From Flaviflexus massiliensis (GTDB lineage: Bacteria > Actinomycetota > Actinomycetes > Actinomycetales > Actinomycetaceae), in NCBI RefSeq assembly GCF_001375495.1, contig NZ_LN831058.1, positions 1,136,768 through 1,200,767 on the forward strand: a stretch of 64,000 nt of DNA, given 5' to 3'. Position 1 is the first letter of the stretch. The number at the start of each line of letters is the position of its first letter. Made by a program: the position numbers and the translations under genes. Of the stretch, positions 1 through 64,000 are shown one piece after another. The notes below the pieces were generated by a model that was not told the origin of the DNA, did no database searches, and saw nothing but the letters and a program-made list of their open reading frames with translations.

Positions 1-161
1 ATTCGCTTCACATCGTCGAAAGCTACGTCAACGAGGGCCCGACAATGAAGAGGATCCAGCCCCGTGCGCAGGGTAGGGCAAACCAGATCCTGAAGCGCAC
101 GAGCCACATCACGATCATTGTCGGCGACGAAGTCGCCCAGAAGAAGGGGAGGACCCGCTAG
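1..161 (+). CDS. rplV: 50S ribosomal protein L22 (C-terminal end, partial)
   Basis: Only the last 52 or so codons are present; the gene begins outside the window. The frame beginning at base 3 reads through [20 protein letters not shown] and a basic tail ending KKGRTR, the conserved L22 C-terminus with its tunnel-lining hairpin. L22 binds 23S rRNA and lines the peptide exit tunnel. The stop codon TAG ends at 161 and shares its last base with the GTG start of rpsC, which fits the usual rplV-rpsC order of the S10 operon and translational coupling. Confidence 0.95.
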
Positions 162-985
162 TGGGACAAAAGGTCAACCCGACCGGGTTCCGACTCGGCA
201 TTACCACCGAACACCGTTCGCGCTGGTTCGCTGATTCGACCGTTAAGGGACAGCGTTACCAGGATTTCGTCGCCGAAGACATTGCCATCCGTAACATGAT
301 GGAAGAGGGACTTGAGCGCGCGGGTATTTCTCGCGTGAACATCTCCCGCAAGTCTGGCCGCGTCGAGGTCGATATTCACACTGCTCGCCCCGGCATCGTC
401 ATCGGTCGCCGTGGCGCCGAGGCTGATCGCCTCAAGCAGCAGCTTGAGAAGCTGACCGGCCGTGCCGTGCAGCTCAACATTCTTGAGGTCAAGAACCCCG
501 AAGCTGACGCACAGCTCGTCGCGCAGGGTATCGCGGAGCAGCTCGCATCGCGTGTCTCCTTCCGACGTGCCATGCGCAAGGGCGTTCAGTCCGCTCTCCG
601 TTCCGGCGCCAAGGGCATCCGTGTCCAGGTCTCGGGTCGTCTGGGTGGCGCTGAAATGTCGCGCTCGGAGTTCTACCGCGAAGGCCGCGTGCCCCTGCAC
701 ACCCTCCGCGCCAACATCGACTTTGGCTTCCACGAAGCCAAGACCACCTTCGGTCGTATCGGTGTCAAGGTGTGGATCTACAAGGGCGACATCACCGAAG
801 CCGAATACCAGCGCCAGCTCAACGAAGCTCCGCGCGGTCGTGGCCGCGGTGGCGAACGCCGCGGAGGCGCACGTCGCCCCCGTCCAAGCAAGCCGCACGC
901 GGAGGCGCACGTCGCCCCCGTCCAAGCAAGCCGCAGGCCGAGCAGGCCGCATCTACCAGCGAATCGGAGGCATAGACAATGCTGA
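161..985 (+). CDS. rpsC: 30S ribosomal protein S3, with a duplication-frameshifted C-terminus
   Basis: S3 binds 16S rRNA in the small-subunit head and forms part of the mRNA entry channel. The GTG start overlaps the rplV stop by one base and gives the normal N-terminus [16 protein letters not shown] domain (about residues 39-107, with [14 protein letters not shown]) and the C-terminal S3 domain ending [19 protein letters not shown] follow. At 860-935 a 38-bp block is present twice in tandem. Because 38 is not a multiple of three, the tail after about residue 246 is read in a new frame, is basic, and ends at a TGA at 983-985 inside rplP. Without one copy the tail would be [15 protein letters not shown] with a TAG at 973-975. 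The S3 tail is variable and dispensable in the family, so the protein is probably functional. A sequencing or assembly cause cannot be excluded. Confidence 0.93.
860..935 (+). repeat. Exact 38-bp tandem duplication inside rpsC
   Basis: Bases 860-897 and 898-935 are identical over 38 bases. The block is GC-rich and codes for the [10 protein letters not shown] segment of the S3 tail in its first copy. The second copy is read in a different frame ([14 protein letters not shown]). Perfect identity points to a recent slippage event or an assembly or read artefact. Confidence 0.95.
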
Positions 986-1398
986 TCCCTCGCAGGACTA
1001 AGTACCGCAAGCAGCATCGCCCCACCCGTTCGGGTTACTCCAAGGGTGGTAACACCATCGCGTTTGGTGACTATGCCATTCAGGCTCTCGAGCCGGCATA
1101 CGTCACCAACCGTCAGATCGAGGCAGCTCGTATCGCCATGACCCGTCACGTCAAGCGTGGTGGCAAGGTGTGGATTAACATCTTCCCCGACCGCCCGCTG
1201 ACCAAGAAGCCCGCCGAAGTCCGCATGGGTTCCGGTAAGGGTTCGGTCGAGTTCTGGGTTGCCAACATCAAGCCGGGCCGTATCCTCTTCGAGCTCTCCG
1301 GTGTCGACGAGACACTTGCTCGCGAGGCCATGTCCCGTGCGCAGCACAAGCTGCCCATGAAGACTCGTTTCGTTATGCGTGAAGGCGGTGACAACTGA
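979..1398 (+). CDS. rplP: 50S ribosomal protein L16
   Basis: L16 sits near the A-site side of the peptidyl transferase centre and organises 23S rRNA. The 139-residue product has the usual length and starts [15 protein letters not shown], the classic L16 N-terminus. The conserved [12 protein letters not shown] segment lies in the middle. A GGAGG ribosome-binding site at 967-971 precedes the ATG. The frameshifted rpsC reading frame now overlaps the first 7 bases of this gene, whereas the unduplicated rpsC would stop 3 bases before it. The gene ends TGATG, sharing one base with the ATG of rpmC. Confidence 0.98.
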
Positions 1399-1637
1399 TG
1401 GCAGTAGGAACCAAGGGACTGTTCCCTGAAGATCTGGACAAGATGACCGATCAGGAGCTCGAAGAGCGCCTGGCCGAATGCAAGGCTGAACTGTTCAACC
1501 TGCGCTTCTCCGCCGCCACCGGGCAGCTCGAGGATCAGGGCCGACTGAAGGCAGTACGTCGCGACGTCGCCCGCATCTACACCATTGCTCGCGAGCGTGA
1601 GCTCAAGATCCGGACCGCTCCGGCAGAGAAGAATTGA
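1398..1637 (+). CDS. rpmC: 50S ribosomal protein L29
   Basis: L29 is a small helical-hairpin protein near the peptide exit tunnel and part of the docking site for SRP and trigger factor. The 79-residue product contains the typical two-helix pattern [22 protein letters not shown] followed by the [15 protein letters not shown] helix. It overlaps the rplP stop by one base and is followed after 8 bases by rpsQ, as in all S10 operons. It is slightly longer than many L29 proteins because of a short N-terminal extension ([15 protein letters not shown]). Confidence 0.96.
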
Positions 1638-1645
1638 GGACGACA

Positions 1646-1927
1646 GTGACTGACACTCAGAACACCGAGTCGCTTGAGCGCAACTACCGCAAGACCGCAC
1701 GCGGCTATGTCGTGTCCGACAAGATGGACAAGACCGTGGTCGTCGAGGTTGAGGAGCAGGTGAAGCACGCCCTTTACGGCAAGGTCATCCGTCGCTCCAA
1801 GAAGGTTAAGGCGCACGACGAAAACAATGAAGTGCACGTGGGAGACCTCGTTCGCATCATGGAGACCCGCCCGCTGTCTGCTACCAAGCACTACCGCGTG
1901 GTCGAGGTCATCGAGAAGGCCAAGTAG
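1646..1927 (+). CDS. rpsQ: 30S ribosomal protein S17
   Basis: S17 is an OB-fold protein that binds 16S rRNA early in 30S assembly. The product carries the family signature [20 protein letters not shown] and the [20 protein letters not shown] segment. An upstream in-frame TTG at 1634 exists, but the GTG at 1646 has a GAGG motif at 1636-1639 at good spacing, so 1646 is preferred and gives 93 residues. It is the last gene of the tightly packed S10 run; a 70-bp spacer precedes rplN. Confidence 0.95.
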
Positions 1928-1997
1928 TCTTCTCCCCACCAACCCATCCGTTCGGCCAGGCTCGCAAGAGAACCGGCACGACGACAGGAGATAGTTC

Positions 1998-2369
1998 ATG
2001 ATCCAGCAAGAGTCGCGGGTCAAGGTCGCCGACAACACCGGTGCGAAGGAAATCCTTTGCATCAAGGTGCTCGGCGGTTCAGGCCGACGCTACGCCGGAA
2101 TTGGCGACACCATCGTTGCCACCGTCAAGGATGCAATCCCTGGCGGCAATGTTAAGAAGGGCGAAATAGTCAAGGCTGTTATCGTCCGCACCAAGAAAGA
2201 AAACCGTCGTCCCGATGGTTCGTACATCCGCTTCGACGAGAACGCTGCCGTGATTATCAAGACCGATGGTCAGGATCCGCGCGGTACCCGTATCTTCGGT
2301 CCCGTGGGTCGCGAGCTTCGTGACAAGCAGTTCATGCGTATCGTTTCACTGGCTCCGGAGGTGCTGTAG
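1998..2369 (+). CDS. rplN: 50S ribosomal protein L14
   Basis: L14 is a core 50S protein at the subunit interface and the binding site of the silencing factor RsfS. The product of 123 residues starts [18 protein letters not shown], the near-invariant L14 N-terminus. It has the signature [16 protein letters not shown] and ends IVSLAPEVL. An AGGAG motif at 1986-1990 sits upstream of the ATG. It is the first gene of the spc segment, and rplX follows directly with no gap. Confidence 0.98.
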
Positions 2370-2711
2370 ATGGCGAAGATCAAGAAGGGCGACCTCGTCC
2401 AGGTGATCGCAGGCCGCGATAAGGGCCTCCAGGGACGTGTCCTCACCGTTGACACGGCACGCGACCGCGTGATCGTTGAGGGTGTTATGCGCGTCAAGAA
2501 GCACACGAAGGCCGGGCAGCCCGGAGCTTCCGCTTCCGGCGGCATCGAAACCGTTGAAGCCCCCATCCACATCTCCAACGTTGCCCTCGTGGGGCCGGAC
2601 AAGAAGCCGGTCCGCGTTGGTTACAAGGAGGTTGAGGTGGAGCGCGACGGTCGTACCCGCAAGACCCGTGTCCGCATCGGCCGCCGTGGCGGAGAGGAGA
2701 TCGAGCTGTGA
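2370..2711 (+). CDS. rplX: 50S ribosomal protein L24
   Basis: L24 is one of the two proteins that initiate 50S assembly. Its N-terminal KOW motif is clear ([20 protein letters not shown], residues 3-22), followed by the [20 protein letters not shown] segment. At 113 residues it has family length. The ATG directly follows the rplN TAG, and the upstream GGAGGT at 2357-2362 lies inside rplN. The last 4 bases overlap the GTG of rplE. Confidence 0.97.
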
Positions 2712-3277
2712 GCGAAGCAACGACTGAGAAGGTAACCCCTCGACTCAAGACGAACTACCGCGAGAAGATCGTGCCCGCCATGATCGAAGAGTTCTCGATC
2801 AAGAACCCGAACCAGGTAGCGAAGCTCGATAAGATTGTTGTCAACATGGGTGTCGGAGACGCAGCACGCGACTCCAAGGTCATCGACGGCGCAATCGCGG
2901 ACCTGACCGCCATTACCGGTCAGAAGCCGCAGGTCACCAAGGCCCGCAAGTCCATCGCACAGTTCAAGCTGCGTGAAGGCCAGGCCATCGGTGCCCACGT
3001 CACGCTGCGTGGCGACCGCATGTGGGAGTTCCTCGACAGGCTCCTGTCGCTCGCACTGCCCCGCATCCGTGACTTCCGCGGCCTCTCCCCGAAGCAGTTT
3101 GACGGTCACGGCAACTACACGTTCGGTCTGACCGAGCAGTCGATGTTCCACGAAATCGACCTGGACAAGGTCGACCGCACGCGCGGCATGGACATCACGA
3201 TCGTCACCACCGCTAACAACGATGACGAGGGACGCGCACTCCTTCGTCACCTCGGTTTCCCGTTCAAGGAAAACTGA
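2708..3277 (+). CDS. rplE: 50S ribosomal protein L5
   Basis: L5 binds 5S rRNA and contacts the P-site tRNA and S13 across the subunit bridge. The product of 189 residues has the signature [19 protein letters not shown], the segment [20 protein letters not shown] and the [19 protein letters not shown] motif. It starts with GTG in a GTGA overlap with rplX. In many relatives a small zinc-type S14 gene follows; here 87 non-coding bases precede rpsH. Confidence 0.97.
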
Positions 3278-3364
3278 ACACGCTTTGAATAGCATTCACC
3301 CGCTGGTAATTCCATCTACGTCGCAGGTCCTAAGGAAACCGCGACGGGAAAGGGCGCAGGCCCG

Positions 3365-3763
3365 ATGACAATGACAGACCCCATCGCAGACATGCTGACG
3401 CGTCTGCGAAACGCCAACTCGGCGTACCACGAGACGGTTTCCATGCCGTACTCGAAGCTCAAGGGAGCCATCTCGGACATTCTTGTCCGCGAAGGCTACA
3501 TCGCGAGCTTTGATGTTGACGATGCAGAGGTCGGCAAGACCCTCACGCTCAACCTGAAATTTGGACCCAACCGTGAGCGTTCGCTCGCCGGACTTCGTCG
3601 TATCTCGAAGCCGGGCCTGCGCGTTTACGCTAAGTCAACGAAGCTGCCGACCGTTCTGGGCGGCCTGGGCGTGGCAATTCTGTCCACCTCCTCAGGTCTG
3701 CTCACCGACCGTGAGGCCAAGGACAAGGGTGTGGGCGGAGAAGTCCTCGCCTACATCTGGTAA
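3365..3763 (+). CDS. rpsH: 30S ribosomal protein S8
   Basis: S8 binds the central domain of 16S rRNA and, in many bacteria, represses the spc operon by binding its mRNA. The product of 132 residues has the N-terminus [20 protein letters not shown] and the C-terminal [20 protein letters not shown], followed by GGEVLAYIW, all diagnostic. ATG codons occur at 3365 and 3371; the first is used here, and MTDPIADML at 3371 would also fit. The spacer to rplF is 14 bp with a TAAGGAGG site. Confidence 0.97.
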
Positions 3764-3777
3764 GGAGGGAAACACAC

Positions 3778-4314
3778 ATGTCTCGTATTGGTAAGCTACC
3801 CGTGACCGTTCCCTCCGGTGTTGACGTGACGATCAACGGTCAGGACGTTTCGGTCAAGGGCCCCAAGGGTTCCCTGTCCTACACGGTTCCTGCCCCGATC
3901 ACCGTCGCTCAGGAAGATGGCGCGATTGTCGTGTCCCGTCCTGACGACGAGCGTGAATCACGTTCGCTCCACGGCCTGGTCCGCACACTCATTTTCAACA
4001 ACGTCACCGGCGTAACCGAAGGCTTCTCCAAGAAGCTCGAGATCGTTGGTACCGGTTACCGCGCAGTCCAGAAGGGCTCCAACCTGGAGCTTTCTCTCGG
4101 CTACTCGCACACGATCGAGGTCGTGGCCCCGGAAGGCATCACCTTCCAGCTTGAAGGCCCCACCAAGATCACCGTGAGCGGTATCGACAAGCAGCAGGTA
4201 GGGGAGATCGCGGCCAACATCCGTAAGCTCCGCAAGCCTGAACCGTACAAGGGTAAGGGCGTTCGCTACGCTGGTGAACACGTCCGCCGCAAGGCCGGAA
4301 AGGCTGGTAAGTGA
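3778..4314 (+). CDS. rplF: 50S ribosomal protein L6
   Basis: L6 lies at the base of the L7/L12 stalk near the sarcin-ricin loop. The product of 178 residues begins [19 protein letters not shown] and ends with the conserved [20 protein letters not shown], covering both halves of the duplicated L6 fold. A strong AAGGAGGG site precedes the ATG. The TGA shares its last base with the ATG of rplR. Confidence 0.98.
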
Positions 4315-4685
4315 TGGCTGTCTCGATCAAGGGAAAGGGCAAGTTTGTTGCCCGCAAGCGTCGGCACCTTCGCCTTCGCAAGAAGATCACCGGTACCGCC
4401 GCGCGTCCGCGCCTCGTTGTTACCCGATCCAATCGCCACATCGTTGCCCAGGTTATCGACGACCTGGCCGGACACACGGTTGCCTCAGCATCCTCCCTCG
4501 AGGTGGAGTTGCGCGACAACGATGGTGACAAGACCGCTAAGGCACGCAAGGTTGGCGAACTCGTCGCCGAACGCGCCAAGGCTGCAGGTGTAGAGTCCGT
4601 GGTCTTTGACCGTGGCGGAAACCAGTACCATGGTCGCATCGCGGCCCTGGCAGACGGTGCCCGCGAATCTGGCCTTACCCTGTAG
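4314..4685 (+). CDS. rplR: 50S ribosomal protein L18
   Basis: L18 binds 5S rRNA together with L5 and anchors it in the central protuberance. The product of 123 residues shows the family pattern [20 protein letters not shown], the [21 protein letters not shown] strand segment and the C-terminal [20 protein letters not shown] motif. ATG 4314 is chosen over GTG 4311 because [11 protein letters not shown] is the usual N-terminus and it overlaps the rplF stop. rpsE follows after 26 bp. Confidence 0.97.
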
Positions 4686-4711
4686 TGACGGAACGAGAGT
4701 AGAGGAAAACT

Positions 4712-5419
4712 ATGGCTGCATCGCAGCGTCGGACCAACGGTCCGGAAGGCGACGGCGAGCGCAACAATGAGCGTTCCGGTTCCGACCGTCCCAGGGGACG
4801 TCGTGGAAACAACGACCGTCGCAACGAACAGAAAGACGCCTACATTGAGCGCGTCGTCACCATCAACCGCGTATCCAAGGTAGTGAAGGGCGGCCGCCGC
4901 TTCTCCTTCACCGCACTTGTTGTCGTCGGTGACGGTAACGGCACCGTCGGTGTTGGCTACGGCAAGGCCAAGGAAGTGCCCCAGGCTATCTCCAAGGGCA
5001 CCGAGGAAGCGAAGAAGAACTTCTTCCGCGTTCCCCTCATCGGCCGCACCATCCCGCACACCACTCAGGGTGAGGACGCAGCAGGCGTTGTCTTCCTGCG
5101 CCCCGCATCCGCAGGTACCGGCGTAATCGCCGGTGGCCCGGTGCGTGCAGTCATGGAAGCTGCCGGCATCCATGACATCCTGACCAAGTCGCTTGGTTCG
5201 TCGAACGCCATCAACATCGTTCACGCAACCGTCGCAGCTCTTCGTCAGCTCGAACAGCCAGAGGCTGTCGCGGCCCGCCGCGGCAAGTCCCTCGAGCAGG
5301 TCGCTCCCGCAGCCATGCTCCGCCAGCGTGCGTCCTACGACGCTGAACAGCGCGAGAAGCAGGCCGCTGAAGTAGCCGAAGCTGAGAACGAAGCCGCAGC
5401 AGCCGGAGTGGGTGCGTGA
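4712..5419 (+). CDS. rpsE: 30S ribosomal protein S5
   Basis: S5 contributes to decoding fidelity and to mRNA unwinding at the entry channel. The product of 235 residues has a charged N-terminal extension of about 45 residues, typical of Actinobacteria. The double-stranded RNA-binding-like domain with [20 protein letters not shown] follows, then the C-terminal domain with [19 protein letters not shown]. The last 45 residues are Ala/Glu-rich ([13 protein letters not shown]). It shares its stop base with rpmD. Confidence 0.97.
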
Positions 5420-5592
5420 TGCTGAAGATTACTCAGACCAAGTCCACCATCGGTGGAAACAAGAAGCAGAGGGACACCATGCTGTCGCTCGGCCTGCGCA
5501 AGGTGGGCCAGAGCGTTGAGCGTGAGGACCGTCCCGAGGTTCGCGGAATGATCAACGTTGTTTCGCACCTCGTCACCGTAGAGGAGGCATGA
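5419..5592 (+). CDS. rpmD: 50S ribosomal protein L30
   Basis: L30 is a 57-residue 50S protein; the gene is short but unmistakable from position and sequence. It reads [20 protein letters not shown], then [20 protein letters not shown], then [16 protein letters not shown]. The ATG overlaps the rpsE TGA by one base, and its own TGA overlaps the ATG of rplO by four (ATGA), so the three genes are translationally linked. Confidence 0.96.
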
Positions 5593-6050
5593 TGTCGGAA
5601 AACACGAACGACGTCACCAAGCTCCACGATCTCGCACCCGCACCCGGCGCACACAAGGCGAAGACCCGTGTCGGCCGCGGTGAGGGCTCGAAGGGTAAGA
5701 CCGCTGGCCGCGGTACCAAGGGTACGAAGGCTCGCTACCAGGTCCCGATCGGGTTCGAGGGTGGGCAGATGCCCCTGCACATGCGTATGCCGAAGCTGCG
5801 CGGGTTCAAGAACCCGTTCCGCGTCGAATACCAGGTGGTCAACCTCGATCGCATCAACTCCCTCTTCCCCGAGGGCGGCGACGTGACCGTAGACGAACTT
5901 GTTGCCAAGGGCGCAGTCCGCAAGGGCCACCCTGTCAAGGTTCTCGGTACGGGCGAGATCTCGGTCAAGGTGAAGGTGGAGGCCGACAAGTGGTCGGCAT
6001 CCGCTCAGCAGAAGATTGAAGCTGCTGGCGGCTCCATCTCCGCACGATGA
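5589..6050 (+). CDS. rplO: 50S ribosomal protein L15
   Basis: L15 is a late-assembly 50S protein. The product of 153 residues has the glycine-rich region [19 protein letters not shown], the [20 protein letters not shown] motif and the C-terminal [10 protein letters not shown]-like strand ([20 protein letters not shown]). ATG 5589 overlaps the rpmD stop; ATG 5592 would remove one Met. A hairpin 19 bp downstream separates it from secY. Confidence 0.97.
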
Positions 6051-6068
6051 AGCACCACAATTAGCAAC

Positions 6069-6099
6069 ATGAGGCGGGCCGGATGACGGCCCGCCTCAT
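6069..6099 (+). terminator. Hairpin after rplO
   Basis: A perfect 12-bp inverted repeat lies here: left arm 6069-6080 (ATGAGGCGGGCC), 7-base loop, right arm 6088-6099. It lies just behind the last gene of the spc ribosomal run. No T-run follows, as is common for high-GC actinobacterial terminators, so it may terminate or attenuate into secY. Confidence 0.75.
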
Positions 6100-6186
6100 T
6101 GCACGCTTGTCGCGGTTCTTTGATCGTTTGTCAGGCGCGTTACACTGTCTGTGGCCCCCACCGGGTCTCACCACCAAGGAGGAAGT

Positions 6187-7473
6187 TTGCTTTCCGCATT
6201 CGTCTCGGCCTTCCGCACACCGGACCTGCGCCGCAAGCTGCTGTTTACGCTGGGTATCATCGTGCTGTTCCGTCTCGGTACGTTCGTTCCGGCACCCGGA
6301 GTCAGCTACGAAAACGTTCAACAGTGTCTAGCCGAATCCGGCTCCGCTGACCTGTTGACGATGCTCAACATGTTCTCGGGCGGCGCCATGTTCCAGCTTT
6401 CTATTTTCGCGCTGGGCATCATGCCGTACATTACCGCCTCAATTATCGTGCAGCTTCTGCGCGTCGTGATTCCTCGTTTCGAGGAGCTTCACAAGGAAGG
6501 CCAGTCGGGCACCGCGAAGCTCACGCAGTACACGCGCTACCTGACGATCGGTCTTGCCGTCATGCAGTCCGCAGTCGTCATCTCGGTCGCAAACTCGAGC
6601 CTCTTCCTCGGCTGTAGCGTCAACCCCTTCCCGGACACGTCCCCGGCCATGATTCTGCTCGCCATTTTGGCGATGACCGCGGGGACGGGCCTCATCATGT
6701 GGATGGGTGAACAGATCACGGAATACGGTGTCGGCAACGGTATGTCGATTCTTATCTTCTCCGGTATCTGTGCCTCCTTCCCGCCGGCCCTCGGACAGGT
6801 GCTGCGCTCGAACAACGGCGTTCAGAACCTCATCTTCATTCTTGTTCTGTTCCTCGCGATTACCGTCGTAGTGGTCTTCGTTGAGCAATCCCAGCGTCGC
6901 ATCCCCGTCCAGTACGCGAAGCGCGTCGTGGGCCGCCGCACCTACGGTGGTTCCACCACCTACATTCCGATCAAGATCAACATGGCTAACGTCATCCCCG
7001 TCATCTTCGCCACCTCGCTTCTTGCGCTACCGACGATGGCGATGCAGTTCGGTGACCCGACTGCCGGCTGGGTGCAGTGGCTGTCTGCGAACTACAACCA
7101 GACCTCCGCGCTCTACCTCCTGACGTTCGCTCTGCTCATTATCTTCTTCGCGTTCTTCTACACGTCGATCACCTTCAACCCCGAAGAGGTGGCTGACAAC
7201 ATGAAACGCTACGGCGGGTTCATTCCCGGCATCCGCGCCGGCGCACCGACAGCCCGCTACCTCAAGAACGTTGTCACTCGTATCACCTGGGTAGGCTCCT
7301 TCTACCTGGCGATCATTGCCCTCATCCCGACCATCGTCTTCAACCAGCTCGGCATCACGATGATGGCATTCGGTGGCACGTCCATCATCATCATCGTGGG
7401 CGTTGGTCTGCAGACCGTGAAGGATATCGACGCCCAGCTCCAGCAACGACACTACGAAGGTTTCCTCCGATGA
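6187..7473 (+). CDS. secY: Protein translocase subunit SecY
   Basis: SecY is the channel-forming subunit of the Sec translocon in the plasma membrane. The product of 428 residues has about ten hydrophobic segments and the signatures GIMPYITASIIVQLL and GNGMSILIFSGI, plus the C-terminal VGVGLQTVKDIDAQLQQRHY. An upstream in-frame GTG at 6151 is open, but AAGGAGG at 6176-6182 points to the TTG at 6187, giving the family N-terminus LLSAFVSAFRTPDLRRKLLF. A spacer of about 85 bp behind the rplO hairpin could hold its own promoter. It overlaps adk by 4 bp (ATGA). Confidence 0.97.
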   Translation: MLSAFVSAFRTPDLRRKLLFTLGIIVLFRLGTFVPAPGVSYENVQQCLAESGSADLLTMLNMFSGGAMFQLSIFALGIMPYITASIIVQLLRVVIPRFEELHKEGQSGTAKLTQYTRYLTIGLAVMQSAVVISVANSSLFLGCSVNPFPDTSPAMILLAILAMTAGTGLIMWMGEQITEYGVGNGMSILIFSGICASFPPALGQVLRSNNGVQNLIFILVLFLAITVVVVFVEQSQRRIPVQYAKRVVGRRTYGGSTTYIPIKINMANVIPVIFATSLLALPTMAMQFGDPTAGWVQWLSANYNQTSALYLLTFALLIIFFAFFYTSITFNPEEVADNMKRYGGFIPGIRAGAPTARYLKNVVTRITWVGSFYLAIIALIPTIVFNQLGITMMAFGGTSIIIIVGVGLQTVKDIDAQLQQRHYEGFLR

Positions 7474-8039
7474 ACCGCATGATCATTCTTGGTGCACCCG
7501 GCGCAGGCAAGGGCACCCAGGCCACGATTCTCACCGAATCGCTCGGCATCCCCGCCATCTCCACCGGCGCCATCTTCCGCACCAACATTTCCGAAGGCAC
7601 CGAGCTCGGCACCATCGCCAAGGGCTACATGGATCGGGGAGAGTTCGTTCCCGATGACATTACGGACGCACTGGTGAAGAACCGGCTGAACGAGCCGGAT
7701 ACCGACAACGGCTTCCTCCTTGATGGCTACCCCCGCACCCTCCAGCAGGTCGGGGCACTCGACGAGATCCTCCTCGAGCAGGGCCGCGAAGTCGACCTCG
7801 TCGTCGAGCTCGTGACCGAACCCGAGGTGCTTGTTGAGCGTCTGCTCAAGCGTGCCGAGATCGAAGGCCGCGCCGATGACACCGAGGACATCATTCGCAG
7901 GCGCATGGAAGTCTACGTCGAGCAGACGAAGCCGCTGTCCCGCGTCTACGAGCAGCGAGGCATCCTCCACCGCGTGGACGGACTCGGATCCGTGGACGAG
8001 GTCCAAGAACGCATCCAGGCCGTCCTCAAGGCACAGTAA
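7470..8039 (+). CDS. adk: Adenylate kinase
   Basis: This cytosolic enzyme converts ATP + AMP to 2 ADP. The P-loop GAPGAGKGTQ is at residues 7-16. The AMP-binding region ISTGAIFRTN and FLLDGYPRTLQQ follow, then the lid segment RADDTEDIIRRRMEVY. At 189 residues it is the short-lid form, without the zinc-finger lid. The ATG overlaps the secY stop and its own stop overlaps map, giving the conserved secY-adk-map unit. Confidence 0.98.
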   Translation: MNRMIILGAPGAGKGTQATILTESLGIPAISTGAIFRTNISEGTELGTIAKGYMDRGEFVPDDITDALVKNRLNEPDTDNGFLLDGYPRTLQQVGALDEILLEQGREVDLVVELVTEPEVLVERLLKRAEIEGRADDTEDIIRRRMEVYVEQTKPLSRVYEQRGILHRVDGLGSVDEVQERIQAVLKAQ

Positions 8040-8866
8040 TGTTCGGTCGCGAAGCAATCGAGTACAAGTCCAACGAGCAGATCGTCAAGATGAGGAAATC
8101 CGCCCTCATCGTTGCCGACATCCATGACGCTCTGCGGGAGGCTGTCAAGCCCGGTATGACAACCGGGGAACTCGACCTCGTTGCGGGTAGGGTGCTCCAG
8201 GAAGCGGGAGCCCGCTCCAACTTCCTCGGCTACTACGGCTATCCCGCCAACGCCTGCATCTCCGTCAACGAAGTGATCGTCCACGGAATCCCCGGTGACC
8301 GCGTCATCACCGATTCCGATATTGTCTCCTTCGACTGCGGTGCGGTCCTCGACGGTTGGCACGGTGATGCTTGCTTCACGGTGACGATGCCAAACGCATC
8401 CGAAGTGAACAAGAAGCTCTCACACCACACCGAGACCGCCATGTGGCACGGCATCGCAGCCCTCGCAAACGCGAAGCACGTGGGTGAGGTTGGGGGAGCG
8501 ATCGAAGACTACGTCGATTCGATTCCCGAGAACGAACGCCCGGGCCTTGTCATGGAATACATGGGCCACGGCATCGGGAGTGAAATGCACATGGCTCCCG
8601 ATGTCCTCAACTACCGCGCCCGCAACAAGGGCGCCAAGGTCAAGCCCGGTATGGTCCTCTGCGTAGAACCCATGCTGACACTTGGCCGGCCCGCGAACGA
8701 AGTTCTGGACGACGACTGGACCGTGGTGACCAAGGACGGCTCCAATGCCTGCCACTGGGAACACCAGGTTGCCATCCACAAGGACGGCATCTGGGTGCTG
8801 ACCGCACGTGACGGGGGAGTGGAAGGCCTCAAGCCTTTCGGTATTACCCCGGTGCCGCTCGACTAG
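8039..8866 (+). CDS. map: Methionine aminopeptidase, type I
   Basis: This enzyme removes the initiator methionine from nascent proteins. The pita-bread fold is recognisable, with metal-binding and catalytic segments NEVIVHGIPGD, FDCGAVLDGWHGDACFTV, GHGIGSEMH, CVEPMLTLG and HWEHQVAI. The length of 275 residues is typical. It starts at an ATG overlapping the adk TAA by one base. A very strong long hairpin follows and ends the transcription unit. Confidence 0.97.
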   Translation: MFGREAIEYKSNEQIVKMRKSALIVADIHDALREAVKPGMTTGELDLVAGRVLQEAGARSNFLGYYGYPANACISVNEVIVHGIPGDRVITDSDIVSFDCGAVLDGWHGDACFTVTMPNASEVNKKLSHHTETAMWHGIAALANAKHVGEVGGAIEDYVDSIPENERPGLVMEYMGHGIGSEMHMAPDVLNYRARNKGAKVKPGMVLCVEPMLTLGRPANEVLDDDWTVVTKDGSNACHWEHQVAIHKDGIWVLTARDGGVEGLKPFGITPVPLD

Positions 8867-8895
8867 TCACAACAAGTTAAGCGACCGCCCAGCAG

Positions 8896-8965
8896 CTGAC
8901 TCATAATTGATTGGGGAGGCGCCGAGTAGCTGATGCTCGGCGCCTCCCCAATCAATATGAGTCAG
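8896..8965. terminator. Long stem terminator after map
   Basis: An inverted repeat of about 30 bp: left arm 8896-8926, loop 8927-8935, right arm 8936-8965. The arms match except for one extra A in the left arm. The core GATTGGGGAGGCGCCGAG pairs perfectly. This is much longer than a usual terminator stem. It separates secY-adk-map from infA. The rest of the 273-bp gap (8966-9139) shows nothing else convincing. Confidence 0.85.
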
Positions 8966-9139
8966 TAGTCCGACAGCCCCGCGCTCTGAGATTAGAACTC
9001 CTTGTGCGACGTTGCACATCTCTTCCCCCTACAGTTCGAGTCCGCTTTCCTCTAAACTGAATAGTCGGTGCCTTGTATCAGCAGGGATACCGTAGCTATC
9101 AACCGATAGCATTTCAGATTAACTGCGTTAGCGGGGGTT

Positions 9140-9361
9140 ATGGCGAAGAAAGACGGCGTCATCGAGGTTGAGGGAACTGTTGCAGAAGCACTTCCCAATG
9201 CGATGTTCCGTGTGGAACTGACAAATGGGCACATTGTGCTCGCCCACATTTCGGGCAAAATGCGTCAGCACTACATCAGGATTCTGCCCGAGGATCGGGT
9301 TGTTGTGGAGCTTACTCCCTACGACTTGAACCGCGGTCGAATCGTCTACCGCTACAAGTAA
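9140..9361 (+). CDS. infA: Translation initiation factor IF-1
   Basis: IF-1 occupies the ribosomal A-site during initiation. The 73-residue OB-fold protein reads [20 protein letters not shown], then the [19 protein letters not shown] segment, then [20 protein letters not shown], essentially the family consensus. It starts the alpha segment, after the long terminator behind map, so it must have its own promoter. A short hairpin separates it from rpmJ. Confidence 0.98.
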
Positions 9362-9377
9362 GCCCCGCACTACACCG

Positions 9378-9399
9378 AGCCCGGGAAACCTCCCGGGCT
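9378..9399 (+). terminator. Short hairpin between infA and rpmJ
   Basis: A perfect 9-bp stem AGCCCGGGA/TCCCGGGCT with a 4-base loop (9378-9386 and 9391-9399) is followed by TTAAAG. It could attenuate transcription or act as an mRNA processing or stability element between infA and the r-protein genes. Function is inferred from structure only. Confidence 0.55.
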
Positions 9400-9414
9400 T
9401 AAAGAAGGTTGGAC

Positions 9415-9528
9415 ATGAAGGTCAAGCCAAGCGTGAAGCGCATCTGTGACAACTGCAAGGTGATTCGTCGCCACGGCAACGTCATGGTTATTTGCACAAA
9501 CCCGCGGCACAAGCAGCGTCAGGGCTGA
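9415..9528 (+). CDS. rpmJ: 50S ribosomal protein L36 (zinc-binding form)
   Basis: A 37-residue protein reading [20 protein letters not shown] and then [17 protein letters not shown]. It keeps the zinc ribbon ligands C11, C14, C27 and H32. L36 stabilises the 23S rRNA near the GTPase-centre stalk. A GAAGGTTGGAC segment precedes the ATG. It lies between infA and rpsM as in most bacteria. Confidence 0.97.
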
Positions 9529-9648
9529 ATCCCTGAAAGTGGGCACCCGCCCGCGACAGCGCTACAGATTTGCCCGTGGCCCGGAGGCCATGGACCAGGA
9601 ACTGGACGGTAGCGCACCACACCTCCGGCCTACCAACAGGAGTTAAAG

Positions 9649-10017
9649 TTGGCACGTATTTCAGGTGTTGATCTCCCCCGTGAAAAGCGGGTAGAGGTTG
9701 CACTCACATACATTTACGGAATTGGGCGCACTCGCGCCTCCGAAATCCTCGCCGGCACCGGTGTTTCCCCCGACGTTCGGGTGAAGGACCTCACCGAGGA
9801 TGACCAGGTTAAGATTCGTACCTTCATCGATTCGAACTACGAGGTGGAGGGTGACCTGCGCCGCGAGGTTCAGGCAGACATTCGCCGCAAGATCGAGATC
9901 GGCAGCTACCAGGGTATCCGCCATCGTCGCGGCCTCCCCGTTCGTGGCCAGCGCACGAAGACCAATGCTCGTACCCGCAAGGGCCCGAAGCGCACCGTTG
10001 CAGGCAAGAAGAAGTAG
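9649..10017 (+). CDS. rpsM: 30S ribosomal protein S13
   Basis: S13 sits in the 30S head and contacts L5 and the P-site tRNA. The product of 122 residues starts at a TTG, with CAGGAG at 9637-9642 six bases upstream. It reads [20 protein letters not shown], then [11 protein letters not shown], then the C-terminal [20 protein letters not shown] tail. The 120-bp leader between rpmJ and rpsM contains complementary segments that could fold, a possible regulatory leader. Confidence 0.97.
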
Positions 10018-10057
10018 TTCGCTCAGCGAACCGATGATCTCAAGGAGAATGTAACTA

Positions 10058-10456
10058 ATGCCCCCTAAGTCACGTACCGCTGCGCGCCCACGTCGCGCAC
10101 TGCGCAAGAACATTGTCAATGGTCAGGTCCACATCAAGTCGACCTTCAACAACACCATTGTGACCATCACCGACCCGACCGGTGCAGTCATCTCGACCGC
10201 ATCCTCCGGCATGATGGGCTTCAAGGGCTCTCGTAAGTCCACCCCCTACGCTGCTCAGCTGGCTGCAGAGACCGCAGCTCGCCGCGCCATGGAATCCGGC
10301 CTCAAGAAGGTCGACGTTTTCGTGAAGGGACCCGGCTCGGGCCGCGAAACCGCGATCCGTACCCTGACCGCCAACGGCCTCGAGGTCACCTCCATTTCGG
10401 ATGTCACCCCGCAGGCACACAACGGTTGCCGTCCTCCCAAGCGCCGCCGCGTCTGA
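10058..10456 (+). CDS. rpsK: 30S ribosomal protein S11
   Basis: S11 forms the 30S platform near the mRNA exit side. The product of 132 residues contains [20 protein letters not shown], the [18 protein letters not shown] motif and the C-terminal [18 protein letters not shown]. An AAGGAG site is at 10041-10046. The next gene is rpoA; rpsD is not interposed, an order also known from Streptomyces. Confidence 0.98.
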
Positions 10457-10533
10457 TTTGTTGACCCGGCCCACCTCGGTGCCGGTTCCGTACTGCAGTG
10501 TCATATAGCGGTCACTGCTGAAAGGAAAATATC

Positions 10534-11538
10534 GTGCAAATCGCACAGCGTCCCGTCCTCTCCGAGGAAGTTATTTCCGAATACCGGGCCAAGTTCATTC
10601 TTGAACCCCTCGAGCCCGGCTTCGGCTACACCCTGGGTAACTCGCTCCGTCGCACCCTGCTGTCCTCCATCCCCGGTGCGGCAGTCACCTCGATCAAGAT
10701 CGACTCGGTTCTGCACGAGTTCTCGACCATCGAAGGCGTGAAGGAAGACGTTTCCGAAATCATCCTGAACATCAAGGAACTCGTTGTCTCTTCCGAGAAC
10801 GATGAACCGGTTCAGATGTATGTTCGCAAGCAGGGCCCCGGTGTTGTTACCGCTGGTGACATCAACCCGCCCGCTGGTGTAGAGATCCACAACCCGGATC
10901 TGGTCATTGCCACTCTCAACGAGAAGGGCAAGATCGAGATCGACCTGATTGTTGAGCGCGGCCGTGGCTACGTTTCCGCCGCACAGAACAAGAACCCTGA
11001 TGCCGAGATTGGTCGTATCCCCGTGGACTCGATCTACTCGCCGGTCCTTCAGGTGTCCTACAAGGTCGAAGCTACTCGTGTTGAGCAGCGCACCGACTTC
11101 GACAAGCTCATTGTCGATGTGGAAACCAAGCCGTCAACGAACCCCCGCGATGCTTTCGCTTCCGCAGGTAAGACTCTCGTTGAACTGTTTGGTCTTGCAG
11201 CTGAACTCAACCTTGAGGCTGAGGGTATTGAACTCGGCGAGGCCCCCGTGGAAGAGGCGCAGTCTTCGGACCTGCAGCGTCCCATCACCATTCTCAATCT
11301 TCCCGCACGTTCGCAGAACTGCCTGCAGCGTGAAGGAATCGAAACCATTGGCCAGCTCATCCTGCGCTCTGAGGCAGATCTGCTGGATATTCGTAACTTC
11401 GGTGCGAAGTCGATCGAGGACGTGAAGGACGAGCTCGCAAAGCTCGACCTTGCACTCAAGGATTCCCCTGGCGCCTTCATGGGTGGCTACGACGATTCCT
11501 ACGGTTCGTCCATGTTCAGCGACGACGCCGCGCACTGA
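10534..11538 (+). CDS. rpoA: RNA polymerase alpha subunit
   Basis: The alpha dimer nucleates assembly of the core enzyme, and the C-terminal domain contacts UP elements and activators. The product of 334 residues starts at a GTG and reads [20 protein letters not shown]. The N-terminal domain includes [20 protein letters not shown]. The linker at about 230-250 is followed by the alpha-CTD with [19 protein letters not shown] and [30 protein letters not shown] ribosome-binding site precedes it. rplQ follows after 21 bp. Confidence 0.98.
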
Positions 11539-11559
11539 CAATCATTACAAGGAGACATC

Positions 11560-12141
11560 ATGCCTCAGCCCTCTAAGGGTCCCCGCCTCGGGGGAAGCGC
11601 CGCTCACGAAAAGGCCATGCTGGCCAACCTCGCGAAGTCGCTGTTCGAGCACGGCTCGATCACGACCACCGAGAAGCGTGCACGTCGCCTCCGCCCCTAC
11701 GCGGAACGTATCATCACCAAGGCCAAGAAGGGCACGACCGCTGCTCGTCGTGACGTCCTCAAGGACATCACCGACCGTTCCGCTGTCGCGATCCTCTTCG
11801 AAGAGCTCGCCCCCACCTTCGCCGAGCGCGAGGGCGGTTACACCCGCATCGTCAAGATCGGTAACCGCAAGGGCGACAACGCTCCAATGGCCGTCATCTC
11901 CCTCGTGACCGAAGCAGTTTCGCCCAAGCAGGCCGTTGTTGCTGAAGCCGAGAAGGCAGCCGTGAAGGCTGCCGCAGCTGAAGAAGCAGAAGAAGTCGAG
12001 TCCACCGACTCTGTCGAATCTGCCGAGGCAGCTGACTCCGTTGAGTCCGCAGAGTCCACCGACTCCGCCGCAGCAGCGGAGTCCGCGGATGCTCCCGAGG
12101 CAGCAGAAGCTGCTGAGGAAGTCACCGAGGAAGAGAAGTAA
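11560..12141 (+). CDS. rplQ: 50S ribosomal protein L17 with long acidic tail
   Basis: L17 lies near the peptide exit tunnel. Residues 1-120 are the conserved domain ([59 protein letters not shown]). From about residue 125 to 193 there is a low-complexity Ala/Glu/Ser/Asp extension with repeated ESAES, DSVES and AAEEA units. Such tails are common on actinobacterial L17, but this one is long. It is the last gene of the alpha segment, followed by a clear terminator. Confidence 0.97.
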
Positions 12142-12161
12142 CTCGCAGGAGTGATTCTTTG

Positions 12162-12190
12162 AAAGGGCCAGGGATTTTCCCTGGCCCTTT
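12162..12190 (+). terminator. Terminator after rplQ
   Basis: A perfect 13-bp stem AAAGGGCCAGGGA/TCCCTGGCCCTTT (12162-12174 and 12178-12190) with a TTT loop, followed by AGCTTTCATT. It closes the infA-rplQ unit and marks the start of the accessory island. Confidence 0.88.
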
Positions 12191-12266
12191 AGCTTTCATT
12201 GCTTCGTGACCCTGGACCTCCTGCTTGTTGGGTGGTCGAATGGGAGGAGAACGAAGGGAGTTCGCC

Positions 12267-12620
12267 ATGAAACTCATGGATGTCGTCGACGAAGCAAAGA
12301 GGGTTGCGAAGGAATCCGACACCGGGAGGCATGCCGCGATCGTTGTGCATGACGGGCCGCTACGACAGTCGGTACTTGCATTGACCGAGGGGACGGAGCT
12401 TGCTCCACACAACTCTCCTCCCGCAGCATCGATCTTCGTGATCGAAGGTGAGATCACGATTGTGGGTACCGAGACAGACACGATCCGGGAGGGCGAGCTC
12501 AAGGCTCTGACCCACGTACGCCACGGAGTGGTGGCAAATCTGGACTCGGTTTTTCTCCTCACGACCGTCACGGGGATTGAGGGGACCGATAGCCACGACG
12601 AACGACAGTCAGTCTCGTAA
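12267..12620 (+). CDS. Small cupin-domain protein
   Basis: A 117-residue cytosolic protein with a single cupin barrel. The first motif LAPHNSPPAASIFVIEGEIT and the second GELKALTHVRHGVVANLDSV are spaced as in cupin-2 proteins. One His of the first motif (PH) and one of the second (RHGV) remain, so metal binding is possible but not certain. ATG 12267 is preferred over the upstream start at 12225 because GGGAG lies at 12256-12260 and MKLMDVVDEAKRV is a plausible N-terminus. It is monocistronic between the rplQ terminator and a secreted-protein gene. The substrate is unknown. Confidence 0.7.
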   Translation: MKLMDVVDEAKRVAKESDTGRHAAIVVHDGPLRQSVLALTEGTELAPHNSPPAASIFVIEGEITIVGTETDTIREGELKALTHVRHGVVANLDSVFLLTTVTGIEGTDSHDERQSVS

Positions 12621-12796
12621 TCCCGCATTTTCCGGACTCAGTTCGTGAACCGTGGGCAACGTGTGCATGAAGGTGAACAAACGTGCTTGAAATAGGACGC
12701 AGAACGACTAACTGGGAGAATTTGACCTGGTATTCTGCCAGTGACTCAGTTTGTTATTGAATTGAGACCTAACTTTCCCCGACTGAAGGAAACTTT

Positions 12797-14476
12797 GTGG
12801 CCTCTCGTGTCCTGGGCTCCGTTCTTGCCCTTGTTTTGTTCTTATCAACCGCACTGTTCACAGTGCCTGCGAATGCGGCAGCAGATCCTCGCCTCGGGAC
12901 AAACCCGGGCACGGGAACCCTTGTCTCCGCTGATCTCGCGGTCGATCAGGCCAAGATTCAGGCGGAGGCGCTTCCCGCTTTGCGAGAGATTCGCGCAAAG
13001 ATGTACGACGACAAAGAGGTACTGTTCGACGGGAAGCCGCTCTACAAGGTTGTGCAAGAGCAGGGGATGACCCGGGAGCAGTACATCAACGCGGTCCAGT
13101 GGAGCACGGACCTGGAACGTTCCGCTCTTCAGAGGGCCTATGAACAGAACATCACCTGGGGTCATGTGCGTCCTGACGGTAGCTCCTACAAGGAAGCTGA
13201 TGTTCGCGGGCGTTGGCCCGGCGAGATCCTCACCACCCAGGCAGATATCGCCGTGTCGATTGCCGATGTGAAGAACGGTTCGTGGGCGGGGGAGCGCGAT
13301 GATCTCATCCGCTACAACGGTGCCTTCAACAACGACACCGGCCACCTCTACAACCTCCTGAACCCCCGCTACAAGTCCTACGGCTTTGCTCGCGTCGGTG
13401 GCGTGACGGTGGGGTGGATGGAAGGCGCGACCTCTACCTCAACGGGCGGCACCAAGCTTAAGGGCACCTACACTTTCGAAGCTGCTGTTAACGCCTCGAA
13501 CCTCAACAGGCTGTCGGGCCAAATCGTGGTCCCGGTGTCCCTGAACTCGGGAGCTACGGGTACGGCAGAGGTGACAGGGTCTGCGAAGGCCATGACGTGG
13601 CTGCGCGCGGTTCCCGTCACGATCGATGCGACGTACACATCCTCGAACAGTAGCGTTCTGACCATTGATCGAAATGGCTCCTATCGCGCTGTTGGTGGCG
13701 GCAAGGCAACCATCACCGCAACTACCTCGGGAAAGACCTATTCGACGACGGTGACGGTCTCGGGGACCCCCGCTGCTCCTCAGCCCTCGATCAAGAACTA
13801 CATGCATCTGACGAATGACTGGTCCACCCTCGCCATTGCCCAATCGGTCGTTTACGGCCGCGTCGGTGACGACGTCATTGTTGGTGACTGGGACGGCAAC
13901 GGAACCGACACCTTTGGTGTGCGCCGCGGCAACACCTTCTACCTCAACAACACGATCTCAGGCGGCTCAGCCGACATCCAGTTCAACTACGGCAAGGCAG
14001 GGGACGAGGTCATCATCGGTGACTGGGACGGCAACGGCACCGATACCCTCGGGGTGCGCCGTGGCAACCGCTTTTTCCTCAACAACACACTGCGTGGCGG
14101 AAACGCTGATATTGCATTCGACTACGGCAAGAAGGCGGACGAAGTGATCGTTGGTGACTGGGATGGCAACGGGACCGACACGATCAGCGTCCGCAGGAAC
14201 ACAACCTTCCACATCAACAACACGCTGGTTGGTGGCTACGCCCAGCGCAGCTACAACTACGGGCGGACCGGGGACCTCGTTCTAGTTGGCGACTTCAATG
14301 GGGACGGGATGGACACGGTGACCCTGCGACGAGGCAACATTATCCACGTCAACAACAATCATTCCGGTGGTAATGCGGAGCGGTCTGTAGCCTTTGGTTA
14401 CACAACCGACACGATCGTGATCGGTGACTGGAATGGTGACGGCATCGATACCCCCGCCATCAACCGAGTCGAGTAG
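12797..14476 (+). CDS. Secreted CAP-domain protein with Ig-like domain and five FG-GAP-type repeats
   Basis: A 559-residue exported protein. A signal peptide covers residues 1-27 (hydrophobic core LGSVLALVLFLSTALF, cleavage after ANA). A CAP/SCP-type domain follows (about 60-215), with RYNGAFNNDTGHLYNLLNPR as the characteristic NxxGHYxNL-like segment. A Big_2-like bacterial Ig domain spans about 225-320 (AVGGGKATITATTSGKTYST). The C-terminus has five copies of a 45-residue repeat whose GDWDGNGTDT-like motifs begin at residues 363, 408, 453, 498 and 543. These acidic loops look like calcium sites of FG-GAP/VCBS beta-propeller blades. There is no LPXTG or membrane anchor, so it is probably released or held non-covalently. 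The role is likely surface binding or adhesion; enzymatic activity is unproven. It starts with GTG after a GAAGGAAA site. Confidence 0.82.
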   Translation: MASRVLGSVLALVLFLSTALFTVPANAAADPRLGTNPGTGTLVSADLAVDQAKIQAEALPALREIRAKMYDDKEVLFDGKPLYKVVQEQGMTREQYINAVQWSTDLERSALQRAYEQNITWGHVRPDGSSYKEADVRGRWPGEILTTQADIAVSIADVKNGSWAGERDDLIRYNGAFNNDTGHLYNLLNPRYKSYGFARVGGVTVGWMEGATSTSTGGTKLKGTYTFEAAVNASNLNRLSGQIVVPVSLNSGATGTAEVTGSAKAMTWLRAVPVTIDATYTSSNSSVLTIDRNGSYRAVGGGKATITATTSGKTYSTTVTVSGTPAAPQPSIKNYMHLTNDWSTLAIAQSVVYGRVGDDVIVGDWDGNGTDTFGVRRGNTFYLNNTISGGSADIQFNYGKAGDEVIIGDWDGNGTDTLGVRRGNRFFLNNTLRGGNADIAFDYGKKADEVIVGDWDGNGTDTISVRRNTTFHINNTLVGGYAQRSYNYGRTGDLVLVGDFNGDGMDTVTLRRGNIIHVNNNHSGGNAERSVAFGYTTDTIVIGDWNGDGIDTPAINRVE

Positions 14477-14501
14477 CTGAAACACTTCAGCAGTGAAGGC
14501 T

Positions 14502-14533
14502 GTGCCGGGGCGGGATCTTTCCTACCCCGGCAC
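14502..14533 (+). terminator. Hairpin after the CAP-domain gene
   Basis: Left arm GTGCCGGGG (14502-14510) and right arm CCCCGGCAC (14525-14533) form a 9-bp stem with a 14-base loop that can extend by a few pairs. It lies 26 bp behind the stop of the secreted-protein gene. The following stretch to 14765 shows no other convincing feature. Confidence 0.7.
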
Positions 14534-14765
14534 GACCATATTCCAAGGCATAACAGCACCCGGTACCCAAGCATTGTTTACTGGTTCTGCTCGTTTCTGA
14601 ATGAAGCGTGGAAGATATGTGCCTGAATCCTGGTACGGAGGAGTCACAGCAGAACGAACTGGTTCATCTGCGTGGGTCTGCCGGCGGCGGTGTCTTAGGA
14701 TGAGAGGAATGGTCGGCGTTATGTGCGCGGCCGGGGTTCAGAATTTTCTGAAAGTGAGAGTCGTT

Positions 14766-15521
14766 ATGGAGCGTGGCAAGGAAGACGGCAGGGTCTTGAA
14801 TTTGGTGCGGAACACCGAGGTGAAGGACATCCACCAGTTCCGTCTCGCTTTCACCCGCTTCATGCTCAATTACGAGTTTGGTATGGAGGAGGTGCTGACC
14901 AAGATCAACATCCTCAAGGCAGAGTTCTCCCAGTTGCACGACTACAGTCCGATCGAGCACGTGACGAGCCGGATCAAATCACCCGAAAGCATCATGAAGA
15001 AGGTGAAGGCACGCGGCTTCCCGATCTCGATCGACGGCATTCGGGACAACATCTTTGACATTGCAGGAATCCGCATTGTCTGTAGCTTCCTCAAGGACGC
15101 ATATGTTATCGCCAACATGCTCACCGAGCAGCCCGACGTGGAGCTGCTCGAGGTCAAGGACTACATCAAGAACCCGAAACCCAATGGTTACCGCAGCCTC
15201 CACCTCATCGTCGAGATTCCCGTGTTCCTCTCCCACGGTGAAGAACGAGTCCGCGTCGAACTCCAGATCCGTACGATTGCCATGGATTTCTGGGCCAGCC
15301 TCGAACACAAGATCTACTACAAGTTTGAGTCCGACATTCCCGACTACCTCAAAGATCAGCTGTATGAAGCGGCGCAGATGGTGGGGGAGCTGGACGTGAA
15401 GATGGAAGGGGTAAGCGATGCTGTCAAGGCCCTTCACCCCGACCCGGATGCTGAGGCCGGGGCACGTATCGAACTCTCACCTTCGACCACTCTTGAAGAT
15501 CTGCTCAAGAACCTGCAATAG
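14766..15521 (+). CDS. Small alarmone synthetase, RelQ/YjbM type
   Basis: Synthesises (p)ppGpp-type alarmones from ATP and GDP/GTP and has no hydrolase or TGS domain. The synthetase core is evident: HDYSPIEHVTSRIKSPESIM, DNIFDIAGIRIVCSF, NPKPNGYRSLHLIVEIP and VELQIRTIAMDFWASLEHKI. At 251 residues, with C-terminal helices ending LEDLLKNLQ, it has the architecture of the tetrameric RelQ group. ATG 14766 has only a weak GTGAGAG upstream. An in-frame ATG at 14709 lies 7 bases behind a TAGGAT box and could be a leaderless start, but it adds a poor-looking N-terminus. It sits alone in the island between a surface protein and the WXG-like pair. Confidence 0.88.
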   Translation: MERGKEDGRVLNLVRNTEVKDIHQFRLAFTRFMLNYEFGMEEVLTKINILKAEFSQLHDYSPIEHVTSRIKSPESIMKKVKARGFPISIDGIRDNIFDIAGIRIVCSFLKDAYVIANMLTEQPDVELLEVKDYIKNPKPNGYRSLHLIVEIPVFLSHGEERVRVELQIRTIAMDFWASLEHKIYYKFESDIPDYLKDQLYEAAQMVGELDVKMEGVSDAVKALHPDPDAEAGARIELSPSTTLEDLLKNLQ

Positions 15522-15719
15522 CCAGCGGACGTTAGTAACTCCTTGGCGGGGATCGCTCCCCAACCCAGTCCTTTCACTATCAATTGAACGATTCTAGGGT
15601 TTTACGAGCCGGAACGTGGGTTAAGAATTGGCAAACAATTTTTCGCCAGCGCGAGAATTTTCAACATCGCCACTAGGCTGAAAAGGACTGAGTTCTGGGA
15701 AGAATGTGAAAGGGTGCCT

Positions 15720-16091
15720 GTGGGTGTCATCAATTACGATCGCAGCGAGCTGAATACGCATGCGCAGACTGGCTGGAATGACGGACAAACTCTTGCCAAC
15801 ATCGCGTTCGGCGTCAACGAATTGAGTGGCGAAGCCGACAGCCGTGTTAAACCTTTACCGATTGATACGGTTGGTGGCTCCGGTAAGACAGATAATTCTG
15901 GCACCGAGAGTATGAAGAAGGAAATGGGATACTTCATCGAAACGATGAATTTAATCGTTCTTGAGTTTTCGGATGCCTGCGGAGTACTCGGGTCGGGATC
16001 TGCGGAAACTCTTTCAAACGCAGACTCGACTGAGTCAGTCATCACTCAAGATTTTGAATTCCTGACATCCTCGGTGGAGGTAGATTCATGA
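15720..16091 (+). CDS. Small protein coupled to the WXG-like gene, function unknown
   Basis: A 123-residue acidic protein without signal peptide or membrane segment. It begins VGVINYDRSELNTHAQTGWN and contains a helical stretch MKKEMGYFIETMNLIVLEF. GTG 15720 is chosen because GAAAGGG ends 5 bases upstream; GTG 15714 is the alternative. Its TGA overlaps the ATG of the next gene by four bases (ATGA), so the two are translationally coupled. Small helical partner proteins precede large WXG/LXG proteins in ESX-like loci of Gram-positive bacteria, and by position it may be such a partner or chaperone. That is inference; I recognise no family. Confidence 0.6.
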   Translation: MGVINYDRSELNTHAQTGWNDGQTLANIAFGVNELSGEADSRVKPLPIDTVGGSGKTDNSGTESMKKEMGYFIETMNLIVLEFSDACGVLGSGSAETLSNADSTESVITQDFEFLTSSVEVDS

Positions 16092-18769
16092 GCTATTCGA
16101 CGAAGTCCGGTTCGGCAGCACTCCCGCTTCCTACTCAATCAACGTCGGTTACGGAGTTTGCGGGAGCGCTTGATAACGTTGCTTCCGCCCTCATGGAGAC
16201 ATCTATAGCCCAACAGGGCGGTGCAATAGATGTCTGGACCGGTAGCGCAGCTGCAGCATATTCAAGCGAAGCGAACGTGGTCCAGTCCCGTATTGGTGAC
16301 GCTGAAGCCGCGCTCAACAATGCTGCAACTGCTATCAATGACTACCAGTCCGCCTATGACACCCTGGTAGGAACAACCATTCCCGACTACCAGCAGCAGT
16401 GGGACGAAGCGCGTCGGGTCCACGACGAGAATGTTGAATCGTATGAGGAACAGAAGGCCGCTGCTATCGCTCGGGCTGAGCCGGGTGTCACCGTTGATAC
16501 GTCAGAGTTTGATCGGCTCATCCAGGAAGAGCACGAGACTCTGGAAGAGAATCAAGATGACCTGGCACGGTACTACAACCAGTCTGTTGATGAAGTCGAC
16601 GGGATCGCTGAGGAAAAGGGCGGACTTGTGGCGGCCGCAATCGACGGTCTCGTTCCCCGCGATATCGCAACTGACGGTGGGGATCCCTACACGCCGAACC
16701 GGAACAACATTGGCGTAGAACTCTTCGGGGACCTTGATCATATTGGTTCGAATGCTCGCTGGGAGAACGCTCAAGAGGATGTTGAAGGTGCTGTCGAGCT
16801 ACTGAATGATACGAGCGGTGAGGGCGGCATGCCCTCTCAGGAAGCTCTCGAGGCCTTCAACGAACAGTACGGGGATTTGCTTGCCAATGACCCCTTCTTC
16901 GCCGCAGCATTCGCCGACCGTGTACCTCCCGAGCAGATGTTCGAAATCTCGGGTGCACAACGCGACTACATGGTGAGTTTGCCGGCCGAATACCAGGCCG
17001 CCTACAGCGAGTTCCAGGCAAACATGGGGGCTGCCCTCATGCTCGCCACCGGATCAGAACCGGCCGGCGGAAGTAATACTGCTTGGGACGTGTGGCAAGG
17101 TGGCAGGGATGCTCTGGTTTTCTCTGGCAACACCGGGTATGAAGAGTGGGCGCCGCAGTACCTTGGCGATATTGGTGAAGCTGCTCAAGGTAACTATGGC
17201 TATAACGGCACGAGCGGCTACTACTATCTCACGCAGATGCTGGGTGCGACAGGTGACCACTATGAGAATCTCGCGCTCTCCGATGGTTTCCTTAATGATG
17301 GTGGAACCAACTCGCTGGGACACCAGATCGTTCAGTGGCGTCACGAGAGTCCGTTCCAGTTCGAAATGATGTCAGGGGCAAGCCCGACAGATTTCAGGGA
17401 TCCCCTGTACAACATGTTCAAGGTGATGGATGGCAACCCTGATGCGACACGAACATTCCTCGGCTCCGAGACGGGCTTCGACTACGGTAACGACAATACA
17501 AACATGACAGCCTACCTGGTTGGTCACGTAACCGATATGGATCAGGCTCCGTGGCCCGACCAGGGCACTCAGCTCGGAACTATCATCGATGAGGCGACAT
17601 CGACACCGGATGCTCGTCAACATCCGGAGACTTTCGAAATTCTTAATGGATTCCTTGACGGATACAACGATGGGCTGCAACGAGACCAGACGCCCGGACT
17701 CCTCGGGGGTGACGACAAAGTCTCTGATTGGAATTTCCTAAGTAATAAGGAAGGTGAAGGGCAGGACTACTTTGGTCGGAACAATGCCGGATTGCGTCAC
17801 ATGGCGGGCTCGATCTTGGAGGAGTACACCTCGGATCTTGCACGAGAAATTAGTCTTCCTTCCGGAGTTGCAGGCGCACCACCGTACATGCAGAGCCTCG
17901 ACGGTAGCGGCTACACCTTGGCGCTTTCACCGGAGCTCCACAATGCTCTCACCGATTCTGAAAATGGGTTCTTCTTCGATCTCTCATACGACACGCCCGC
18001 ACATCCCGGCAGTGACGCAAGCGCTGAAGAGCTCCAGGCATGGTCTGAACAGGTTGCGGATTCGGCACTCGGCAAGATCTCCACGTCGGCCGCTGCAGGT
18101 ATGAGGACCGAAATGATCCAGGCTGAGATTGAAGGTAACGGGGCATATTACAACGACGTAGCGGGTGACTACGGTACTTTACTTACCCACCTTGAGCTAG
18201 CCGACTACAACGCCGACGTTGCTCAGGGGGCGGCGGCCGATGCTCGGAATTCGACCGTTCGCAGTTCAATCGATTTTGTGACTGACTTCCTCCCTGTCTC
18301 GAAAATCCCGGGTTGGGATGAACTCCCTGACTATGTGCAAACTGCCATTGAGAAGGGGCAGGAGGGCGCTACCGAGACGTCGTACGATGCATTCCTCTCG
18401 ACGAATAACGAAGAAAATGCCCAAGACGCCCGTGGTGTGGGGCTCGAAAATATCGAGCGTCAGTTGCGTGACATGAGTAATGCTAACGGCATTATTGCGG
18501 GCAATGAGGCACTTGAAAATGCCTTGACTCCAGAGGAACTCGCGGCGCTTGAGCAGCAACGGGAGGAAGTCAGATCAAACCAGATCTTCGTTAACCCCGA
18601 CGGCACAATCACCCAGTGGGGCCAGATGACACCGGAGGAGCAACAGGCTTATAACCTCTGGGTCAACGATTACCGCCTCGGCGATGGCGATAATACCGCC
18701 GACTTCAACAATGACATTGCCGACATCGTTGATAATGCTTACAACGATTCGGTGAACTATAACCCCTGA
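16088..18769 (+). CDS. Large WXG-like protein, possible ESX/type VII-related secreted protein
   Basis: An 893-residue protein with no signal peptide, no membrane segment and no cysteine that I can find. Residues 20-110 form a WXG100-like helical hairpin: VTEFAGALDNVASAL, then AIDVWTGSAAAAYSSEA with W50-T51-G52 at the turn, then a second helix. Residues about 115-180 are a charged coiled-coil-like region. The middle (about 280-620) is Gly/Asn/Tyr-rich. It contains DPLYNMFKVMDGNPDATRTF and LGTIIDEATSTPDARQHPET, a layout I associate with large uncharacterised actinomycete proteins such as DUF6571 (unverified). The C-terminus is Asp/Asn-rich. No toxin domain or neighbouring immunity gene is evident. 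No EccC or other secretion gene lies in this window. A hairpin follows the stop. Confidence 0.65.
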   Translation: MSYSTKSGSAALPLPTQSTSVTEFAGALDNVASALMETSIAQQGGAIDVWTGSAAAAYSSEANVVQSRIGDAEAALNNAATAINDYQSAYDTLVGTTIPDYQQQWDEARRVHDENVESYEEQKAAAIARAEPGVTVDTSEFDRLIQEEHETLEENQDDLARYYNQSVDEVDGIAEEKGGLVAAAIDGLVPRDIATDGGDPYTPNRNNIGVELFGDLDHIGSNARWENAQEDVEGAVELLNDTSGEGGMPSQEALEAFNEQYGDLLANDPFFAAAFADRVPPEQMFEISGAQRDYMVSLPAEYQAAYSEFQANMGAALMLATGSEPAGGSNTAWDVWQGGRDALVFSGNTGYEEWAPQYLGDIGEAAQGNYGYNGTSGYYYLTQMLGATGDHYENLALSDGFLNDGGTNSLGHQIVQWRHESPFQFEMMSGASPTDFRDPLYNMFKVMDGNPDATRTFLGSETGFDYGNDNTNMTAYLVGHVTDMDQAPWPDQGTQLGTIIDEATSTPDARQHPETFEILNGFLDGYNDGLQRDQTPGLLGGDDKVSDWNFLSNKEGEGQDYFGRNNAGLRHMAGSILEEYTSDLAREISLPSGVAGAPPYMQSLDGSGYTLALSPELHNALTDSENGFFFDLSYDTPAHPGSDASAEELQAWSEQVADSALGKISTSAAAGMRTEMIQAEIEGNGAYYNDVAGDYGTLLTHLELADYNADVAQGAAADARNSTVRSSIDFVTDFLPVSKIPGWDELPDYVQTAIEKGQEGATETSYDAFLSTNNEENAQDARGVGLENIERQLRDMSNANGIIAGNEALENALTPEELAALEQQREEVRSNQIFVNPDGTITQWGQMTPEEQQAYNLWVNDYRLGDGDNTADFNNDIADIVDNAYNDSVNYNP

Positions 18770-18786
18770 TTGAAGCGCGCGATAGC

Positions 18787-18825
18787 ACTGGCGTACCTGA
18801 ACCTTGCTCGTTCGGGTACGCCAGT
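18787..18825 (+). terminator. Terminator after the WXG-like gene
   Basis: A 16-bp stem (18787-18802 with 18810-18825) pairs ACTGGCGTACC with GGTACGCCAGT and continues through one G-T pair. It lies 17 bp behind the stop codon. Confidence 0.8.
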
Positions 18826-18907
18826 ACTTGTGAAGGGATCCTCGAGAAGATCCGAGATGTACAGGGTTATCAAGCAGTCACTGTGAGGGCGAAGCGCTCT
18901 AAAGCAT

Positions 18908-18940
18908 CTGGGGGCCTCACCGCATCGGTGAGACCCCCAG
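18908..18940 (-). terminator. Terminator for the minus-strand lipoprotein gene
   Basis: A 15-bp stem CTGGGGGCCTCACCG / CGGTGAGACCCCCAG (18908-18922, 18926-18940) with one mismatch and a 3-base loop. It lies 60 bp downstream of the lipoprotein stop on the minus strand and converges on the plus-strand terminator at 18787-18825. Confidence 0.7.
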
Positions 18941-18999
18941 AAAAGTTCATGAAGAAGACTTTGGCCCTTGATACGGACTTTCAGTCGACCTCAAGGTGA

Positions 19000-19536
19000 C
19001 TAGAGAGTGACAGCGTCAAGTGCCGCAGTTATGTCGGACGGAATATCGCCCTCTCCTGGATAGTCCACGGTAATTGTCAGGAGCTGATCGCCGCTGCGTG
19101 TATACCAAGACTGTGTTGTTCTCTCGTTGTCAGTATTGAAGTACTGGAGTCCGAAGGCCGGTTCAGCCCCGAATTCACGAGTCCCAACATCAGACACATC
19201 CTTTGTTGAAGAATCAATTTCCAGGCTCGTTATGCGCTCCTCACGGATCTGCTCGGGAGCGATGCTGGTTGTGCGGGACTGAATGATGAAGCGTCCAGTG
19301 CCCCCACTCTCCGACTCCCTCTCCATCTCAACCACAGTGTTAAGAGCGCCCGTACTTCCATACTGAAGTTTCGTCCATCCTTCTTCCGCAAGAGTGGTTT
19401 CAACCTGTGTGGGAAGGTCTTCTACAGCTGTCGTCACGGTGCTCTCCTCTTGTTGTGGGGTTTCGCTACCATCGCAAGATGCCAACCCAATGAGGGATAG
19501 CAAGCTGAGAACGAAAACTCCTGGCTTACTGTTCAT
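19000..19536 (-). CDS. Lipoprotein, function unknown
   Basis: A 178-residue exported lipoprotein. The N-terminus MNSKPGVFVLSLLSLIGLAS ends in a lipobox, LIGLASC, with the lipidated Cys at 21. A Gly/Glu/Thr-rich linker follows, then a single compact domain from about residue 40 (LPTQVETTLAEEGWTKLQYG to ITVDYPGEGDIPSDITAALD). The domain looks like an alternating-strand fold of the kind seen in small actinobacterial surface lipoproteins, but I recognise no family. It is a monocistronic minus-strand gene facing the WXG-like gene and ends in its own hairpin. Confidence 0.75.
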   Translation of the reverse strand: MNSKPGVFVLSLLSLIGLASCDGSETPQQEESTVTTAVEDLPTQVETTLAEEGWTKLQYGSTGALNTVVEMERESESGGTGRFIIQSRTTSIAPEQIREERITSLEIDSSTKDVSDVGTREFGAEPAFGLQYFNTDNERTTQSWYTRSGDQLLTITVDYPGEGDIPSDITAALDAVTL

Positions 19537-19630
19537 AGTTCAACACTAATAGTTGGAAGGACGAACAACGATGCGTGAGCACATTGTTCACCGTTAGTTT
19601 GACTTGGACTTAAGTATGTAGTTGAAGGGT

Positions 19631-20401
19631 TTACCTTCCCGACAGGCTCCAGGCACGAACACCGGATGACATGCCCGCAGCGTTTGAGACGAAGTTTGCT
19701 TCGGGAAGGCGCTCGCGAACGGTCGGGACAATACGGGAGGCGTTGCCGCCACCGATATAGATCGTGTCCCACCGGATTACGGGATAGAGCAGTTCGATGG
19801 CGCGAAGGACGCGCCTCGACCAGGCGGAGTCACCAAGCCTGCGCCGCTCGTGTTCGCCAAGCACATCGTCAAAAGTTAGCCCCCAGCGCATCGGTGCGTG
19901 TGAGATCTCGAGGTGAGGGGAAAGGACACCCCGATCGACGAGAGCGGTTCCGAGCCCAGTGCCAAGTGTCATGAAGAACTCTAGACCCTGGCCGGTCACG
20001 ATACCGGAGGCCGCCACCTCCGCATCGTTTAACACGAGTGCCGGCACGTCGAGTTTTTTGCTCAGCGCCCCCTGCATATCAAAATCCTGCCACTGCGACA
20101 TGAGCTCGGGCACGGGCTTCGTCCGGGGTCCCGACCGGCAAATATAGTGCGGGGTGTGGACAACAATGCCGTGGCGGATCATGCCGGGCATGCCCAACGT
20201 GATCCGATCGAAGGTCGGTAGCTGCTTCGCCATGCCCGCCACGAGCGACAGGAGTTTCGACGGGGGAAGCGGGTAGGGCACGGGCTCGCGCAGTGCGGGG
20301 GCGATCTGGAAAGAACTAGCGTCCAAGACGGTTGCCTTAATACCGCCGCCACCGCAGTCCACCCCGAGGGTGAGAGGTCCCTCGTGCGAATTATTGTCCA
20401 T
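19631..20401 (-). CDS. ROK-family kinase, polyphosphate-glucokinase-like
   Basis: A sugar kinase of the ROK fold, 256 residues. The phosphate-binding loop LGVDCGGGGIKATVLDA is near the N-terminus. The catalytic region ALVLNDAEVAASG carries the conserved Asp. The second phosphate motif is MTLGTGLGTALVDRG, and IYIGGGNAS lies near the C-terminus. Overall order and length match PPGK-type glucokinases, which use polyphosphate or ATP, but the donor cannot be read from the sequence. The typical zinc-binding ROK cysteines are absent, as in PPGK. The reading frame extends upstream to 20536, but M at 20401 is preferred because it begins just before the kinase fold and avoids overlapping truA. It is divergent from truA across 58 bp. 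Confidence 0.75.
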   Translation of the reverse strand: MDNNSHEGPLTLGVDCGGGGIKATVLDASSFQIAPALREPVPYPLPPSKLLSLVAGMAKQLPTFDRITLGMPGMIRHGIVVHTPHYICRSGPRTKPVPELMSQWQDFDMQGALSKKLDVPALVLNDAEVAASGIVTGQGLEFFMTLGTGLGTALVDRGVLSPHLEISHAPMRWGLTFDDVLGEHERRRLGDSAWSRRVLRAIELLYPVIRWDTIYIGGGNASRIVPTVRERLPEANFVSNAAGMSSGVRAWSLSGR

Positions 20402-20459
20402 GAACAAGACGCTAGCATCCATTGCCGGAACGACCGCCACCGTGTGCGAAACTTGTTGG

Positions 20460-21341
20460 ATGAAACGCATCCGTATCGACTTGGCGTACGACGGGACGTC
20501 GTTCCATGGCTGGGCTGCCCAGCCCGGCCTCCGCACCGTCGAAGGGACCCTTACGGCAGCCCTGGAGACGGTTTTGCGGCACGAGGTGAAGCTGACCGTG
20601 GCGGGGCGGACCGATGCTGGCGTGCACGCCTCCCACCAGGTCGCTCACGTGGACGTCGAAGACGAAGCCTGGGCGCGGCTCCCCGGCCGATCCGACCGTA
20701 CACCCGAACAGGCATTCCTCACCCGCGTCTCCGGAGTGTTAGCAAGAGATGGGGGAGAGGCAGGCGGGCCCGCCCGCCTCGTTACCGAGGTGGTCCTATC
20801 TGGCGCAACCGTTGTTTCCCAAGATTTTGATGCTCGTTTCTCAGCGCTAGGCAGGGCCTACCGGTACCGGATTGACGACCGCGATATCCCCGGAGTTTTT
20901 ACCCGCCACATCGCGCTACGAACTGATGCGTTGGATGAGAGGGCGATGATGATCGCCGGTGCTGATCTGCTGGGGGAGCACGACTTCCTCTCCTTCTGCA
21001 AACCCCGCGAAGGCGCCACCACGATCAGGACTTTGCGGAAGCTTGCGGTGTCACGACCAGAGCTGGGCCCCGATGCTGGCCTGCTGGTCGTTGACCTGGA
21101 GGCTGATGCTTTCTGCCACTCCATGGTCCGCACCATTGTTGGCACTCTTATCGAAGTTGGCCGGGGCAAGCGGCCCGTGACCTGGCCGAAGGAACGCCTT
21201 GAGCAACAGAGCCGTGACCGGGGAGTCATTGTTGCTCCGGCTCACGGACTCACCCTCGAAATGGTGGACTATCCGGACCCGCAGCGATACGCTGAACGGG
21301 CTGAAATGGCGCGCCGTGTCCGTGAGAACCCACTCACATAG
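20460..21341 (+). CDS. truA: tRNA pseudouridine(38-40) synthase TruA
   Basis: Isomerises uridines 38-40 in the anticodon stem-loop of tRNAs. The protein begins MKRIRIDLAYDGTSFHGWAA, has the catalytic Asp motif VAGRTDAGVHASHQVAH, and continues to DFLSFCKPREGATTIRTLRK and SMVRTIVGTLIEVGRGK. Length is 293 residues. The reading frame is open to 20370, but ATG 20460 gives the family N-terminus. truA normally follows rplQ in Actinobacteria; here they are separated by 8 kb of accessory genes. Confidence 0.96.
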   Translation: MKRIRIDLAYDGTSFHGWAAQPGLRTVEGTLTAALETVLRHEVKLTVAGRTDAGVHASHQVAHVDVEDEAWARLPGRSDRTPEQAFLTRVSGVLARDGGEAGGPARLVTEVVLSGATVVSQDFDARFSALGRAYRYRIDDRDIPGVFTRHIALRTDALDERAMMIAGADLLGEHDFLSFCKPREGATTIRTLRKLAVSRPELGPDAGLLVVDLEADAFCHSMVRTIVGTLIEVGRGKRPVTWPKERLEQQSRDRGVIVAPAHGLTLEMVDYPDPQRYAERAEMARRVRENPLT

Positions 21342-21525
21342 CTGGCTCAAGCAATTGACCAGGTTGGGCCGTGCCACTACAGTTATGAAAGTTGTGTTAT
21401 CCGTCTGTGCGTTCCCACTCGCCTGGCGTTGAAAACAACAACGAGATTTGTTCATTTACCCTGGTGGAAGCTGAACGTGAGCCATGCGAACAGCTTTCCC
21501 CACATGAGAAACGAAGGCATAGCCC

Positions 21526-21969
21526 GTGCGTACGTACACACCTAAGCCCGGCGACGTTGAATCTAAGTGGTTCGTCATTGACGCCACCGACGTTGTGCTC
21601 GGCCGATTGGCAGCTCAAGTTGCCACCCTGCTCCGTGGGAAGCACAAGCCGAACTTTGCTCCCAACGCTGACCTGGGTGACCACGTCATCATCATCAACG
21701 CCGAGAAGGTTCGCCTGACCGGTAACAAGCGTCAGCAGAAGTTCGCTTACCACCACTCGGGTTACCCGGGTGGCATGCGCGCAGTATCCTACGAGGAACT
21801 TCTCACGAAGTACCCCGAGCGCGCAGTCGAGAAGGCCGTGAAGGGAATGCTCCCTCACAACCGCCTCGCAGCCCAGCAGATTAAGAAGCTCAAGGTCTAC
21901 GCAGGTGCAGAGCACCCGCACCAGGCCCAGAACCCCGAGGTTTTTGAGCTGACCCAGGTGGCTCAGTAG
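21526..21969 (+). CDS. rplM: 50S ribosomal protein L13
   Basis: L13 is an early-assembly 50S protein. The product of 147 residues starts at GTG and reads [20 protein letters not shown]. It has the signature [18 protein letters not shown], the [17 protein letters not shown] segment and the C-terminal [17 protein letters not shown]. It forms the conserved pair with rpsI, 35 bp downstream. A 184-bp spacer separates it from truA. Confidence 0.98.
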
Positions 21970-22004
21970 AGCCCCGCACGGACCAGGAACTTTTAAGGAG
22001 AACT

Positions 22005-22493
22005 GTGGCAGAGACTACCGCAGCAGACGTTGAGCTTGAGGACGCCCCAAGCTCGTACACAGTGAGCAGCGATGCTCCCGAGACAGGCCAGGGCCAGTCC
22101 CTGACCGCCCCCGGCCAAGCACTTGGTCGGCGTAAGGAAGCCGTTGCACGCGTTCGCCTCGTCCCCGGAACGGGACAGTGGACCATCAACGGCCGCACCC
22201 TGGAAGACTACTTCCCGAACAAGCTCCACCAGCAGCTCGTGAGCTCCCCGTTCGCGCTCCTCGACATCGAGGGCCGCTTCGACGTGATTGCTCGCATCAA
22301 CGGTGGCGGCACCTCCGGACAGGCCGGCGCCATGCGCCACGGCATTGCCCGCGCCCTCAACAACATTGACCGCGACCACAACCGTCCGGCACTGAAGAAG
22401 GCCGGCTTCCTCACGCGCGATGCTCGCGCAGTTGAGCGTAAGAAGGCAGGCCTCAAGAAGGCCCGTAAGGCTTCGCAGTTCTCGAAGCGCTAA
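22005..22493 (+). CDS. rpsI: 30S ribosomal protein S9
   Basis: The S9 C-terminal tail reaches the P-site tRNA anticodon. The GTG start follows a TTAAGGAG site. Residues 1-37 are an acidic N-terminal extension typical of actinobacterial S9. The conserved domain has [40 protein letters not shown] and the tail [18 protein letters not shown] ending in the invariant SKR. It is the last gene of the rplM-rpsI operon. Confidence 0.98.
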
Positions 22494-22508
22494 GCTTTCC
22501 CGAACGCT

Positions 22509-22536
22509 ACTCACCCCCGCATTTGCGGGGGTGAGT
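22509..22536 (+). terminator. Terminator after rpsI
   Basis: A perfect 13-bp stem ACTCACCCCCGCA/TGCGGGGGTGAGT (22509-22521, 22524-22536) followed by TGTTTCTAT, a near-canonical intrinsic terminator 15 bp behind the stop. Confidence 0.9.
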
Positions 22537-22748
22537 TGTTTCTATCCGAAAACTTGTTCGAGAATCAGCCGGAATCATTCCTCTGCTTTGTCCCCACTTC
22601 TGTCAATCGTGGTTTGCTGGGAGGTGCTGGGGTGATGCGGGATGGATGGAACTGCTCTCAAAGCGCGATTCTTGCGGTTGTCCCGGGACTGACAGAGCTA
22701 GTTGCGGTAGATTTGGGGACAGATTTATTACCGTGTGAAGGGAACATT

Positions 22749-24095
22749 GTGGGTCAACTGTTTGGGACCGACGGAGTCCGCGGGCTCGCCAACCATTTCG
22801 TGACTGCCGACCTGGCTCTGCAACTGGGTGAGGCAGCCGCCCGAGTCCTTATCAAGGACCGTGACGGAACGAACCGGCCCACTGCCATCATCGGTCGTGA
22901 CACGAGACAGTCGGGCGCCATGCTCGCTCAGGCAGTTGCTGCGGGCCTCGCTTCGGCAGGTGTCGATGTCACCCACGTTGACGTGGTCTCCACCCCGGCA
23001 ATCGCCTATCTGTCCGCCAACCAGGACTACGACCTCGGTGTCATGATCTCGGCCTCGCATAATGCGATGCCGGACAACGGGATCAAATTCTTTGCCCACA
23101 ATGGCTACAAGCTTGAGGACGCCACCGAGGACGCCATCGAAGCACGCCTCGGTGAAGACTGGGAACGCCCCACCGGGACCGGAGTCGGCAAGATCGGAGA
23201 CGACTACGAGGTCGCCTCCCGCGAATACCTCGATCACCTGTCCACCGTTCTTGAGACCGACCTGTCGGGACTACGCATCGCCGTGGACTGCGCCAACGGT
23301 GCTGCGAGCGAACTTGGACCCGAGGCACTGCGCCGGGCCGGAGCCGATGTTGTTGTCATCAATGCGGCACCCGATGGGAAGAACATTAACGACCACTGCG
23401 GCTCCACCCATCCGGAACAGCTCCAGGCTCTCGTTGTTGCCTCCGAAGCTGACTTCGGTGTCGCCTTCGACGGGGATGCTGACCGGTGCCTCGCCGTCAA
23501 CCACGAAGGTGAGTTGGTTGATGGCGACCAGATCCTGGGCGTGCTTGCGGTGGGGATGAAAGAGTCGGGACACCTGACCGATGACACCCTCGTCATCACC
23601 GTCATGTCCAACCTTGGGCTTATTTTGGCCATGAAGGAACGCGGCATCAAGACCATCCAGACAGGTGTGGGTGACCGTTACGTCCTGGAGGCAATGCGGG
23701 CAGGCAACTACGCCCTCGGTGGAGAACAGTCCGGCCACGTCATTGCCGCGGAATACGCGACGACGGGTGACGGGCTGCTGACTGCTCTGCTGCTTGCCGA
23801 GCAGGTGGCGAAGAGCGGGAAGACTCTCAAGGATCTCACGAGCTTCATCCAGCGCCTCCCACAAACCCTCGTCAATGTCCCCGGCGTCGATAAGACCCGC
23901 GCCGCGACCGATCCCGTCCTCCAGGAAGCCGTCCAGAAGGCCGAGGAGGAGCTTGGGGAGACCGGGCGAGTACTTCTTCGCCCCTCGGGCACGGAACCGC
24001 TTGTAAGGGTCATGGTGGAGGCCGCAACCCAGGACCAGGCCGACCGCGTGGCAGACGACCTCGCAAAGGTTGTTTCCTCCCAGCTAGCGCTCTAG
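22749..24095 (+). CDS. glmM: Phosphoglucosamine mutase
   Basis: Converts glucosamine-6-phosphate to glucosamine-1-phosphate for peptidoglycan precursors, the step after GlmS (28.3 kb in this window). The GTG start at 22749, preceded by GAAGGGA, gives VGQLFGTDGVRGLAN, the family N-terminus; the frame is open further upstream but without merit. The phosphoserine loop is MISASHNAMPDNGIKFF, the metal loop DGDADR, and the C-terminal phosphate-binding loop RPSGTEPLVRVMVEA. Length is 448 residues. dedA follows 7 bp downstream. Confidence 0.97.
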   Translation: MGQLFGTDGVRGLANHFVTADLALQLGEAAARVLIKDRDGTNRPTAIIGRDTRQSGAMLAQAVAAGLASAGVDVTHVDVVSTPAIAYLSANQDYDLGVMISASHNAMPDNGIKFFAHNGYKLEDATEDAIEARLGEDWERPTGTGVGKIGDDYEVASREYLDHLSTVLETDLSGLRIAVDCANGAASELGPEALRRAGADVVVINAAPDGKNINDHCGSTHPEQLQALVVASEADFGVAFDGDADRCLAVNHEGELVDGDQILGVLAVGMKESGHLTDDTLVITVMSNLGLILAMKERGIKTIQTGVGDRYVLEAMRAGNYALGGEQSGHVIAAEYATTGDGLLTALLLAEQVAKSGKTLKDLTSFIQRLPQTLVNVPGVDKTRAATDPVLQEAVQKAEEELGETGRVLLRPSGTEPLVRVMVEAATQDQADRVADDLAKVVSSQLAL

Positions 24096-24102
24096 TGATC
24101 CG

Positions 24103-24804
24103 GTGGAAATCTTTCACGTGATCCAAGACTGGGTCATTGCAGCAGGCACCTCACCGTGGGCCCTGGTCATCACCTTTCTCCTCTGCATTGTTGATGGATT
24201 CTTCCCCCCGCTACCGTCGGAGTCGATCATCATTGCCCTTGCGGCACTGACGGTCACATCCGAGGGACCCAATCTCTTCCTCCTGTGGGCCATCGCCACC
24301 CTGGGAGCGTTCTTGGGTGACCAGGTTGCCTACTCGATCGGCAAACGCATCCCCGTCAAGAAGATTCCCTTCCTCAACCGGGGGAGGGGTGCCCGCGCGT
24401 ACGCGCGGGCGGGAGTGCTTCTCTTGTCCCACGGACCCGTCTTTATCATGGGTGCCCGGTTCATCCCCATCGGCCGTATCGCGGTGAACATGGGTGCCGG
24501 CTCCATCGGCTATCGCCGCTCCACCTTCTCGGTCGTGGACGCACTGTCATCGATGCTGTGGGCGGGCTATTCGATCGCGATAGGCATTGGGGCGGCTCAT
24601 ATTCTCGAGGGTCACCCACTCCTGTCCATGCTGCTCGGGATCGTTGTAGGAGTGCTCCTGGGAGCTATCGTCTCCAAGCTCATCTCCGTCCTGCAGCGAA
24701 CCTTCTTCCCACAGCGCTACGCTGAGGCCGAGAAGGCAGCACAGGAATGGGCTGAAAACTTTCCTGATGATGGGGCGGACTCCCCGGGTACCACTCACCT
24801 ATAA
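24103..24804 (+). CDS. DedA-family membrane protein
   Basis: An integral membrane protein of 233 residues. The DedA/VTT fold is seen from the N-terminal re-entrant region with VDGFFPPLPSESIIIALAAL (acidic residue in PSE) and the later MGARFIPIGRIAVNMGAGSI with the conserved paired arginines. Several hydrophobic segments run to about residue 205, then a charged cytosolic tail. DedA proteins include undecaprenyl-phosphate and phospholipid flippases. Placement 7 bp behind glmM in a cell-wall precursor setting fits a lipid-carrier role, which is inference. It starts with GTG. Confidence 0.88.
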   Translation: MEIFHVIQDWVIAAGTSPWALVITFLLCIVDGFFPPLPSESIIIALAALTVTSEGPNLFLLWAIATLGAFLGDQVAYSIGKRIPVKKIPFLNRGRGARAYARAGVLLLSHGPVFIMGARFIPIGRIAVNMGAGSIGYRRSTFSVVDALSSMLWAGYSIAIGIGAAHILEGHPLLSMLLGIVVGVLLGAIVSKLISVLQRTFFPQRYAEAEKAAQEWAENFPDDGADSPGTTHL

Positions 24805-24859
24805 CGGTGGTTTCATGCGGTTTTGAGATGTTCTATCGTCATCTCAGGAGGTAATCATC

Positions 24860-25171
24860 ATGACCGCGATTCAGACCCGCCCAGCCCCTTTCAACACCAA
24901 CTATGTACCCGCTGCCCGCTACCAGGCTCCGAACAACTTCGCCCCCGTGGGGCACCGCCGTCCGGTAGCCCAGTCGGCGCCGATGTGGGGCCAGCAGGCC
25001 CCCCGCCCGCAGCAATTCTCCACCGCCCCCTACACTCCTCTCCAGGGAGCAGGAGCCGCCTACCTCGAGCGCCCCAGGCTCCACACTTCGATCCCCATGC
25101 CGGTCGTCACCCTGCTCGCCGCGATCGTCATCATCATTGCCATCGCCGTCGGCTACTGGGCTGCCGCCTAG
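24860..25171 (+). CDS. Small proline-rich single-pass membrane protein
   Basis: A 103-residue protein with an N-terminal Pro/Gln/Ala-rich stretch (residues 1-70, for example MWGQQAPRPQQFSTAPYTPL) and one C-terminal hydrophobic segment, PMPVVTLLAAIVIIIAIAVG (about 79-98), ending WAAA. The CAGGAGG site at 24845-24851 is well spaced to the ATG, so translation is likely. I recognise no family. The topology suggests a tail-anchored protein whose disordered part faces the cytosol. It lies after dedA with a 55-bp gap. Confidence 0.6.
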   Translation: MTAIQTRPAPFNTNYVPAARYQAPNNFAPVGHRRPVAQSAPMWGQQAPRPQQFSTAPYTPLQGAGAAYLERPRLHTSIPMPVVTLLAAIVIIIAIAVGYWAAA

Positions 25172-25236
25172 GCGCACCAGGTTCCGACATCAATGCTGCC
25201 TGTGGACCAATCAACGAAATCCCAAGGGCACGCATA

Positions 25237-25277
25237 CTCTCTCGATCTCTCCATCCCTCTATCTCTCCATCTCTCTC
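25237..25277. repeat. CT-rich low-complexity tract
   Basis: About 41 bases made almost only of C and T with repeated ATCTCTCC and CTCTCTC units. It lies in the 176-bp gap between the small membrane protein and the nucleotidyltransferase gene. The pattern is a degenerate simple repeat; no hairpin is associated with it. Confidence 0.7.
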
Positions 25278-25347
25278 ACGAGGTCTCCCTCAATCAGCGC
25301 TGCTGAGAATGCCTGATCGCCCGCCTGCCAGTCGCTAGTGTGAGCAC

Positions 25348-26127
25348 GTGGATTACGTCGATCACGAGGCTGTTGTTGCGGTGTACGTTGCCGGTTCGAG
25401 TGTCACTGGGGAAGCAGATCCTCATTCCGATCTCGATATCTATGTGCTGACCGATGGGCAAATTGACCTGTCCTGGCGTGAACAACTCATCGGCCCCCGC
25501 TTACCGCCCAGATATTCACTGGCCCCGGGCCACTTTGGTGATGGGGATGCGTGGGAGACAGACGCAGGAAAATTCGACGTGATGTTCTGGGAAGTGTCAG
25601 ACACGATCGAGAACCTGCGAAGCATCCTTGACCACCATGTCCCACGACTGGGGTACACCACCGCGTTCTGGCACACCGTCCGCACCTGGCAAGAGCGCGG
25701 GCGCTCCGGGCGAAGCCCGGAGAAGCTGGCGGAACTGGAAGAACTTGCTGGTCGCGACTATCCGGACGCATTGGCACGAGCAATCGTGGATCACAATGCC
25801 GTACTCCTGCGTGGCGTGATGTTTTCCTTGGAGGAGCAACTCTCCGCAGCACAGGTGCGCCAGGATCCCGTTTCCATCCAGCATCGCACAACCGCCATCC
25901 TCGCAAGCTGGTTCGACATCGTCTTCGCTGTCAATAGGCGCACCCACCCGGGGGAGAAGAGGCTACTGAACCACCTGAAGAAACTACCCTCCCAGCCGCG
26001 CGATGCTGATCCAATGATCAGGGAGCTAGTCGCGAAACCCGACCGAGCAACAGAAACGTGCCGCCAGCTTCTTGACCAGCTATTCGACTGGCTCAGGGCA
26101 GAGGGATATCTACCGTCAACCGGGTAA
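25348..26127 (+). CDS. Nucleotidyltransferase-fold protein with DUF4037-like C-terminus
   Basis: A 259-residue cytosolic protein. The N-terminus has the minimal nucleotidyltransferase motif VAGSSVTGEADPHSDLDIYV, with the G-S-x(9)-D-x-D catalytic arrangement, and a third acidic residue probably in KFDVMFWE. The rest is helical, with ILASWFDIVFAVNRRTHPGE and LKKLPSQPRD as in DUF4037 proteins. Such proteins are predicted to transfer nucleotides to small molecules or proteins; the target is unknown. It starts with GTG, has no partner gene and faces the hydrolase gene. Confidence 0.7.
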   Translation: MDYVDHEAVVAVYVAGSSVTGEADPHSDLDIYVLTDGQIDLSWREQLIGPRLPPRYSLAPGHFGDGDAWETDAGKFDVMFWEVSDTIENLRSILDHHVPRLGYTTAFWHTVRTWQERGRSGRSPEKLAELEELAGRDYPDALARAIVDHNAVLLRGVMFSLEEQLSAAQVRQDPVSIQHRTTAILASWFDIVFAVNRRTHPGEKRLLNHLKKLPSQPRDADPMIRELVAKPDRATETCRQLLDQLFDWLRAEGYLPSTG

Positions 26128-26239
26128 GGTCCCGCGATGAATTAACCGATTAGACACGTCGGGGTTCCAGTTGTGGAACTGTTGAAATCGAGTGATGCGA
26201 CACCCGAATGTTTAACGGGAGCCAGGGCTCTAGCCGGTG

Positions 26240-27169
26240 TTACTGGTAGAGATTGAGTAGGAATACGACCTGGTCGTCAAGAGCCTGCTGAATGACCTCG
26301 TTGCTGCCGTGAATGGTGAGGCCGTGGCCCGCCTCGTATTCGGTGAGGAGGAAGGGTTTGCGGGCCTTGTTGAGGCGTTTGGCGAGGTTCTCGCCATCGT
26401 CCTTCAGCAGGTCATCGCTTCCCGTTTGAATGAACACGGGCGGCATCTTCTTCACGAGTGCCAGATCGTAGGCGGGGCTGGCGAGCGGCTGGATCCGTGA
26501 TTCCGGATCCGGGAAGTACGCATCCGCAGTGAAGGTCACGATCTTGGCGTAGAGCCGGTGGAGGAAACCGTCCTGCTCATCGTCGCCCTGCTGCTCTGCG
26601 ATCGGGTTGCGGTTCGGGCGGCTCACGTCCGTCACGGGAGTGGTTGCGATCAGTCCTGCCAGTCCCATTCGCGTCTCGTGTGCCTGCTGGGCGACGTTGA
26701 GGGCGAGCTTCGCTCCCGTTCCCGTGCCGCCAACGGTGATCCGTTCGGGGTCCCATCCGTACCGGTCGGCATTTGCTCGGGCCCACTGGAGCACGTCAAA
26801 GCAGTCCTGCTCGGTCGTGGGGAACGTGACCTGGGGTGCGGCACGGAAGTGGGGAGTGAGAACGATGGCTCCGGTTTCGGATGCGAGGTAGCGGCTCACG
26901 TGCTCATCTTCCCGGACTGCTCTGCCGATCATGCCGCCACCGTGAAACTGAATGTGAAGGGGAGGGCGAGAATGTTCGTCACCGGATAGTGGAGCGATGC
27001 CGCGGGAAAGATACACGAGTGTGCTCATCGGCCCCGACCGCGTGGGGACGGTGAGCGTGGTTTCGTCAACCTGGTGGGTGGTGAGTGGGAAGGATGCAGC
27101 GCCGGTCATACGGCTACGAGTTTGGACGGACCACGCCAAAATCCAGCGGTCTGGTCGAAACTCGTTCAT
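26240..27169 (-). CDS. HSL-type alpha/beta hydrolase-fold protein lacking the nucleophile serine
   Basis: A 309-residue alpha/beta-hydrolase of the hormone-sensitive-lipase group. The oxyanion motif IQFHGGGMIG, the acid region FIQTGSDDLLKDDGENLAKR and the histidine region YEAGHGLTIHG are all present. At the nucleophile elbow the usual G-D/E-S-A-G is replaced by GGTGTGAKLAL (codons GGC ACG GGA ACG GGA), so the serine position is glycine. The protein may be a non-catalytic binding protein, or one of the neighbouring threonines may have taken over. It is transcribed on the minus strand downstream of coaA with a 122-bp gap. Confidence 0.8.
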   Translation of the reverse strand: MNEFRPDRWILAWSVQTRSRMTGAASFPLTTHQVDETTLTVPTRSGPMSTLVYLSRGIAPLSGDEHSRPPLHIQFHGGGMIGRAVREDEHVSRYLASETGAIVLTPHFRAAPQVTFPTTEQDCFDVLQWARANADRYGWDPERITVGGTGTGAKLALNVAQQAHETRMGLAGLIATTPVTDVSRPNRNPIAEQQGDDEQDGFLHRLYAKIVTFTADAYFPDPESRIQPLASPAYDLALVKKMPPVFIQTGSDDLLKDDGENLAKRLNKARKPFLLTEYEAGHGLTIHGSNEVIQQALDDQVVFLLNLYQ

Positions 27170-27291
27170 CCTACCTCCCTCACCTAGCGCCCTGTTTATG
27201 GCCAGCCGACGGGCCTACCACGACAGGTGAGCCACGCTAATAATTCTGTCACGAATCCCTGGGCTTAACCGTGAAGCTTAGCGGTGCGCTA

Positions 27292-28245
27292 TCAGCTTTT
27301 TCGCAGGTAAACCGATTCCATCCGGTGATTCTCGCCCTTGCGGAGGATGACGGTTGCGCGGGAGCGGGTGGGCTCGACGTTGATGGAGAGGTTGGGGGCG
27401 TTAACGGTCGACCAGATCTTGTTCGCAATCTCTTTGGCTTGCTCGACGGACAGGTCGGCATAGCGGGAGAAATAGGACTGTGGATTGACGAACGCGGTCT
27501 GCTGCAGTTTGAGGAAACGCTTGACGTACCAGGAACGAATATCGTCGATATCGGCATCGACATAGATGGAGAAGTCGAAGTAGTCCGAGACTGCGGACAG
27601 TTGGCCGGTGGCATCGGGGCGGGGCGCCTGCAGCACGTTGAGGCCCTCGACAATGACAATGTCGCAGGCCTGCACCTGCTGCACGCGGTCGTCAACAATG
27701 TCGTAGGTGACGTGATCGTAATAGGGTACTTCTTGCGGGAAGCGGCCGGCCTTGACTGCCCTCATGAAGCGCAGGAGGGCGCGCCGATCGTACGATTCGG
27801 GAAAGCCCTTCCGGTTCATGATGCCGCGCTTTTCGAGGACGGCATTGGGGAACAGGAAACCGTCCGTAGTGACGAGCTCGACCTTGGGGGTGGAGGGCCA
27901 GCGTTGGAGGAGGCGCTGCAGGAGACGAGCTACGGAGGACTTGCCGACGGCAACGGACCCGGCAATCGCGATAACGAAAGGCGTGTGTTCTTCCGTGGTC
28001 TTGAGGAAGTCACTGACCCTCACGTGCCTTCTCAGTGCGGACTCGACATGCATCTGGATCAGAGCGGACAGCGGCCGGTACACGGCATCCACCTCCGCCA
28101 TATCGATCGGGTCACCGAGGGACGACAGTTCGGTCACTTCGTGTGGAGTCAGCGGCAGAGGTGTGCTGGTTGCCAGTGACTCCCAGTGATCCCGCGTAAG
28201 ATACAGGAAAGGATCCAGCGGGTTCGTAGCCGGGAATTGGGTCAT
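27292..28245 (-). CDS. coaA: Pantothenate kinase, type I
   Basis: Catalyses the first step of coenzyme A synthesis. The P-loop GSVAVGKSSVARLLQRLL is at about residues 96-113. It is followed by ELVTTDGFLFPNAVLEKRGI, MNRKGFPESYDRRALLRF and VEGLNVLQ, the hallmark segments of the CoaA (PanK-I) family. The length of 317 residues is normal. It is divergent from glmS across 51 bp, so the two promoters must overlap. Confidence 0.97.
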   Translation of the reverse strand: MTQFPATNPLDPFLYLTRDHWESLATSTPLPLTPHEVTELSSLGDPIDMAEVDAVYRPLSALIQMHVESALRRHVRVSDFLKTTEEHTPFVIAIAGSVAVGKSSVARLLQRLLQRWPSTPKVELVTTDGFLFPNAVLEKRGIMNRKGFPESYDRRALLRFMRAVKAGRFPQEVPYYDHVTYDIVDDRVQQVQACDIVIVEGLNVLQAPRPDATGQLSAVSDYFDFSIYVDADIDDIRSWYVKRFLKLQQTAFVNPQSYFSRYADLSVEQAKEIANKIWSTVNAPNLSINVEPTRSRATVILRKGENHRMESVYLRKS

Positions 28246-28296
28246 GTTCTATAGTTTGTCATCTCGTCACCAAATCATCTGCGAGGAGCTAGAAGT

Positions 28297-30147
28297 ATGT
28301 GCGGAATAGTCGGATATGTTGGGGCAGAAAACTCAACGCGTGCAGTTGACGTTGTTCTCGAGGGCCTGTCACGGCTCGAATATCGGGGATACGATTCGGC
28401 CGGTGTTGCCGTGACAACCGGGACAATATCCCAGGTCAAGAGGGCTGGTAAGCTCCAGAACCTCCTCGATGAGCTCGCCAGCAACCCGCTCCCGAACTCC
28501 GCCACCTCGATTGGGCACACCCGCTGGACAACTCACGGCGGACCGACGGATGAGAATGCTCACCCCCACCTCTCCTTCGACGGATCGATCTCCCTCGTGC
28601 ACAACGGCATCATCGAAAACCATGCCGAACTCGCTCGTGAACTTGCCGAGCAGGGCATCGAACGCGTCACCCAGACCGACACGGAAGTTGTCGCCCACCA
28701 CCTCGCCCTCTCCTACAAGAAGGAGGGCGACCTGACCAAGGCACTGCTCGCGACCGTGGCCGAGCTCGAAGGCTCATTCACGATCGTTGCCATCGCGGCA
28801 GACGCACCGGGCACGGTTGTGGCCGCCCGCCGCAACTCGCCCCTCGTTGTTGGTCTGGGCGATGGTGAGAACTTCGTCGGATCCGACGTGGCAGCATTCG
28901 TGGGGCAGACGAAGCGCGCGATCGAAATGGGACAGGACGAGCTCGTCACCATCACACCTGACTCCGTCACGATCCAGACCTTCGAGGGTGAACCCGTCGA
29001 ACGCGACGAGTTCGAGATCAACTGGAACGCCGAAGCCGCGGTGAAGGGCGGATTCAACACGTTCATGGAGAAAGAAATCCACGACCAGCCCTCCGCCGTG
29101 CGCGACACGCTGCTGGGCCGCATGAGCGAATCCGGTTCCCTCATGCTCGACGAACTCCGCATCGACGAATCGATCCTCCGCAGGATCGACAAGATCATCG
29201 TCGTTGCCTGCGGCACGGCAGCCTACGCCGGCCACGTCGCCAAGTACGCGATCGAACACTGGTGCCGGATCCCGGTCGAAGTGGAGCTCGCCCACGAATT
29301 CCGCTATCGCGACCCCGTCGTATCCGAAAAGACCCTGGTCGTTGCCATCACCCAGTCCGGTGAAACGATGGATACGCTCATGGCGGTCCGTCACGCCCGC
29401 GACCAAGGCGCAAAGGTCCTTGCCATCGTCAACACGCACGGCTCCACCATCGCCCGCGAATCCGATGCCGTCCTCTACACGCATGCGGGACCGGAGGTTG
29501 CTGTCGCGTCAACAAAGGCCTTCGTCGCGCAGATCACCGCCACATACCTCCTGGGCCTCTACCTGGCCCAGCTGCGAGGCAACAAGTACTCGGACGAGGT
29601 CATCACCTACCTGGATGAGCTCATGGCCATGCCCGACAAGATCACTGCCGTCATCTCCCAAGAAGACGAGATCAAGGCGCTCGTTGCCAGCATGAAGGAC
29701 GTCAAGACCGTTCTCTTCCTCGGCCGCCACGTCGGATACCCCGTCGCTCTCGAAGGAGCACTCAAGCTTAAGGAGCTCGCCTACATTCACGCGGAAGGCT
29801 TCGCGGCCGGCGAGCTCAAGCACGGCCCCATCGCCCTCGTGGAAGAAGACCAGCCCGTCTTCTTCATCGTCCCAACCCCGCGCAGGCCAGTCCTGCACGC
29901 CAAGGTCCTCTCGAACCTTCAGGAAGTGAAGGCCAGGGGTGCGCGCGTCCTCTGTATCGCCGAAGAAGGAGATACCGCGGTAGCGGAATACGCGGACACG
30001 GTGATCCGCATCCCCGAGACCCCGACGCTCCTTCATCCTCTCGTCTCGGTCGTTCCGCTCCAGATCTTCGCCTGCGCACTCGCAACCGAGAAGGGCCTGG
30101 ACGTGGATCAGCCGAGGAACCTCGCCAAGTCCGTCACCGTGGAGTAA
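28297..30147 (+). CDS. glmS: Glutamine-fructose-6-phosphate aminotransferase (isomerizing)
   Basis: Makes glucosamine-6-phosphate from fructose-6-phosphate and glutamine, the entry to amino-sugar and peptidoglycan synthesis. The N-terminal glutaminase begins MCGIVGYVGAENSTRAVDVV with the nucleophile Cys at 2, and GHTRWTTHGGPTDENAHPH follows. Two SIS domains contain VACGTAAYAGHVAKYAIEHW and GRHVGYPVALEGALKLKELA. The C-terminus is DVDQPRNLAKSVTVE. A GAGGAG ribosome-binding site precedes the ATG. It leads a run with the nnrD/E fusion, alr and tsaE. I see no glmS ribozyme upstream; there are only 51 bases. Confidence 0.98.
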   Translation: MCGIVGYVGAENSTRAVDVVLEGLSRLEYRGYDSAGVAVTTGTISQVKRAGKLQNLLDELASNPLPNSATSIGHTRWTTHGGPTDENAHPHLSFDGSISLVHNGIIENHAELARELAEQGIERVTQTDTEVVAHHLALSYKKEGDLTKALLATVAELEGSFTIVAIAADAPGTVVAARRNSPLVVGLGDGENFVGSDVAAFVGQTKRAIEMGQDELVTITPDSVTIQTFEGEPVERDEFEINWNAEAAVKGGFNTFMEKEIHDQPSAVRDTLLGRMSESGSLMLDELRIDESILRRIDKIIVVACGTAAYAGHVAKYAIEHWCRIPVEVELAHEFRYRDPVVSEKTLVVAITQSGETMDTLMAVRHARDQGAKVLAIVNTHGSTIARESDAVLYTHAGPEVAVASTKAFVAQITATYLLGLYLAQLRGNKYSDEVITYLDELMAMPDKITAVISQEDEIKALVASMKDVKTVLFLGRHVGYPVALEGALKLKELAYIHAEGFAAGELKHGPIALVEEDQPVFFIVPTPRRPVLHAKVLSNLQEVKARGARVLCIAEEGDTAVAEYADTVIRIPETPTLLHPLVSVVPLQIFACALATEKGLDVDQPRNLAKSVTVE

Positions 30148-30149
30148 CC

Positions 30150-31643
30150 ATGCTGAGAGCCTTTCGTTCCGCAGAAGTCAGGGCAGCCGAGGAACCCCTC
30201 CTAGCGGAGGGTGTGCCGCTCATGGAGCGGGCCTCCTTTGCGCTCGCAACCGTGGTCGCTGACGAGCTCCGTGCCCGCGGGCACCTCGTCACCGGCTCCC
30301 ACATCCTCGTCCTTGCGGGTGGGGGCAACAACGGGGGAGATGCACTACTTGCTGGAGCGTACCTGGCACGCCGCGGAGCCCGCGTCGATCTCGTAGTCCT
30401 GACCGACCACGCTCATGAGGAGGGCCTCGCCGCGGCCCGTGAGGCGGGATGCCGGATCGTGGCACCCGGAACCGAGGCTCTCATCAAGGCTGCCCGCTAC
30501 GCTGGGGTCTGGATCGATGGGATCGTCGGTATCGGCATCACCCCACCCCTGCGCGAACCACTCGCGGGAGTGGTGGATCTGCTTGAGAACGAACGGCTCC
30601 GTTGCCCGGACGAACCAATCGTTGTAGCGGCCGACTGCCCCAGCGGCATCGGAGTCGACGACGGATCCCTATCGGGACCGCACCTAACCGCGACTGTGAC
30701 GGTGACAATGGGAGCGGCGAAGCCCGGACTCCTCGCCCCACCAGCATCCCGCGTGTGCGGACGGGTCGAGATCATCGATCTTGGACTCGACCTTCCAGGT
30801 ACCCCGGCTCTTGCGAGCCTGACGGGGGCGGATGTCGCGGATCTGCTGACCGTTCCCGGTCCCAACGACCACAAGTACACGCGCGGCGTTGTGCTTCTCG
30901 GAACCGGCTCCGAATCCTATCCGGGTGCCGCCATCTTGTCGGTGGGTGGTGCACTCGCGGCCGGCCCGGGCATGGTCCGTCTCGACTCGCCCGACACTGC
31001 CGGCCTCGTGCTCCGCAGCTACCCGGAGGTCGTCACTGGCCTTGGCAGGGCGCAGGCAACCGTTCTGGGTTCCGGTGTTCCCGCCACCGAGGCTGATCGC
31101 CTGCGGGCACCACTCGACCGGGCACTCGAAGAGAACCATCCGGTGGTGCTTGATGCTGGGGCTCTTGAACTACTCAAGGAGGACTACACCGACCTGCCCT
31201 CCACCGTGGTTCTTACCCCTCATGCTGGTGAACTTGCCGAACTCCTGTCCGCACGAGGTGAAGGGCTGACCCGGCGCGATGTCGAAGCCGCTCCCATCCG
31301 TGCCGCCCGCCTCGCGGCCACGGTCACGGGCGCGACGATCGTGCTCAAGGGGGCAACGGATCTTATTGCGGGGCCGGACGGCCCCGTCTATGCTCAGCCT
31401 GCACCTTCCCACTGGAAGGCGACCGCGGGAGCGGGGGACGTGTATGCGGGACTGCTCGGAACGCTTCTCGCCTCAATTGGGGACGAGGTGGCGCGGGCGG
31501 GCCGCGGTCACGGTAGGCCGGCCCTCATGGCGGCCGCAGCAAGTTGGATCCATTCGGAAGCGGCCGACTCCGCCCGTCCCATCAGGGCCACCGACATCAT
31601 CGCCCGCATCCCCCACGCCATCGGCAAGGCCCTCCGTGGCTGA
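30150..31643 (+). CDS. Bifunctional NAD(P)H-hydrate epimerase / ADP-dependent dehydratase
   Basis: Repairs hydrated NAD(P)H. The N-terminal YjeF_N epimerase (about 1-215) has VLAGGGNNGGDALLAGAYLA and DGIVGIGITPPLREPLAG. The C-terminal ribokinase-like dehydratase (about 230-490) has VVLTPHAGELAELLSARGE and KATAGAGDVYAGLLGTLL, the Asp-containing anion-hole motif. The fused arrangement of 497 residues is usual in bacteria (NnrD/NnrE). It starts 2 bp after glmS, so it is co-transcribed with it. Confidence 0.93.
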   Translation: MLRAFRSAEVRAAEEPLLAEGVPLMERASFALATVVADELRARGHLVTGSHILVLAGGGNNGGDALLAGAYLARRGARVDLVVLTDHAHEEGLAAAREAGCRIVAPGTEALIKAARYAGVWIDGIVGIGITPPLREPLAGVVDLLENERLRCPDEPIVVAADCPSGIGVDDGSLSGPHLTATVTVTMGAAKPGLLAPPASRVCGRVEIIDLGLDLPGTPALASLTGADVADLLTVPGPNDHKYTRGVVLLGTGSESYPGAAILSVGGALAAGPGMVRLDSPDTAGLVLRSYPEVVTGLGRAQATVLGSGVPATEADRLRAPLDRALEENHPVVLDAGALELLKEDYTDLPSTVVLTPHAGELAELLSARGEGLTRRDVEAAPIRAARLAATVTGATIVLKGATDLIAGPDGPVYAQPAPSHWKATAGAGDVYAGLLGTLLASIGDEVARAGRGHGRPALMAAAASWIHSEAADSARPIRATDIIARIPHAIGKALRG

Positions 31644-31724
31644 GCCCCGCCACACTACCCGTGTCGCAGTGGGGAGAGCACAAGTGAGCGGGAACGGGAT
31701 TGTGAGAATCATGAGGGGAGACCG

Positions 31725-32897
31725 GTGAGCGGCGAAGGAGAGAACGGGACAATGTCAGGACCGGATGGTGGATACGGAGAGATGGTTGGCGGTGCCAGCA
31801 TTGATCTTGATGCGCTCGAACAGAACTTCCGCCACCTGAAGTCGCTAACGAATGCGAAGATCGCCGCCATCGTCAAAGCGAACGGATACGGGCACGGCAT
31901 GGCCGAGGTGTCGCGCCGCCTTGTCGAAGCCGGTGCCGACTACCTCGGCGTTGCACAGCTGTCCGAAGCCCTGTCCTTGCGCGAATGCGAGCCCGACATT
32001 CCGATCCTCACCTGGCTCTACGCACCGGGTACGGACCTGACGTATGCCATTCGGGCGAAGCTCGACATCTCCATCGGTGCCCCCTGGGCATTGGATGCCG
32101 TTCTCGAGGCCGCCCGCCTACTTGGTCAAACAGCCCGCGTGCACATCGAGGTGGATACGGGAATGTCCAGGGGCGGATTCGAACCGTCACGTATCGCGGA
32201 GGCCGGCGCCATACTTGCTCGTGCCGAAGCTGATGGCCTAGTGAGGGTCATTGGCGCGTGGTCGCATCTGGCGCGAGCCGATGAGCCGGACAGTTCCGAG
32301 ACGGGTCGTCAACTCGCTGCCTACCGGGAAGCGCTGGATGTTTTGGAAGGGACTGGAGTGGTGCCAGAAATCAGGCACCTGGCCAACACGGCCGGGCTCC
32401 TGTGGCATCCCGAGACCCACTTTGACATGGTGCGTCCCGGCGTCGGGCTCTTCGGACTCAGCCCCAACCCCAATGTCGAAACAGCGGATGAGCTTGGGCT
32501 TGTCCCGGTCATGACTCTCACCTCCCGCATCGTCGCCACCCGCAAAGTACCTGCCGGCACCGGGGTCTCCTATGGGCACACGGACATCACCGACCGCACC
32601 ACGCGGCTCGGGACAGTGCCGCTTGGCTACGCGGATGGGATTCCGCGTTCCGCATCATCACTCGGCCCGGTCACTGTTGTCGGGATCCGGACCCACGTCG
32701 TGGGCAGGGTCTGCATGGACCAGGTTGTGATCGAACTGCCCGATGGGGTGGAGGTTGGTGATGAGGTGATCTTTTACGGTCAGGGCGGTGCGAGCGCGGA
32801 TGAATGGGCGGATCTTGCCGGCACGATTGGGTACGAAATCACAACCCGTCTCGGCAGGCACGTTCCACGCACGTATCGGGGTAAAGTAGGGCACTGA
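31725..32897 (+). CDS. alr: Alanine racemase
   Basis: PLP enzyme supplying D-alanine for peptidoglycan. The PLP lysine lies in AAIVKANGYGHGMAEVSRRL. RVHIEVDTGMSRGGFEP, NTAGLLWHPETHFDMVRPG, GVSYGHTDITDRTTRLGTVP and VGRVCMDQVVIELPDGVEVG follow in family order. The length from GTG 31725 is 390 residues, including about 20 extra N-terminal residues; GGGGAG at 31713-31718 supports this start, but ATG 31782 near the domain boundary is possible. tsaE follows after 12 bp, a conserved actinobacterial pairing. Confidence 0.96.
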   Translation: MSGEGENGTMSGPDGGYGEMVGGASIDLDALEQNFRHLKSLTNAKIAAIVKANGYGHGMAEVSRRLVEAGADYLGVAQLSEALSLRECEPDIPILTWLYAPGTDLTYAIRAKLDISIGAPWALDAVLEAARLLGQTARVHIEVDTGMSRGGFEPSRIAEAGAILARAEADGLVRVIGAWSHLARADEPDSSETGRQLAAYREALDVLEGTGVVPEIRHLANTAGLLWHPETHFDMVRPGVGLFGLSPNPNVETADELGLVPVMTLTSRIVATRKVPAGTGVSYGHTDITDRTTRLGTVPLGYADGIPRSASSLGPVTVVGIRTHVVGRVCMDQVVIELPDGVEVGDEVIFYGQGGASADEWADLAGTIGYEITTRLGRHVPRTYRGKVGH

Positions 32898-32909
32898 CAG
32901 GAGGACGGC

Positions 32910-33398
32910 ATGGAACTAGTGGCACGCGACGCGGACGACATGCGCGCGATTGGGAAGTCGATCGCGGCGCACGTGGAGGCCGGCTCCCTCATTATGCTCT
33001 CCGGACCGCTCGGTGCAGGGAAGACCACGTTCGTCCAGGGCCTTGCCGACGGGCTTGGGGTGACCGGCAGGGTCACGTCACCCACGTTCGTTATTTCCCA
33101 CGTTCACCGGGGCAATCCCGACCTTGTGCACGTGGATGCCTACCGCCTGGAGAACCTGGACGACGTTGACGCCCTTGACCTCGACACGTCCCTGGACGAG
33201 TCCGTCACGGTGATCGAATGGGGTAAGGGCAAGACCGACGGCCTGTCCGATGACAGGCTGGAAATCGATATTGTCCGCTCCACGGGAGCGGACACGGGTG
33301 AAGAACCGGAAGACCTGCTCGACGACAGCCCTAGGACCCTGACGATCAGGGGCACTGGGGTTAAGTCCCGTGCGCTCGTGGAAAAACTGGGATCCTAG
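32910..33398 (+). CDS. tsaE: tRNA t6A biosynthesis ATPase TsaE
   Basis: ATPase of the TsaBDE complex that adds threonylcarbamoyl to A37 of ANN-decoding tRNAs. The Walker A motif LSGPLGAGKTTFVQGLADGL is at about residues 30-49. TSPTFVISHVHRG and the VHVDAYRLENLDD segment follow, then VIEWGKG (Walker B-like region). Length is 162 residues, with a slightly long C-terminal part (about 110-150). An AGGAGG site precedes the ATG. It shares its last base with the GTG of the next gene. Confidence 0.95.
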   Translation: MELVARDADDMRAIGKSIAAHVEAGSLIMLSGPLGAGKTTFVQGLADGLGVTGRVTSPTFVISHVHRGNPDLVHVDAYRLENLDDVDALDLDTSLDESVTVIEWGKGKTDGLSDDRLEIDIVRSTGADTGEEPEDLLDDSPRTLTIRGTGVKSRALVEKLGS

Positions 33399-34072
33399 TG
33401 CGTTCCGTTCTCGTCGTCTTCTCGATGCTGCTCGTGCTCTTAGGGGCAGCGGGCGTAGCCCTGACCGACTCTGCCAAAGAGTGGTACGACACTGAAGGGC
33501 AAGCAACACTGCAGTCTTTCGCGGGCAGCATGTTCCCCGAATTGAGCGAACAGGAGCTCGAAGAGCTCGTCATTAGGGAACCCGTTGCCGCAGTGTCTAT
33601 ACCGGAAGACTCCAGCGACCCGCGCCGGGTGGAAACGGAACCCGAATACTTCGCCGCCCCCGTCACCTCCGACGACACCCCCGTCGGGGTCCTCACCTAC
33701 CACGAGACCGAAATAACCAGCGAGGGAGCTGTCGTTGCCGACACGTACCTGGCTGAACGCATTCACTCACTCGAGGAGGGCGACACACTCCTGTATGACG
33801 CAAAATACGGGAGCTTTTTCATTCTCCGGGACGAACAAATCATCCCCGCGAACACCGACGCTCTCGAATACTTGGCGGGATCAACGACACTGAGCTCGTA
33901 TCTGGACTGGCGAAAATCTCTCGCGGATGAAGGCCCGATCCTGGGCGATGAGCCGTCGCAACGGAACTATACGCCGGTCACCATTGCAGGAATCGTCCTC
34001 ACCCTCTTCCTCACACTCACCCTCATCTTCACCTGGCTACGGCACTCACCCCACGCCCCGCAGCATTTCTAA
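33398..34072 (+). CDS. Membrane protein with a large extracytoplasmic domain, function unknown
   Basis: A 224-residue protein with an N-terminal hydrophobic segment (about 3-23, SVLVVFSMLLVLLGAAGVAL) and a C-terminal one (about 195-215, VTIAGIVLTLFLTLTLIFTW). Between them lies an acidic domain of about 165 residues, so the N-terminus probably acts as a signal-anchor and both ends face the cytosol. I recognise no family. GTG overlaps the tsaE stop by one base and tsaB begins 52 bp downstream, so it is transcribed with t6A genes; a functional link is not evident. Confidence 0.65.
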   Translation: MRSVLVVFSMLLVLLGAAGVALTDSAKEWYDTEGQATLQSFAGSMFPELSEQELEELVIREPVAAVSIPEDSSDPRRVETEPEYFAAPVTSDDTPVGVLTYHETEITSEGAVVADTYLAERIHSLEEGDTLLYDAKYGSFFILRDEQIIPANTDALEYLAGSTTLSSYLDWRKSLADEGPILGDEPSQRNYTPVTIAGIVLTLFLTLTLIFTWLRHSPHAPQHF

Positions 34073-34124
34073 ATCCGTGACAGAAACATTAGGCCCGTCC
34101 GCTTCTACCGCCGAGGAGGCAACC

Positions 34125-34772
34125 GTGTTAACGCTGACGATTGATACATCCACCGTTTCCGTCATCGCACTCGTCGACCAGGATGCCGAGGTTCGCAGAA
34201 GCCCCGACAGCCGTCACCACGCAGAAACCCTCGCCCCCCTCATCAACGAACTCGTCGGCGACCGCACACCCGACCGCATAGTTGCCGGCACCGGCCCGGC
34301 CGCATTCACCGGCCTGAGAGCAGGGCTCGTCACCGCACGCGCACTCGCCAGGGCATGGAACATCCCCCTCATCGGTATCGGCTCCCTCGACATCCTCGGA
34401 CGCTCCGGACTCGACAGAGTCGGCAAGAGTGGCACTCCGAATTCCCCGGTGATTGCCGTGGGAGACGCTCGGCGCAAGGAAGTCTACGCACAGGTTGTCA
34501 CCGCGCGCGGCAACGACGATCTCGACATTCCCTGGGGTCCCGAGGTTCTCACCCCGCAGGCGCTCGCCGAACGCTACCCGGACGCAACCTTTGTTGGACC
34601 AGGGGCCGTTCTGTACAGCGACATCCTGAAAGGCGCCGTCAACGAAGAGATCGACCCTCTCGTCATGGTGCGCCTTGCCAACTCACGGCTCGCACGCGTT
34701 GACTCCGGTGAAGAACTCGATCTCGGTACGGAACCCCTCTACCTGCGCCGGCCCGACATTCACGGAGCATGA
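34125..34772 (+). CDS. tsaB: tRNA t6A biosynthesis protein TsaB
   Basis: The scaffold subunit that pairs with TsaD in t6A synthesis. It has an ASKHA-type fold with VLTLTIDTSTVSVIALVDQD at the N-terminus, HHAETLAPLINELV, and IVAGTGPAAFTGLRAGLVTA, the diagnostic GPGSFTGLR-like motif. Length is 216 residues. The frame is open far upstream (33927), but GTG 34125 has GAGGAGG at 34113-34119 and gives the family start. GTG 34077 is a second option. It overlaps rimI by 4 bp. Confidence 0.94.
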   Translation: MLTLTIDTSTVSVIALVDQDAEVRRSPDSRHHAETLAPLINELVGDRTPDRIVAGTGPAAFTGLRAGLVTARALARAWNIPLIGIGSLDILGRSGLDRVGKSGTPNSPVIAVGDARRKEVYAQVVTARGNDDLDIPWGPEVLTPQALAERYPDATFVGPGAVLYSDILKGAVNEEIDPLVMVRLANSRLARVDSGEELDLGTEPLYLRRPDIHGA

Positions 34773-35266
34773 GACTCCTCGGCCCGGCCGACACGGAAGC
34801 CTTTGCCCAGCTCGATCTTGACATCTTTGGTGTAGAGGCATGGCCGGCAGGAGTGATTGCCGAACAACTCGCCACCAATCGCATCGTCGCCTACGGCGTT
34901 GACTCAACGAGTAGTTCTCCAGGCGAGGACGGCACTGGCACGGTGATTGAGGGGGGAGCGGGCAGGCTCGATGCGGCGGCAATTCTGGCCCTCGGGATTG
35001 AAGCTGAACTCTTGACAATCTCGGTACGTCCCGAACGCAGGCGCGAGGGTCTCGCCACCCGCCTCATTACCCAGCTCCTCACCCATGCCGGCAAAGCAGA
35101 GGCATGCTTTCTAGAAGTGAGAGCAAGTGACCGGGGTGCGCGCTCCCTGTACGAGGGGCTCGGCTTTGTCGAGGTGGGGCGCAGAAAGCGCTATTACCGC
35201 GATGACGATGCCGTGGTCATGCGAAAAGAATTACGCAAGCATTTAGGAAACACAGATCTCGCTTAA
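34769..35266 (+). CDS. rimI: Ribosomal-protein-alanine N-acetyltransferase RimI-type
   Basis: GNAT acetyltransferase of the RimI group, which acetylates the N-terminus of S18 in model bacteria. The acetyl-CoA motif LLTISVRPERRREGLATRLI is in the middle; ARSLYEGLGFVEVGRRKRYY near the C-terminus is typical of RimI. A short low-complexity insert (SSSPGEDGTGTVIEGGAG) precedes the core. It overlaps tsaB by ATGA. In many bacteria tsaD follows immediately; here an sdh operon intervenes. Confidence 0.88.
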   Translation: MRLLGPADTEAFAQLDLDIFGVEAWPAGVIAEQLATNRIVAYGVDSTSSSPGEDGTGTVIEGGAGRLDAAAILALGIEAELLTISVRPERRREGLATRLITQLLTHAGKAEACFLEVRASDRGARSLYEGLGFVEVGRRKRYYRDDDAVVMRKELRKHLGNTDLA

Positions 35267-35437
35267 GACCTGGATCACATTTATTGGATGTATTCCATCT
35301 ATGTGCGCATCCATAATCTATCCCAATGATAGTGTTTCGTGGGTTTGGGTGAATTTTGCGCGAGTGGCGGGCGAATAGTTTGCAGACTCGGGGGACAAGC
35401 TGGGACGGAAATCGCAAAATGGACATGTGTCGAGGGC

Positions 35438-35443
35438 TACGAT
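35438..35443 (+). promoter_or_regulatory. Candidate -10 box of a leaderless sdhC transcript
   Basis: TACGAT lies 7 bases before the sdhC ATG (35451), and no Shine-Dalgarno is present. In Actinobacteria a TANNNT box at this distance commonly drives leaderless mRNAs. No clear -35 is seen. Confidence 0.45.
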
Positions 35444-35450
35444 GTGATGT

Positions 35451-36173
35451 ATGGCAACCTCTACGACGACAGCGCCAAAGAAGGTAGGAAAGCTGTCAAC
35501 CTCCGTGGGTCTGAAGATCCAGATGGCGGTCAGCGGGCTCATCTTTGTGCTCTTTGTTTTATTCCACATGTACGGCAACCTCAAGATGTTCAACGGGCCG
35601 GAAGCGTACAACGGATACGCGCAGTTCCTGCGCGACGTTGGCTATCCGATCGTTCCTCACGGGAGCGTGCTCTGGATTCTTCGCATCATCCTGCTGGTAG
35701 CGCTGGTGCTACACGCACGGGCAGCGATCATCCTGTGGCGCCGCGGCAAAGCCGCACGCGGCCCCAACCAGTACAAGGTGAAGCGTGGCAAGAAGAACCA
35801 GCAGACCTATGCGTCAAGGACGATGCGCTGGGGCGGCATTATTCTTCTGCTCTTCATCGTGTGGCACCTCCTGCAGTTCACGACCCTGACCATCTCCGTT
35901 GGCGCTGATGACTATTCGGCACTCACCCCCTACGACCGCATGATTGCTGGCTTCCAGCCAGAAGTGTGGTGGGGTTACGCGATCTATCTGATCGCCATCC
36001 TTGCCCTCTGCCTCCACATCAGGCACGGAGCATGGTCCGCCCTGCAGACCCTCGGTTGGAGCAACAGGCACCGCGAGCCTGTCTTCCACGGCATCGCCAT
36101 TGTCATCGCCGCCATTATCTTCATCGGCTTCATGGCTCCCCCGACCGCCATTCTCTTCGGCCTCATCCCGTGA
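35451..36173 (+). CDS. sdhC: Succinate dehydrogenase cytochrome b subunit
   Basis: Membrane anchor of complex II, 240 residues, with five hydrophobic segments. His 39 ([11 protein letters not shown]), 88 (VLHARAA), 139 (FIVWHLLQF) and 189 (LCLHIRHG) sit in successive helices as candidate ligands for two hemes. This fits the type-B succinate:menaquinone oxidoreductase with a single fused anchor, similar in layout to mycobacterial Sdh1. The start is probably leaderless. sdhA follows after 14 bp. Confidence 0.93.
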
Positions 36174-36187
36174 ACGGAACTAGTGAC

Positions 36188-38152
36188 ATGACTGAACTTA
36201 TTGATGGCCTCTACCGCGAAGGCGAACCAATCGCGGACACGAAGGCGCCGGCCGGCCCACTCGAGAAGAAGTGGGAGACCCGCAAGTTCGAAGCCAAGCT
36301 CGTGAACCCCACGAACAGGCGCAGGATGCACATCATCATGGTGGGCACCGGCCTCGCCGGAGCATCGGCAGCCGCATCGCTCGGTGAAATGGGCTACCAG
36401 GTGAGCGCGTTCTATTACCAGGACTCGGCACGCCGCGCCCACTCCATTGCCGCCCAGGGCGGCATCAACGCTGCGAAGAACTACCGCAACGACAACGACT
36501 CGACGTTCCGGCTCTTCTATGACACGGTCAAGGGAGGCGACTACCGTTCACGCGAATCCAACGTGTACCGCCTCGCCGAGGTCTCCGAATCGATCATCGA
36601 CCAGTGCGTGGCCCAGGGCGTGCCCTTCGCCCGCGAATACGGTGGCCTGCTGGATAACCGCTCCTTTGGTGGTGTCCAGGTTTCCCGCACGTTCTATGCT
36701 CGCGGCCAGACAGGCCAGCAGCTCCTCATCGGCGCCTACCAGGCGCTCGAACGCCAGGTCGCGGCCGGCACGGTCAAGACCTACGCACGCCACGAAATGG
36801 TTGAGCTCATCGTTGTTGGTGGCAAGGCCCGCGGCATCGTCACCCGCGACATGGTGACTGGCAAGATCGAAACCCACCTCGCTGACGCGGTCGTGCTCGG
36901 CACGGGCGGCTACGGCAACGTGTTCTTTCTGTCCACGAACGCCATGGGTTGCAATGCTTCGGCCGTGTGGCGCGCACACCGCAAGGGCGCCTACTTCGCG
37001 AATCCCTGCTACACGCAGATCCACCCCACCTGCATCCCCCAGGCCGGCGAATACCAGTCGAAGCTGACCCTCATGTCCGAGTCGCTCCGAAACGACGGCC
37101 GGATCTGGGTGCCGAAGAAGAAGGAAGACTGCGAGAAGGATCCCCGCCAGATCCCCGAAGAGGATCGCGACTACTACCTGGAACGCATCTACCCGGCCTT
37201 CGGTAACCTCGTGCCCCGTGACATTGCCTCCCGCCAGGCAAAGAACATGTGTGACGAGGGGCGTGGCGTGGGACCAAAGATCGACGGTGAAGCACGCGGC
37301 GTATACCTCGACTTCGCCGAAGCGATCGAACGTCTCGGCAAGGACACGGTCTCTGCCAAGTACGGCAACCTGTTCGACATGTACCAGCGGATCACCGGTG
37401 AGAATCCGTACGAAGTTCCCATGCGCATCTACCCCGCCGTGCACTACACGATGGGTGGGATCTGGGTCGACTACGATCTCCAGTCCACCATCCCCGGGCT
37501 CTTCGTCACGGGTGAAGCAAACTTCTCCGACCACGGAGCGAACCGCCTCGGAGCCTCGGCTCTCATGCAGGGCCTGGCCGATGGCTACTTCGTTCTGCCC
37601 AACACGATCAACGACTACCTGGCCGGAGCGCCCTTCGAGGACGTATCGAACGCCCCCGAGGTCGCCGAGACCCTCAAGAGCGTCGAAGACCGCATCAACA
37701 CCCTCATGAGCATCAACGGCACCCGTTCCGTGGATTCATTCCACAAGGAACTGGGCCACATTATGTGGGAAAAGTGCGGCATGGAACGCACCGAAGAAGG
37801 ATTGCGCGAAGCAATCACCGAGATCCGTGCCCTGCGCGAAGAATTCTGGACCAACGTCAAGGTTCCCGGTAGCGCAGCGGATCTCAATCAGTCCCTCGAG
37901 AAGGCCGGCCGCGTTGCCGACTTCCTTGAACTGGGTGAACTCATGTGCATTGATGCGCTCCACCGCAGGGAATCCTGTGGCGGACACTTCCGTGCCGAGT
38001 CACGCACCGAAGAGGGCGAGGCCCTCCGACACGACGACGAATTCGCCTATGTTGGAGCGTGGGAGTGGGGCGACGACAACCAGCCACCTACCCTCCACAA
38101 AGAGGACCTCGTGTACGAATTTGTCGAAATGAAGCAGCGGAGCTACAAGTGA
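36188..38152 (+). CDS. sdhA: Succinate dehydrogenase flavoprotein subunit
   Basis: Oxidises succinate to fumarate. The Rossmann motif [20 protein letters not shown] follows a 45-residue N-terminal lead. [16 protein letters not shown] contains the His expected to bind FAD covalently. [20 protein letters not shown] and [20 protein letters not shown] belong to the substrate and FAD regions. The length of 654 residues from ATG 36188 matches the menaquinone-type flavoproteins; the open frame back to 35966 overlaps sdhC and is not coding. It overlaps sdhB by 4 bp (GTGA). Confidence 0.97.
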
Positions 38153-38883
38153 GAATTACACTCGAATACTGGCGTCAGAACGGACCTGCAGATCCCGGTC
38201 GCTTTGAAACCCGGGCGGTCAATGTTGACGAACACTCGTCCTTCCTGGAAATGCTGGACGTCCTCAACGAGGAACTGTTTGCCGAAGGACTCGAACCCGT
38301 TGCCTTCGACTCGGACTGTCGCGAAGGCATCTGCGGCCAGTGCGGCCTCGTCATCAACGGCGACCCGCACGGACCCGAAGTCACCACCACCTGCCAGCTG
38401 CACATGCGCAGCTTCAAGGATGGCGACAAGATCACGATCGAACCCTGGCGTTCCACGGCCTTCCCGGTACTCAAGGACCTAATCGTCGACCGCTCCGCCT
38501 TCGATCGCATCATCCAGGCCGGCGGCTACATCTCGGTTAATACCGGTGCGGCCCCCGATGCTCACGCACAGCCTGTCCCGAAGACCAACGCCGACCTCGC
38601 CTTCGAGGCCGCCGCCTGCATCGGATGCGGCGCCTGCGTGGCAGCCTGCCCCAACGGCTCAGGCATGCTCTTCACCGCAGCCAAGGTCGTTCACCTCGGC
38701 CTGCTCCCGCAGGGACAGCCCGAACGTGACGAGCGCGCACTCAACATGGTGCGTCAGCACGATGCTGAAGGCTTTGGTGGATGCACGAACATTGGTGAAT
38801 GCCAGGCGGCCTGCCCGAAGGGCATCCCGATTGAGTTCATTTCCATGCTCAACAAGGACCTGCGCACCGGAGCCGCAATCTAG
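38149..38883 (+). CDS. sdhB: Succinate dehydrogenase iron-sulfur subunit
   Basis: Electron-transfer subunit of complex II, 244 residues. The [2Fe-2S] ligands are in [20 protein letters not shown] and the later TTTCQLH. The C-terminal ferredoxin-like domain has [17 protein letters not shown] and [19 protein letters not shown] for the [4Fe-4S] and [3Fe-4S] clusters. The GTG start overlaps the sdhA stop. The open frame back to 38059 lies inside sdhA and is not used. A terminator follows 26 bp behind. Confidence 0.97.
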
Positions 38884-38908
38884 CCCGGTTGCACACCCTT
38901 AACCACGG

Positions 38909-38942
38909 AAGGCCCGCACATTGTTATCAAGGTGCGGGCCTT
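38909..38942 (+). terminator. Terminator after sdhB
   Basis: An 11-bp perfect stem AAGGCCCGCAC/GTGCGGGCCTT (38909-38919, 38932-38942) with a 12-base loop closes the sdhCAB operon. Confidence 0.8.
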
Positions 38943-39166
38943 ACCAGTACCGACACGAGTTCTCCCAGCCCCTCACAACCGGTATTTGGATACTTGTTTC
39001 TCAGAACCGCAGTGGCCGAATCCTTGGATGAGCCGCGAGACTGTACCGAATGCGGTGCGGGTGTGAGTATGAACCCCGTAGGTCCAATGCGAATTTGCAT
39101 GGAATCGGCGGGTGTTAGTTGAATCAAGGAAAACCGTGATCCCTAGGATGCTGCTTTCTCGTGCAC

Positions 39167-39172
39167 TAGACT
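39167..39172 (+). promoter_or_regulatory. Candidate -10 box upstream of tsaD
   Basis: TAGACT ends 8 bases before the tsaD GTG (39181). No ribosome-binding site lies between, which suggests a leaderless start. Confidence 0.4.
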
Positions 39173-39180
39173 GGCTTCTC

Positions 39181-40224
39181 GTGGCTGAACCCTTGATTCT
39201 TGGTATTGAAACATCGTGCGACGAGACCGGCATCGCCCTCGTACGCGGATACGACCTGCTGACCGATGTGACGGCGTCGTCGATGGACGAGCACGCTCGA
39301 TACGGCGGGATCATCCCCGAGATTGCGTCCCGTGCCCACCTCGAATCGTTTGTTCCCACGCTCGATGCGACCCTCGAGAAGGCAGGCGCCGAGCTTGCGG
39401 AGGTGGACGCAATCGCGGTCACGGCGGGTCCCGGCCTTGTTGGTTCGCTCACCGTTGGAGTGTCTGCTGCCAAGGCCCTTGCTCTTGCACTGGGGAAGCC
39501 CCTGTACGGCGTCAATCACATCATTGGTCATATCGCTGTCGATGAACTTGTCAACGGCCCGATCCCGGACAACTCCGTGGGGCTTGTCGTTTCGGGGGGC
39601 CACTCGTCACTCCTGCGCATCGGCAACATCGCGACCGACGTGGAAGAGCTCGGATCAACGTTGGATGATGCTGCGGGTGAAGCCTTCGATAAGATCGGCC
39701 GCATCCTCGGCCTGCCCTACCCGGGTGGCCCTCACATTGATCGTCTCTCCAAGGAGGGTGATCGTACCGCGATCCGCTTCCCGCGCGGTCTCGTTGGTGG
39801 CAGGAACAAGGAGAAGCACCAGTACGACTTCTCGTTCTCTGGGCTCAAGACGGCGGTTGCTCGCTTCATTGAGGGCCTGGAGGAATCGGGTGCAGCAGTG
39901 CCGGTTGCGGACATTGCCGCCGGATTTTCCGAATCTGTTGCCGATGTGCTATCGGCAAAGGCCATCGCTGCCTGTGAGAAGCAGGGGACCGATACTCTCG
40001 TCATCGGTGGAGGATTCTCCGCCAACTCCCGCCTGCGTGAACTCGTCGCAGAGCGCGCCGAGAAGGCGGGCGTGACCGTCCGTATCCCACCGATCCGCTA
40101 CTGCACCGACAATGGTGCCATGATCGCAGCGCTCGGCTCAGCCCTCGTACGAGCTGGGGTTGCCCCCTCATCCCTCGACATCACGGTCGATACTGGGATG
40201 CCGATGGAGCTCATCAGGGCATAG
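39181..40224 (+). CDS. tsaD: tRNA N6-adenosine threonylcarbamoyltransferase TsaD
   Basis: Catalytic subunit of t6A synthesis. It has an ASKHA fold with [20 protein letters not shown] at the N-terminus and metal-binding His residues in [43 protein letters not shown] and [17 protein letters not shown] complete the signature set. Length is 347 residues. GTG 39181 gives the family start; the open frame from 39112 adds 23 unlikely residues. It sits 3.9 kb from tsaE-tsaB-rimI, separated by sdhCAB. Confidence 0.96.
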
Positions 40225-40359
40225 TCGGCCACAGGGCCCCGCATATTCTCTAAGTACTGGTAAGTTACCGGTAGCGTCCACCCAAAGATTCCCGGAATCG
40301 CGCCGTGGTCCAGGGGCGGTGCCCTAACGGGATGTCCCCAAGTAGTTAGCTTAAATTTT

Positions 40360-41544
40360 TTAATGCTGCGGTAGCCGGTTGACGAGCAGGGCGTGCCGTC
40401 CAGTGACAAGCGGGGTAAGGATCACCGTGGCTGACTCAGTCCCCGAGAGTTTGAGGCGTTTCCGAAGAGTCTCCGGGGTGATATCGACCCCGCGCTTCTT
40501 AATTTCTAGCGAACCAATATTTCGTGATTTCAATTCACGAGCCAGTTTCTTTTCCTGAAGGGGAAGAACATCCTTCACCTGGAAGGCATCGAGAAAAGGT
40601 GAGGTGATGGGGGAGTTGCCGGTGAGGTAGGCGATCCCCGGTGCGACCGGGGCAAGATCATACTTTTCGCACAGGAGGGCGATACCTCCCGAACGGATGA
40701 TGGCCGGATCGGGTTCAAACACGTACTCACCAAGCGGCGCGGGATCAACCATGGTGACGGGACCGTTCGGGGGTCCAGGAACAACGAGTTGCCCACCATC
40801 CAGAAGGGTTGCCACTCGTGCTGGTTCACCGGTCCCCAACCAGATGATTGCCTCGATCAGGTCCCTGCCAAGCGACAGCCATTCGACTCTGGAATCTGAT
40901 GGCAGGTGGGCGTGATCAATGCCGGGGGCAACCTTGATCCCTGCGACTTTGACTCCACGAGCGGCCCGAACTACTGAGGACAGGGCCGGCATCCACTCCT
41001 CAGGATTAGAGATCCGACCCTTGGCGCCACGGCGTGCGGGGTCCGCCCACATCCCATCCTCATCGATATCGGCCAAACCATCAGCCACGTCAATGCGAAC
41101 GTTCTTGAAGTCAGCCAGATTGTGGCGAGCAAGACGTGCTCTTTCATTATCCAGTTCGCGGGCGGTGACGGTCAGTCCAGCGCTAGCAAAGGCAGTCGTG
41201 TCGGCACCGATGCCGCACCCAATCTCCCGAAGCGATTGCACTCCAGCATCGAGAAAAATCCGAGCATGGTGCGCTGCTGCCTCCGGCCGGCTTGCCTGCT
41301 CGAGAGCATCGCTGGTGAAAAGCATTTTCGAAGCGCGATCACCAAACTTCGGCACAGCCTTCTCTCGCAGGCGTGCCTGCGTCAGAGCCTGAGAGATGAT
41401 CTCGGGCTGCCACCCGTCCTTGCGGAGTGAGTTCGTCAGGGAAAAGACCTCATCCTCCCGGTAGGGAGGTAGCTGATCCAGGAGATGAAGGACATCCGCG
41501 TGTAGTGGAGAAGGCACCACACCATAGTGCCAGATCGAAATCAT
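40360..41544 (-). CDS. Class I SAM-dependent methyltransferase with THUMP-like domain
   Basis: A 394-residue cytosolic enzyme. An N-terminal helical region precedes the Rossmann core with LREIGCGIGADTTAFASAGL (SAM-binding glycine motif), VTARELDNERARLARHN and the DPARR motif MWADPARRGAKGRIS. A C-terminal THUMP-like domain carries LKSRNIGSLEIKKRGVDITP. This architecture is predicted to modify RNA; the target is not known to me. M at 41544 is preferred because GCAGGTG lies just upstream and homologous length is reached. The open frame to 42039 would overlap the pseudogene region and reads as non-protein. A 135-bp gap separates it from convergent tsaD. Confidence 0.85.
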   Translation of the reverse strand: MISIWHYGVVPSPLHADVLHLLDQLPPYREDEVFSLTNSLRKDGWQPEIISQALTQARLREKAVPKFGDRASKMLFTSDALEQASRPEAAAHHARIFLDAGVQSLREIGCGIGADTTAFASAGLTVTARELDNERARLARHNLADFKNVRIDVADGLADIDEDGMWADPARRGAKGRISNPEEWMPALSSVVRAARGVKVAGIKVAPGIDHAHLPSDSRVEWLSLGRDLIEAIIWLGTGEPARVATLLDGGQLVVPGPPNGPVTMVDPAPLGEYVFEPDPAIIRSGGIALLCEKYDLAPVAPGIAYLTGNSPITSPFLDAFQVKDVLPLQEKKLARELKSRNIGSLEIKKRGVDITPETLRKRLKLSGTESATVILTPLVTGRHALLVNRLPQH

Positions 41545-41669
41545 TACACCTGCGTAGCGGGGGATAAGACTCGCGGTCTTTGTGGGCGGGGCAAATGAAG
41601 GCAGTGAATCTACGCGTAAGCTCCCCTTCCCACCTGCGTGGAATGCGGCCTTGCCGTAGGGTTTCGCCC

Positions 41670-42207
41670 ATGACTGAGTCAACTGATGAACATGGGGGAG
41701 TGGATCCACCATTTGATGCGGGGGAGTGGGAGATACTCGTGGGTAGAGCTTTCTTCGCGGCACAATCGCCATGAAGACCGCCAGTCTGTCTGATGATCGG
41801 TTGAGACAGCGACAAGACCAAGCGAGATAACACTGGGTGGGATGCTCAAGCACCTCACCTTGGTAGAACGACAGTGGTTCTCTGACTGTCTTGCCGGGGA
41901 GGTCTACGGACAGCCGCGGGAGAGTGTCGACTGTGATGCTGACAACGACTGGGATTGGCACAGTGCGGGCGAAGACTCGGGTGAGACATTGCGCTCGGAG
42001 TGGCATCAGGCCACTGCAGACTCTGACTAACTGTGCCAAGGAAGCTTATTCGGCTGAAGGAATGGATGCGCTCGCGAAGCACCAGTGCAAGAAAGGTGTG
42101 GTTTTCGGCTTCACTGGATCATGGTTCACATGATCGAAGAGTACGGCAGGCTCTGCGGCCACGCTGCTCTCATCCGAGAGTCCATCGACTGTCAAACCGG
42201 CGAATAA
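41670..42207 (+). pseudogene. Degraded DUF664/DinB-like gene with several frameshifts
   Basis: No intact gene covers 41545-42422, but a family-like protein can be assembled by switching frames. It begins MTESTDEHGGVDPP and FDAGEWEILVG (frame of 41670). It continues FLRGTIAMKTASLSDDRLRQ (second frame, about 41750-41825) and GGMLKHLTLVERQWFSDCLA through ETLRSEWHQATADSD (third frame, to 42030). Then comes [16 protein letters not shown] (second frame), and it ends [20 protein letters not shown] plus [10 protein letters not shown] and a stop at 42205-42207 (third frame). The order MLKHL-VERQWF then [14 protein letters not shown]-IDGxTGE is what I know from DUF664 (DinB/mycothiol-transferase-like) proteins. 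At least four frame changes and one in-frame stop mean it is dead, unless the sequence here is poor. Confidence 0.78.
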
Positions 42208-42279
42208 GAGGCGGATCTGAGGTTGTGAATCGCTTCTTTGCGGCGGTGCGTATGGCATCAACTCGCTCATCGTGAACAA

Positions 42280-42306
42280 TTGGCACTCGAGTTGACCGAG
42301 TGCTAA
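42280..42306 (+). promoter_or_regulatory. CIRCE operator (HrcA binding site)
   Basis: TTGGCACTC, 9 bases, GAGTGCTAA (42280-42288 and 42298-42306). This differs from the classical CIRCE inverted repeat TTAGCACTC-N9-GAGTGCTAA at one base. It overlaps the -35/spacer of the groES promoter, so HrcA would block polymerase when bound and release on heat stress. hrcA itself is not in the window. Confidence 0.92.
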
Positions 42307-42320
42307 CTACTCTTTATTCT
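42292..42320 (+). promoter_or_regulatory. Housekeeping promoter of groES
   Basis: A -35 TTGACC (42292-42297), exactly 17 bases, then a -10 TATTCT (42315-42320). It is close to the sigma-70 consensus, lies about 100 bp upstream of groES and overlaps the CIRCE repeat. Confidence 0.8.
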
Positions 42321-42422
42321 ATGTAGCAGACGTGGTTCGCCACGCACACGTTTCTTCCGGCCCCCGCGACGGCGGACAGAGGCGTTGTCCAATCCGTTTA
42401 GATAGGAAAAGGAGGGGTCCGC

Positions 42423-42719
42423 GTGTCGGTCTCCATTAAGCCTCTCGAGGATCGCATCGTCATCACCCAGTTGGAAGCTGAGACGACCACTGCCTCGGGT
42501 CTCGTTCTCCCCGATACCGCAACCGAGAAGCCCCAGGAGGGCAAGGTTGTCGCCGTTGGACCTGGTCGCATTGACGACAAGGGTAACCGCGTTCCCGTCG
42601 ATGTAGCCGTCGGCGACGTAGTCATTTACTCCAAGTACGGTGGCACCGAAGTGAAGTACGCAGGCGAGGAATACCTCATCCTCTCCACCCGCGACGTGCT
42701 CGCTGTCGTCGAGAAGTAA
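42423..42719 (+). CDS. groES: Co-chaperonin GroES
   Basis: The Hsp10 lid of the GroEL folding chamber. The product of 98 residues starts at GTG and reads [20 protein letters not shown]. It contains the mobile loop [20 protein letters not shown] and the C-terminal [20 protein letters not shown]. An AAAGGAGGGG ribosome-binding site precedes it. A terminator follows 25 bp downstream and no groEL is adjacent, so groEL must lie elsewhere, a common actinobacterial situation. Control is by the CIRCE element. Confidence 0.98.
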
Positions 42720-42743
42720 CCCGATAAGAAGTACTAAAGCCTG

Positions 42744-42773
42744 TGAAGGGGCGGCCGAAAGGTCGCCCCTTCA
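42744..42773 (+). terminator. Terminator after groES
   Basis: A 13-bp stem TGAAGGGGCGGCC/GGTCGCCCCTTCA with a GAAA tetraloop (42744-42756, 42761-42773) and one G-T pair. It isolates groES as a single-gene unit. The stretch 42774-42961 shows nothing further. Confidence 0.85.
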
Positions 42774-42961
42774 GTCATGTTTGTCTGCCATTGCACTAAT
42801 CAACCATTTCGATGACTGGGATTTCGGAAGTGTGAAGCGGGACACGAGAGTCAGGCAACGCGGAGAGTCCTTCGGTTGTCCCTGAGATCTTTATGGGATG
42901 GTTCGATTCTCTATGGGGAATCTGATTGTTTGTCGACTATTCGTGAGCGGCCGGGACGACA

Positions 42962-42992
42962 CGGGGCCGGTACCTCATGAGTACCGACCCCG
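42962..42992 (-). terminator. Terminator after whiB-type gene (minus strand)
   Basis: Left arm CGGGGCCGGTAC (42962-42973), 7-base loop, right arm GTACCGACCCCG (42981-42992), with one mismatched or wobble pair. It lies 20 bp downstream of the whiB-type stop on the minus strand. Confidence 0.7.
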
Positions 42993-43012
42993 AACAATTC
43001 TGTGGAATGAAC

Positions 43013-43342
43013 TTATGAGACCCTTTTGATGCGCTGAGCGGCAATGATGGCGTGGCGTTCTTCTTCACTCATGCCACCCCACACCCCATAAGGCTCCTGA
43101 GTGGCAAGTGCGTGCTTCCTGCACAGCTCCAACACCGGGCAGCGTGCACAAACCCTCTTTGCGGCCTCAGCTCGGCGACGCCGTGGTCCACCACGTTCTC
43201 CCTCCGGATGGAAAAAATGATTGGGATCCATTGAACGGCACAGCCCGTCCAGCTGCCACTCCCAATGATCTGAATTTGGTCCGGGAAGTCGATGGATGTC
43301 AGCCACTGAGCTTGCACCTCTTCCTAGGGGTATCGGTCGCAT
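43013..43342 (-). CDS. WhiB-family iron-sulfur transcription factor
   Basis: An Actinobacteria-specific regulator of 109 residues. The four [4Fe-4S] cluster ligands are C35 (LDGLCRSMD), C65, C68 and C74 (RVCARCPVLELCRKHALATQ). The G-[V/I]-W-G-G turn is GVWGGMSEEERHAI, and the basic tail is AAQRIKRVS. The N-terminal extension of about 25 residues and overall pattern resemble the WhiB/WhmD (WhiB2) group linked to cell division, but this assignment is tentative. The start codon is embedded in a hairpin. It is divergent from guaB across 220 bp. Confidence 0.9.
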   Translation of the reverse strand: MRPIPLGRGASSVADIHRLPGPNSDHWEWQLDGLCRSMDPNHFFHPEGERGGPRRRRAEAAKRVCARCPVLELCRKHALATQEPYGVWGGMSEEERHAIIAAQRIKRVS

Positions 43343-43369
43343 TGCCGCCTGCCAAAAACCGGCGGCAAT
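43341..43369 (-). promoter_or_regulatory. Hairpin covering the whiB-type start codon
   Basis: Read on the minus strand, ATTGCCGCC (43369-43361), an 11-base loop and GGCGGCAAT (43349-43341) form a perfect 9-bp stem. Its 3' arm contains the GGCGG before the start and the A and T of the ATG at 43342-43340. Folding would hide the initiation site, so translation may be controlled. This is inferred from structure only. Confidence 0.5.
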
Positions 43370-43553
43370 AAAAAAGAAACCGTTGGTATTTCAACGGTTG
43401 TGATTACTGTTCCATTTTTGACCGGCCCGGAATTGAAGTCAACAATATTCACCTGAATCGGGTGGGGAGTGGTTCCCAGAGCGGCCTCGAAAACCGTTTC
43501 GCTGACGAGTCTCACAGTGGGCGGATATCGCCAGATATTCGCTTTGGATCTAA

Positions 43554-45071
<1,518 letters not shown>

Positions 45072-45130
45072 AACCACCTAGCGGATGATCCGATAGTCAT
45101 CCCCGGACAGGCATATTGCCGTATTCGAAC

Positions 45131-45171
45131 CTCCCCGGTCACTGGACCAGCACGATCCAATGTCCGGGGAG
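45131..45171. terminator. Bidirectional terminator between guaB and the exonuclease gene
   Basis: A long imperfect hairpin. CTCCCCGG at the base pairs with CCGGGGAG, and the inner ACTGGACC pairs largely with GATCCAAT. The arms are 45131-45148 and 45154-45171. It lies between the converging ends of guaB and the minus-strand exonuclease gene and can serve both. Confidence 0.7.
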
Positions 45172-45229
45172 TGTCGCTGTATCTGGATGGTCGGGGGTGG
45201 GGGTGGAGGTACGTGAACTCTCGTGACTC

Positions 45230-45952
45230 TCAGTCGCCGGAATTCTGCGGGCTCGCCAGTGGCCACGACGCATCAACATCGGGTTTCCGGCCCCTGCTTT
45301 CCAGCCACTTGTTGAACGAGACCGCCCACTTCTCGTGCGATTGCTTCTGGAGCTCTTGGAGCTTCCTCAAGGATGAGGCTTTGAGCATCGCGTGCTGATT
45401 GATCATGGCACGCAGCAGTCGGAGTGTAGCCACAACATCGTTGTGAGCATCGTGGAATCCGCCAGCATCAATCTTGTAGATGCCGACAAGTGTTTCGAGA
45501 CGGCGCGGCCCCTTTCGATAAGGGTCGAGCATCCGATCAAGAACGAGGGGATCAAGAACGGGAGCGGGTTCGTGACCCAGGAGCTCGGTCATGGTGGAAA
45601 GCCCGTGACGTGCGAGCTCAAATTCCATGAGAGTGAGATCAAAGGAAGCATTGAAGGCGACAACGGGATGACCGGCCCCCATGTGCCTAACCAGGATGTC
45701 GCGAATTTCTATGAGGACCTCGGCAGGTGGCCTGCCCTGGGAGCGAGCCTGAGCGGTAGAAATACCATGAACATCTTGAGCCGCACGCGGAATCTCTACA
45801 CCCGGGTCTGTCAGCCAATCGAAAGTCTGAGATTCTTCGCCGGTGATGATGATAGAGGCGGTAACGAGACGCGAATGGCGCGGACTCACCCCCGTTGTTT
45901 CGGTATCAAAACCAACGAGCGGTCCAGCGGTCCAGTGTGTTTGCGTCGACAT
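45230..45952 (-). CDS. DnaQ-like 3'-5' exonuclease (DEDDh)
   Basis: A 240-residue nuclease of the epsilon/RNase T superfamily. Exo I is VGFDTETTGVSPRHSRL, Exo II is VVAFNASFDLTLMEFELARH and Exo III is GGFHDAHNDVVATLRLLRA, giving the D-E-D-D-h metal and base residues. It has no polymerase, helicase or BRCT domain, so it resembles the stand-alone actinobacterial DnaQ-like exonucleases used in DNA repair or small-RNA trimming. It is transcribed divergently from guaB3 with only 58 bp between the starts. Confidence 0.9.
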   Translation of the reverse strand: MSTQTHWTAGPLVGFDTETTGVSPRHSRLVTASIIITGEESQTFDWLTDPGVEIPRAAQDVHGISTAQARSQGRPPAEVLIEIRDILVRHMGAGHPVVAFNASFDLTLMEFELARHGLSTMTELLGHEPAPVLDPLVLDRMLDPYRKGPRRLETLVGIYKIDAGGFHDAHNDVVATLRLLRAMINQHAMLKASSLRKLQELQKQSHEKWAVSFNKWLESRGRKPDVDASWPLASPQNSGD

Positions 45953-45998
45953 GACACGATTCTACGCGGGCGAGAGGCAAAAATCGGTTGGCTCTCGT

Positions 45999-46004
45999 TA
46001 CACT
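45999..46004 (+). promoter_or_regulatory. Candidate -10 box of guaB3
   Basis: TACACT ends 6 bases before the ATG at 46011, in the 58-bp divergent region, and suggests a leaderless transcript. Confidence 0.4.
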
Positions 46005-46010
46005 GGTGGA

Positions 46011-47126
46011 ATGGTACAAGAGGTTGAAATTGGTCGCGGAAAGCGGGCGCGCGTCGCCTACACACTCGACAAGGTGGCCGTCGTGCCGTCGCGTCGCACA
46101 CGAGATGCCTCGGATGTGTCGACCGGGTGGCAGATCGACGCCTACTATCTCGATATTCCGATCATGGCCGCACCCATGGACTCGGTCACGTCCCCACAGA
46201 CCGCAATCGCGATGGGCAAGTTTGGCGGAGTCGGTGTTCTCGACCTTGAGGGCCTGTGGACCCGTTACGAGGATCCGACCGCACTGCTGAATGAGCTGGC
46301 TGACATGCCTGCCGAACAGGCCGGTGTGCGCATGCAGGAGCTGTACCGCGAACAAATCAAGCCCGAACTCATCACCGCCCGCCTGAGTGAAATCCGGGAC
46401 GCCGGTGTCACCGTTGCCGGAGCACTCTCACCCCAGCGCACCCAGGAACACTGGCGCACCGTTGTCGAAGCCGGTGTTGACCTCTTCATCATTCGCGGCA
46501 CCACCGTCTCGGCCGAACACGTCTCCTCGAACCGAGAACCCCTCAACCTCAAGCGTTTCATTTACGAACTCGACGTCCCCGTGATCGTCGGTGGCGCAGT
46601 CACGTACACGGCAGCACTCCACCTCATGCGCACCGGTGCCGCCGGTGTGCTCGCCGGCTACGGAGGTGGCGCATCGTCCGCCAACCGCCGCACTATCGGT
46701 GTTGCCGCCCCCATGGCCACTATCGTCGCCGACATTGCCGCAGCACGCCGCGACTACCTTGATGAGTCGGCAGGCCGCTACGTTCACGTCATTGCCGATG
46801 GTTCGGTTTCCTCCTCTGGTGACATCGTGAAGGCTCTTGCCTGCGGTGCGGATGGTGTCATGCTCGGCACCGCCCTCGCGCGTGCCAGTGAGGCACCGGG
46901 TCGCGGCTGGCATTGGGGTGCGGAAGCACGCCACCCCGACCTGCCCCGAGGTGAACGAGTCTGGGTCGGTGACGAGGGAACGCTCGAGCAGGTCCTGTTC
47001 GGGCCCTCGCACAACGCTCGCGGTGTCCTCAACCTCGTTGGTGCACTCAAGCACGCGATGGCATCGTCGGGCTACTCGGACCTCAAGGAGTTCCAGCGCG
47101 TTGAGATTGTGGTTCAGCCCGACTAG
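46011..47126 (+). CDS. guaB3: GuaB3-type IMP dehydrogenase-family protein
   Basis: A TIM-barrel protein of the IMPDH/GMP reductase family without CBS domains, 371 residues. It begins MVQEVEIGRGKRARVAYTLD. Shared family segments include PIMAAPMDSVTSPQTAIAMG and RYVHVIADGSVSSSGDIVKA. Where true IMPDH has the catalytic Cys loop, this protein reads GVLAGYGGGASSANRRTIGV, without a cysteine, as in mycobacterial GuaB3. The biochemical role in Actinobacteria is unsettled. ATG 46011 is favoured; the open frame from 45843 overlaps the exonuclease gene. It lies with guaB and fumC in a purine/TCA neighbourhood. Confidence 0.92.
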   Translation: MVQEVEIGRGKRARVAYTLDKVAVVPSRRTRDASDVSTGWQIDAYYLDIPIMAAPMDSVTSPQTAIAMGKFGGVGVLDLEGLWTRYEDPTALLNELADMPAEQAGVRMQELYREQIKPELITARLSEIRDAGVTVAGALSPQRTQEHWRTVVEAGVDLFIIRGTTVSAEHVSSNREPLNLKRFIYELDVPVIVGGAVTYTAALHLMRTGAAGVLAGYGGGASSANRRTIGVAAPMATIVADIAAARRDYLDESAGRYVHVIADGSVSSSGDIVKALACGADGVMLGTALARASEAPGRGWHWGAEARHPDLPRGERVWVGDEGTLEQVLFGPSHNARGVLNLVGALKHAMASSGYSDLKEFQRVEIVVQPD

Positions 47127-47205
47127 ACGAGAGGGACCATTCGCCGTGTTTTCTTAGCTCAGGTGAGGGACAATTGAGCCATCACCACATCAAAGGAGAA
47201 AACAA

Positions 47206-48603
47206 GTGAGTGAAGAGTTCCGTATCGAACACGACACAATGGGCGAAGTTCAGGTTCCGATCAATGCCCTCTACCGTGCACAAACACAGAGGGCAGTCGA
47301 GAACTTTCCGATTTCCGGTAAGACGCTCACCTCTCACCACATCAGTGCCCTCGGCCAAGTGAAGCGCGCCGCCGCGCTCGCGAACGCCGAGCTCGGTGTC
47401 ATCACGGAGGAGCAGGCAAAGGCTATTGCTGCAGCCGCGGAACAGGTGATCGCTGGCGATCACGATGGCGAGTTCCCAATCGACGTGTTCCAGACCGGGT
47501 CCGGAACCTCGTCGAACATGAACACGAACGAGGTCATTTCGACAATCGCTACGCGTGACTCGGGGATCGAGATCCACCCGAACGACCATGTGAACGCCTC
47601 CCAGTCCTCGAACGACGTGTTCCCGTCCTCCATGCACATCGCCGCCACCGAGGCCGCGGTCCGCGTTGTCGTTCCCAAGCTGACGATCCTCGCCGAGTCG
47701 CTGGAGAGGAAGGCGGAAGAGTTCAAGGATGTTGTCAAGGCTGGTCGTACTCACCTGATGGATGCGACACCGATCATGCTCGGCCAGGAATTCTCCGGAT
47801 ATGCGCAGCAGATCCGCAACGGCATCACCCGCGTCGAGGCCACGATCCCGCACCTGGCGGAGCTCCCGCTGGGCGGCACCGCAGTTGGCACCGGCATCAA
47901 CACCCCCGCTGGCTTCTCTCAGCGCGTCATCGAACTCATTGCCGAGAACACGGGACTGCCCTTCGTGGAGGCACCCAACCACTTTGAGGCACAGGCCGCA
48001 CAGGATTCCTTCGTCGAAGCATCTGGCGCCCTCCGTGTCGTCGCCGTGTCGCTTGTTAAGATCGCGAACGACCTGCGCTGGGCAGGTTCGGGACCCCGTG
48101 CCGGCATCGGAGAAATCAATCTCCCCGATCTGCAGCCCGGTTCGTCGATCATGCCAGGCAAGGTCAACCCCGTCCTTCCCGAGGCAACGATCCAGGTGGC
48201 GGCCCAGGTCATCGGTAACGATGCAGCAATTGCCTTTGCTGGTGCCCAGGGTAACTTCGACCTGCTTGTCATGCTGCCCGTCATGGCACAGAACCTGCTC
48301 GAGTCGATGAACATCCTCGCCAACGTGTCCGAGGTGCTCGCAAAGCGATGCGTCGATGGCATTACAGCGAACGTGGAGCACGCTAAGGAACTGGCGGAGT
48401 CCTCACCCTCGATCGTGACACCGCTCAACCGCATCATCGGGTATGAGAATGCAGCCAAGATCGCGAAGCACTCTGTCAAGGAGAACATCACGGTACGCCA
48501 GGCCGTCATCGACCTTGGCTATGTGGAGCGCGGTGAAATCACGGAGGACCAGCTCGATGTTGCACTCGATGTGGCTTCGATGACTCGCCCAGCAACCAAG
48601 TAG
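47206..48603 (+). CDS. fumC: Fumarate hydratase, class II
   Basis: Hydrates fumarate to L-malate, the step after succinate dehydrogenase. The product of 465 residues starts at GTG after AAAGGAGAAAA and reads [20 protein letters not shown]. It has [36 protein letters not shown] and the superfamily signature [20 protein letters not shown]. Fumarase rather than aspartase is supported by the overall sequence, including [20 protein letters not shown]. It is a single-gene unit ended by a hairpin. Confidence 0.97.
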
Positions 48604-48662
48604 GACTGCTTCCAATCCGAAACCTGTCAGTGAGCTGACATGCTACTGACCGTTGGTGGAGT

Positions 48663-48688
48663 GTGTGCCCGCAATCTTGCGGGCACAC
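48663..48688 (+). terminator. Terminator after fumC
   Basis: A 12-bp stem GTGTGCCCGCAA/TTGCGGGCACAC (48663-48674, 48677-48688), with the innermost pairs likely open as a loop, followed by AGTCTTTTC. Confidence 0.85.
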
Positions 48689-48831
48689 AGTCTTTTCACT
48701 CCCAGAGTGCTACTCGTCCCTCTCAGAGCGCTACCTTGCCGCTGAGCGGTGACAATCCCGTGGCATGCGCTTTTGCTGAAGTTCTTTCGTTGAATATGCG
48801 AATTATTTGATCGCACGGGGGAGTGGGGCAG

Positions 48832-48837
48832 TACCTT
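48832..48837 (+). promoter_or_regulatory. Candidate -10 box of the DUF456 gene
   Basis: TACCTT ends 6 bases before ATG 48844, and TTGATC at 48807-48812 is a possible -35. This favours the ATG over the upstream GTG at 48823, which lies before the box. Confidence 0.45.
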
Positions 48838-48843
48838 ATAGGA

Positions 48844-49326
48844 ATGGAACTTCCCGGTCTTATCCTCGTGGGCCTTGCCATCGCCATTGGCATCATCGGC
48901 ACCATCATCCAGCTCTACCCAGGTCTCCCAATCATCCTCATCGCAATTGGTATCTGGGCTTGGGCCGTGGGAACAGCAACGGCGTGGTGCATCTTTGCTG
49001 CCGTTGCTGTTGTCATCATTCTTTCTTACGTGCTTTCGTTCGTGTTGCCAGCGAAACTCATGCGAGACGAGGGGGCACCCTGGAGTGCCCTAACCGCGGG
49101 TATCATCCTCGCCTTCATCGGCTTCTTTGTCATCCCGGTGGTGGGTATGCCGATCGGCTTTATCGTGGGTGTTTACACCGCTGAGTGGATCCGGCTGAAA
49201 GATAATGCGGGAGCCTGGCGGCAAACAAAGTCAGCGCTCAAGGGAGTGCTCCTCTCAATCCTCATTGAACTGATCGCGGGAACTCTCAGTGCCGGTCTGT
49301 GGGTTCTCGGACTCGTCCTCACCTAA
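48844..49326 (+). CDS. DUF456-type membrane protein
   Basis: A 160-residue integral membrane protein with about four hydrophobic segments. The N-terminal half has IIQLYPGLPIILIAIGIWAW, with the PGLP turn typical of DUF456. The middle has LSYVLSFVLPAKLMRDEGA and FFVIPVVGMPIGFIVGVYTA, where the glycine-rich hairpin of the family lies. The C-terminus is IELIAGTLSAGLWVLGLVLT. Function is unknown. The start is taken at ATG 48844 because of the -10 box upstream; GTG 48823 would add seven residues. Confidence 0.75.
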   Translation: MELPGLILVGLAIAIGIIGTIIQLYPGLPIILIAIGIWAWAVGTATAWCIFAAVAVVIILSYVLSFVLPAKLMRDEGAPWSALTAGIILAFIGFFVIPVVGMPIGFIVGVYTAEWIRLKDNAGAWRQTKSALKGVLLSILIELIAGTLSAGLWVLGLVLT

Positions 49327-49350
49327 ATAGCGTGAAATGACAGCCAGTTT

Positions 49351-49469
49351 CCGGGGCTGAACCCAAGAACTGTGCGGGCTGACAAATAGTACGAGCTCAG
49401 GAACTGCACGAGCCAAGCAACTGCAGGTGTTCAAGAACCGCACGAATTCAAGTACTGGATGAACTCTTG
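49351..49469. repeat. Seven degenerate 17-bp tandem repeats
   Basis: Units of exactly 17 bases run head to tail: 49351-49367, 49368-49384, 49385-49401, 49402-49418, 49419-49435, 49436-49452 and 49453-49469. The best-preserved are AACTGCACGAGCCAAGC, AACTGCAGGTGTTCAAG and AACCGCACGAATTCAAG; the outer units are weak. The array fills most of the 245-bp space between the convergent DUF456 and GNAT genes. It encodes no convincing protein. Confidence 0.6.
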
Positions 49470-49571
49470 ATTCATAGGATTCGGGTGATGGGCACCTGGT
49501 TGGCAGATGCCCATCACCATTTGCTTCGTCGCTCTGAGCTGAGCTCAGGCCAGATAGATAGAGGTGAGCGG

Positions 49572-50009
49572 TTAGCTCTGCTTCTTGTAGCGGTACACGT
49601 TTGTCTCGCGCTGGATGAAGCCGCACCGCCTGTAGAGGCGGTTGGCGGCCTCTCGTGAGGGGCGGGAAGTGAGATCGACGGATCGGGCACCGATGTGGTC
49701 CGCGTATGCGATTGCTTCTTCGATGAGAGCCTGGCCCGCACCCTGACCGCGGGCTTCCTCCGAGACCACAACATCCTCAATCCAGGCACGAAGCCCCGTG
49801 GGGATGATAAATGTGGCGAGGGTCAGCATGCCGTTGATCTTGCCAGTTTCCTCATTGCGGAACGCGAAGAAGAAGGTGCGGTCCTGATTGAAAAAGGCCT
49901 CGACCTGTTCCTCGCTCAACGGGGTTGGGGTGGAGGTGAGCTGGGGCAGGAGTTCGTTGATCGCGTCGATAACTTCAGGGGTAGGTGCGGTAATGAGTTC
50001 AACTGGCAT
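49572..50009 (-). CDS. GNAT-family N-acetyltransferase
   Basis: A 145-residue acetyltransferase. The acetyl-CoA binding motif is AWIEDVVVSEEARGQGAGQA, and the C-terminal motif DLTSRPSREAANRLYRRCGF is followed by RETNVYRYKK. ATG 50009 is preferred because GGAAGGA lies about six bases upstream on the minus strand; the frame extends five codons further to a TTG. The substrate is unknown. It is divergent from pyrH across 239 bp in which no other gene is seen. Confidence 0.85.
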   Translation of the reverse strand: MPVELITAPTPEVIDAINELLPQLTSTPTPLSEEQVEAFFNQDRTFFFAFRNEETGKINGMLTLATFIIPTGLRAWIEDVVVSEEARGQGAGQALIEEAIAYADHIGARSVDLTSRPSREAANRLYRRCGFIQRETNVYRYKKQS

Positions 50010-50248
50010 GATATGTCCTTCCAAGACTATTCAGGAACCAGTCTGCCACCCGCCTAAGTGGAACTGGGTGGACGAAACTCCGGGAACCAGAACCATCGGG
50101 TAGGCGACATGTCTGCCTAAGTGCGTGGCAAATGGGAGGGGAAGGAGAATTCGTGGGCGACGATACGCCACGGAAAAGACGATTATCGGCCTCAAGTCGG
50201 ATAGGCTAAAAGGCGGATAAAACTAAGCGGAAGGGTAGCTGCTTCATC

Positions 50249-51016
50249 ATGACGAACTCAACGGAAAAGTCGGCGGTGCAAGGCGACTATAACAATGACC
50301 AGGTGCGACGCGTTCTACTCAAGCTTTCGGGTGAAATGTTTGGTGGCGGCGCCGTCGGACTTGATATTCAGGTCCTCACCCGCGTTGCAGAAGAGATCAA
50401 GCAGGCGGTCTCGAAGGGCGTGGAGGTTGCCATTGTCGTCGGTGGCGGCAACTTCTTCCGCGGTGTCGAACTGCAGAATGCTGGCATGGACAGGGCACGG
50501 GCCGACTACATGGGTATGCTCGGCACCGTGATTAACGCCGTTGCGCTCCAGGACTTCCTCGAGCACGCGGGAGTGCCGTCCCGTGTGCAGACCGCAATCC
50601 ACATGACGCAGATTGCAGAGCCCTACATTCCGCTCCGCGCCATCCGCCACCTCGAAAAGGGCCGCGTTGTCATCTTCGGTGCCGGCGCCGGCATGCCCTA
50701 CTTCTCGACCGACACCGTCTCAGCTCAGCGTGCCCTCGAACTTGGGTGCGACGAGATCCTGGTCGGCAAGAACGGGGTCGACGGGGTGTACACAGCGGAT
50801 CCGAAGGTCGACCCGACCGCAACAAAGCTTGATTTCGTCACCTACCAGGATGCTCTAGGTCAGGGACTTCGGGTCGTGGATGCTGCCGCGTTCTCCATGT
50901 GCATGGATAACAATATGAATATGCGGGTCTTTGGCATGGGAGAAGACGGTGCCGTCACGCGCGCGCTTCTTGGCGAAAAGATCGGTACCGTAGTCTCATC
51001 AACACCAGTGGAATAG
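50249..51016 (+). CDS. pyrH: Uridylate kinase
   Basis: Phosphorylates UMP to UDP with the bacterial amino-acid-kinase fold. The signature segments are [54 protein letters not shown] and [19 protein letters not shown]. The length of 255 residues includes about 20 N-terminal residues before the fold. frr follows after 8 bp. The usual upstream rpsB-tsf pair is absent here, replaced by a GNAT gene. Confidence 0.97.
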
Positions 51017-51024
51017 GACAACTC

Positions 51025-51582
51025 ATGATTGAAGAAGTACTGCTTGAAGCAGAAGAAAAAATGGAGAAGGCAATCGAGGTTGCTCAGAACGACTTCTCTA
51101 ACATCCGTTCCGGCCGTGCCAACGCTGGCATGTTCAACTCGATCCTCGTCGACTACTACGGTGCACCCACCCCGCTTCAGCAGCTCGCAACGGTTGCCAT
51201 TCCCGAGGCCCGTACCGTCACCATCTCGCCCTACGACCGCAGCGCCATCGCCGCCATCGACCGCGCACTGCGCGAATCTGACCTGGGTGTGAACCCGACC
51301 GATGATGGTCAGTTCCTGCGCATCAACCTGCCCCCGCTCACGGAGGAGCGTCGCCGCGACTACGTCAAGCTGGCACGCACGAAGGCGGAGGATGCTCGCA
51401 TCACGATCCGTTCCGTGCGCCGCAAGGCCAAGGAAGAGCTCGATCGCATCAAGAAGGATGGCGAAGCGGGCGAAGATGACGTGGAACGCGCCGAGAAGGA
51501 ACTTGAAGCCGTGACGAAGCGCCACACCGACCAGGTTGATCAGATCCTTGAAGCCAAGGAAAAGGATCTTCTCGAAGTCTGA
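51025..51582 (+). CDS. frr: Ribosome recycling factor
   Basis: Splits post-termination ribosomes together with EF-G. The product of 185 residues has the three-helix bundle N-terminus [20 protein letters not shown], the [20 protein letters not shown] motif and the hinge and second domain with [20 protein letters not shown]. The C-terminal helix is [20 protein letters not shown]. It follows pyrH closely, and cdsA begins one base after its stop. Confidence 0.97.
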
Positions 51583-51583
51583 T

Positions 51584-52474
51584 ATGGAGGCGGTACGAGG
51601 TGATGCGTGGCTGGGCAGGCTCGCCCCCGGGCCCCCGAAGCCACCCCCGCCCTCCGACTCTCGGGCGGGGAGGAATTTGCCGGCCGCGATTATCACCGCG
51701 GTCGCACTCCTCGCTGTCGTCGGGCTGTCACTCTTTGTTTGGATCGACAGCTTCGTTGTTCTTGTCAGCCTGTTCATGATTGTCGGACTGTGGGAGGCGG
51801 CGGGAGCGTTCTCCACCCGCAACTTCTACATCCCCGTCGTTCCGCTCTGGATTTCCTCGGTCATCATTCCGCTCAGTGCCTGGGTGTGGAAAGACCTTGG
51901 CCTGCTCCTGTCCTTCTTCTTCTGTGCCTTCCTCGTCATGGTATGGCGCATCAGGGTCGGGGGACAGTGGGCGGCACGAGACAGTGCCGCCGCCATGTTC
52001 GCCCTCTCCTGGGTGGGTCTTCTCGGCGGTTTCGCGGTGCTGCTTGCGGGGATGGATAACGGTGCCTGGGCGGTTATCACCTTCGTCGTCCTCCCCGTCG
52101 CGAACGATACTGGCGGATACTTTGCTGGCGTGCTTTTTGGTCGGCACCCGATGGCGCCTTCGATTTCACCGAAGAAATCCTGGGAAGGATTCGCCGGGTC
52201 CATTACCCTCGCGGTCCTCATCGGTATCGTCTGCGCCCACTTTGCTCTCGACATTTCCTGGTGGTGGGGGATCATCCTGGGCATTGCCTGCACGATCGCA
52301 GCAACGGCCGGTGACCTTGCTGAATCCCTGTTGAAACGCGACCTTGGTGTGAAAGACATGGGATCGATCTTCCCCGGACACGGCGGTGTCCTTGACCGTG
52401 TTGACTCTGTCCTCGTGTGCGCCCCCGTCGTCTACATCCTGCTCTTGGCCGCCACGGGTGGCTTCGGCGCGTGA
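51584..52474 (+). CDS. cdsA: Phosphatidate cytidylyltransferase
   Basis: Makes CDP-diacylglycerol from phosphatidate and CTP for membrane phospholipids. The product of 296 residues has a proline-rich cytosolic N-terminus and about eight membrane segments. The family signature is split between ISPKKSWEGFAGSITLAVLI and KDMGSIFPGHGGVLDRVDSV. ATG 51584 lies one base behind the frr stop with a weak upstream AAGGA, so translation may depend on coupling; the start is moderately certain. Confidence 0.94.
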   Translation: MEAVRGDAWLGRLAPGPPKPPPPSDSRAGRNLPAAIITAVALLAVVGLSLFVWIDSFVVLVSLFMIVGLWEAAGAFSTRNFYIPVVPLWISSVIIPLSAWVWKDLGLLLSFFFCAFLVMVWRIRVGGQWAARDSAAAMFALSWVGLLGGFAVLLAGMDNGAWAVITFVVLPVANDTGGYFAGVLFGRHPMAPSISPKKSWEGFAGSITLAVLIGIVCAHFALDISWWWGIILGIACTIAATAGDLAESLLKRDLGVKDMGSIFPGHGGVLDRVDSVLVCAPVVYILLLAATGGFGA

Positions 52475-52530
52475 GCTACCTGTCTGTTTACCGGGTGTAA
52501 AGTCTTCCCTTCTTTTGAGAGACTTGGGCG

Positions 52531-53700
52531 GTGAGTAACTCAAAGCCCCGCCAGGTCCGCCCCGCAGTCGAATCGGGACCCCGTCCCGTCCTGACCTTCA
52601 CAGCCCAGCGCCGCGGCAAGCCGCCCCGCCACTTCGCTGACCTGTCCGTTGAAGAACGGAAGGAACTCGCGGAGGAACTGGAGATCCCCGGTTTCCGCAT
52701 GGACCAGATTGCTCGCCAGTACTACGTGCACCGCAATGCTGACACGTCAACAATGACGGACCTGCCCGCAGCGGACCGTGAGCGCCTCGGCGAGGTCCTC
52801 TTCCCACCCCTCCTGGAGAAGGTGCGTGACCTGGAAGCGGACGGCGGGTCAACAATCAAGTCCCTGTGGAAGATGTATGACGGGGCCATGGTCGAATCGG
52901 TTCTCATGAAGTACCCGGAACGGGCCACCCTCTGCGTTTCCTCGCAGGCCGGATGTGGGATGGCGTGCCCTTTCTGTGCGACTGGGCAGCAGGGCTTCAC
53001 CCGCAACCTTTCCACCGCTGAAATCATGGAACAGATCCGCCAGGCACACCTTGCCTGCGAACGCGGTGACCTCGGCGAAAAGGTGAAGCTCACAAACATT
53101 GTGTTCATGGGCATGGGTGAACCCATGGTCAACTTCAAAGCAGTGTTCAATTCCCTCCACAGGATCTGCGATCCCGCCCCATCGGGCTTCGGTATGTCTG
53201 CCCGCGGCGTCACCGTCTCCACGGTTGGTCTCGTCCCCGGCATCAACAAGCTTGCGGACCTCGGCATCCCCGTCACACTCGCCGTCTCCCTCCATGCCCC
53301 CGATGATGATCTGCGTGATGACCTCATCCCGATCAACTCTCGCTTCAAGGTCACCGAACTTCTCGATGCGTCCCGCGACTACTTCGTCAAGACCGGTCGC
53401 CGCGTCTCGATCGAATACGCACTGATTAAGGACATGAACGACCACCAGTGGCGTGCACAGGCACTGGCTGATGAGCTGAACAAGCGCGGCCGCGGCTGGG
53501 CTCACGTCAACCCGATCCCGCTCAACCCCACCCCGGGTTCGATCTGGACCTCGTCAACCAAGCGCGCCCAAGACACCTTCGTCCAAACCCTGCGTGATAA
53601 TGGGATCCAGACAACAATCCGAGACACTCGCGGCTCGGATATCGATGGTGCGTGCGGCCAGCTAGCAGCGGAGTTGGTGGCCCAGAAAGGTCAGGCGTAG
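52531..53700 (+). CDS. rlmN: Dual-specificity 23S rRNA/tRNA adenine C2-methyltransferase RlmN
   Basis: Radical SAM enzyme that methylates A2503 of 23S rRNA and A37 of some tRNAs. The CxxxCxxC cluster is in SQAGCGMACPFCATGQQGFT. TNIVFMGMGEPMVNF and the TLAVSLHAPDDDLRDDLIPI segment follow. The C-terminal resolving Cys lies in GSDIDGACGQLAAELVAQ. The length from GTG 52531 is 389 residues. It shares TAGTG with the next gene and belongs to the pyrH-to-rseP run. Confidence 0.97.
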   Translation: MSNSKPRQVRPAVESGPRPVLTFTAQRRGKPPRHFADLSVEERKELAEELEIPGFRMDQIARQYYVHRNADTSTMTDLPAADRERLGEVLFPPLLEKVRDLEADGGSTIKSLWKMYDGAMVESVLMKYPERATLCVSSQAGCGMACPFCATGQQGFTRNLSTAEIMEQIRQAHLACERGDLGEKVKLTNIVFMGMGEPMVNFKAVFNSLHRICDPAPSGFGMSARGVTVSTVGLVPGINKLADLGIPVTLAVSLHAPDDDLRDDLIPINSRFKVTELLDASRDYFVKTGRRVSIEYALIKDMNDHQWRAQALADELNKRGRGWAHVNPIPLNPTPGSIWTSSTKRAQDTFVQTLRDNGIQTTIRDTRGSDIDGACGQLAAELVAQKGQA

Positions 53701-54248
53701 TGGCGACGTTTAGGACAACGGGGAACTGGAAGCAGGGTTACGATATTGACGCGGTTGATACGTTCCTGATGGAAGCCCGGGAACTCTACCAGCAGGAAGA
53801 ACTACCCGAAGAGCTCGACATCGAGCGGATCCGCACCGTCGCGTTCCCCATGTCTCGCAACGGCTACCGCGTTGACGATGTCGACGAGGCCCTCAATCGT
53901 CTCGAGCAGGCCTGCTGGCAACGCAAGCGCGCCCAGGTTGTTTCCACTTCGGGAACGAAAGCCTGGTTGTCCGAAGCCTACGACTCTGCCTCCTCCCTCT
54001 ACCCGAGACTCAATCGCCCACGCGGTGAACGATTCGACGCACCGAAGAAAGGCAGGGGCTACGATCGTGCAGAGGTTGACGATCTGCTGGACAGTCTCGC
54101 GAAGTATTTTGATGGGCGGGTGGAAATGACCGCGGAGGACATTAGCTCCGCAGCCTTCAAAACCCGGCTCAAGTCGCGCTCCTATTCGATCCCGGTTGTC
54201 GATGCCTATCTTGATCGGGCGAGCGCTGTTCTTCGGGCAGTCGAATGA
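53700..54248 (+). CDS. DivIVA-motif protein with four GYxxxxVDxxL repeats
   Basis: A 182-residue cytosolic protein. It carries four copies of the DivIVA N-terminal motif: GYDIDAVDTFL (13-23), GYRVDDVDEAL (55-65), GYDRAEVDDLL (120-130) and SYSIPVVDAYL (161-171). The second and fourth are preceded by IRTVAFPMSRN and AAFKTRLKSR segments, so the layout is an internal duplication of a motif pair. The long coiled coil of true DivIVA/Wag31 is missing. A role at membranes or the division site is plausible but inferred. GTG 53700 overlaps the rlmN stop (TAGTG) and the gene overlaps dxr by 4 bp. Confidence 0.82.
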   Translation: MATFRTTGNWKQGYDIDAVDTFLMEARELYQQEELPEELDIERIRTVAFPMSRNGYRVDDVDEALNRLEQACWQRKRAQVVSTSGTKAWLSEAYDSASSLYPRLNRPRGERFDAPKKGRGYDRAEVDDLLDSLAKYFDGRVEMTAEDISSAAFKTRLKSRSYSIPVVDAYLDRASAVLRAVE

Positions 54249-55432
54249 ATGAGATCGTTATCCTCGGATCCACCGGATCCATCGGCACTCAGGCACTCGA
54301 GGTCGCCCAAGAACACGAGCGGTTCGAGATCAAAGGACTGTCTGCCGGGGGAGGAAACCTCACCCTCCTTGCCGAACAGGCCGCCCGCTTCAACGTGCCA
54401 GTCGTTGCTCTTGCCGATGACACCAAGACCGATGAGCTCGCACAGGCACTGAGTGTAGCCGGTGCGAAGGCAGAGATCATTGCCGGTCCCGGTGCCTCGG
54501 AACAGCTTGCCACCCTCGTCCCAAACGGAACCGTCCTCAACGGAATCACGGGATCCATCGGGCTTCGCCCCACGCTTGCAGCGCTCCGTTCCGGTGCCAC
54601 CCTGGCTCTTGCGAACAAAGAATCGATGGTTGCTGGTGGAAGCCTCGTCAAGGATGCAATGGTGCGTCCCGGACAGCTTGTCCCCGTTGACTCCGAACAC
54701 TCCGCAATCGCCCAGGCGTTGCTCGGGGGACGCCACGAGAAGGGACTCACCTCCCCGGTTGTGACCGGCCATAGCGAAGTTTCACGCCTCATCCTCACGG
54801 CATCGGGCGGACCCTTCCGAGGGAAGACCAGGAGCGAGCTTCAGGATGTCACTGCCGAGGCCGCCCTCAAGCACCCCACGTGGGCGATGGGTCCCGTCGT
54901 GACGATCAACTCTTCGACCCTCATGAACAAGGGCCTCGAACTGATCGAGGCCTCCCTGCTCTTCGATATTGCACCGGACCGGATCGTTCCCGTCGTTCAC
55001 CCCCAGTCGGTCATTCATTCGATGGTGGAATTCATCGACGGCTCGACGCTCGCACAGGCATCGCCGCCCGACATGAAGCTCCCCATTGCCCTCGGCCTCA
55101 CCTGGCCGGAAAGATTGGTCGGGGTTGCGACCCCGTGCGCGTGGGATAGCCCCACGCAGTGGACTTTCGAACCCGTTGATCACGAGACCTTCCCGGCACT
55201 GACAATGGCCAAGGAGACACTCGAATCAGGTCCCCTCCATCCGGCAGTACTCAACGCCGCGAACGAGGTCGCGGTTGACTCGTTCCTCAAGGGCAGGATC
55301 GCGTACCTCGCGATCACGGATCTTGTTGCCAGAGTTTTGAATGAGTTTGTATCTCCCTCCGAGATCACGATCGATACCGTTGATCAGACGGAGGCGTGGG
55401 CGCGAAAGAGAGCAGGGGAACTAGCAGCGTGA
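54245..55432 (+). CDS. dxr: 1-deoxy-D-xylulose 5-phosphate reductoisomerase
   Basis: Second enzyme of the MEP isoprenoid pathway, NADPH-dependent. The nucleotide motif VILGSTGSIGTQALEVAQEH is at the N-terminus. LALANKESMVAGG, VPVDSEHSAIAQAL and LTASGGPFRG form the metal and substrate site. NSSTLMNKGLELIEASLLFD and PVVHPQSVIHSMVEFIDGS follow. Length is 395 residues. It overlaps both neighbours (ATGA and GTGA); ispG of the same pathway lies 1.4 kb downstream beyond rseP. Confidence 0.97.
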   Translation: MNEIVILGSTGSIGTQALEVAQEHERFEIKGLSAGGGNLTLLAEQAARFNVPVVALADDTKTDELAQALSVAGAKAEIIAGPGASEQLATLVPNGTVLNGITGSIGLRPTLAALRSGATLALANKESMVAGGSLVKDAMVRPGQLVPVDSEHSAIAQALLGGRHEKGLTSPVVTGHSEVSRLILTASGGPFRGKTRSELQDVTAEAALKHPTWAMGPVVTINSSTLMNKGLELIEASLLFDIAPDRIVPVVHPQSVIHSMVEFIDGSTLAQASPPDMKLPIALGLTWPERLVGVATPCAWDSPTQWTFEPVDHETFPALTMAKETLESGPLHPAVLNAANEVAVDSFLKGRIAYLAITDLVARVLNEFVSPSEITIDTVDQTEAWARKRAGELAA

Positions 55433-56724
55433 GCATCACAGGATTCCTTGTCCTGTTCGTTGGGATCATTCTTGCGATCGCGCTCCACGAACTCGGCCAC
55501 CTCATCCCCGCCAAACGCTTCGGAGTGAAAGTACCCAAGTACTTTATTGGCTTTGGGCCAACGATCTATTCCAAGACGATTCGGGGAACCGAGTACGGGA
55601 TCAGGGCAATACCGCTCGGTGGCTTCGTTACCCTTTCGGGCATGTACGCACCCTCGAAAGAGGGAACCAAGATCTACAACCGTAAAGGCCAGCTCACCCT
55701 CGCGGAAGAAGCTCGCCAGGTCTCCACCGCACAGATTGAACCGGGCGAAGAAGAACATGCCTTCTACAAACTGTCGGCTCCCAAAAAGCTTGGGGTCATG
55801 TTCGGTGGCCCCTTCGTCAACCTCCTCATCGCCATCGTCCTCTCCATCGTCCTCCTGGTCGGGATTGGCGCCCCCGCCATGCTCGCCCAGGTCGGTACCG
55901 TCTCCGAATGTGTGAGCGCGACCGAATGCACAGATGAGGACCCGAGGGGGCCTGCAGCCGAGGCAGGGCTCCAACCCGGCGACGTGATCGTGTCCTGGGG
56001 CGGAGTCGAAGTGGACGACTGGAACGACGTTCAACAAACCATCGCCGGGGGAGAAGCAGCCCCCACGACCGTGGAGATTGTGCGCGATGGGGAGGCGATG
56101 ACCGTGACGGTCACTCCTGTCATGCAGGAGCGTCCCATGATCGATGTCAACGGGAACCCGATCACCGAGAACGGTCAGCAACTTACTCACACCGTGCCCT
56201 TCGTTGGTATCTCTCCTGCAGTCGGTCTGGAACAGCAGTCTCTCGCGGAGGTGCCTGGTTATATCAGCAATATGCTGTGGCAGACCGGGGGAGTGATTAT
56301 TCGTCTTCCGCAGCAGCTGTGGAACCTCACCTACGACTTCGTGAGCGGCGAGGAGCGCGACCAGACCGGCATCGTCGGTATCATCGGAGTCGCCCAAGTG
56401 GCTGGGCAGATCACCGGATCCGATATTGAAGGCTATTCTGGGGTGGAGAAGTCCGCGGACCTCATCAACCTCCTGATCGCCCTCAATATCTCGCTGTTCG
56501 CCTTCAATATGCTGCCGCTCCTGCCGCTCGACGGTGGGCATATTGCGGGAGCCCTTTACGAGGGGGCAAGGCGCCAGTGGGCAAAGCTCCGAGGCAAACC
56601 AGACCCGGGACCTGCCGATACGGCACGGCTTATGCCGCTCAGCTACGGGGTTGCCATGGCTTTCGTGCTCATGACAGTCATCCTCATTGTTGTCGACATT
56701 GCGAATCCGATTACGATTCTCTAG
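55429..56724 (+). CDS. rseP: Site-2 protease RseP/Rip1-type
   Basis: Intramembrane zinc metalloprotease that cleaves anti-sigma factors and other membrane substrates. The product of 431 residues carries the active-site HELGH in LAIALHELGHLIPAKRFGVK, a PDZ domain around residues 175-240 (AAEAGLQPGDVIVSWGGVEV) and the C-terminal metal-site segment FNMLPLLPLDGGHIAGALYE. GTG 55429, in a GTGA overlap with dxr and preceded by AGGGGAA, is preferred to GTG 55396. The dxr-rseP-ispG order is conserved in Actinobacteria. Confidence 0.95.
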   Translation: MSITGFLVLFVGIILAIALHELGHLIPAKRFGVKVPKYFIGFGPTIYSKTIRGTEYGIRAIPLGGFVTLSGMYAPSKEGTKIYNRKGQLTLAEEARQVSTAQIEPGEEEHAFYKLSAPKKLGVMFGGPFVNLLIAIVLSIVLLVGIGAPAMLAQVGTVSECVSATECTDEDPRGPAAEAGLQPGDVIVSWGGVEVDDWNDVQQTIAGGEAAPTTVEIVRDGEAMTVTVTPVMQERPMIDVNGNPITENGQQLTHTVPFVGISPAVGLEQQSLAEVPGYISNMLWQTGGVIIRLPQQLWNLTYDFVSGEERDQTGIVGIIGVAQVAGQITGSDIEGYSGVEKSADLINLLIALNISLFAFNMLPLLPLDGGHIAGALYEGARRQWAKLRGKPDPGPADTARLMPLSYGVAMAFVLMTVILIVVDIANPITIL

Positions 56725-56808
56725 CGGTTGACGACAGGACTGGATCGCGCAAGTTGGTAGCTTGTGCTCGCGAGTTAGAGATACCCAACACAATCCGTTC
56801 TGCAGTGC

Positions 56809-56814
56809 CATAAT
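56809..56814 (+). promoter_or_regulatory. Candidate -10 box of ispG
   Basis: CATAAT lies 7 bases before GTG 56822, with no ribosome-binding site, so ispG may be leaderless. A separate promoter fits the 97-bp gap behind rseP. Confidence 0.45.
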
Positions 56815-56821
56815 GGGATGC

Positions 56822-57982
56822 GTGAGTGAACCAATTTCGCTGGGAATGCCAAAGATCCATGAAGAGCCTGCCGTGCTCTCTCCACGGAAGAAGACCCGCA
56901 AGATCAAAGTCGGGGATGTTTACGTGGGTGGGGATGCTCCCATTTCTGTGCAGTCGATGACGACGACAAAGACCCACGACATTGGTGCCACACTCCAGCA
57001 GATCGCTGAACTCACCGCTGCGGGATGCGATATTGTGCGGGTCGCGTGCCCGACCGATAAGGATGCTGACGCACTCAAAGTTATCGCTCAGCAGTCCACG
57101 ATCCCCGTGGTTGCCGATATTCATTTCCAGCCCCGCTACGTGTTTGCTGCTATCGATGCCGGCATGGGAGTGCGGGTGAACCCGGGAAATATCAAGAAGT
57201 TTGATGACCAGATCCCCGAGATCGCTAAGGCAGCAAACCTGAACGGGACAGCCATGCGCATCGGCGTCAACGCCGGCTCGCTCGATCCCAGGCTCTTGAA
57301 GAAGTACGGCAAAGCAACTCCTGAGGCAATGGTCGAGTCCGCTGTGAATGAAGCTCTGCTCTTTGAGGAAGCGGGATTCCACGACTTTGCCATTTCCGTA
57401 AAGCACCACGACCCGGTGGTCATGGTGCGGGCCTATGAACTCCTTTCGGAGGCGGGGGACTGGCCCCTCCACCTTGGAGTCACCGAGGCTGGCCCTGCCT
57501 TCCAGGGCACAATCAAGTCTTCCGTTGCCTTTGGTGCCCTTCTTGCTCAGGGCATTGGTGACACGATCCGAGTGTCGCTGTCCGCCCCTCCGGTGGAGGA
57601 GATCAAGGTGGGGGAGCAGATTCTGCGTTCCCTCGGACTTCGACCAAAGCAGCTCGAGATCGTCTCCTGCCCCTCCTGCGGTCGCGCTCAGGTCGACGTT
57701 TACACCCTCGCTGAGAAGGTAACAGAGGGACTCAAGGACGTAACCTTCCCGCTTCGCGTGGCTGTCATGGGTTGCGTTGTCAACGGCCCCGGTGAAGCCC
57801 GTGAAGCAGACCTTGGTGTTGCCTCAGGTAATGGCAAGGGCCAGATCTTTGTTCAGGGTAAAGTCGTGGAGACCGTTCCTGAAGATGAGATCGTGGATGC
57901 ACTGATCTCTCGCGCCCGCATTGTCGCCGAGGAGCTGGGGCTGGAATCGGCTGAGGGTGTTAGCCCGGACGTCATTGTCTGA
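56822..57982 (+). CDS. ispG: 4-hydroxy-3-methylbut-2-enyl-diphosphate synthase
   Basis: Iron-sulfur enzyme of the MEP pathway. The TIM barrel begins [20 protein letters not shown] and includes [19 protein letters not shown] and [14 protein letters not shown]. The C-terminal cluster-binding domain has [20 protein letters not shown] and [20 protein letters not shown], three cysteines plus the conserved Glu region. GTG 56822 gives 386 residues; ATG 56813 and the open frame from 56762 are alternatives, but they overlap the -10-like box. It shares its last base with the next ATG. Confidence 0.96.
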
Positions 57983-58830
57983 TGCTGTGGGGATCATCCG
58001 GCCGTAAGGTTACGAGGCTCTCGGGCCGCTATCGGAGTGCAGTTCTCCAGCATCTAGCCCAAGACCCCGTGGCATCCGTCTTGGCAGCGGTTCACGTCGA
58101 TAGCCTGGGACTAGGATCGTCCCGCATGCTCGGCATTGTGGAACGTGGCGAGCTCCAGAACACCGTCTGGTACGGAGCAAACATGGTGCCGGTGGGAACC
58201 AACCATGCTGACCGGCTCCTGTATGCGGACTTTGCTTTGAACAGACCAAGGGAATGCTCCTCCATTGTCGGCAACGCCGACGAGGTGCTGGATCTGTGGG
58301 AGATGCTCAGGGACTACTGGAGCGCAGACGAAGTTGAGGTACGTGCCAGTCAGCCCTCGCTCGTCGCCGGGGAACTCAAAGTCCAGGCAGATCCATCTGT
58401 GCGTCCCGCACGGATCGAGGATGCTCCGATCGTGGCACCGGCAGCTGTCGCCATGTTCACCGAGGAGGTCGGTTACGACCCAACTGCTTACGGCCCAGGA
58501 TATCTTTCTCGCGTGTACGAGCTGTGCCGTATGGGACACAGCCTCATCCGGACAGGAATTGGTCCGGATGGGAACGAAAGGGTTGAGTTTAAGGCCGATA
58601 TTGGTGCTCTCTACAACGGTGTGGCACAAATTCAAGGAGTGTGGACGGCTCCGGACCTGAGAGGAACGGGGATTGCGACGGGTGCCATGGCTGCCGTCGT
58701 GGAGCACGTGCGCACAAACATTGCTCCCACCGTTTCCCTCTACGTCAATTCCTACAACCATGCCGCCCTCAAAGTCTACGACCGCGTCGGCTTCCACCAG
58801 GTTGGCGAGTTCGCCACGGTCCTCCTATAA
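57982..58830 (+). CDS. DUF4081-GNAT acetyltransferase
   Basis: A 282-residue protein with an N-terminal DUF4081 domain (about 15-130, including LGSSRMLGIVERGELQNTVW and WYGANMVPVG) and a C-terminal GNAT domain. The acetyl-CoA loop is VWTAPDLRGTGIATGAMAAV, and VSLYVNSYNHAALKVYDRVG is the final GNAT motif. The same two-domain protein follows ispG in mycobacteria and relatives. The substrate is unknown to me. It overlaps the ispG stop by one base, so co-expression with ispG is expected. Confidence 0.88.
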   Translation: MLWGSSGRKVTRLSGRYRSAVLQHLAQDPVASVLAAVHVDSLGLGSSRMLGIVERGELQNTVWYGANMVPVGTNHADRLLYADFALNRPRECSSIVGNADEVLDLWEMLRDYWSADEVEVRASQPSLVAGELKVQADPSVRPARIEDAPIVAPAAVAMFTEEVGYDPTAYGPGYLSRVYELCRMGHSLIRTGIGPDGNERVEFKADIGALYNGVAQIQGVWTAPDLRGTGIATGAMAAVVEHVRTNIAPTVSLYVNSYNHAALKVYDRVGFHQVGEFATVLL

Positions 58831-59028
58831 AGATCTGCACACGTTTGGTCTAGCGGACTGGTAGCTAGTTTTGCGAGCAATGGCTCTGTGAGCAGCAGGG
58901 AACTAAGTGTCAACCTGGGCTGCGTGGACCTGTCTTCGAATTGAGGCCTGCTTTCGAGGATGGAAATGAGATCGGCGACCTGCCAGTGAATACATTATTG
59001 GTGGGAAACGATAGCGGTCATGATTCGG

Positions 59029-59034
59029 TATGCT
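59029..59034 (+). promoter_or_regulatory. Candidate -10 box of proS
   Basis: TATGCT lies 6 bases before the in-frame GTG at 59041 and after the first in-frame ATG (59020), so it argues for a leaderless start at 59041. Confidence 0.5.
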
Positions 59035-59040
59035 AGATGG

Positions 59041-60849
59041 GTGCTGAAAATGTCGAATCTCTTTGTCCGTACCCTGCGTGAAAACCCGGCAGATGCCGAG
59101 GTGCCCTCGCATCAGCTTCTCGTGCGCGCCGGCTACATTCGCCGCGCCGCCCCCGGCATCTACTCCTGGCTCCCACTGGGACTCAAGGTGCTCCGCAAGG
59201 TGGAACGGATTGTGCGGGAGGAAATGGATGCCTCCGGTGCACAGGAAGTGCACTTTCCTGCGCTCCTGCCCCGTGAACCCTACGAGGCAACCAACCGATG
59301 GGCAGAATACGGTCCCAACCTGTTTAGGTTGAAGGACCGCAGGGAAAACGACTACCTGTTGGCACCGACTCATGAAGAGATGTTCACCCTTCTGGTGAAG
59401 GACCTGTACTCCTCGTATAAGGACCTACCGGTCAACCTCTACCAGATCCAGACGAAGTACCGTGACGAGGCACGTCCACGCGCGGGTCTGATCCGTGGCC
59501 GCGAATTCATCATGAAGGACGCCTACTCGTTTGATGTTCGTGACGATGGGCTGGATATCCAGTACCAGACGATGAGGGACACGTACGAGAAGATCTTCAC
59601 CCGTCTCGGACTCGACTACGTCATCTGCTCCGCAGTATCAGGAGCCATGGGTGGCTCCAAGTCCGAAGAGTTCCTGCACCCCACCTCAATCGGTGAGGAC
59701 ACCTTTGTACGCTCACCGGGCGGCTATGCCGCGAACGCCGAGGCAGTCACCACACCTCCCGCTGAGGATGTCGATTACTCCGACGTGCCCGAAGCAGCGG
59801 TCTACGACACCCCGGGCTCGACCACGATCGAGGCTCTCTTGGAGGCCGCGAACGGACTGAACCTGAGGGATACCTCGTGGGAGGCATCCGAGACCCTGAA
59901 GAACGTCGTCGTTACCCTCACTCAGCCCACTGGTGAACGCGAAGTCGTCGTTATTGGTCTGCCCGGTGATCGCGATGTCGACCTGAAGCGAGTCGAGGCA
60001 GCCCTCGCACCCGCCGAAGTTGAGGTCGCAGGCCCCGAGGATCTGAAGAATCATCCGGAGCTGGTTCCCGGCTACATCGGCCCCACCGTCATCGGACCCA
60101 ACTCGGACAAGCGAGTGACCGACGAAGACGGCAACATCTCCGGTTCAGTTCGCTACCTCCTCGACCCGAGGATCGCACGCGGTTCAGCCTGGGTGACCGG
60201 AGCTAACGCTGAGGGCAAACACGTCTTCAACCTCGTCTACGGACGCGACTTTGAAGCAGACGGAACCATTGAGGCCGTCGAGATCCGCGAAGGCGACCTT
60301 GCCCCAGATGGCTCCGGAGCACTCGAACTCGCCCGCGGTATCGAAATTGGACACATCTTCCAGCTTGGTCGCAAGTACGCGGAAGCTCTCGACCTCAAGG
60401 TTCTTGACGAGAATGGCAAGTCCCAGGTTGTCACCATGGGCTCGTACGGGCTTGGAATATCAAGGGCGCTGGCTGCGCTCGCGGAAAAGAACCACGACGA
60501 TCTCGGATTGATCTGGCCGATCAACATCGCACCCGCCCACGTTCACGTTCTCGCCACGGGCAAGGGAGATGAGCTTTTCGATAAGGCCGAAGAACTGAGC
60601 TCCGCCCTCACCAAGGCCGGATTCGACGTTATTTACGACGATCGTCCGAAGGTCTCGGCCGGCGTGAAGTTCAAGGACTACGAGCTCCTCGGTGTCCCGT
60701 ACGGACTCGTGGTGGGCCGCGGACTTGCCGACGGCAAGGTCGAAATCCGTAACCGCGCGACCGGTGAATCAACTGAGGTCAGTGTTGATGAAGCTGTCGC
60801 ACAGCTCTCTGACATCCTCAATAAGGATCTAGCTGATCACGGAGAGTAA
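59041..60849 (+). CDS. proS: Prolyl-tRNA synthetase, bacterial type
   Basis: Class II aminoacyl-tRNA synthetase charging tRNA-Pro. Motif 1 region is [20 protein letters not shown] and motif 2 is [20 protein letters not shown]. An editing (INS) domain spans about residues 220-400, with [13 protein letters not shown] ahead of it. Motif 3 is [20 protein letters not shown], and an anticodon-binding domain ends the protein ([20 protein letters not shown]). GTG 59041 gives 602 residues; ATG 59050 ([13 protein letters not shown]) is equally family-like, and ATG 59020 lies upstream of the likely -10 box. Confidence 0.96.
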
Positions 60850-60869
60850 TCTTCACGTCTGACTGATGG

Positions 60870-60906
60870 GTGTGGGGTTGTGTCCGATTAGGACGCAGCC
60901 CCACAC
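60870..60906 (+). terminator. Terminator after proS
   Basis: A 16-bp stem (60870-60885 with 60891-60906) pairs GTGTGGGG with CCCCACAC and continues through two G-T pairs to TCC/GGA, with a GATTA loop. It is followed by CTCTTTGTTCTTCC. The sequence from 60907 to 61096 holds nothing I can support. Confidence 0.88.
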
Positions 60907-61096
60907 CTCTTTGTTCTTCCAGAAATGTGGAGTAAATAGTGTCTGGAGAGAAGTTTCAAGGACTGAGCGGACCTCTTCTATGAGGCCGGAAACTTCCATC
61001 AAACGCAGATCTGCGATCTTGGGACTATCTGGAAGACTGCGTACTCGAATCTGCGTTCAATGGATTATCAGTCCATGGGACGCGGGGATTCGTGAG

Positions 61097-61768
61097 CTAT
61101 TTGAAAGTCTGCATGAGTGACGGAATCTTGGTCACATGCCGCTTCAAAGCATCGAGGGCAACGTCGAGCTCCCCGTTGTTGATAGCTTCCACGATTTCGA
61201 CATGCTCAGCGTGAATTGTGGCGAGTCGATCGGGCGCTGTCGAAATGGTGCGGACTGCGAGACGCACCTGCTGCGGACGGAGGCTGTTATAGAGTCCCGA
61301 CAGAACCTCATTGCCTGCCTGCGCAACGATGAGTGCGTGAATTTCTTGGTCCAATTGAGCGGACTTGTTCCACTCGCGTGCGAGTCCCGCACTGTGGTGA
61401 GTTTGGACGAGAGACATCGCTGATGGGGGGAGTTGTTTGCCCTGGGAAATGATCTCAGAAGCCGCGTGAGATTCAATGACAAGCCGAGTTGCGTACACTT
61501 CTTCGAGTTCGCGGGCGCTAATGACGTGAACCTGTGCTCCACGGCGGGGCAGGATCTCGATGTAGCGCTCTGCTTGGAGCTTGTGCAACGCCTCCCGCAC
61601 GGGTGTGCGCGAGGTGCCAACCTCATGGGACAGGTCGACTTCATCGAGGAAGTCACCTTCTTGGAACACTCCGGTCAGGATTGCGTCACGAATCCATTCG
61701 TAGGCTCGATCACTCGCTGAAACCCGCCGAGGTCCCCGGGCTGGTGCGGTTTCGCTTAGCTGATCCAT
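61097..61768 (-). CDS. GntR-family regulator, FCD (FadR-type) subfamily
   Basis: A 223-residue transcription factor, probably a repressor that responds to an organic acid. The N-terminal winged helix has ASDRAYEWIRDAILTGVFQE, LSHEVGTSRTPVREALHKLQ (recognition helix) and ILPRRGAQVHVISARELEEV. The C-terminal FCD helical domain shows ATRLVIESHAASEI, DQEIHALIVAQAGNEVL and IHAEHVEIVEAINNGELDVA, with the metal-binding Asp and His positions present. ATG 61768 is used; a GTG at 61786 would add six residues. It is divergent from the aldolase gene, with an operator-like palindrome between them. Confidence 0.9.
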   Translation of the reverse strand: MDQLSETAPARGPRRVSASDRAYEWIRDAILTGVFQEGDFLDEVDLSHEVGTSRTPVREALHKLQAERYIEILPRRGAQVHVISARELEEVYATRLVIESHAASEIISQGKQLPPSAMSLVQTHHSAGLAREWNKSAQLDQEIHALIVAQAGNEVLSGLYNSLRPQQVRLAVRTISTAPDRLATIHAEHVEIVEAINNGELDVALDALKRHVTKIPSLMQTFK

Positions 61769-61809
61769 GGGGACAGCATACTCCACGGGATGGACATTGA
61801 ATACATCTC

Positions 61810-61819
61810 ATGTATACAT
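61810..61819. promoter_or_regulatory. GntR-type operator palindrome
   Basis: ATGTATACAT is a perfect 10-bp palindrome carrying the GTATAC core typical of FadR/FCD-subfamily operators. It overlaps a second inverted repeat, ATACAT-CTC-ATGTAT (61801-61815). A -10-like TACACT (61826-61831) lies 7 bases beyond it toward the aldolase gene. The regulator encoded next door is the obvious candidate to bind. Confidence 0.72.
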
Positions 61820-61874
61820 TACGTCTACACTGTGTGAGTCGGGCAACGCTGTCCGGCCCTATGGAAGGAGAGCA

Positions 61875-62621
61875 ATGACGTTTCCTGCATTGAGCGTATG
61901 GTTAACGGAACCATCAACGGCCGCAGTAGAGATGGCAAAGCTAGCCGGTTACGACACCGTCGTTCTCGATGTTGAGCACGGACTGTTTGATCTGGCGGCA
62001 CTGGACTGGCTGGTCCCCGGCATTCGAGCCCGGGGCATGGACGTGATCGTCAAGGTCCTGGGACCCGAGCGTGGCCCCATCCAGCAGGCCCTCGACTTTG
62101 GTGCGAATGCGGTTGCTATTCCCCACATCGAGTCAGTCGAGCACGCACGAACGGTTTGTGGTTACGCAAAGTTCCCGCCGCTCGGCGACCGTAGCTTCGC
62201 CGGTGGTCGCACCTCGAACTACCGGGGATTCACTGACGAATGGGTGACGGCTCAGGATACCGAAACCAAGTGCTACGCCATGATTGAGGATGCTTCTGCC
62301 TTTGAGCAGGTTGACGGAATCCTCGAGCTTGACGTCGTTGACGGAATCTTTGTTGGCCCCTCCGACCTGAGCCTCCGCGTTGATCGCGGCGCCTACAGCG
62401 TGACCGAAGCGGATCTCGCAGATATCCGTCATCTCGCACATGCCGCAAAGAAGGCAAACAAGCCTTGGATCTTGCCGGCATGGAGCGAAGCAGAACAGAA
62501 ACTCGCCTACGTAGAAGGCGCATCCACCATTGTTCTCGCCATGCAGTACGGCGCGATTCTCAATGGATTTACCCAGACACTGAACAATTTCCACACCATG
62601 ACGAAACGGAAGAACTCATGA
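61875..62621 (+). CDS. HpcH/HpaI-family aldolase
   Basis: Metal-dependent class II pyruvate-type aldolase or lyase acting on 2-keto-3-deoxy or 4-hydroxy-2-oxo acids. Signature segments in the 248-residue product are YDTVVLDVEHGLFDLAALDW, DFGANAVAIPHIESVEHART and VDGIFVGPSDLSLRVDRGAY. The pattern LDxEHG, PHIES, GPxDLS matches the family active site with Glu and Asp metal ligands. ATG 61875 has AAGGAG at 61865-61870. It overlaps the next gene by 4 bp. The exact substrate cannot be read from sequence. Confidence 0.9.
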   Translation: MTFPALSVWLTEPSTAAVEMAKLAGYDTVVLDVEHGLFDLAALDWLVPGIRARGMDVIVKVLGPERGPIQQALDFGANAVAIPHIESVEHARTVCGYAKFPPLGDRSFAGGRTSNYRGFTDEWVTAQDTETKCYAMIEDASAFEQVDGILELDVVDGIFVGPSDLSLRVDRGAYSVTEADLADIRHLAHAAKKANKPWILPAWSEAEQKLAYVEGASTIVLAMQYGAILNGFTQTLNNFHTMTKRKNS

Positions 62622-63418
62622 CTTTGAAAGCCGCTGTACTCCAATACAGCCCCTCCGACGATAAGGCCGCGAACCTCGAGCTCATTGAAAAGCTCGTGCG
62701 TGAAGCAGCGGGCGATGGCGTTCGACTTGCAGTCCTGCCCGAATACGCAATCTTCACCGTGGCAACCATGGATATGCGATTCGTCGAAAGTGCAGAAACG
62801 CTTGATGGTCCCGCGGTCTCGCTTCTGAAGAGCCTGTCCGCTGAACTTGGCATCGCCCTTGTCGCTGGCATTAACGAGGTTGCGAACGAGACCCACGTGT
62901 ACAACACCCTCGTCGGAATCGATGAAGGCGAAGTGAAGGCAACCTACCGTAAGGTCCACCTGTACGACGCATTTGGATATAAGGAATCAGACCGCGTGCT
63001 CGCTGCCGATCCCGGTAACGGTGACGTATTCAAGGTCGATGGATTCACGGTTGGAATGCAGACCTGCTACGACCTGCGCTTCCCCGAGACTTCGCGCGCA
63101 CTGATTGATACTGGTGCTGACGTCCTTGCACTGCCCGCCGAATGGGTGCCTGGACCGCTGAAGGAATACCACTGGAATACCCTCATCCGGGCCCGCGCAA
63201 TCGAAAACACGGTCTACGTGCTCGCAGCCGACCAGTGCGCCCCGCACGGTGCAGGTCAGTCTGCGATCCTCGACCCCATGGGTATTGCACTCGCCCAGGT
63301 TGGTGAGATCCAGGGAATCGGTTCTGCCACGCTCACACAGGAGCGCCTCGCAGCGGTTCGGAAGACCAACCCCGCTCTCAGCCTGCGCCGTTACAAAGTT
63401 GAGGTCGTTGATGGCTAG
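62618..63418 (+). CDS. Carbon-nitrogen hydrolase (nitrilase superfamily amidase)
   Basis: A 266-residue amidase fold with the Glu-Lys-Cys triad: Glu in RLAVLPEYAIFTV, Lys in YRKVHLYDAFGYKE and Cys in GMQTCYDLRFPETSRAL. The closest-looking subgroup is that of omega-amidase and deaminated-glutathione amidase type proteins, but substrate class is uncertain. ATGA overlap with the aldolase gene and overlap with the following transporter gene make one operon. A plausible role is release of ammonia from an imported amide to give the keto acid used by the aldolase; that is inference. Confidence 0.88.
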   Translation: MTLKAAVLQYSPSDDKAANLELIEKLVREAAGDGVRLAVLPEYAIFTVATMDMRFVESAETLDGPAVSLLKSLSAELGIALVAGINEVANETHVYNTLVGIDEGEVKATYRKVHLYDAFGYKESDRVLAADPGNGDVFKVDGFTVGMQTCYDLRFPETSRALIDTGADVLALPAEWVPGPLKEYHWNTLIRARAIENTVYVLAADQCAPHGAGQSAILDPMGIALAQVGEIQGIGSATLTQERLAAVRKTNPALSLRRYKVEVVDG

Positions 63419-64000
63419 GCGCAAGGGAATGGCGGCGACGTTGATCGCCGGCCTTGCGCTGGCTACCACCGCCGCCTGCAGCGAATCCGATGCCGAGTAC
63501 GTGCTGCACTACACGACATATTCGAGCTCCTCATCCGACCAGTCACGGTCGGCACAGCGATGGGCTGAAGAGGTTGAGAAGCTGACGGACGGCGAAGTCC
63601 AGGTGGTCTTCCACTATTCGCAAAGCCTTGTTGGTGCTGATGAAACCGTGCAGGCGACTCTTGATGGGCGTGCAGATGTTGCGCAGGTCGGATCGATCTA
63701 TGCGGCATCCGACCTGTCGATGTACACGGTGATCGAGCTGCCGTTCGAAACCCAGAACCCCGAGGCCCATATGAGGACCATTTTTCGCCTGTACGAGGAG
63801 AGCCCCGGCTATCGGGACGACTTCGACAGGCAGGGCGTGCGACTCCTCTTCCCGCTACCTTTGGGAATCATGGCGATGGGCCTCAACGAGCCCGCATATT
63901 CCCCGGATGATCTTTCCGGTCGGTCAATCCGATCGGGCGGTCTCGCTTCCGAAGTGCTGCTCGACTCCGGCGTCAATCCGGTGGCAATGACAGCCACGGA
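63411..64000 (+). CDS. TRAP transporter solute-binding lipoprotein, DctP family (5' part)
   Basis: The gene runs off the right edge; about 196 codons are present. The N-terminus MARRKGMAATLIAGLALATT ends in a lipobox-like ATTAAC with Cys at 23. The DctP-type domain shows RWAEEVEKLTDGEVQVVFHY, VGADETVQATLDGRADVAQV and LPFPLPLG-like segments (LLFPLPLGIMAMGL). Family members bind carboxylates and hand them to a DctQM permease, which should lie beyond the window. ATG 63411 overlaps the amidase gene by 8 bases. A lipid anchor fits a cell without an outer membrane. Confidence 0.87.
   Translation, partial: MARRKGMAATLIAGLALATTAACSESDAEYVLHYTTYSSSSSDQSRSAQRWAEEVEKLTDGEVQVVFHYSQSLVGADETVQATLDGRADVAQVGSIYAASDLSMYTVIELPFETQNPEAHMRTIFRLYEESPGYRDDFDRQGVRLLFPLPLGIMAMGLNEPAYSPDDLSGRSIRSGGLASEVLLDSGVNPVAMTAT

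Follow-up and report, generated by a model that had tools for sequence, protein, structure and literature searches.

We report that a gene of Flaviflexus massiliensis encodes a hydrolase-fold protein of the hormone-sensitive lipase (HSL) type in which glycine stands at the position of the nucleophile serine. On the basis of sequence comparison and of analogy with a plant receptor, we consider it likely (probability roughly 0.6) that this protein descends from an actinobacterial HSL-type esterase and no longer hydrolyses esters, its pocket having been kept for binding a small ligand, linked to signalling or to a scaffolding role. The gene lies in a 64,000-nt stretch of the forward strand (NZ_LN831058.1, assembly GCF_001375495.1, positions 1,136,768–1,200,767), which we term the window; we denote the product of the minus-strand open reading frame at 26240–27169 the window protein. 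The features discussed below are as follows.

26240–27169, minus strand: putative HSL-type alpha/beta-hydrolase pseudoenzyme, 309 amino acids (open reading frame; PF07859 profile match)
26933–26944, minus strand: oxyanion-hole motif HGGG, residues 76–79 (sequence; kept in all five orthologues)
26849–26851, minus strand: His107, Asp in the nearest Ser-bearing homologues (alignment)
26714–26728, minus strand: nucleophile elbow G148-T-G-T-G152 (sequence and codons)
26720–26722, minus strand: Gly150 (GGA), nucleophile position (alignment to homologues and solved structures)
26411–26413, minus strand: Asp253, catalytic acid position (conserved among the orthologues)
26324–26326, minus strand: His282, catalytic base position (variable among the orthologues)
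27292–28245, minus strand: coaA, type I pantothenate kinase (TIGR00554, 427.6 bits against a cut-off of 235)

The window protein belongs to the HSL-type hydrolase fold family, as indicated both by its profile score and by its HGGG motif. A Pfam profile search matched it to PF07859 (Abhydrolase_3) with 142.9 bits (E = 1.6e-41; curated cut-off 25), and a phmmer search of solved structures returned HSL-family esterases, the best being 2yh2 at 1.9e-24. The best NCBIfam model, LipP1 (NF058653), scored 117.7 bits, under its curated cut-off of 350, and membership of LipP1 was therefore rejected. An AlphaFold2 model built from three sequences (the window protein, L049 and L050) had a mean pLDDT of 47.8 and was set aside for fold search and pocket analysis. 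A profile search of the genome found the window protein to be its only PF07859 match; the genome thus offers no active paralogue of that family to which it could be a silent partner.

With the bacterial HSL (family IV) esterases of PF07859, the window protein shares the fold, the HGGG motif, the catalytic Asp and His and the glycines of the elbow; it differs from them in the absence of the nucleophile serine. The phmmer alignments pair Gly150 with the nucleophile serine of 2yh2 and 1jji, and Asp253 with the acid residue of the solved HSL-family esterases. From V146, the elbow stretch reads V-G-G-T-G-T-G-A-K (GTT GGC GGC ACG GGA ACG GGA GCG AAG). The initial annotation, which had described an HSL-type hydrolase with glycine at the nucleophile position, an elbow of G-T-G-T-G in place of G-x-S-x-G, and a retained HGGG motif, acidic residue and histidine, is thus borne out: two members of the triad of an active HSL-type serine esterase are present (Asp253 and His282) and the GxSxG serine is not. 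Covalent-serine catalysis would accordingly be impossible for the window protein unless another residue substitutes, and the elbow offers no conserved candidate.

To place this change, we compared the window protein with its relatives. Hydrolase matches occur in five of the six genomes of the genus, that of the window included, and none was found in the sixth (G005). The orthologues in G001, G002, G003 and G004 are 50–52% identical to the window protein by BLASTP (52–59% over aligned residues). A family-level search gave some match at E 0.001 in 154 of 213 genomes, the best beyond the genus reaching 33–34% identity at about 1e-24, and searches of the order and class added further Ser-bearing relatives (77 of 396 genomes at 1e-20, 40 of 394 at 1e-35). 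A plasmid search yielded 575 records, every one below 60% identity, with 28–32% among the 10 matches listed. The residue alignment consists of 72 rows: besides the five orthologues, it takes in the homologues with a returned locus, a subset of all matches; after removal of one duplicate, 66 distinct rows form the non-orthologous comparison set.

At the nucleophile position, the window protein and the G001, G003 and G004 orthologues carry Gly (codons GGA, GGC, GGT and GGT, respectively) and the G002 orthologue carries Ser (AGC), while the non-orthologous set has 65 Ser and a single Gly, so that by homology the window protein has lost a catalytic residue. The catalytic His is kept in the window protein, G001 and G002 and replaced by Ser in G003 and by Gly in G004; it is His in 65 of the 66 comparison rows, the remaining row not covering the site. 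The catalytic Asp is present in all five orthologues and in 63 comparison rows (two have Glu and one is uncovered). The earlier statement that only the serine had been lost therefore holds for the window protein and fails for G003 and G004, and the suggested check of whether Gly is fixed gives a divided answer, with Gly in four of the five orthologues and Ser at the same position in G002. Because the G002 orthologue retains Ser, His and Asp, it may be an active esterase, and absence of catalysis need not extend to the whole orthologue group.

The orthologues also share changes outside the triad. Position 107 is His in all five, Asp in all seven of the nearest Ser-bearing homologues and His in none of the 66 comparison rows; it is one of 18 positions, including D7, R8 and W13, that are identical across the orthologues and absent from those seven homologues. 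The nearest relative outside the genus, L050, comes from a record titled Mycobacterium sp. MBM and is 40% identical to the window protein. It has the REDEH and HAAPQV motifs in common with the five orthologues and differs from them in its Ser-bearing elbow, GASAG, and in the Asp at position 107. No coaA was recognised by eye among the open reading frames of the 12.9 kb of L050. The one non-orthologous protein with Gly at the nucleophile position, L020 (G026, same family but a different genus), is a distant HSL-type protein with the elbow region VGGAGAGGG. Of the 18 matches in its genus, the elbow could be read in 17; L020 alone has Gly there and the other 16 have Ser, so the substitution looks like a lone recent change.

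The retention of residues around the missing serine raises an alternative, which we regard as unlikely, in which the protein is still catalytic: His282 and Asp253 would activate water or abstract a proton while the HGGG loop polarises a carbonyl. Some cofactor-free alpha/beta-hydrolase dioxygenases work through a His–Asp pair, the three elements concerned are intact in the window protein and in G001, and His107 is a residue newly fixed in the five orthologues. The replacement of the catalytic His in G003 and G004 argues against this, since His–Asp chemistry cannot then be common to the four Gly-bearing proteins unless another residue took over.

Phylogenetic analysis indicates that the history of the serine was not simple. 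In the hydrolase tree, the five orthologues form one clade (support 100/100) with L050 as sister (support 99–100 / 96). The rpoB tree, which covers 11 of 13 genomes (G110, with a read-through frame, and G213 were left out), has the topology ((window, G001), (G002, (G003, G004))). A clade of the four Gly-bearing genomes is rejected on these rpoB data (AU p 0.0009). A tree of coaA, glmS and the DedA gene recovers the same topology, with an AU p of 0.057 for a clade of these four; the hydrolase tree alone does not separate one loss from two, its values being 0.193 for the four Gly rows and 0.187 for G002, G003 and G004 together. As G002 is nested among the Gly genomes in the rpoB tree, the nucleophile codon changed at least twice: Ser would either have been lost twice, or have been lost once and then regained in G002.

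The gene has remained under selection, and its reading frame is unbroken in each of the five genomes, with amino-acid identities of 52–80%. For G003 and G004, both without Ser and His, the hydrolase dN/dS is 0.126 (NG86; bootstrap 0.09–0.18), as against 0.097 for coaA, 0.075 for glmS and 0.074 for the DedA gene, all of these values and those that follow being rough because dS is near or above 1 (about 1.1 for this pair). For the window and G001, it is 0.266 (bootstrap 0.18–0.39), above that of the neighbours (coaA 0.122, glmS 0.087, DedA 0.156), indicating weaker constraint in the window's branch. On these rough estimates, the hydrolase is under purifying selection despite the loss of triad residues, though less so than its neighbours, and maintenance by selection after that loss is clearer for G003–G004 than for window–G001. 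Together with Gly in four of the five orthologues and the loss of His in two, this continued selection supports the earlier proposal of a pseudo-enzyme, and analogy makes ligand binding by the window protein plausible.

Somewhat less probable than serine-free catalysis is that the gene is decaying, a dispensable esterase adrift. The piecemeal loss of triad residues, the faster evolution of the hydrolase relative to its neighbours, the variation in length after residue 183 and the lack of a copy in G005 are all consistent with decay; against it stand the five open frames at the identities given above and the dN/dS of 0.126 in a pair that, by parsimony, diverged after both Ser and His were gone. 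The G001 orthologue (L004) is 33 residues longer in all than the window protein, mostly through Ser/Pro/Gly-rich inserts beyond residue 183, at about alignment columns 189–245. The G004 orthologue (L039/L040) is split in a linear reading because the G004 contig begins inside the gene.

The hydrolase gene occupies a conserved position. In all five genomes that have it, coaA lies upstream on the same strand, separated by 122 bases in the window, 271 in G001, 11 in G002, 24 in G003 and about 30 in G004 (counted from open reading frame starts as listed, the G004 figure being reckoned by hand); in the window, glmS points away from coaA in divergent orientation. In G005 (L105, 7467–9450), which stands next to the clade with the hydrolase, coaA directly borders the DedA gene with no hydrolase between them, forming an empty site. 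A scan of 26100–28400 found no sigma-70-type promoter match and four terminator-like sites, where 1.5 would be expected (sd 1.2). The minus-strand interval from coaA to the hydrolase contains no such site, which lends weak support to co-transcription of the two genes. It is solely the neighbouring gene and the gene order that suggest a tie of the hydrolase to CoA metabolism. A precedent for CoA binding was considered in AF-Est2, which carries CoA at its active site, and was rejected: the paper describing it places AF-Est2 in a different Pfam family, alpha/beta hydrolase 6, so the precedent is not transferable to the window protein (PMC4861933).

The closest functional parallel to a non-hydrolytic HSL-type protein is GID1, the plant gibberellin receptor, which is considered HSL-derived and acts as a receptor without enzyme activity, having lost its His and holding its ligand with the retained Ser and Asp (PMC3531792). 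Set against that description, the window protein is alike, by analogy, as a probable HSL-derived non-enzyme; the Gly-bearing orthologues differ in having lost Ser, with or without His, whereas GID1 lost His and kept Ser. For a non-hydrolytic binding protein, the path may have begun with the gain of a Ser-bearing esterase gene beside coaA in the ancestor of the five genomes after their split from G005, unless the gene was instead lost from G005. The pocket would then have been remodelled, His107 replacing Asp and an N-terminal RPDRW segment becoming fixed; ester hydrolysis would have ceased to matter, and Ser, then His, would have been lost. By this analogy, a small ligand with an acyl or carboxyl group most likely binds in the retained pocket, and the bound or empty state of that pocket would be passed to a partner protein in the manner of GID1. 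With three triad states among the five orthologues of a single locus, the transition from esterase to binding protein, a step so far known mainly from GID1, would be open to a direct test.

A bolder and doubtful version holds that the nucleophile was lost twice in parallel within the genus, by the same Ser-to-Gly change, towards a bacterial equivalent of GID1. The product would be a receptor without catalytic activity, co-transcribed with pantothenate kinase, and its signal CoA or a metabolite of the acyl or pantothenate type. If true, the genus would hold the full series, with the triad intact in G002, Ser lost in the window protein and G001, and both Ser and His lost in G003 and G004. Among the titles and abstract openings listed, which cover part of the matching papers and few subscription journals, we found no bacterial HSL-family pseudoenzyme with a Ser-to-Gly elbow, and those on Flaviflexus and esterases dealt with other matters only; the main text of a pseudoenzyme review makes no mention of hydrolase, esterase or lipase (PMC10211241). 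Bacterial HSL-family pseudoenzymes seem, on this sample, little described.

The remaining explanations concern the elbow itself. The threonine nucleophile raised in the initial annotation found no support and is very improbable: Thr149 and Thr151 do flank Gly150, but the other four orthologues have Gly at position 149, and position 151 varies (T, T, S, A and T in the window protein, G001, G003, G004 and G002, respectively). That this one codon was misread in sequencing or assembly can practically be dismissed, since Gly recurs at this position, through GGC or GGT codons, in three more genomes against Ser in nearly all other homologues.

On its other side, the hydrolase gene of the window adjoins a nucleotidyltransferase-fold gene (25348–26127, plus strand; PF18765/PF01909) with a weak match to the MntA antitoxin, under that model's cut-off, and a similar nucleotidyltransferase-like open reading frame lies beside the G001 hydrolase (L004, 150–935, plus strand).
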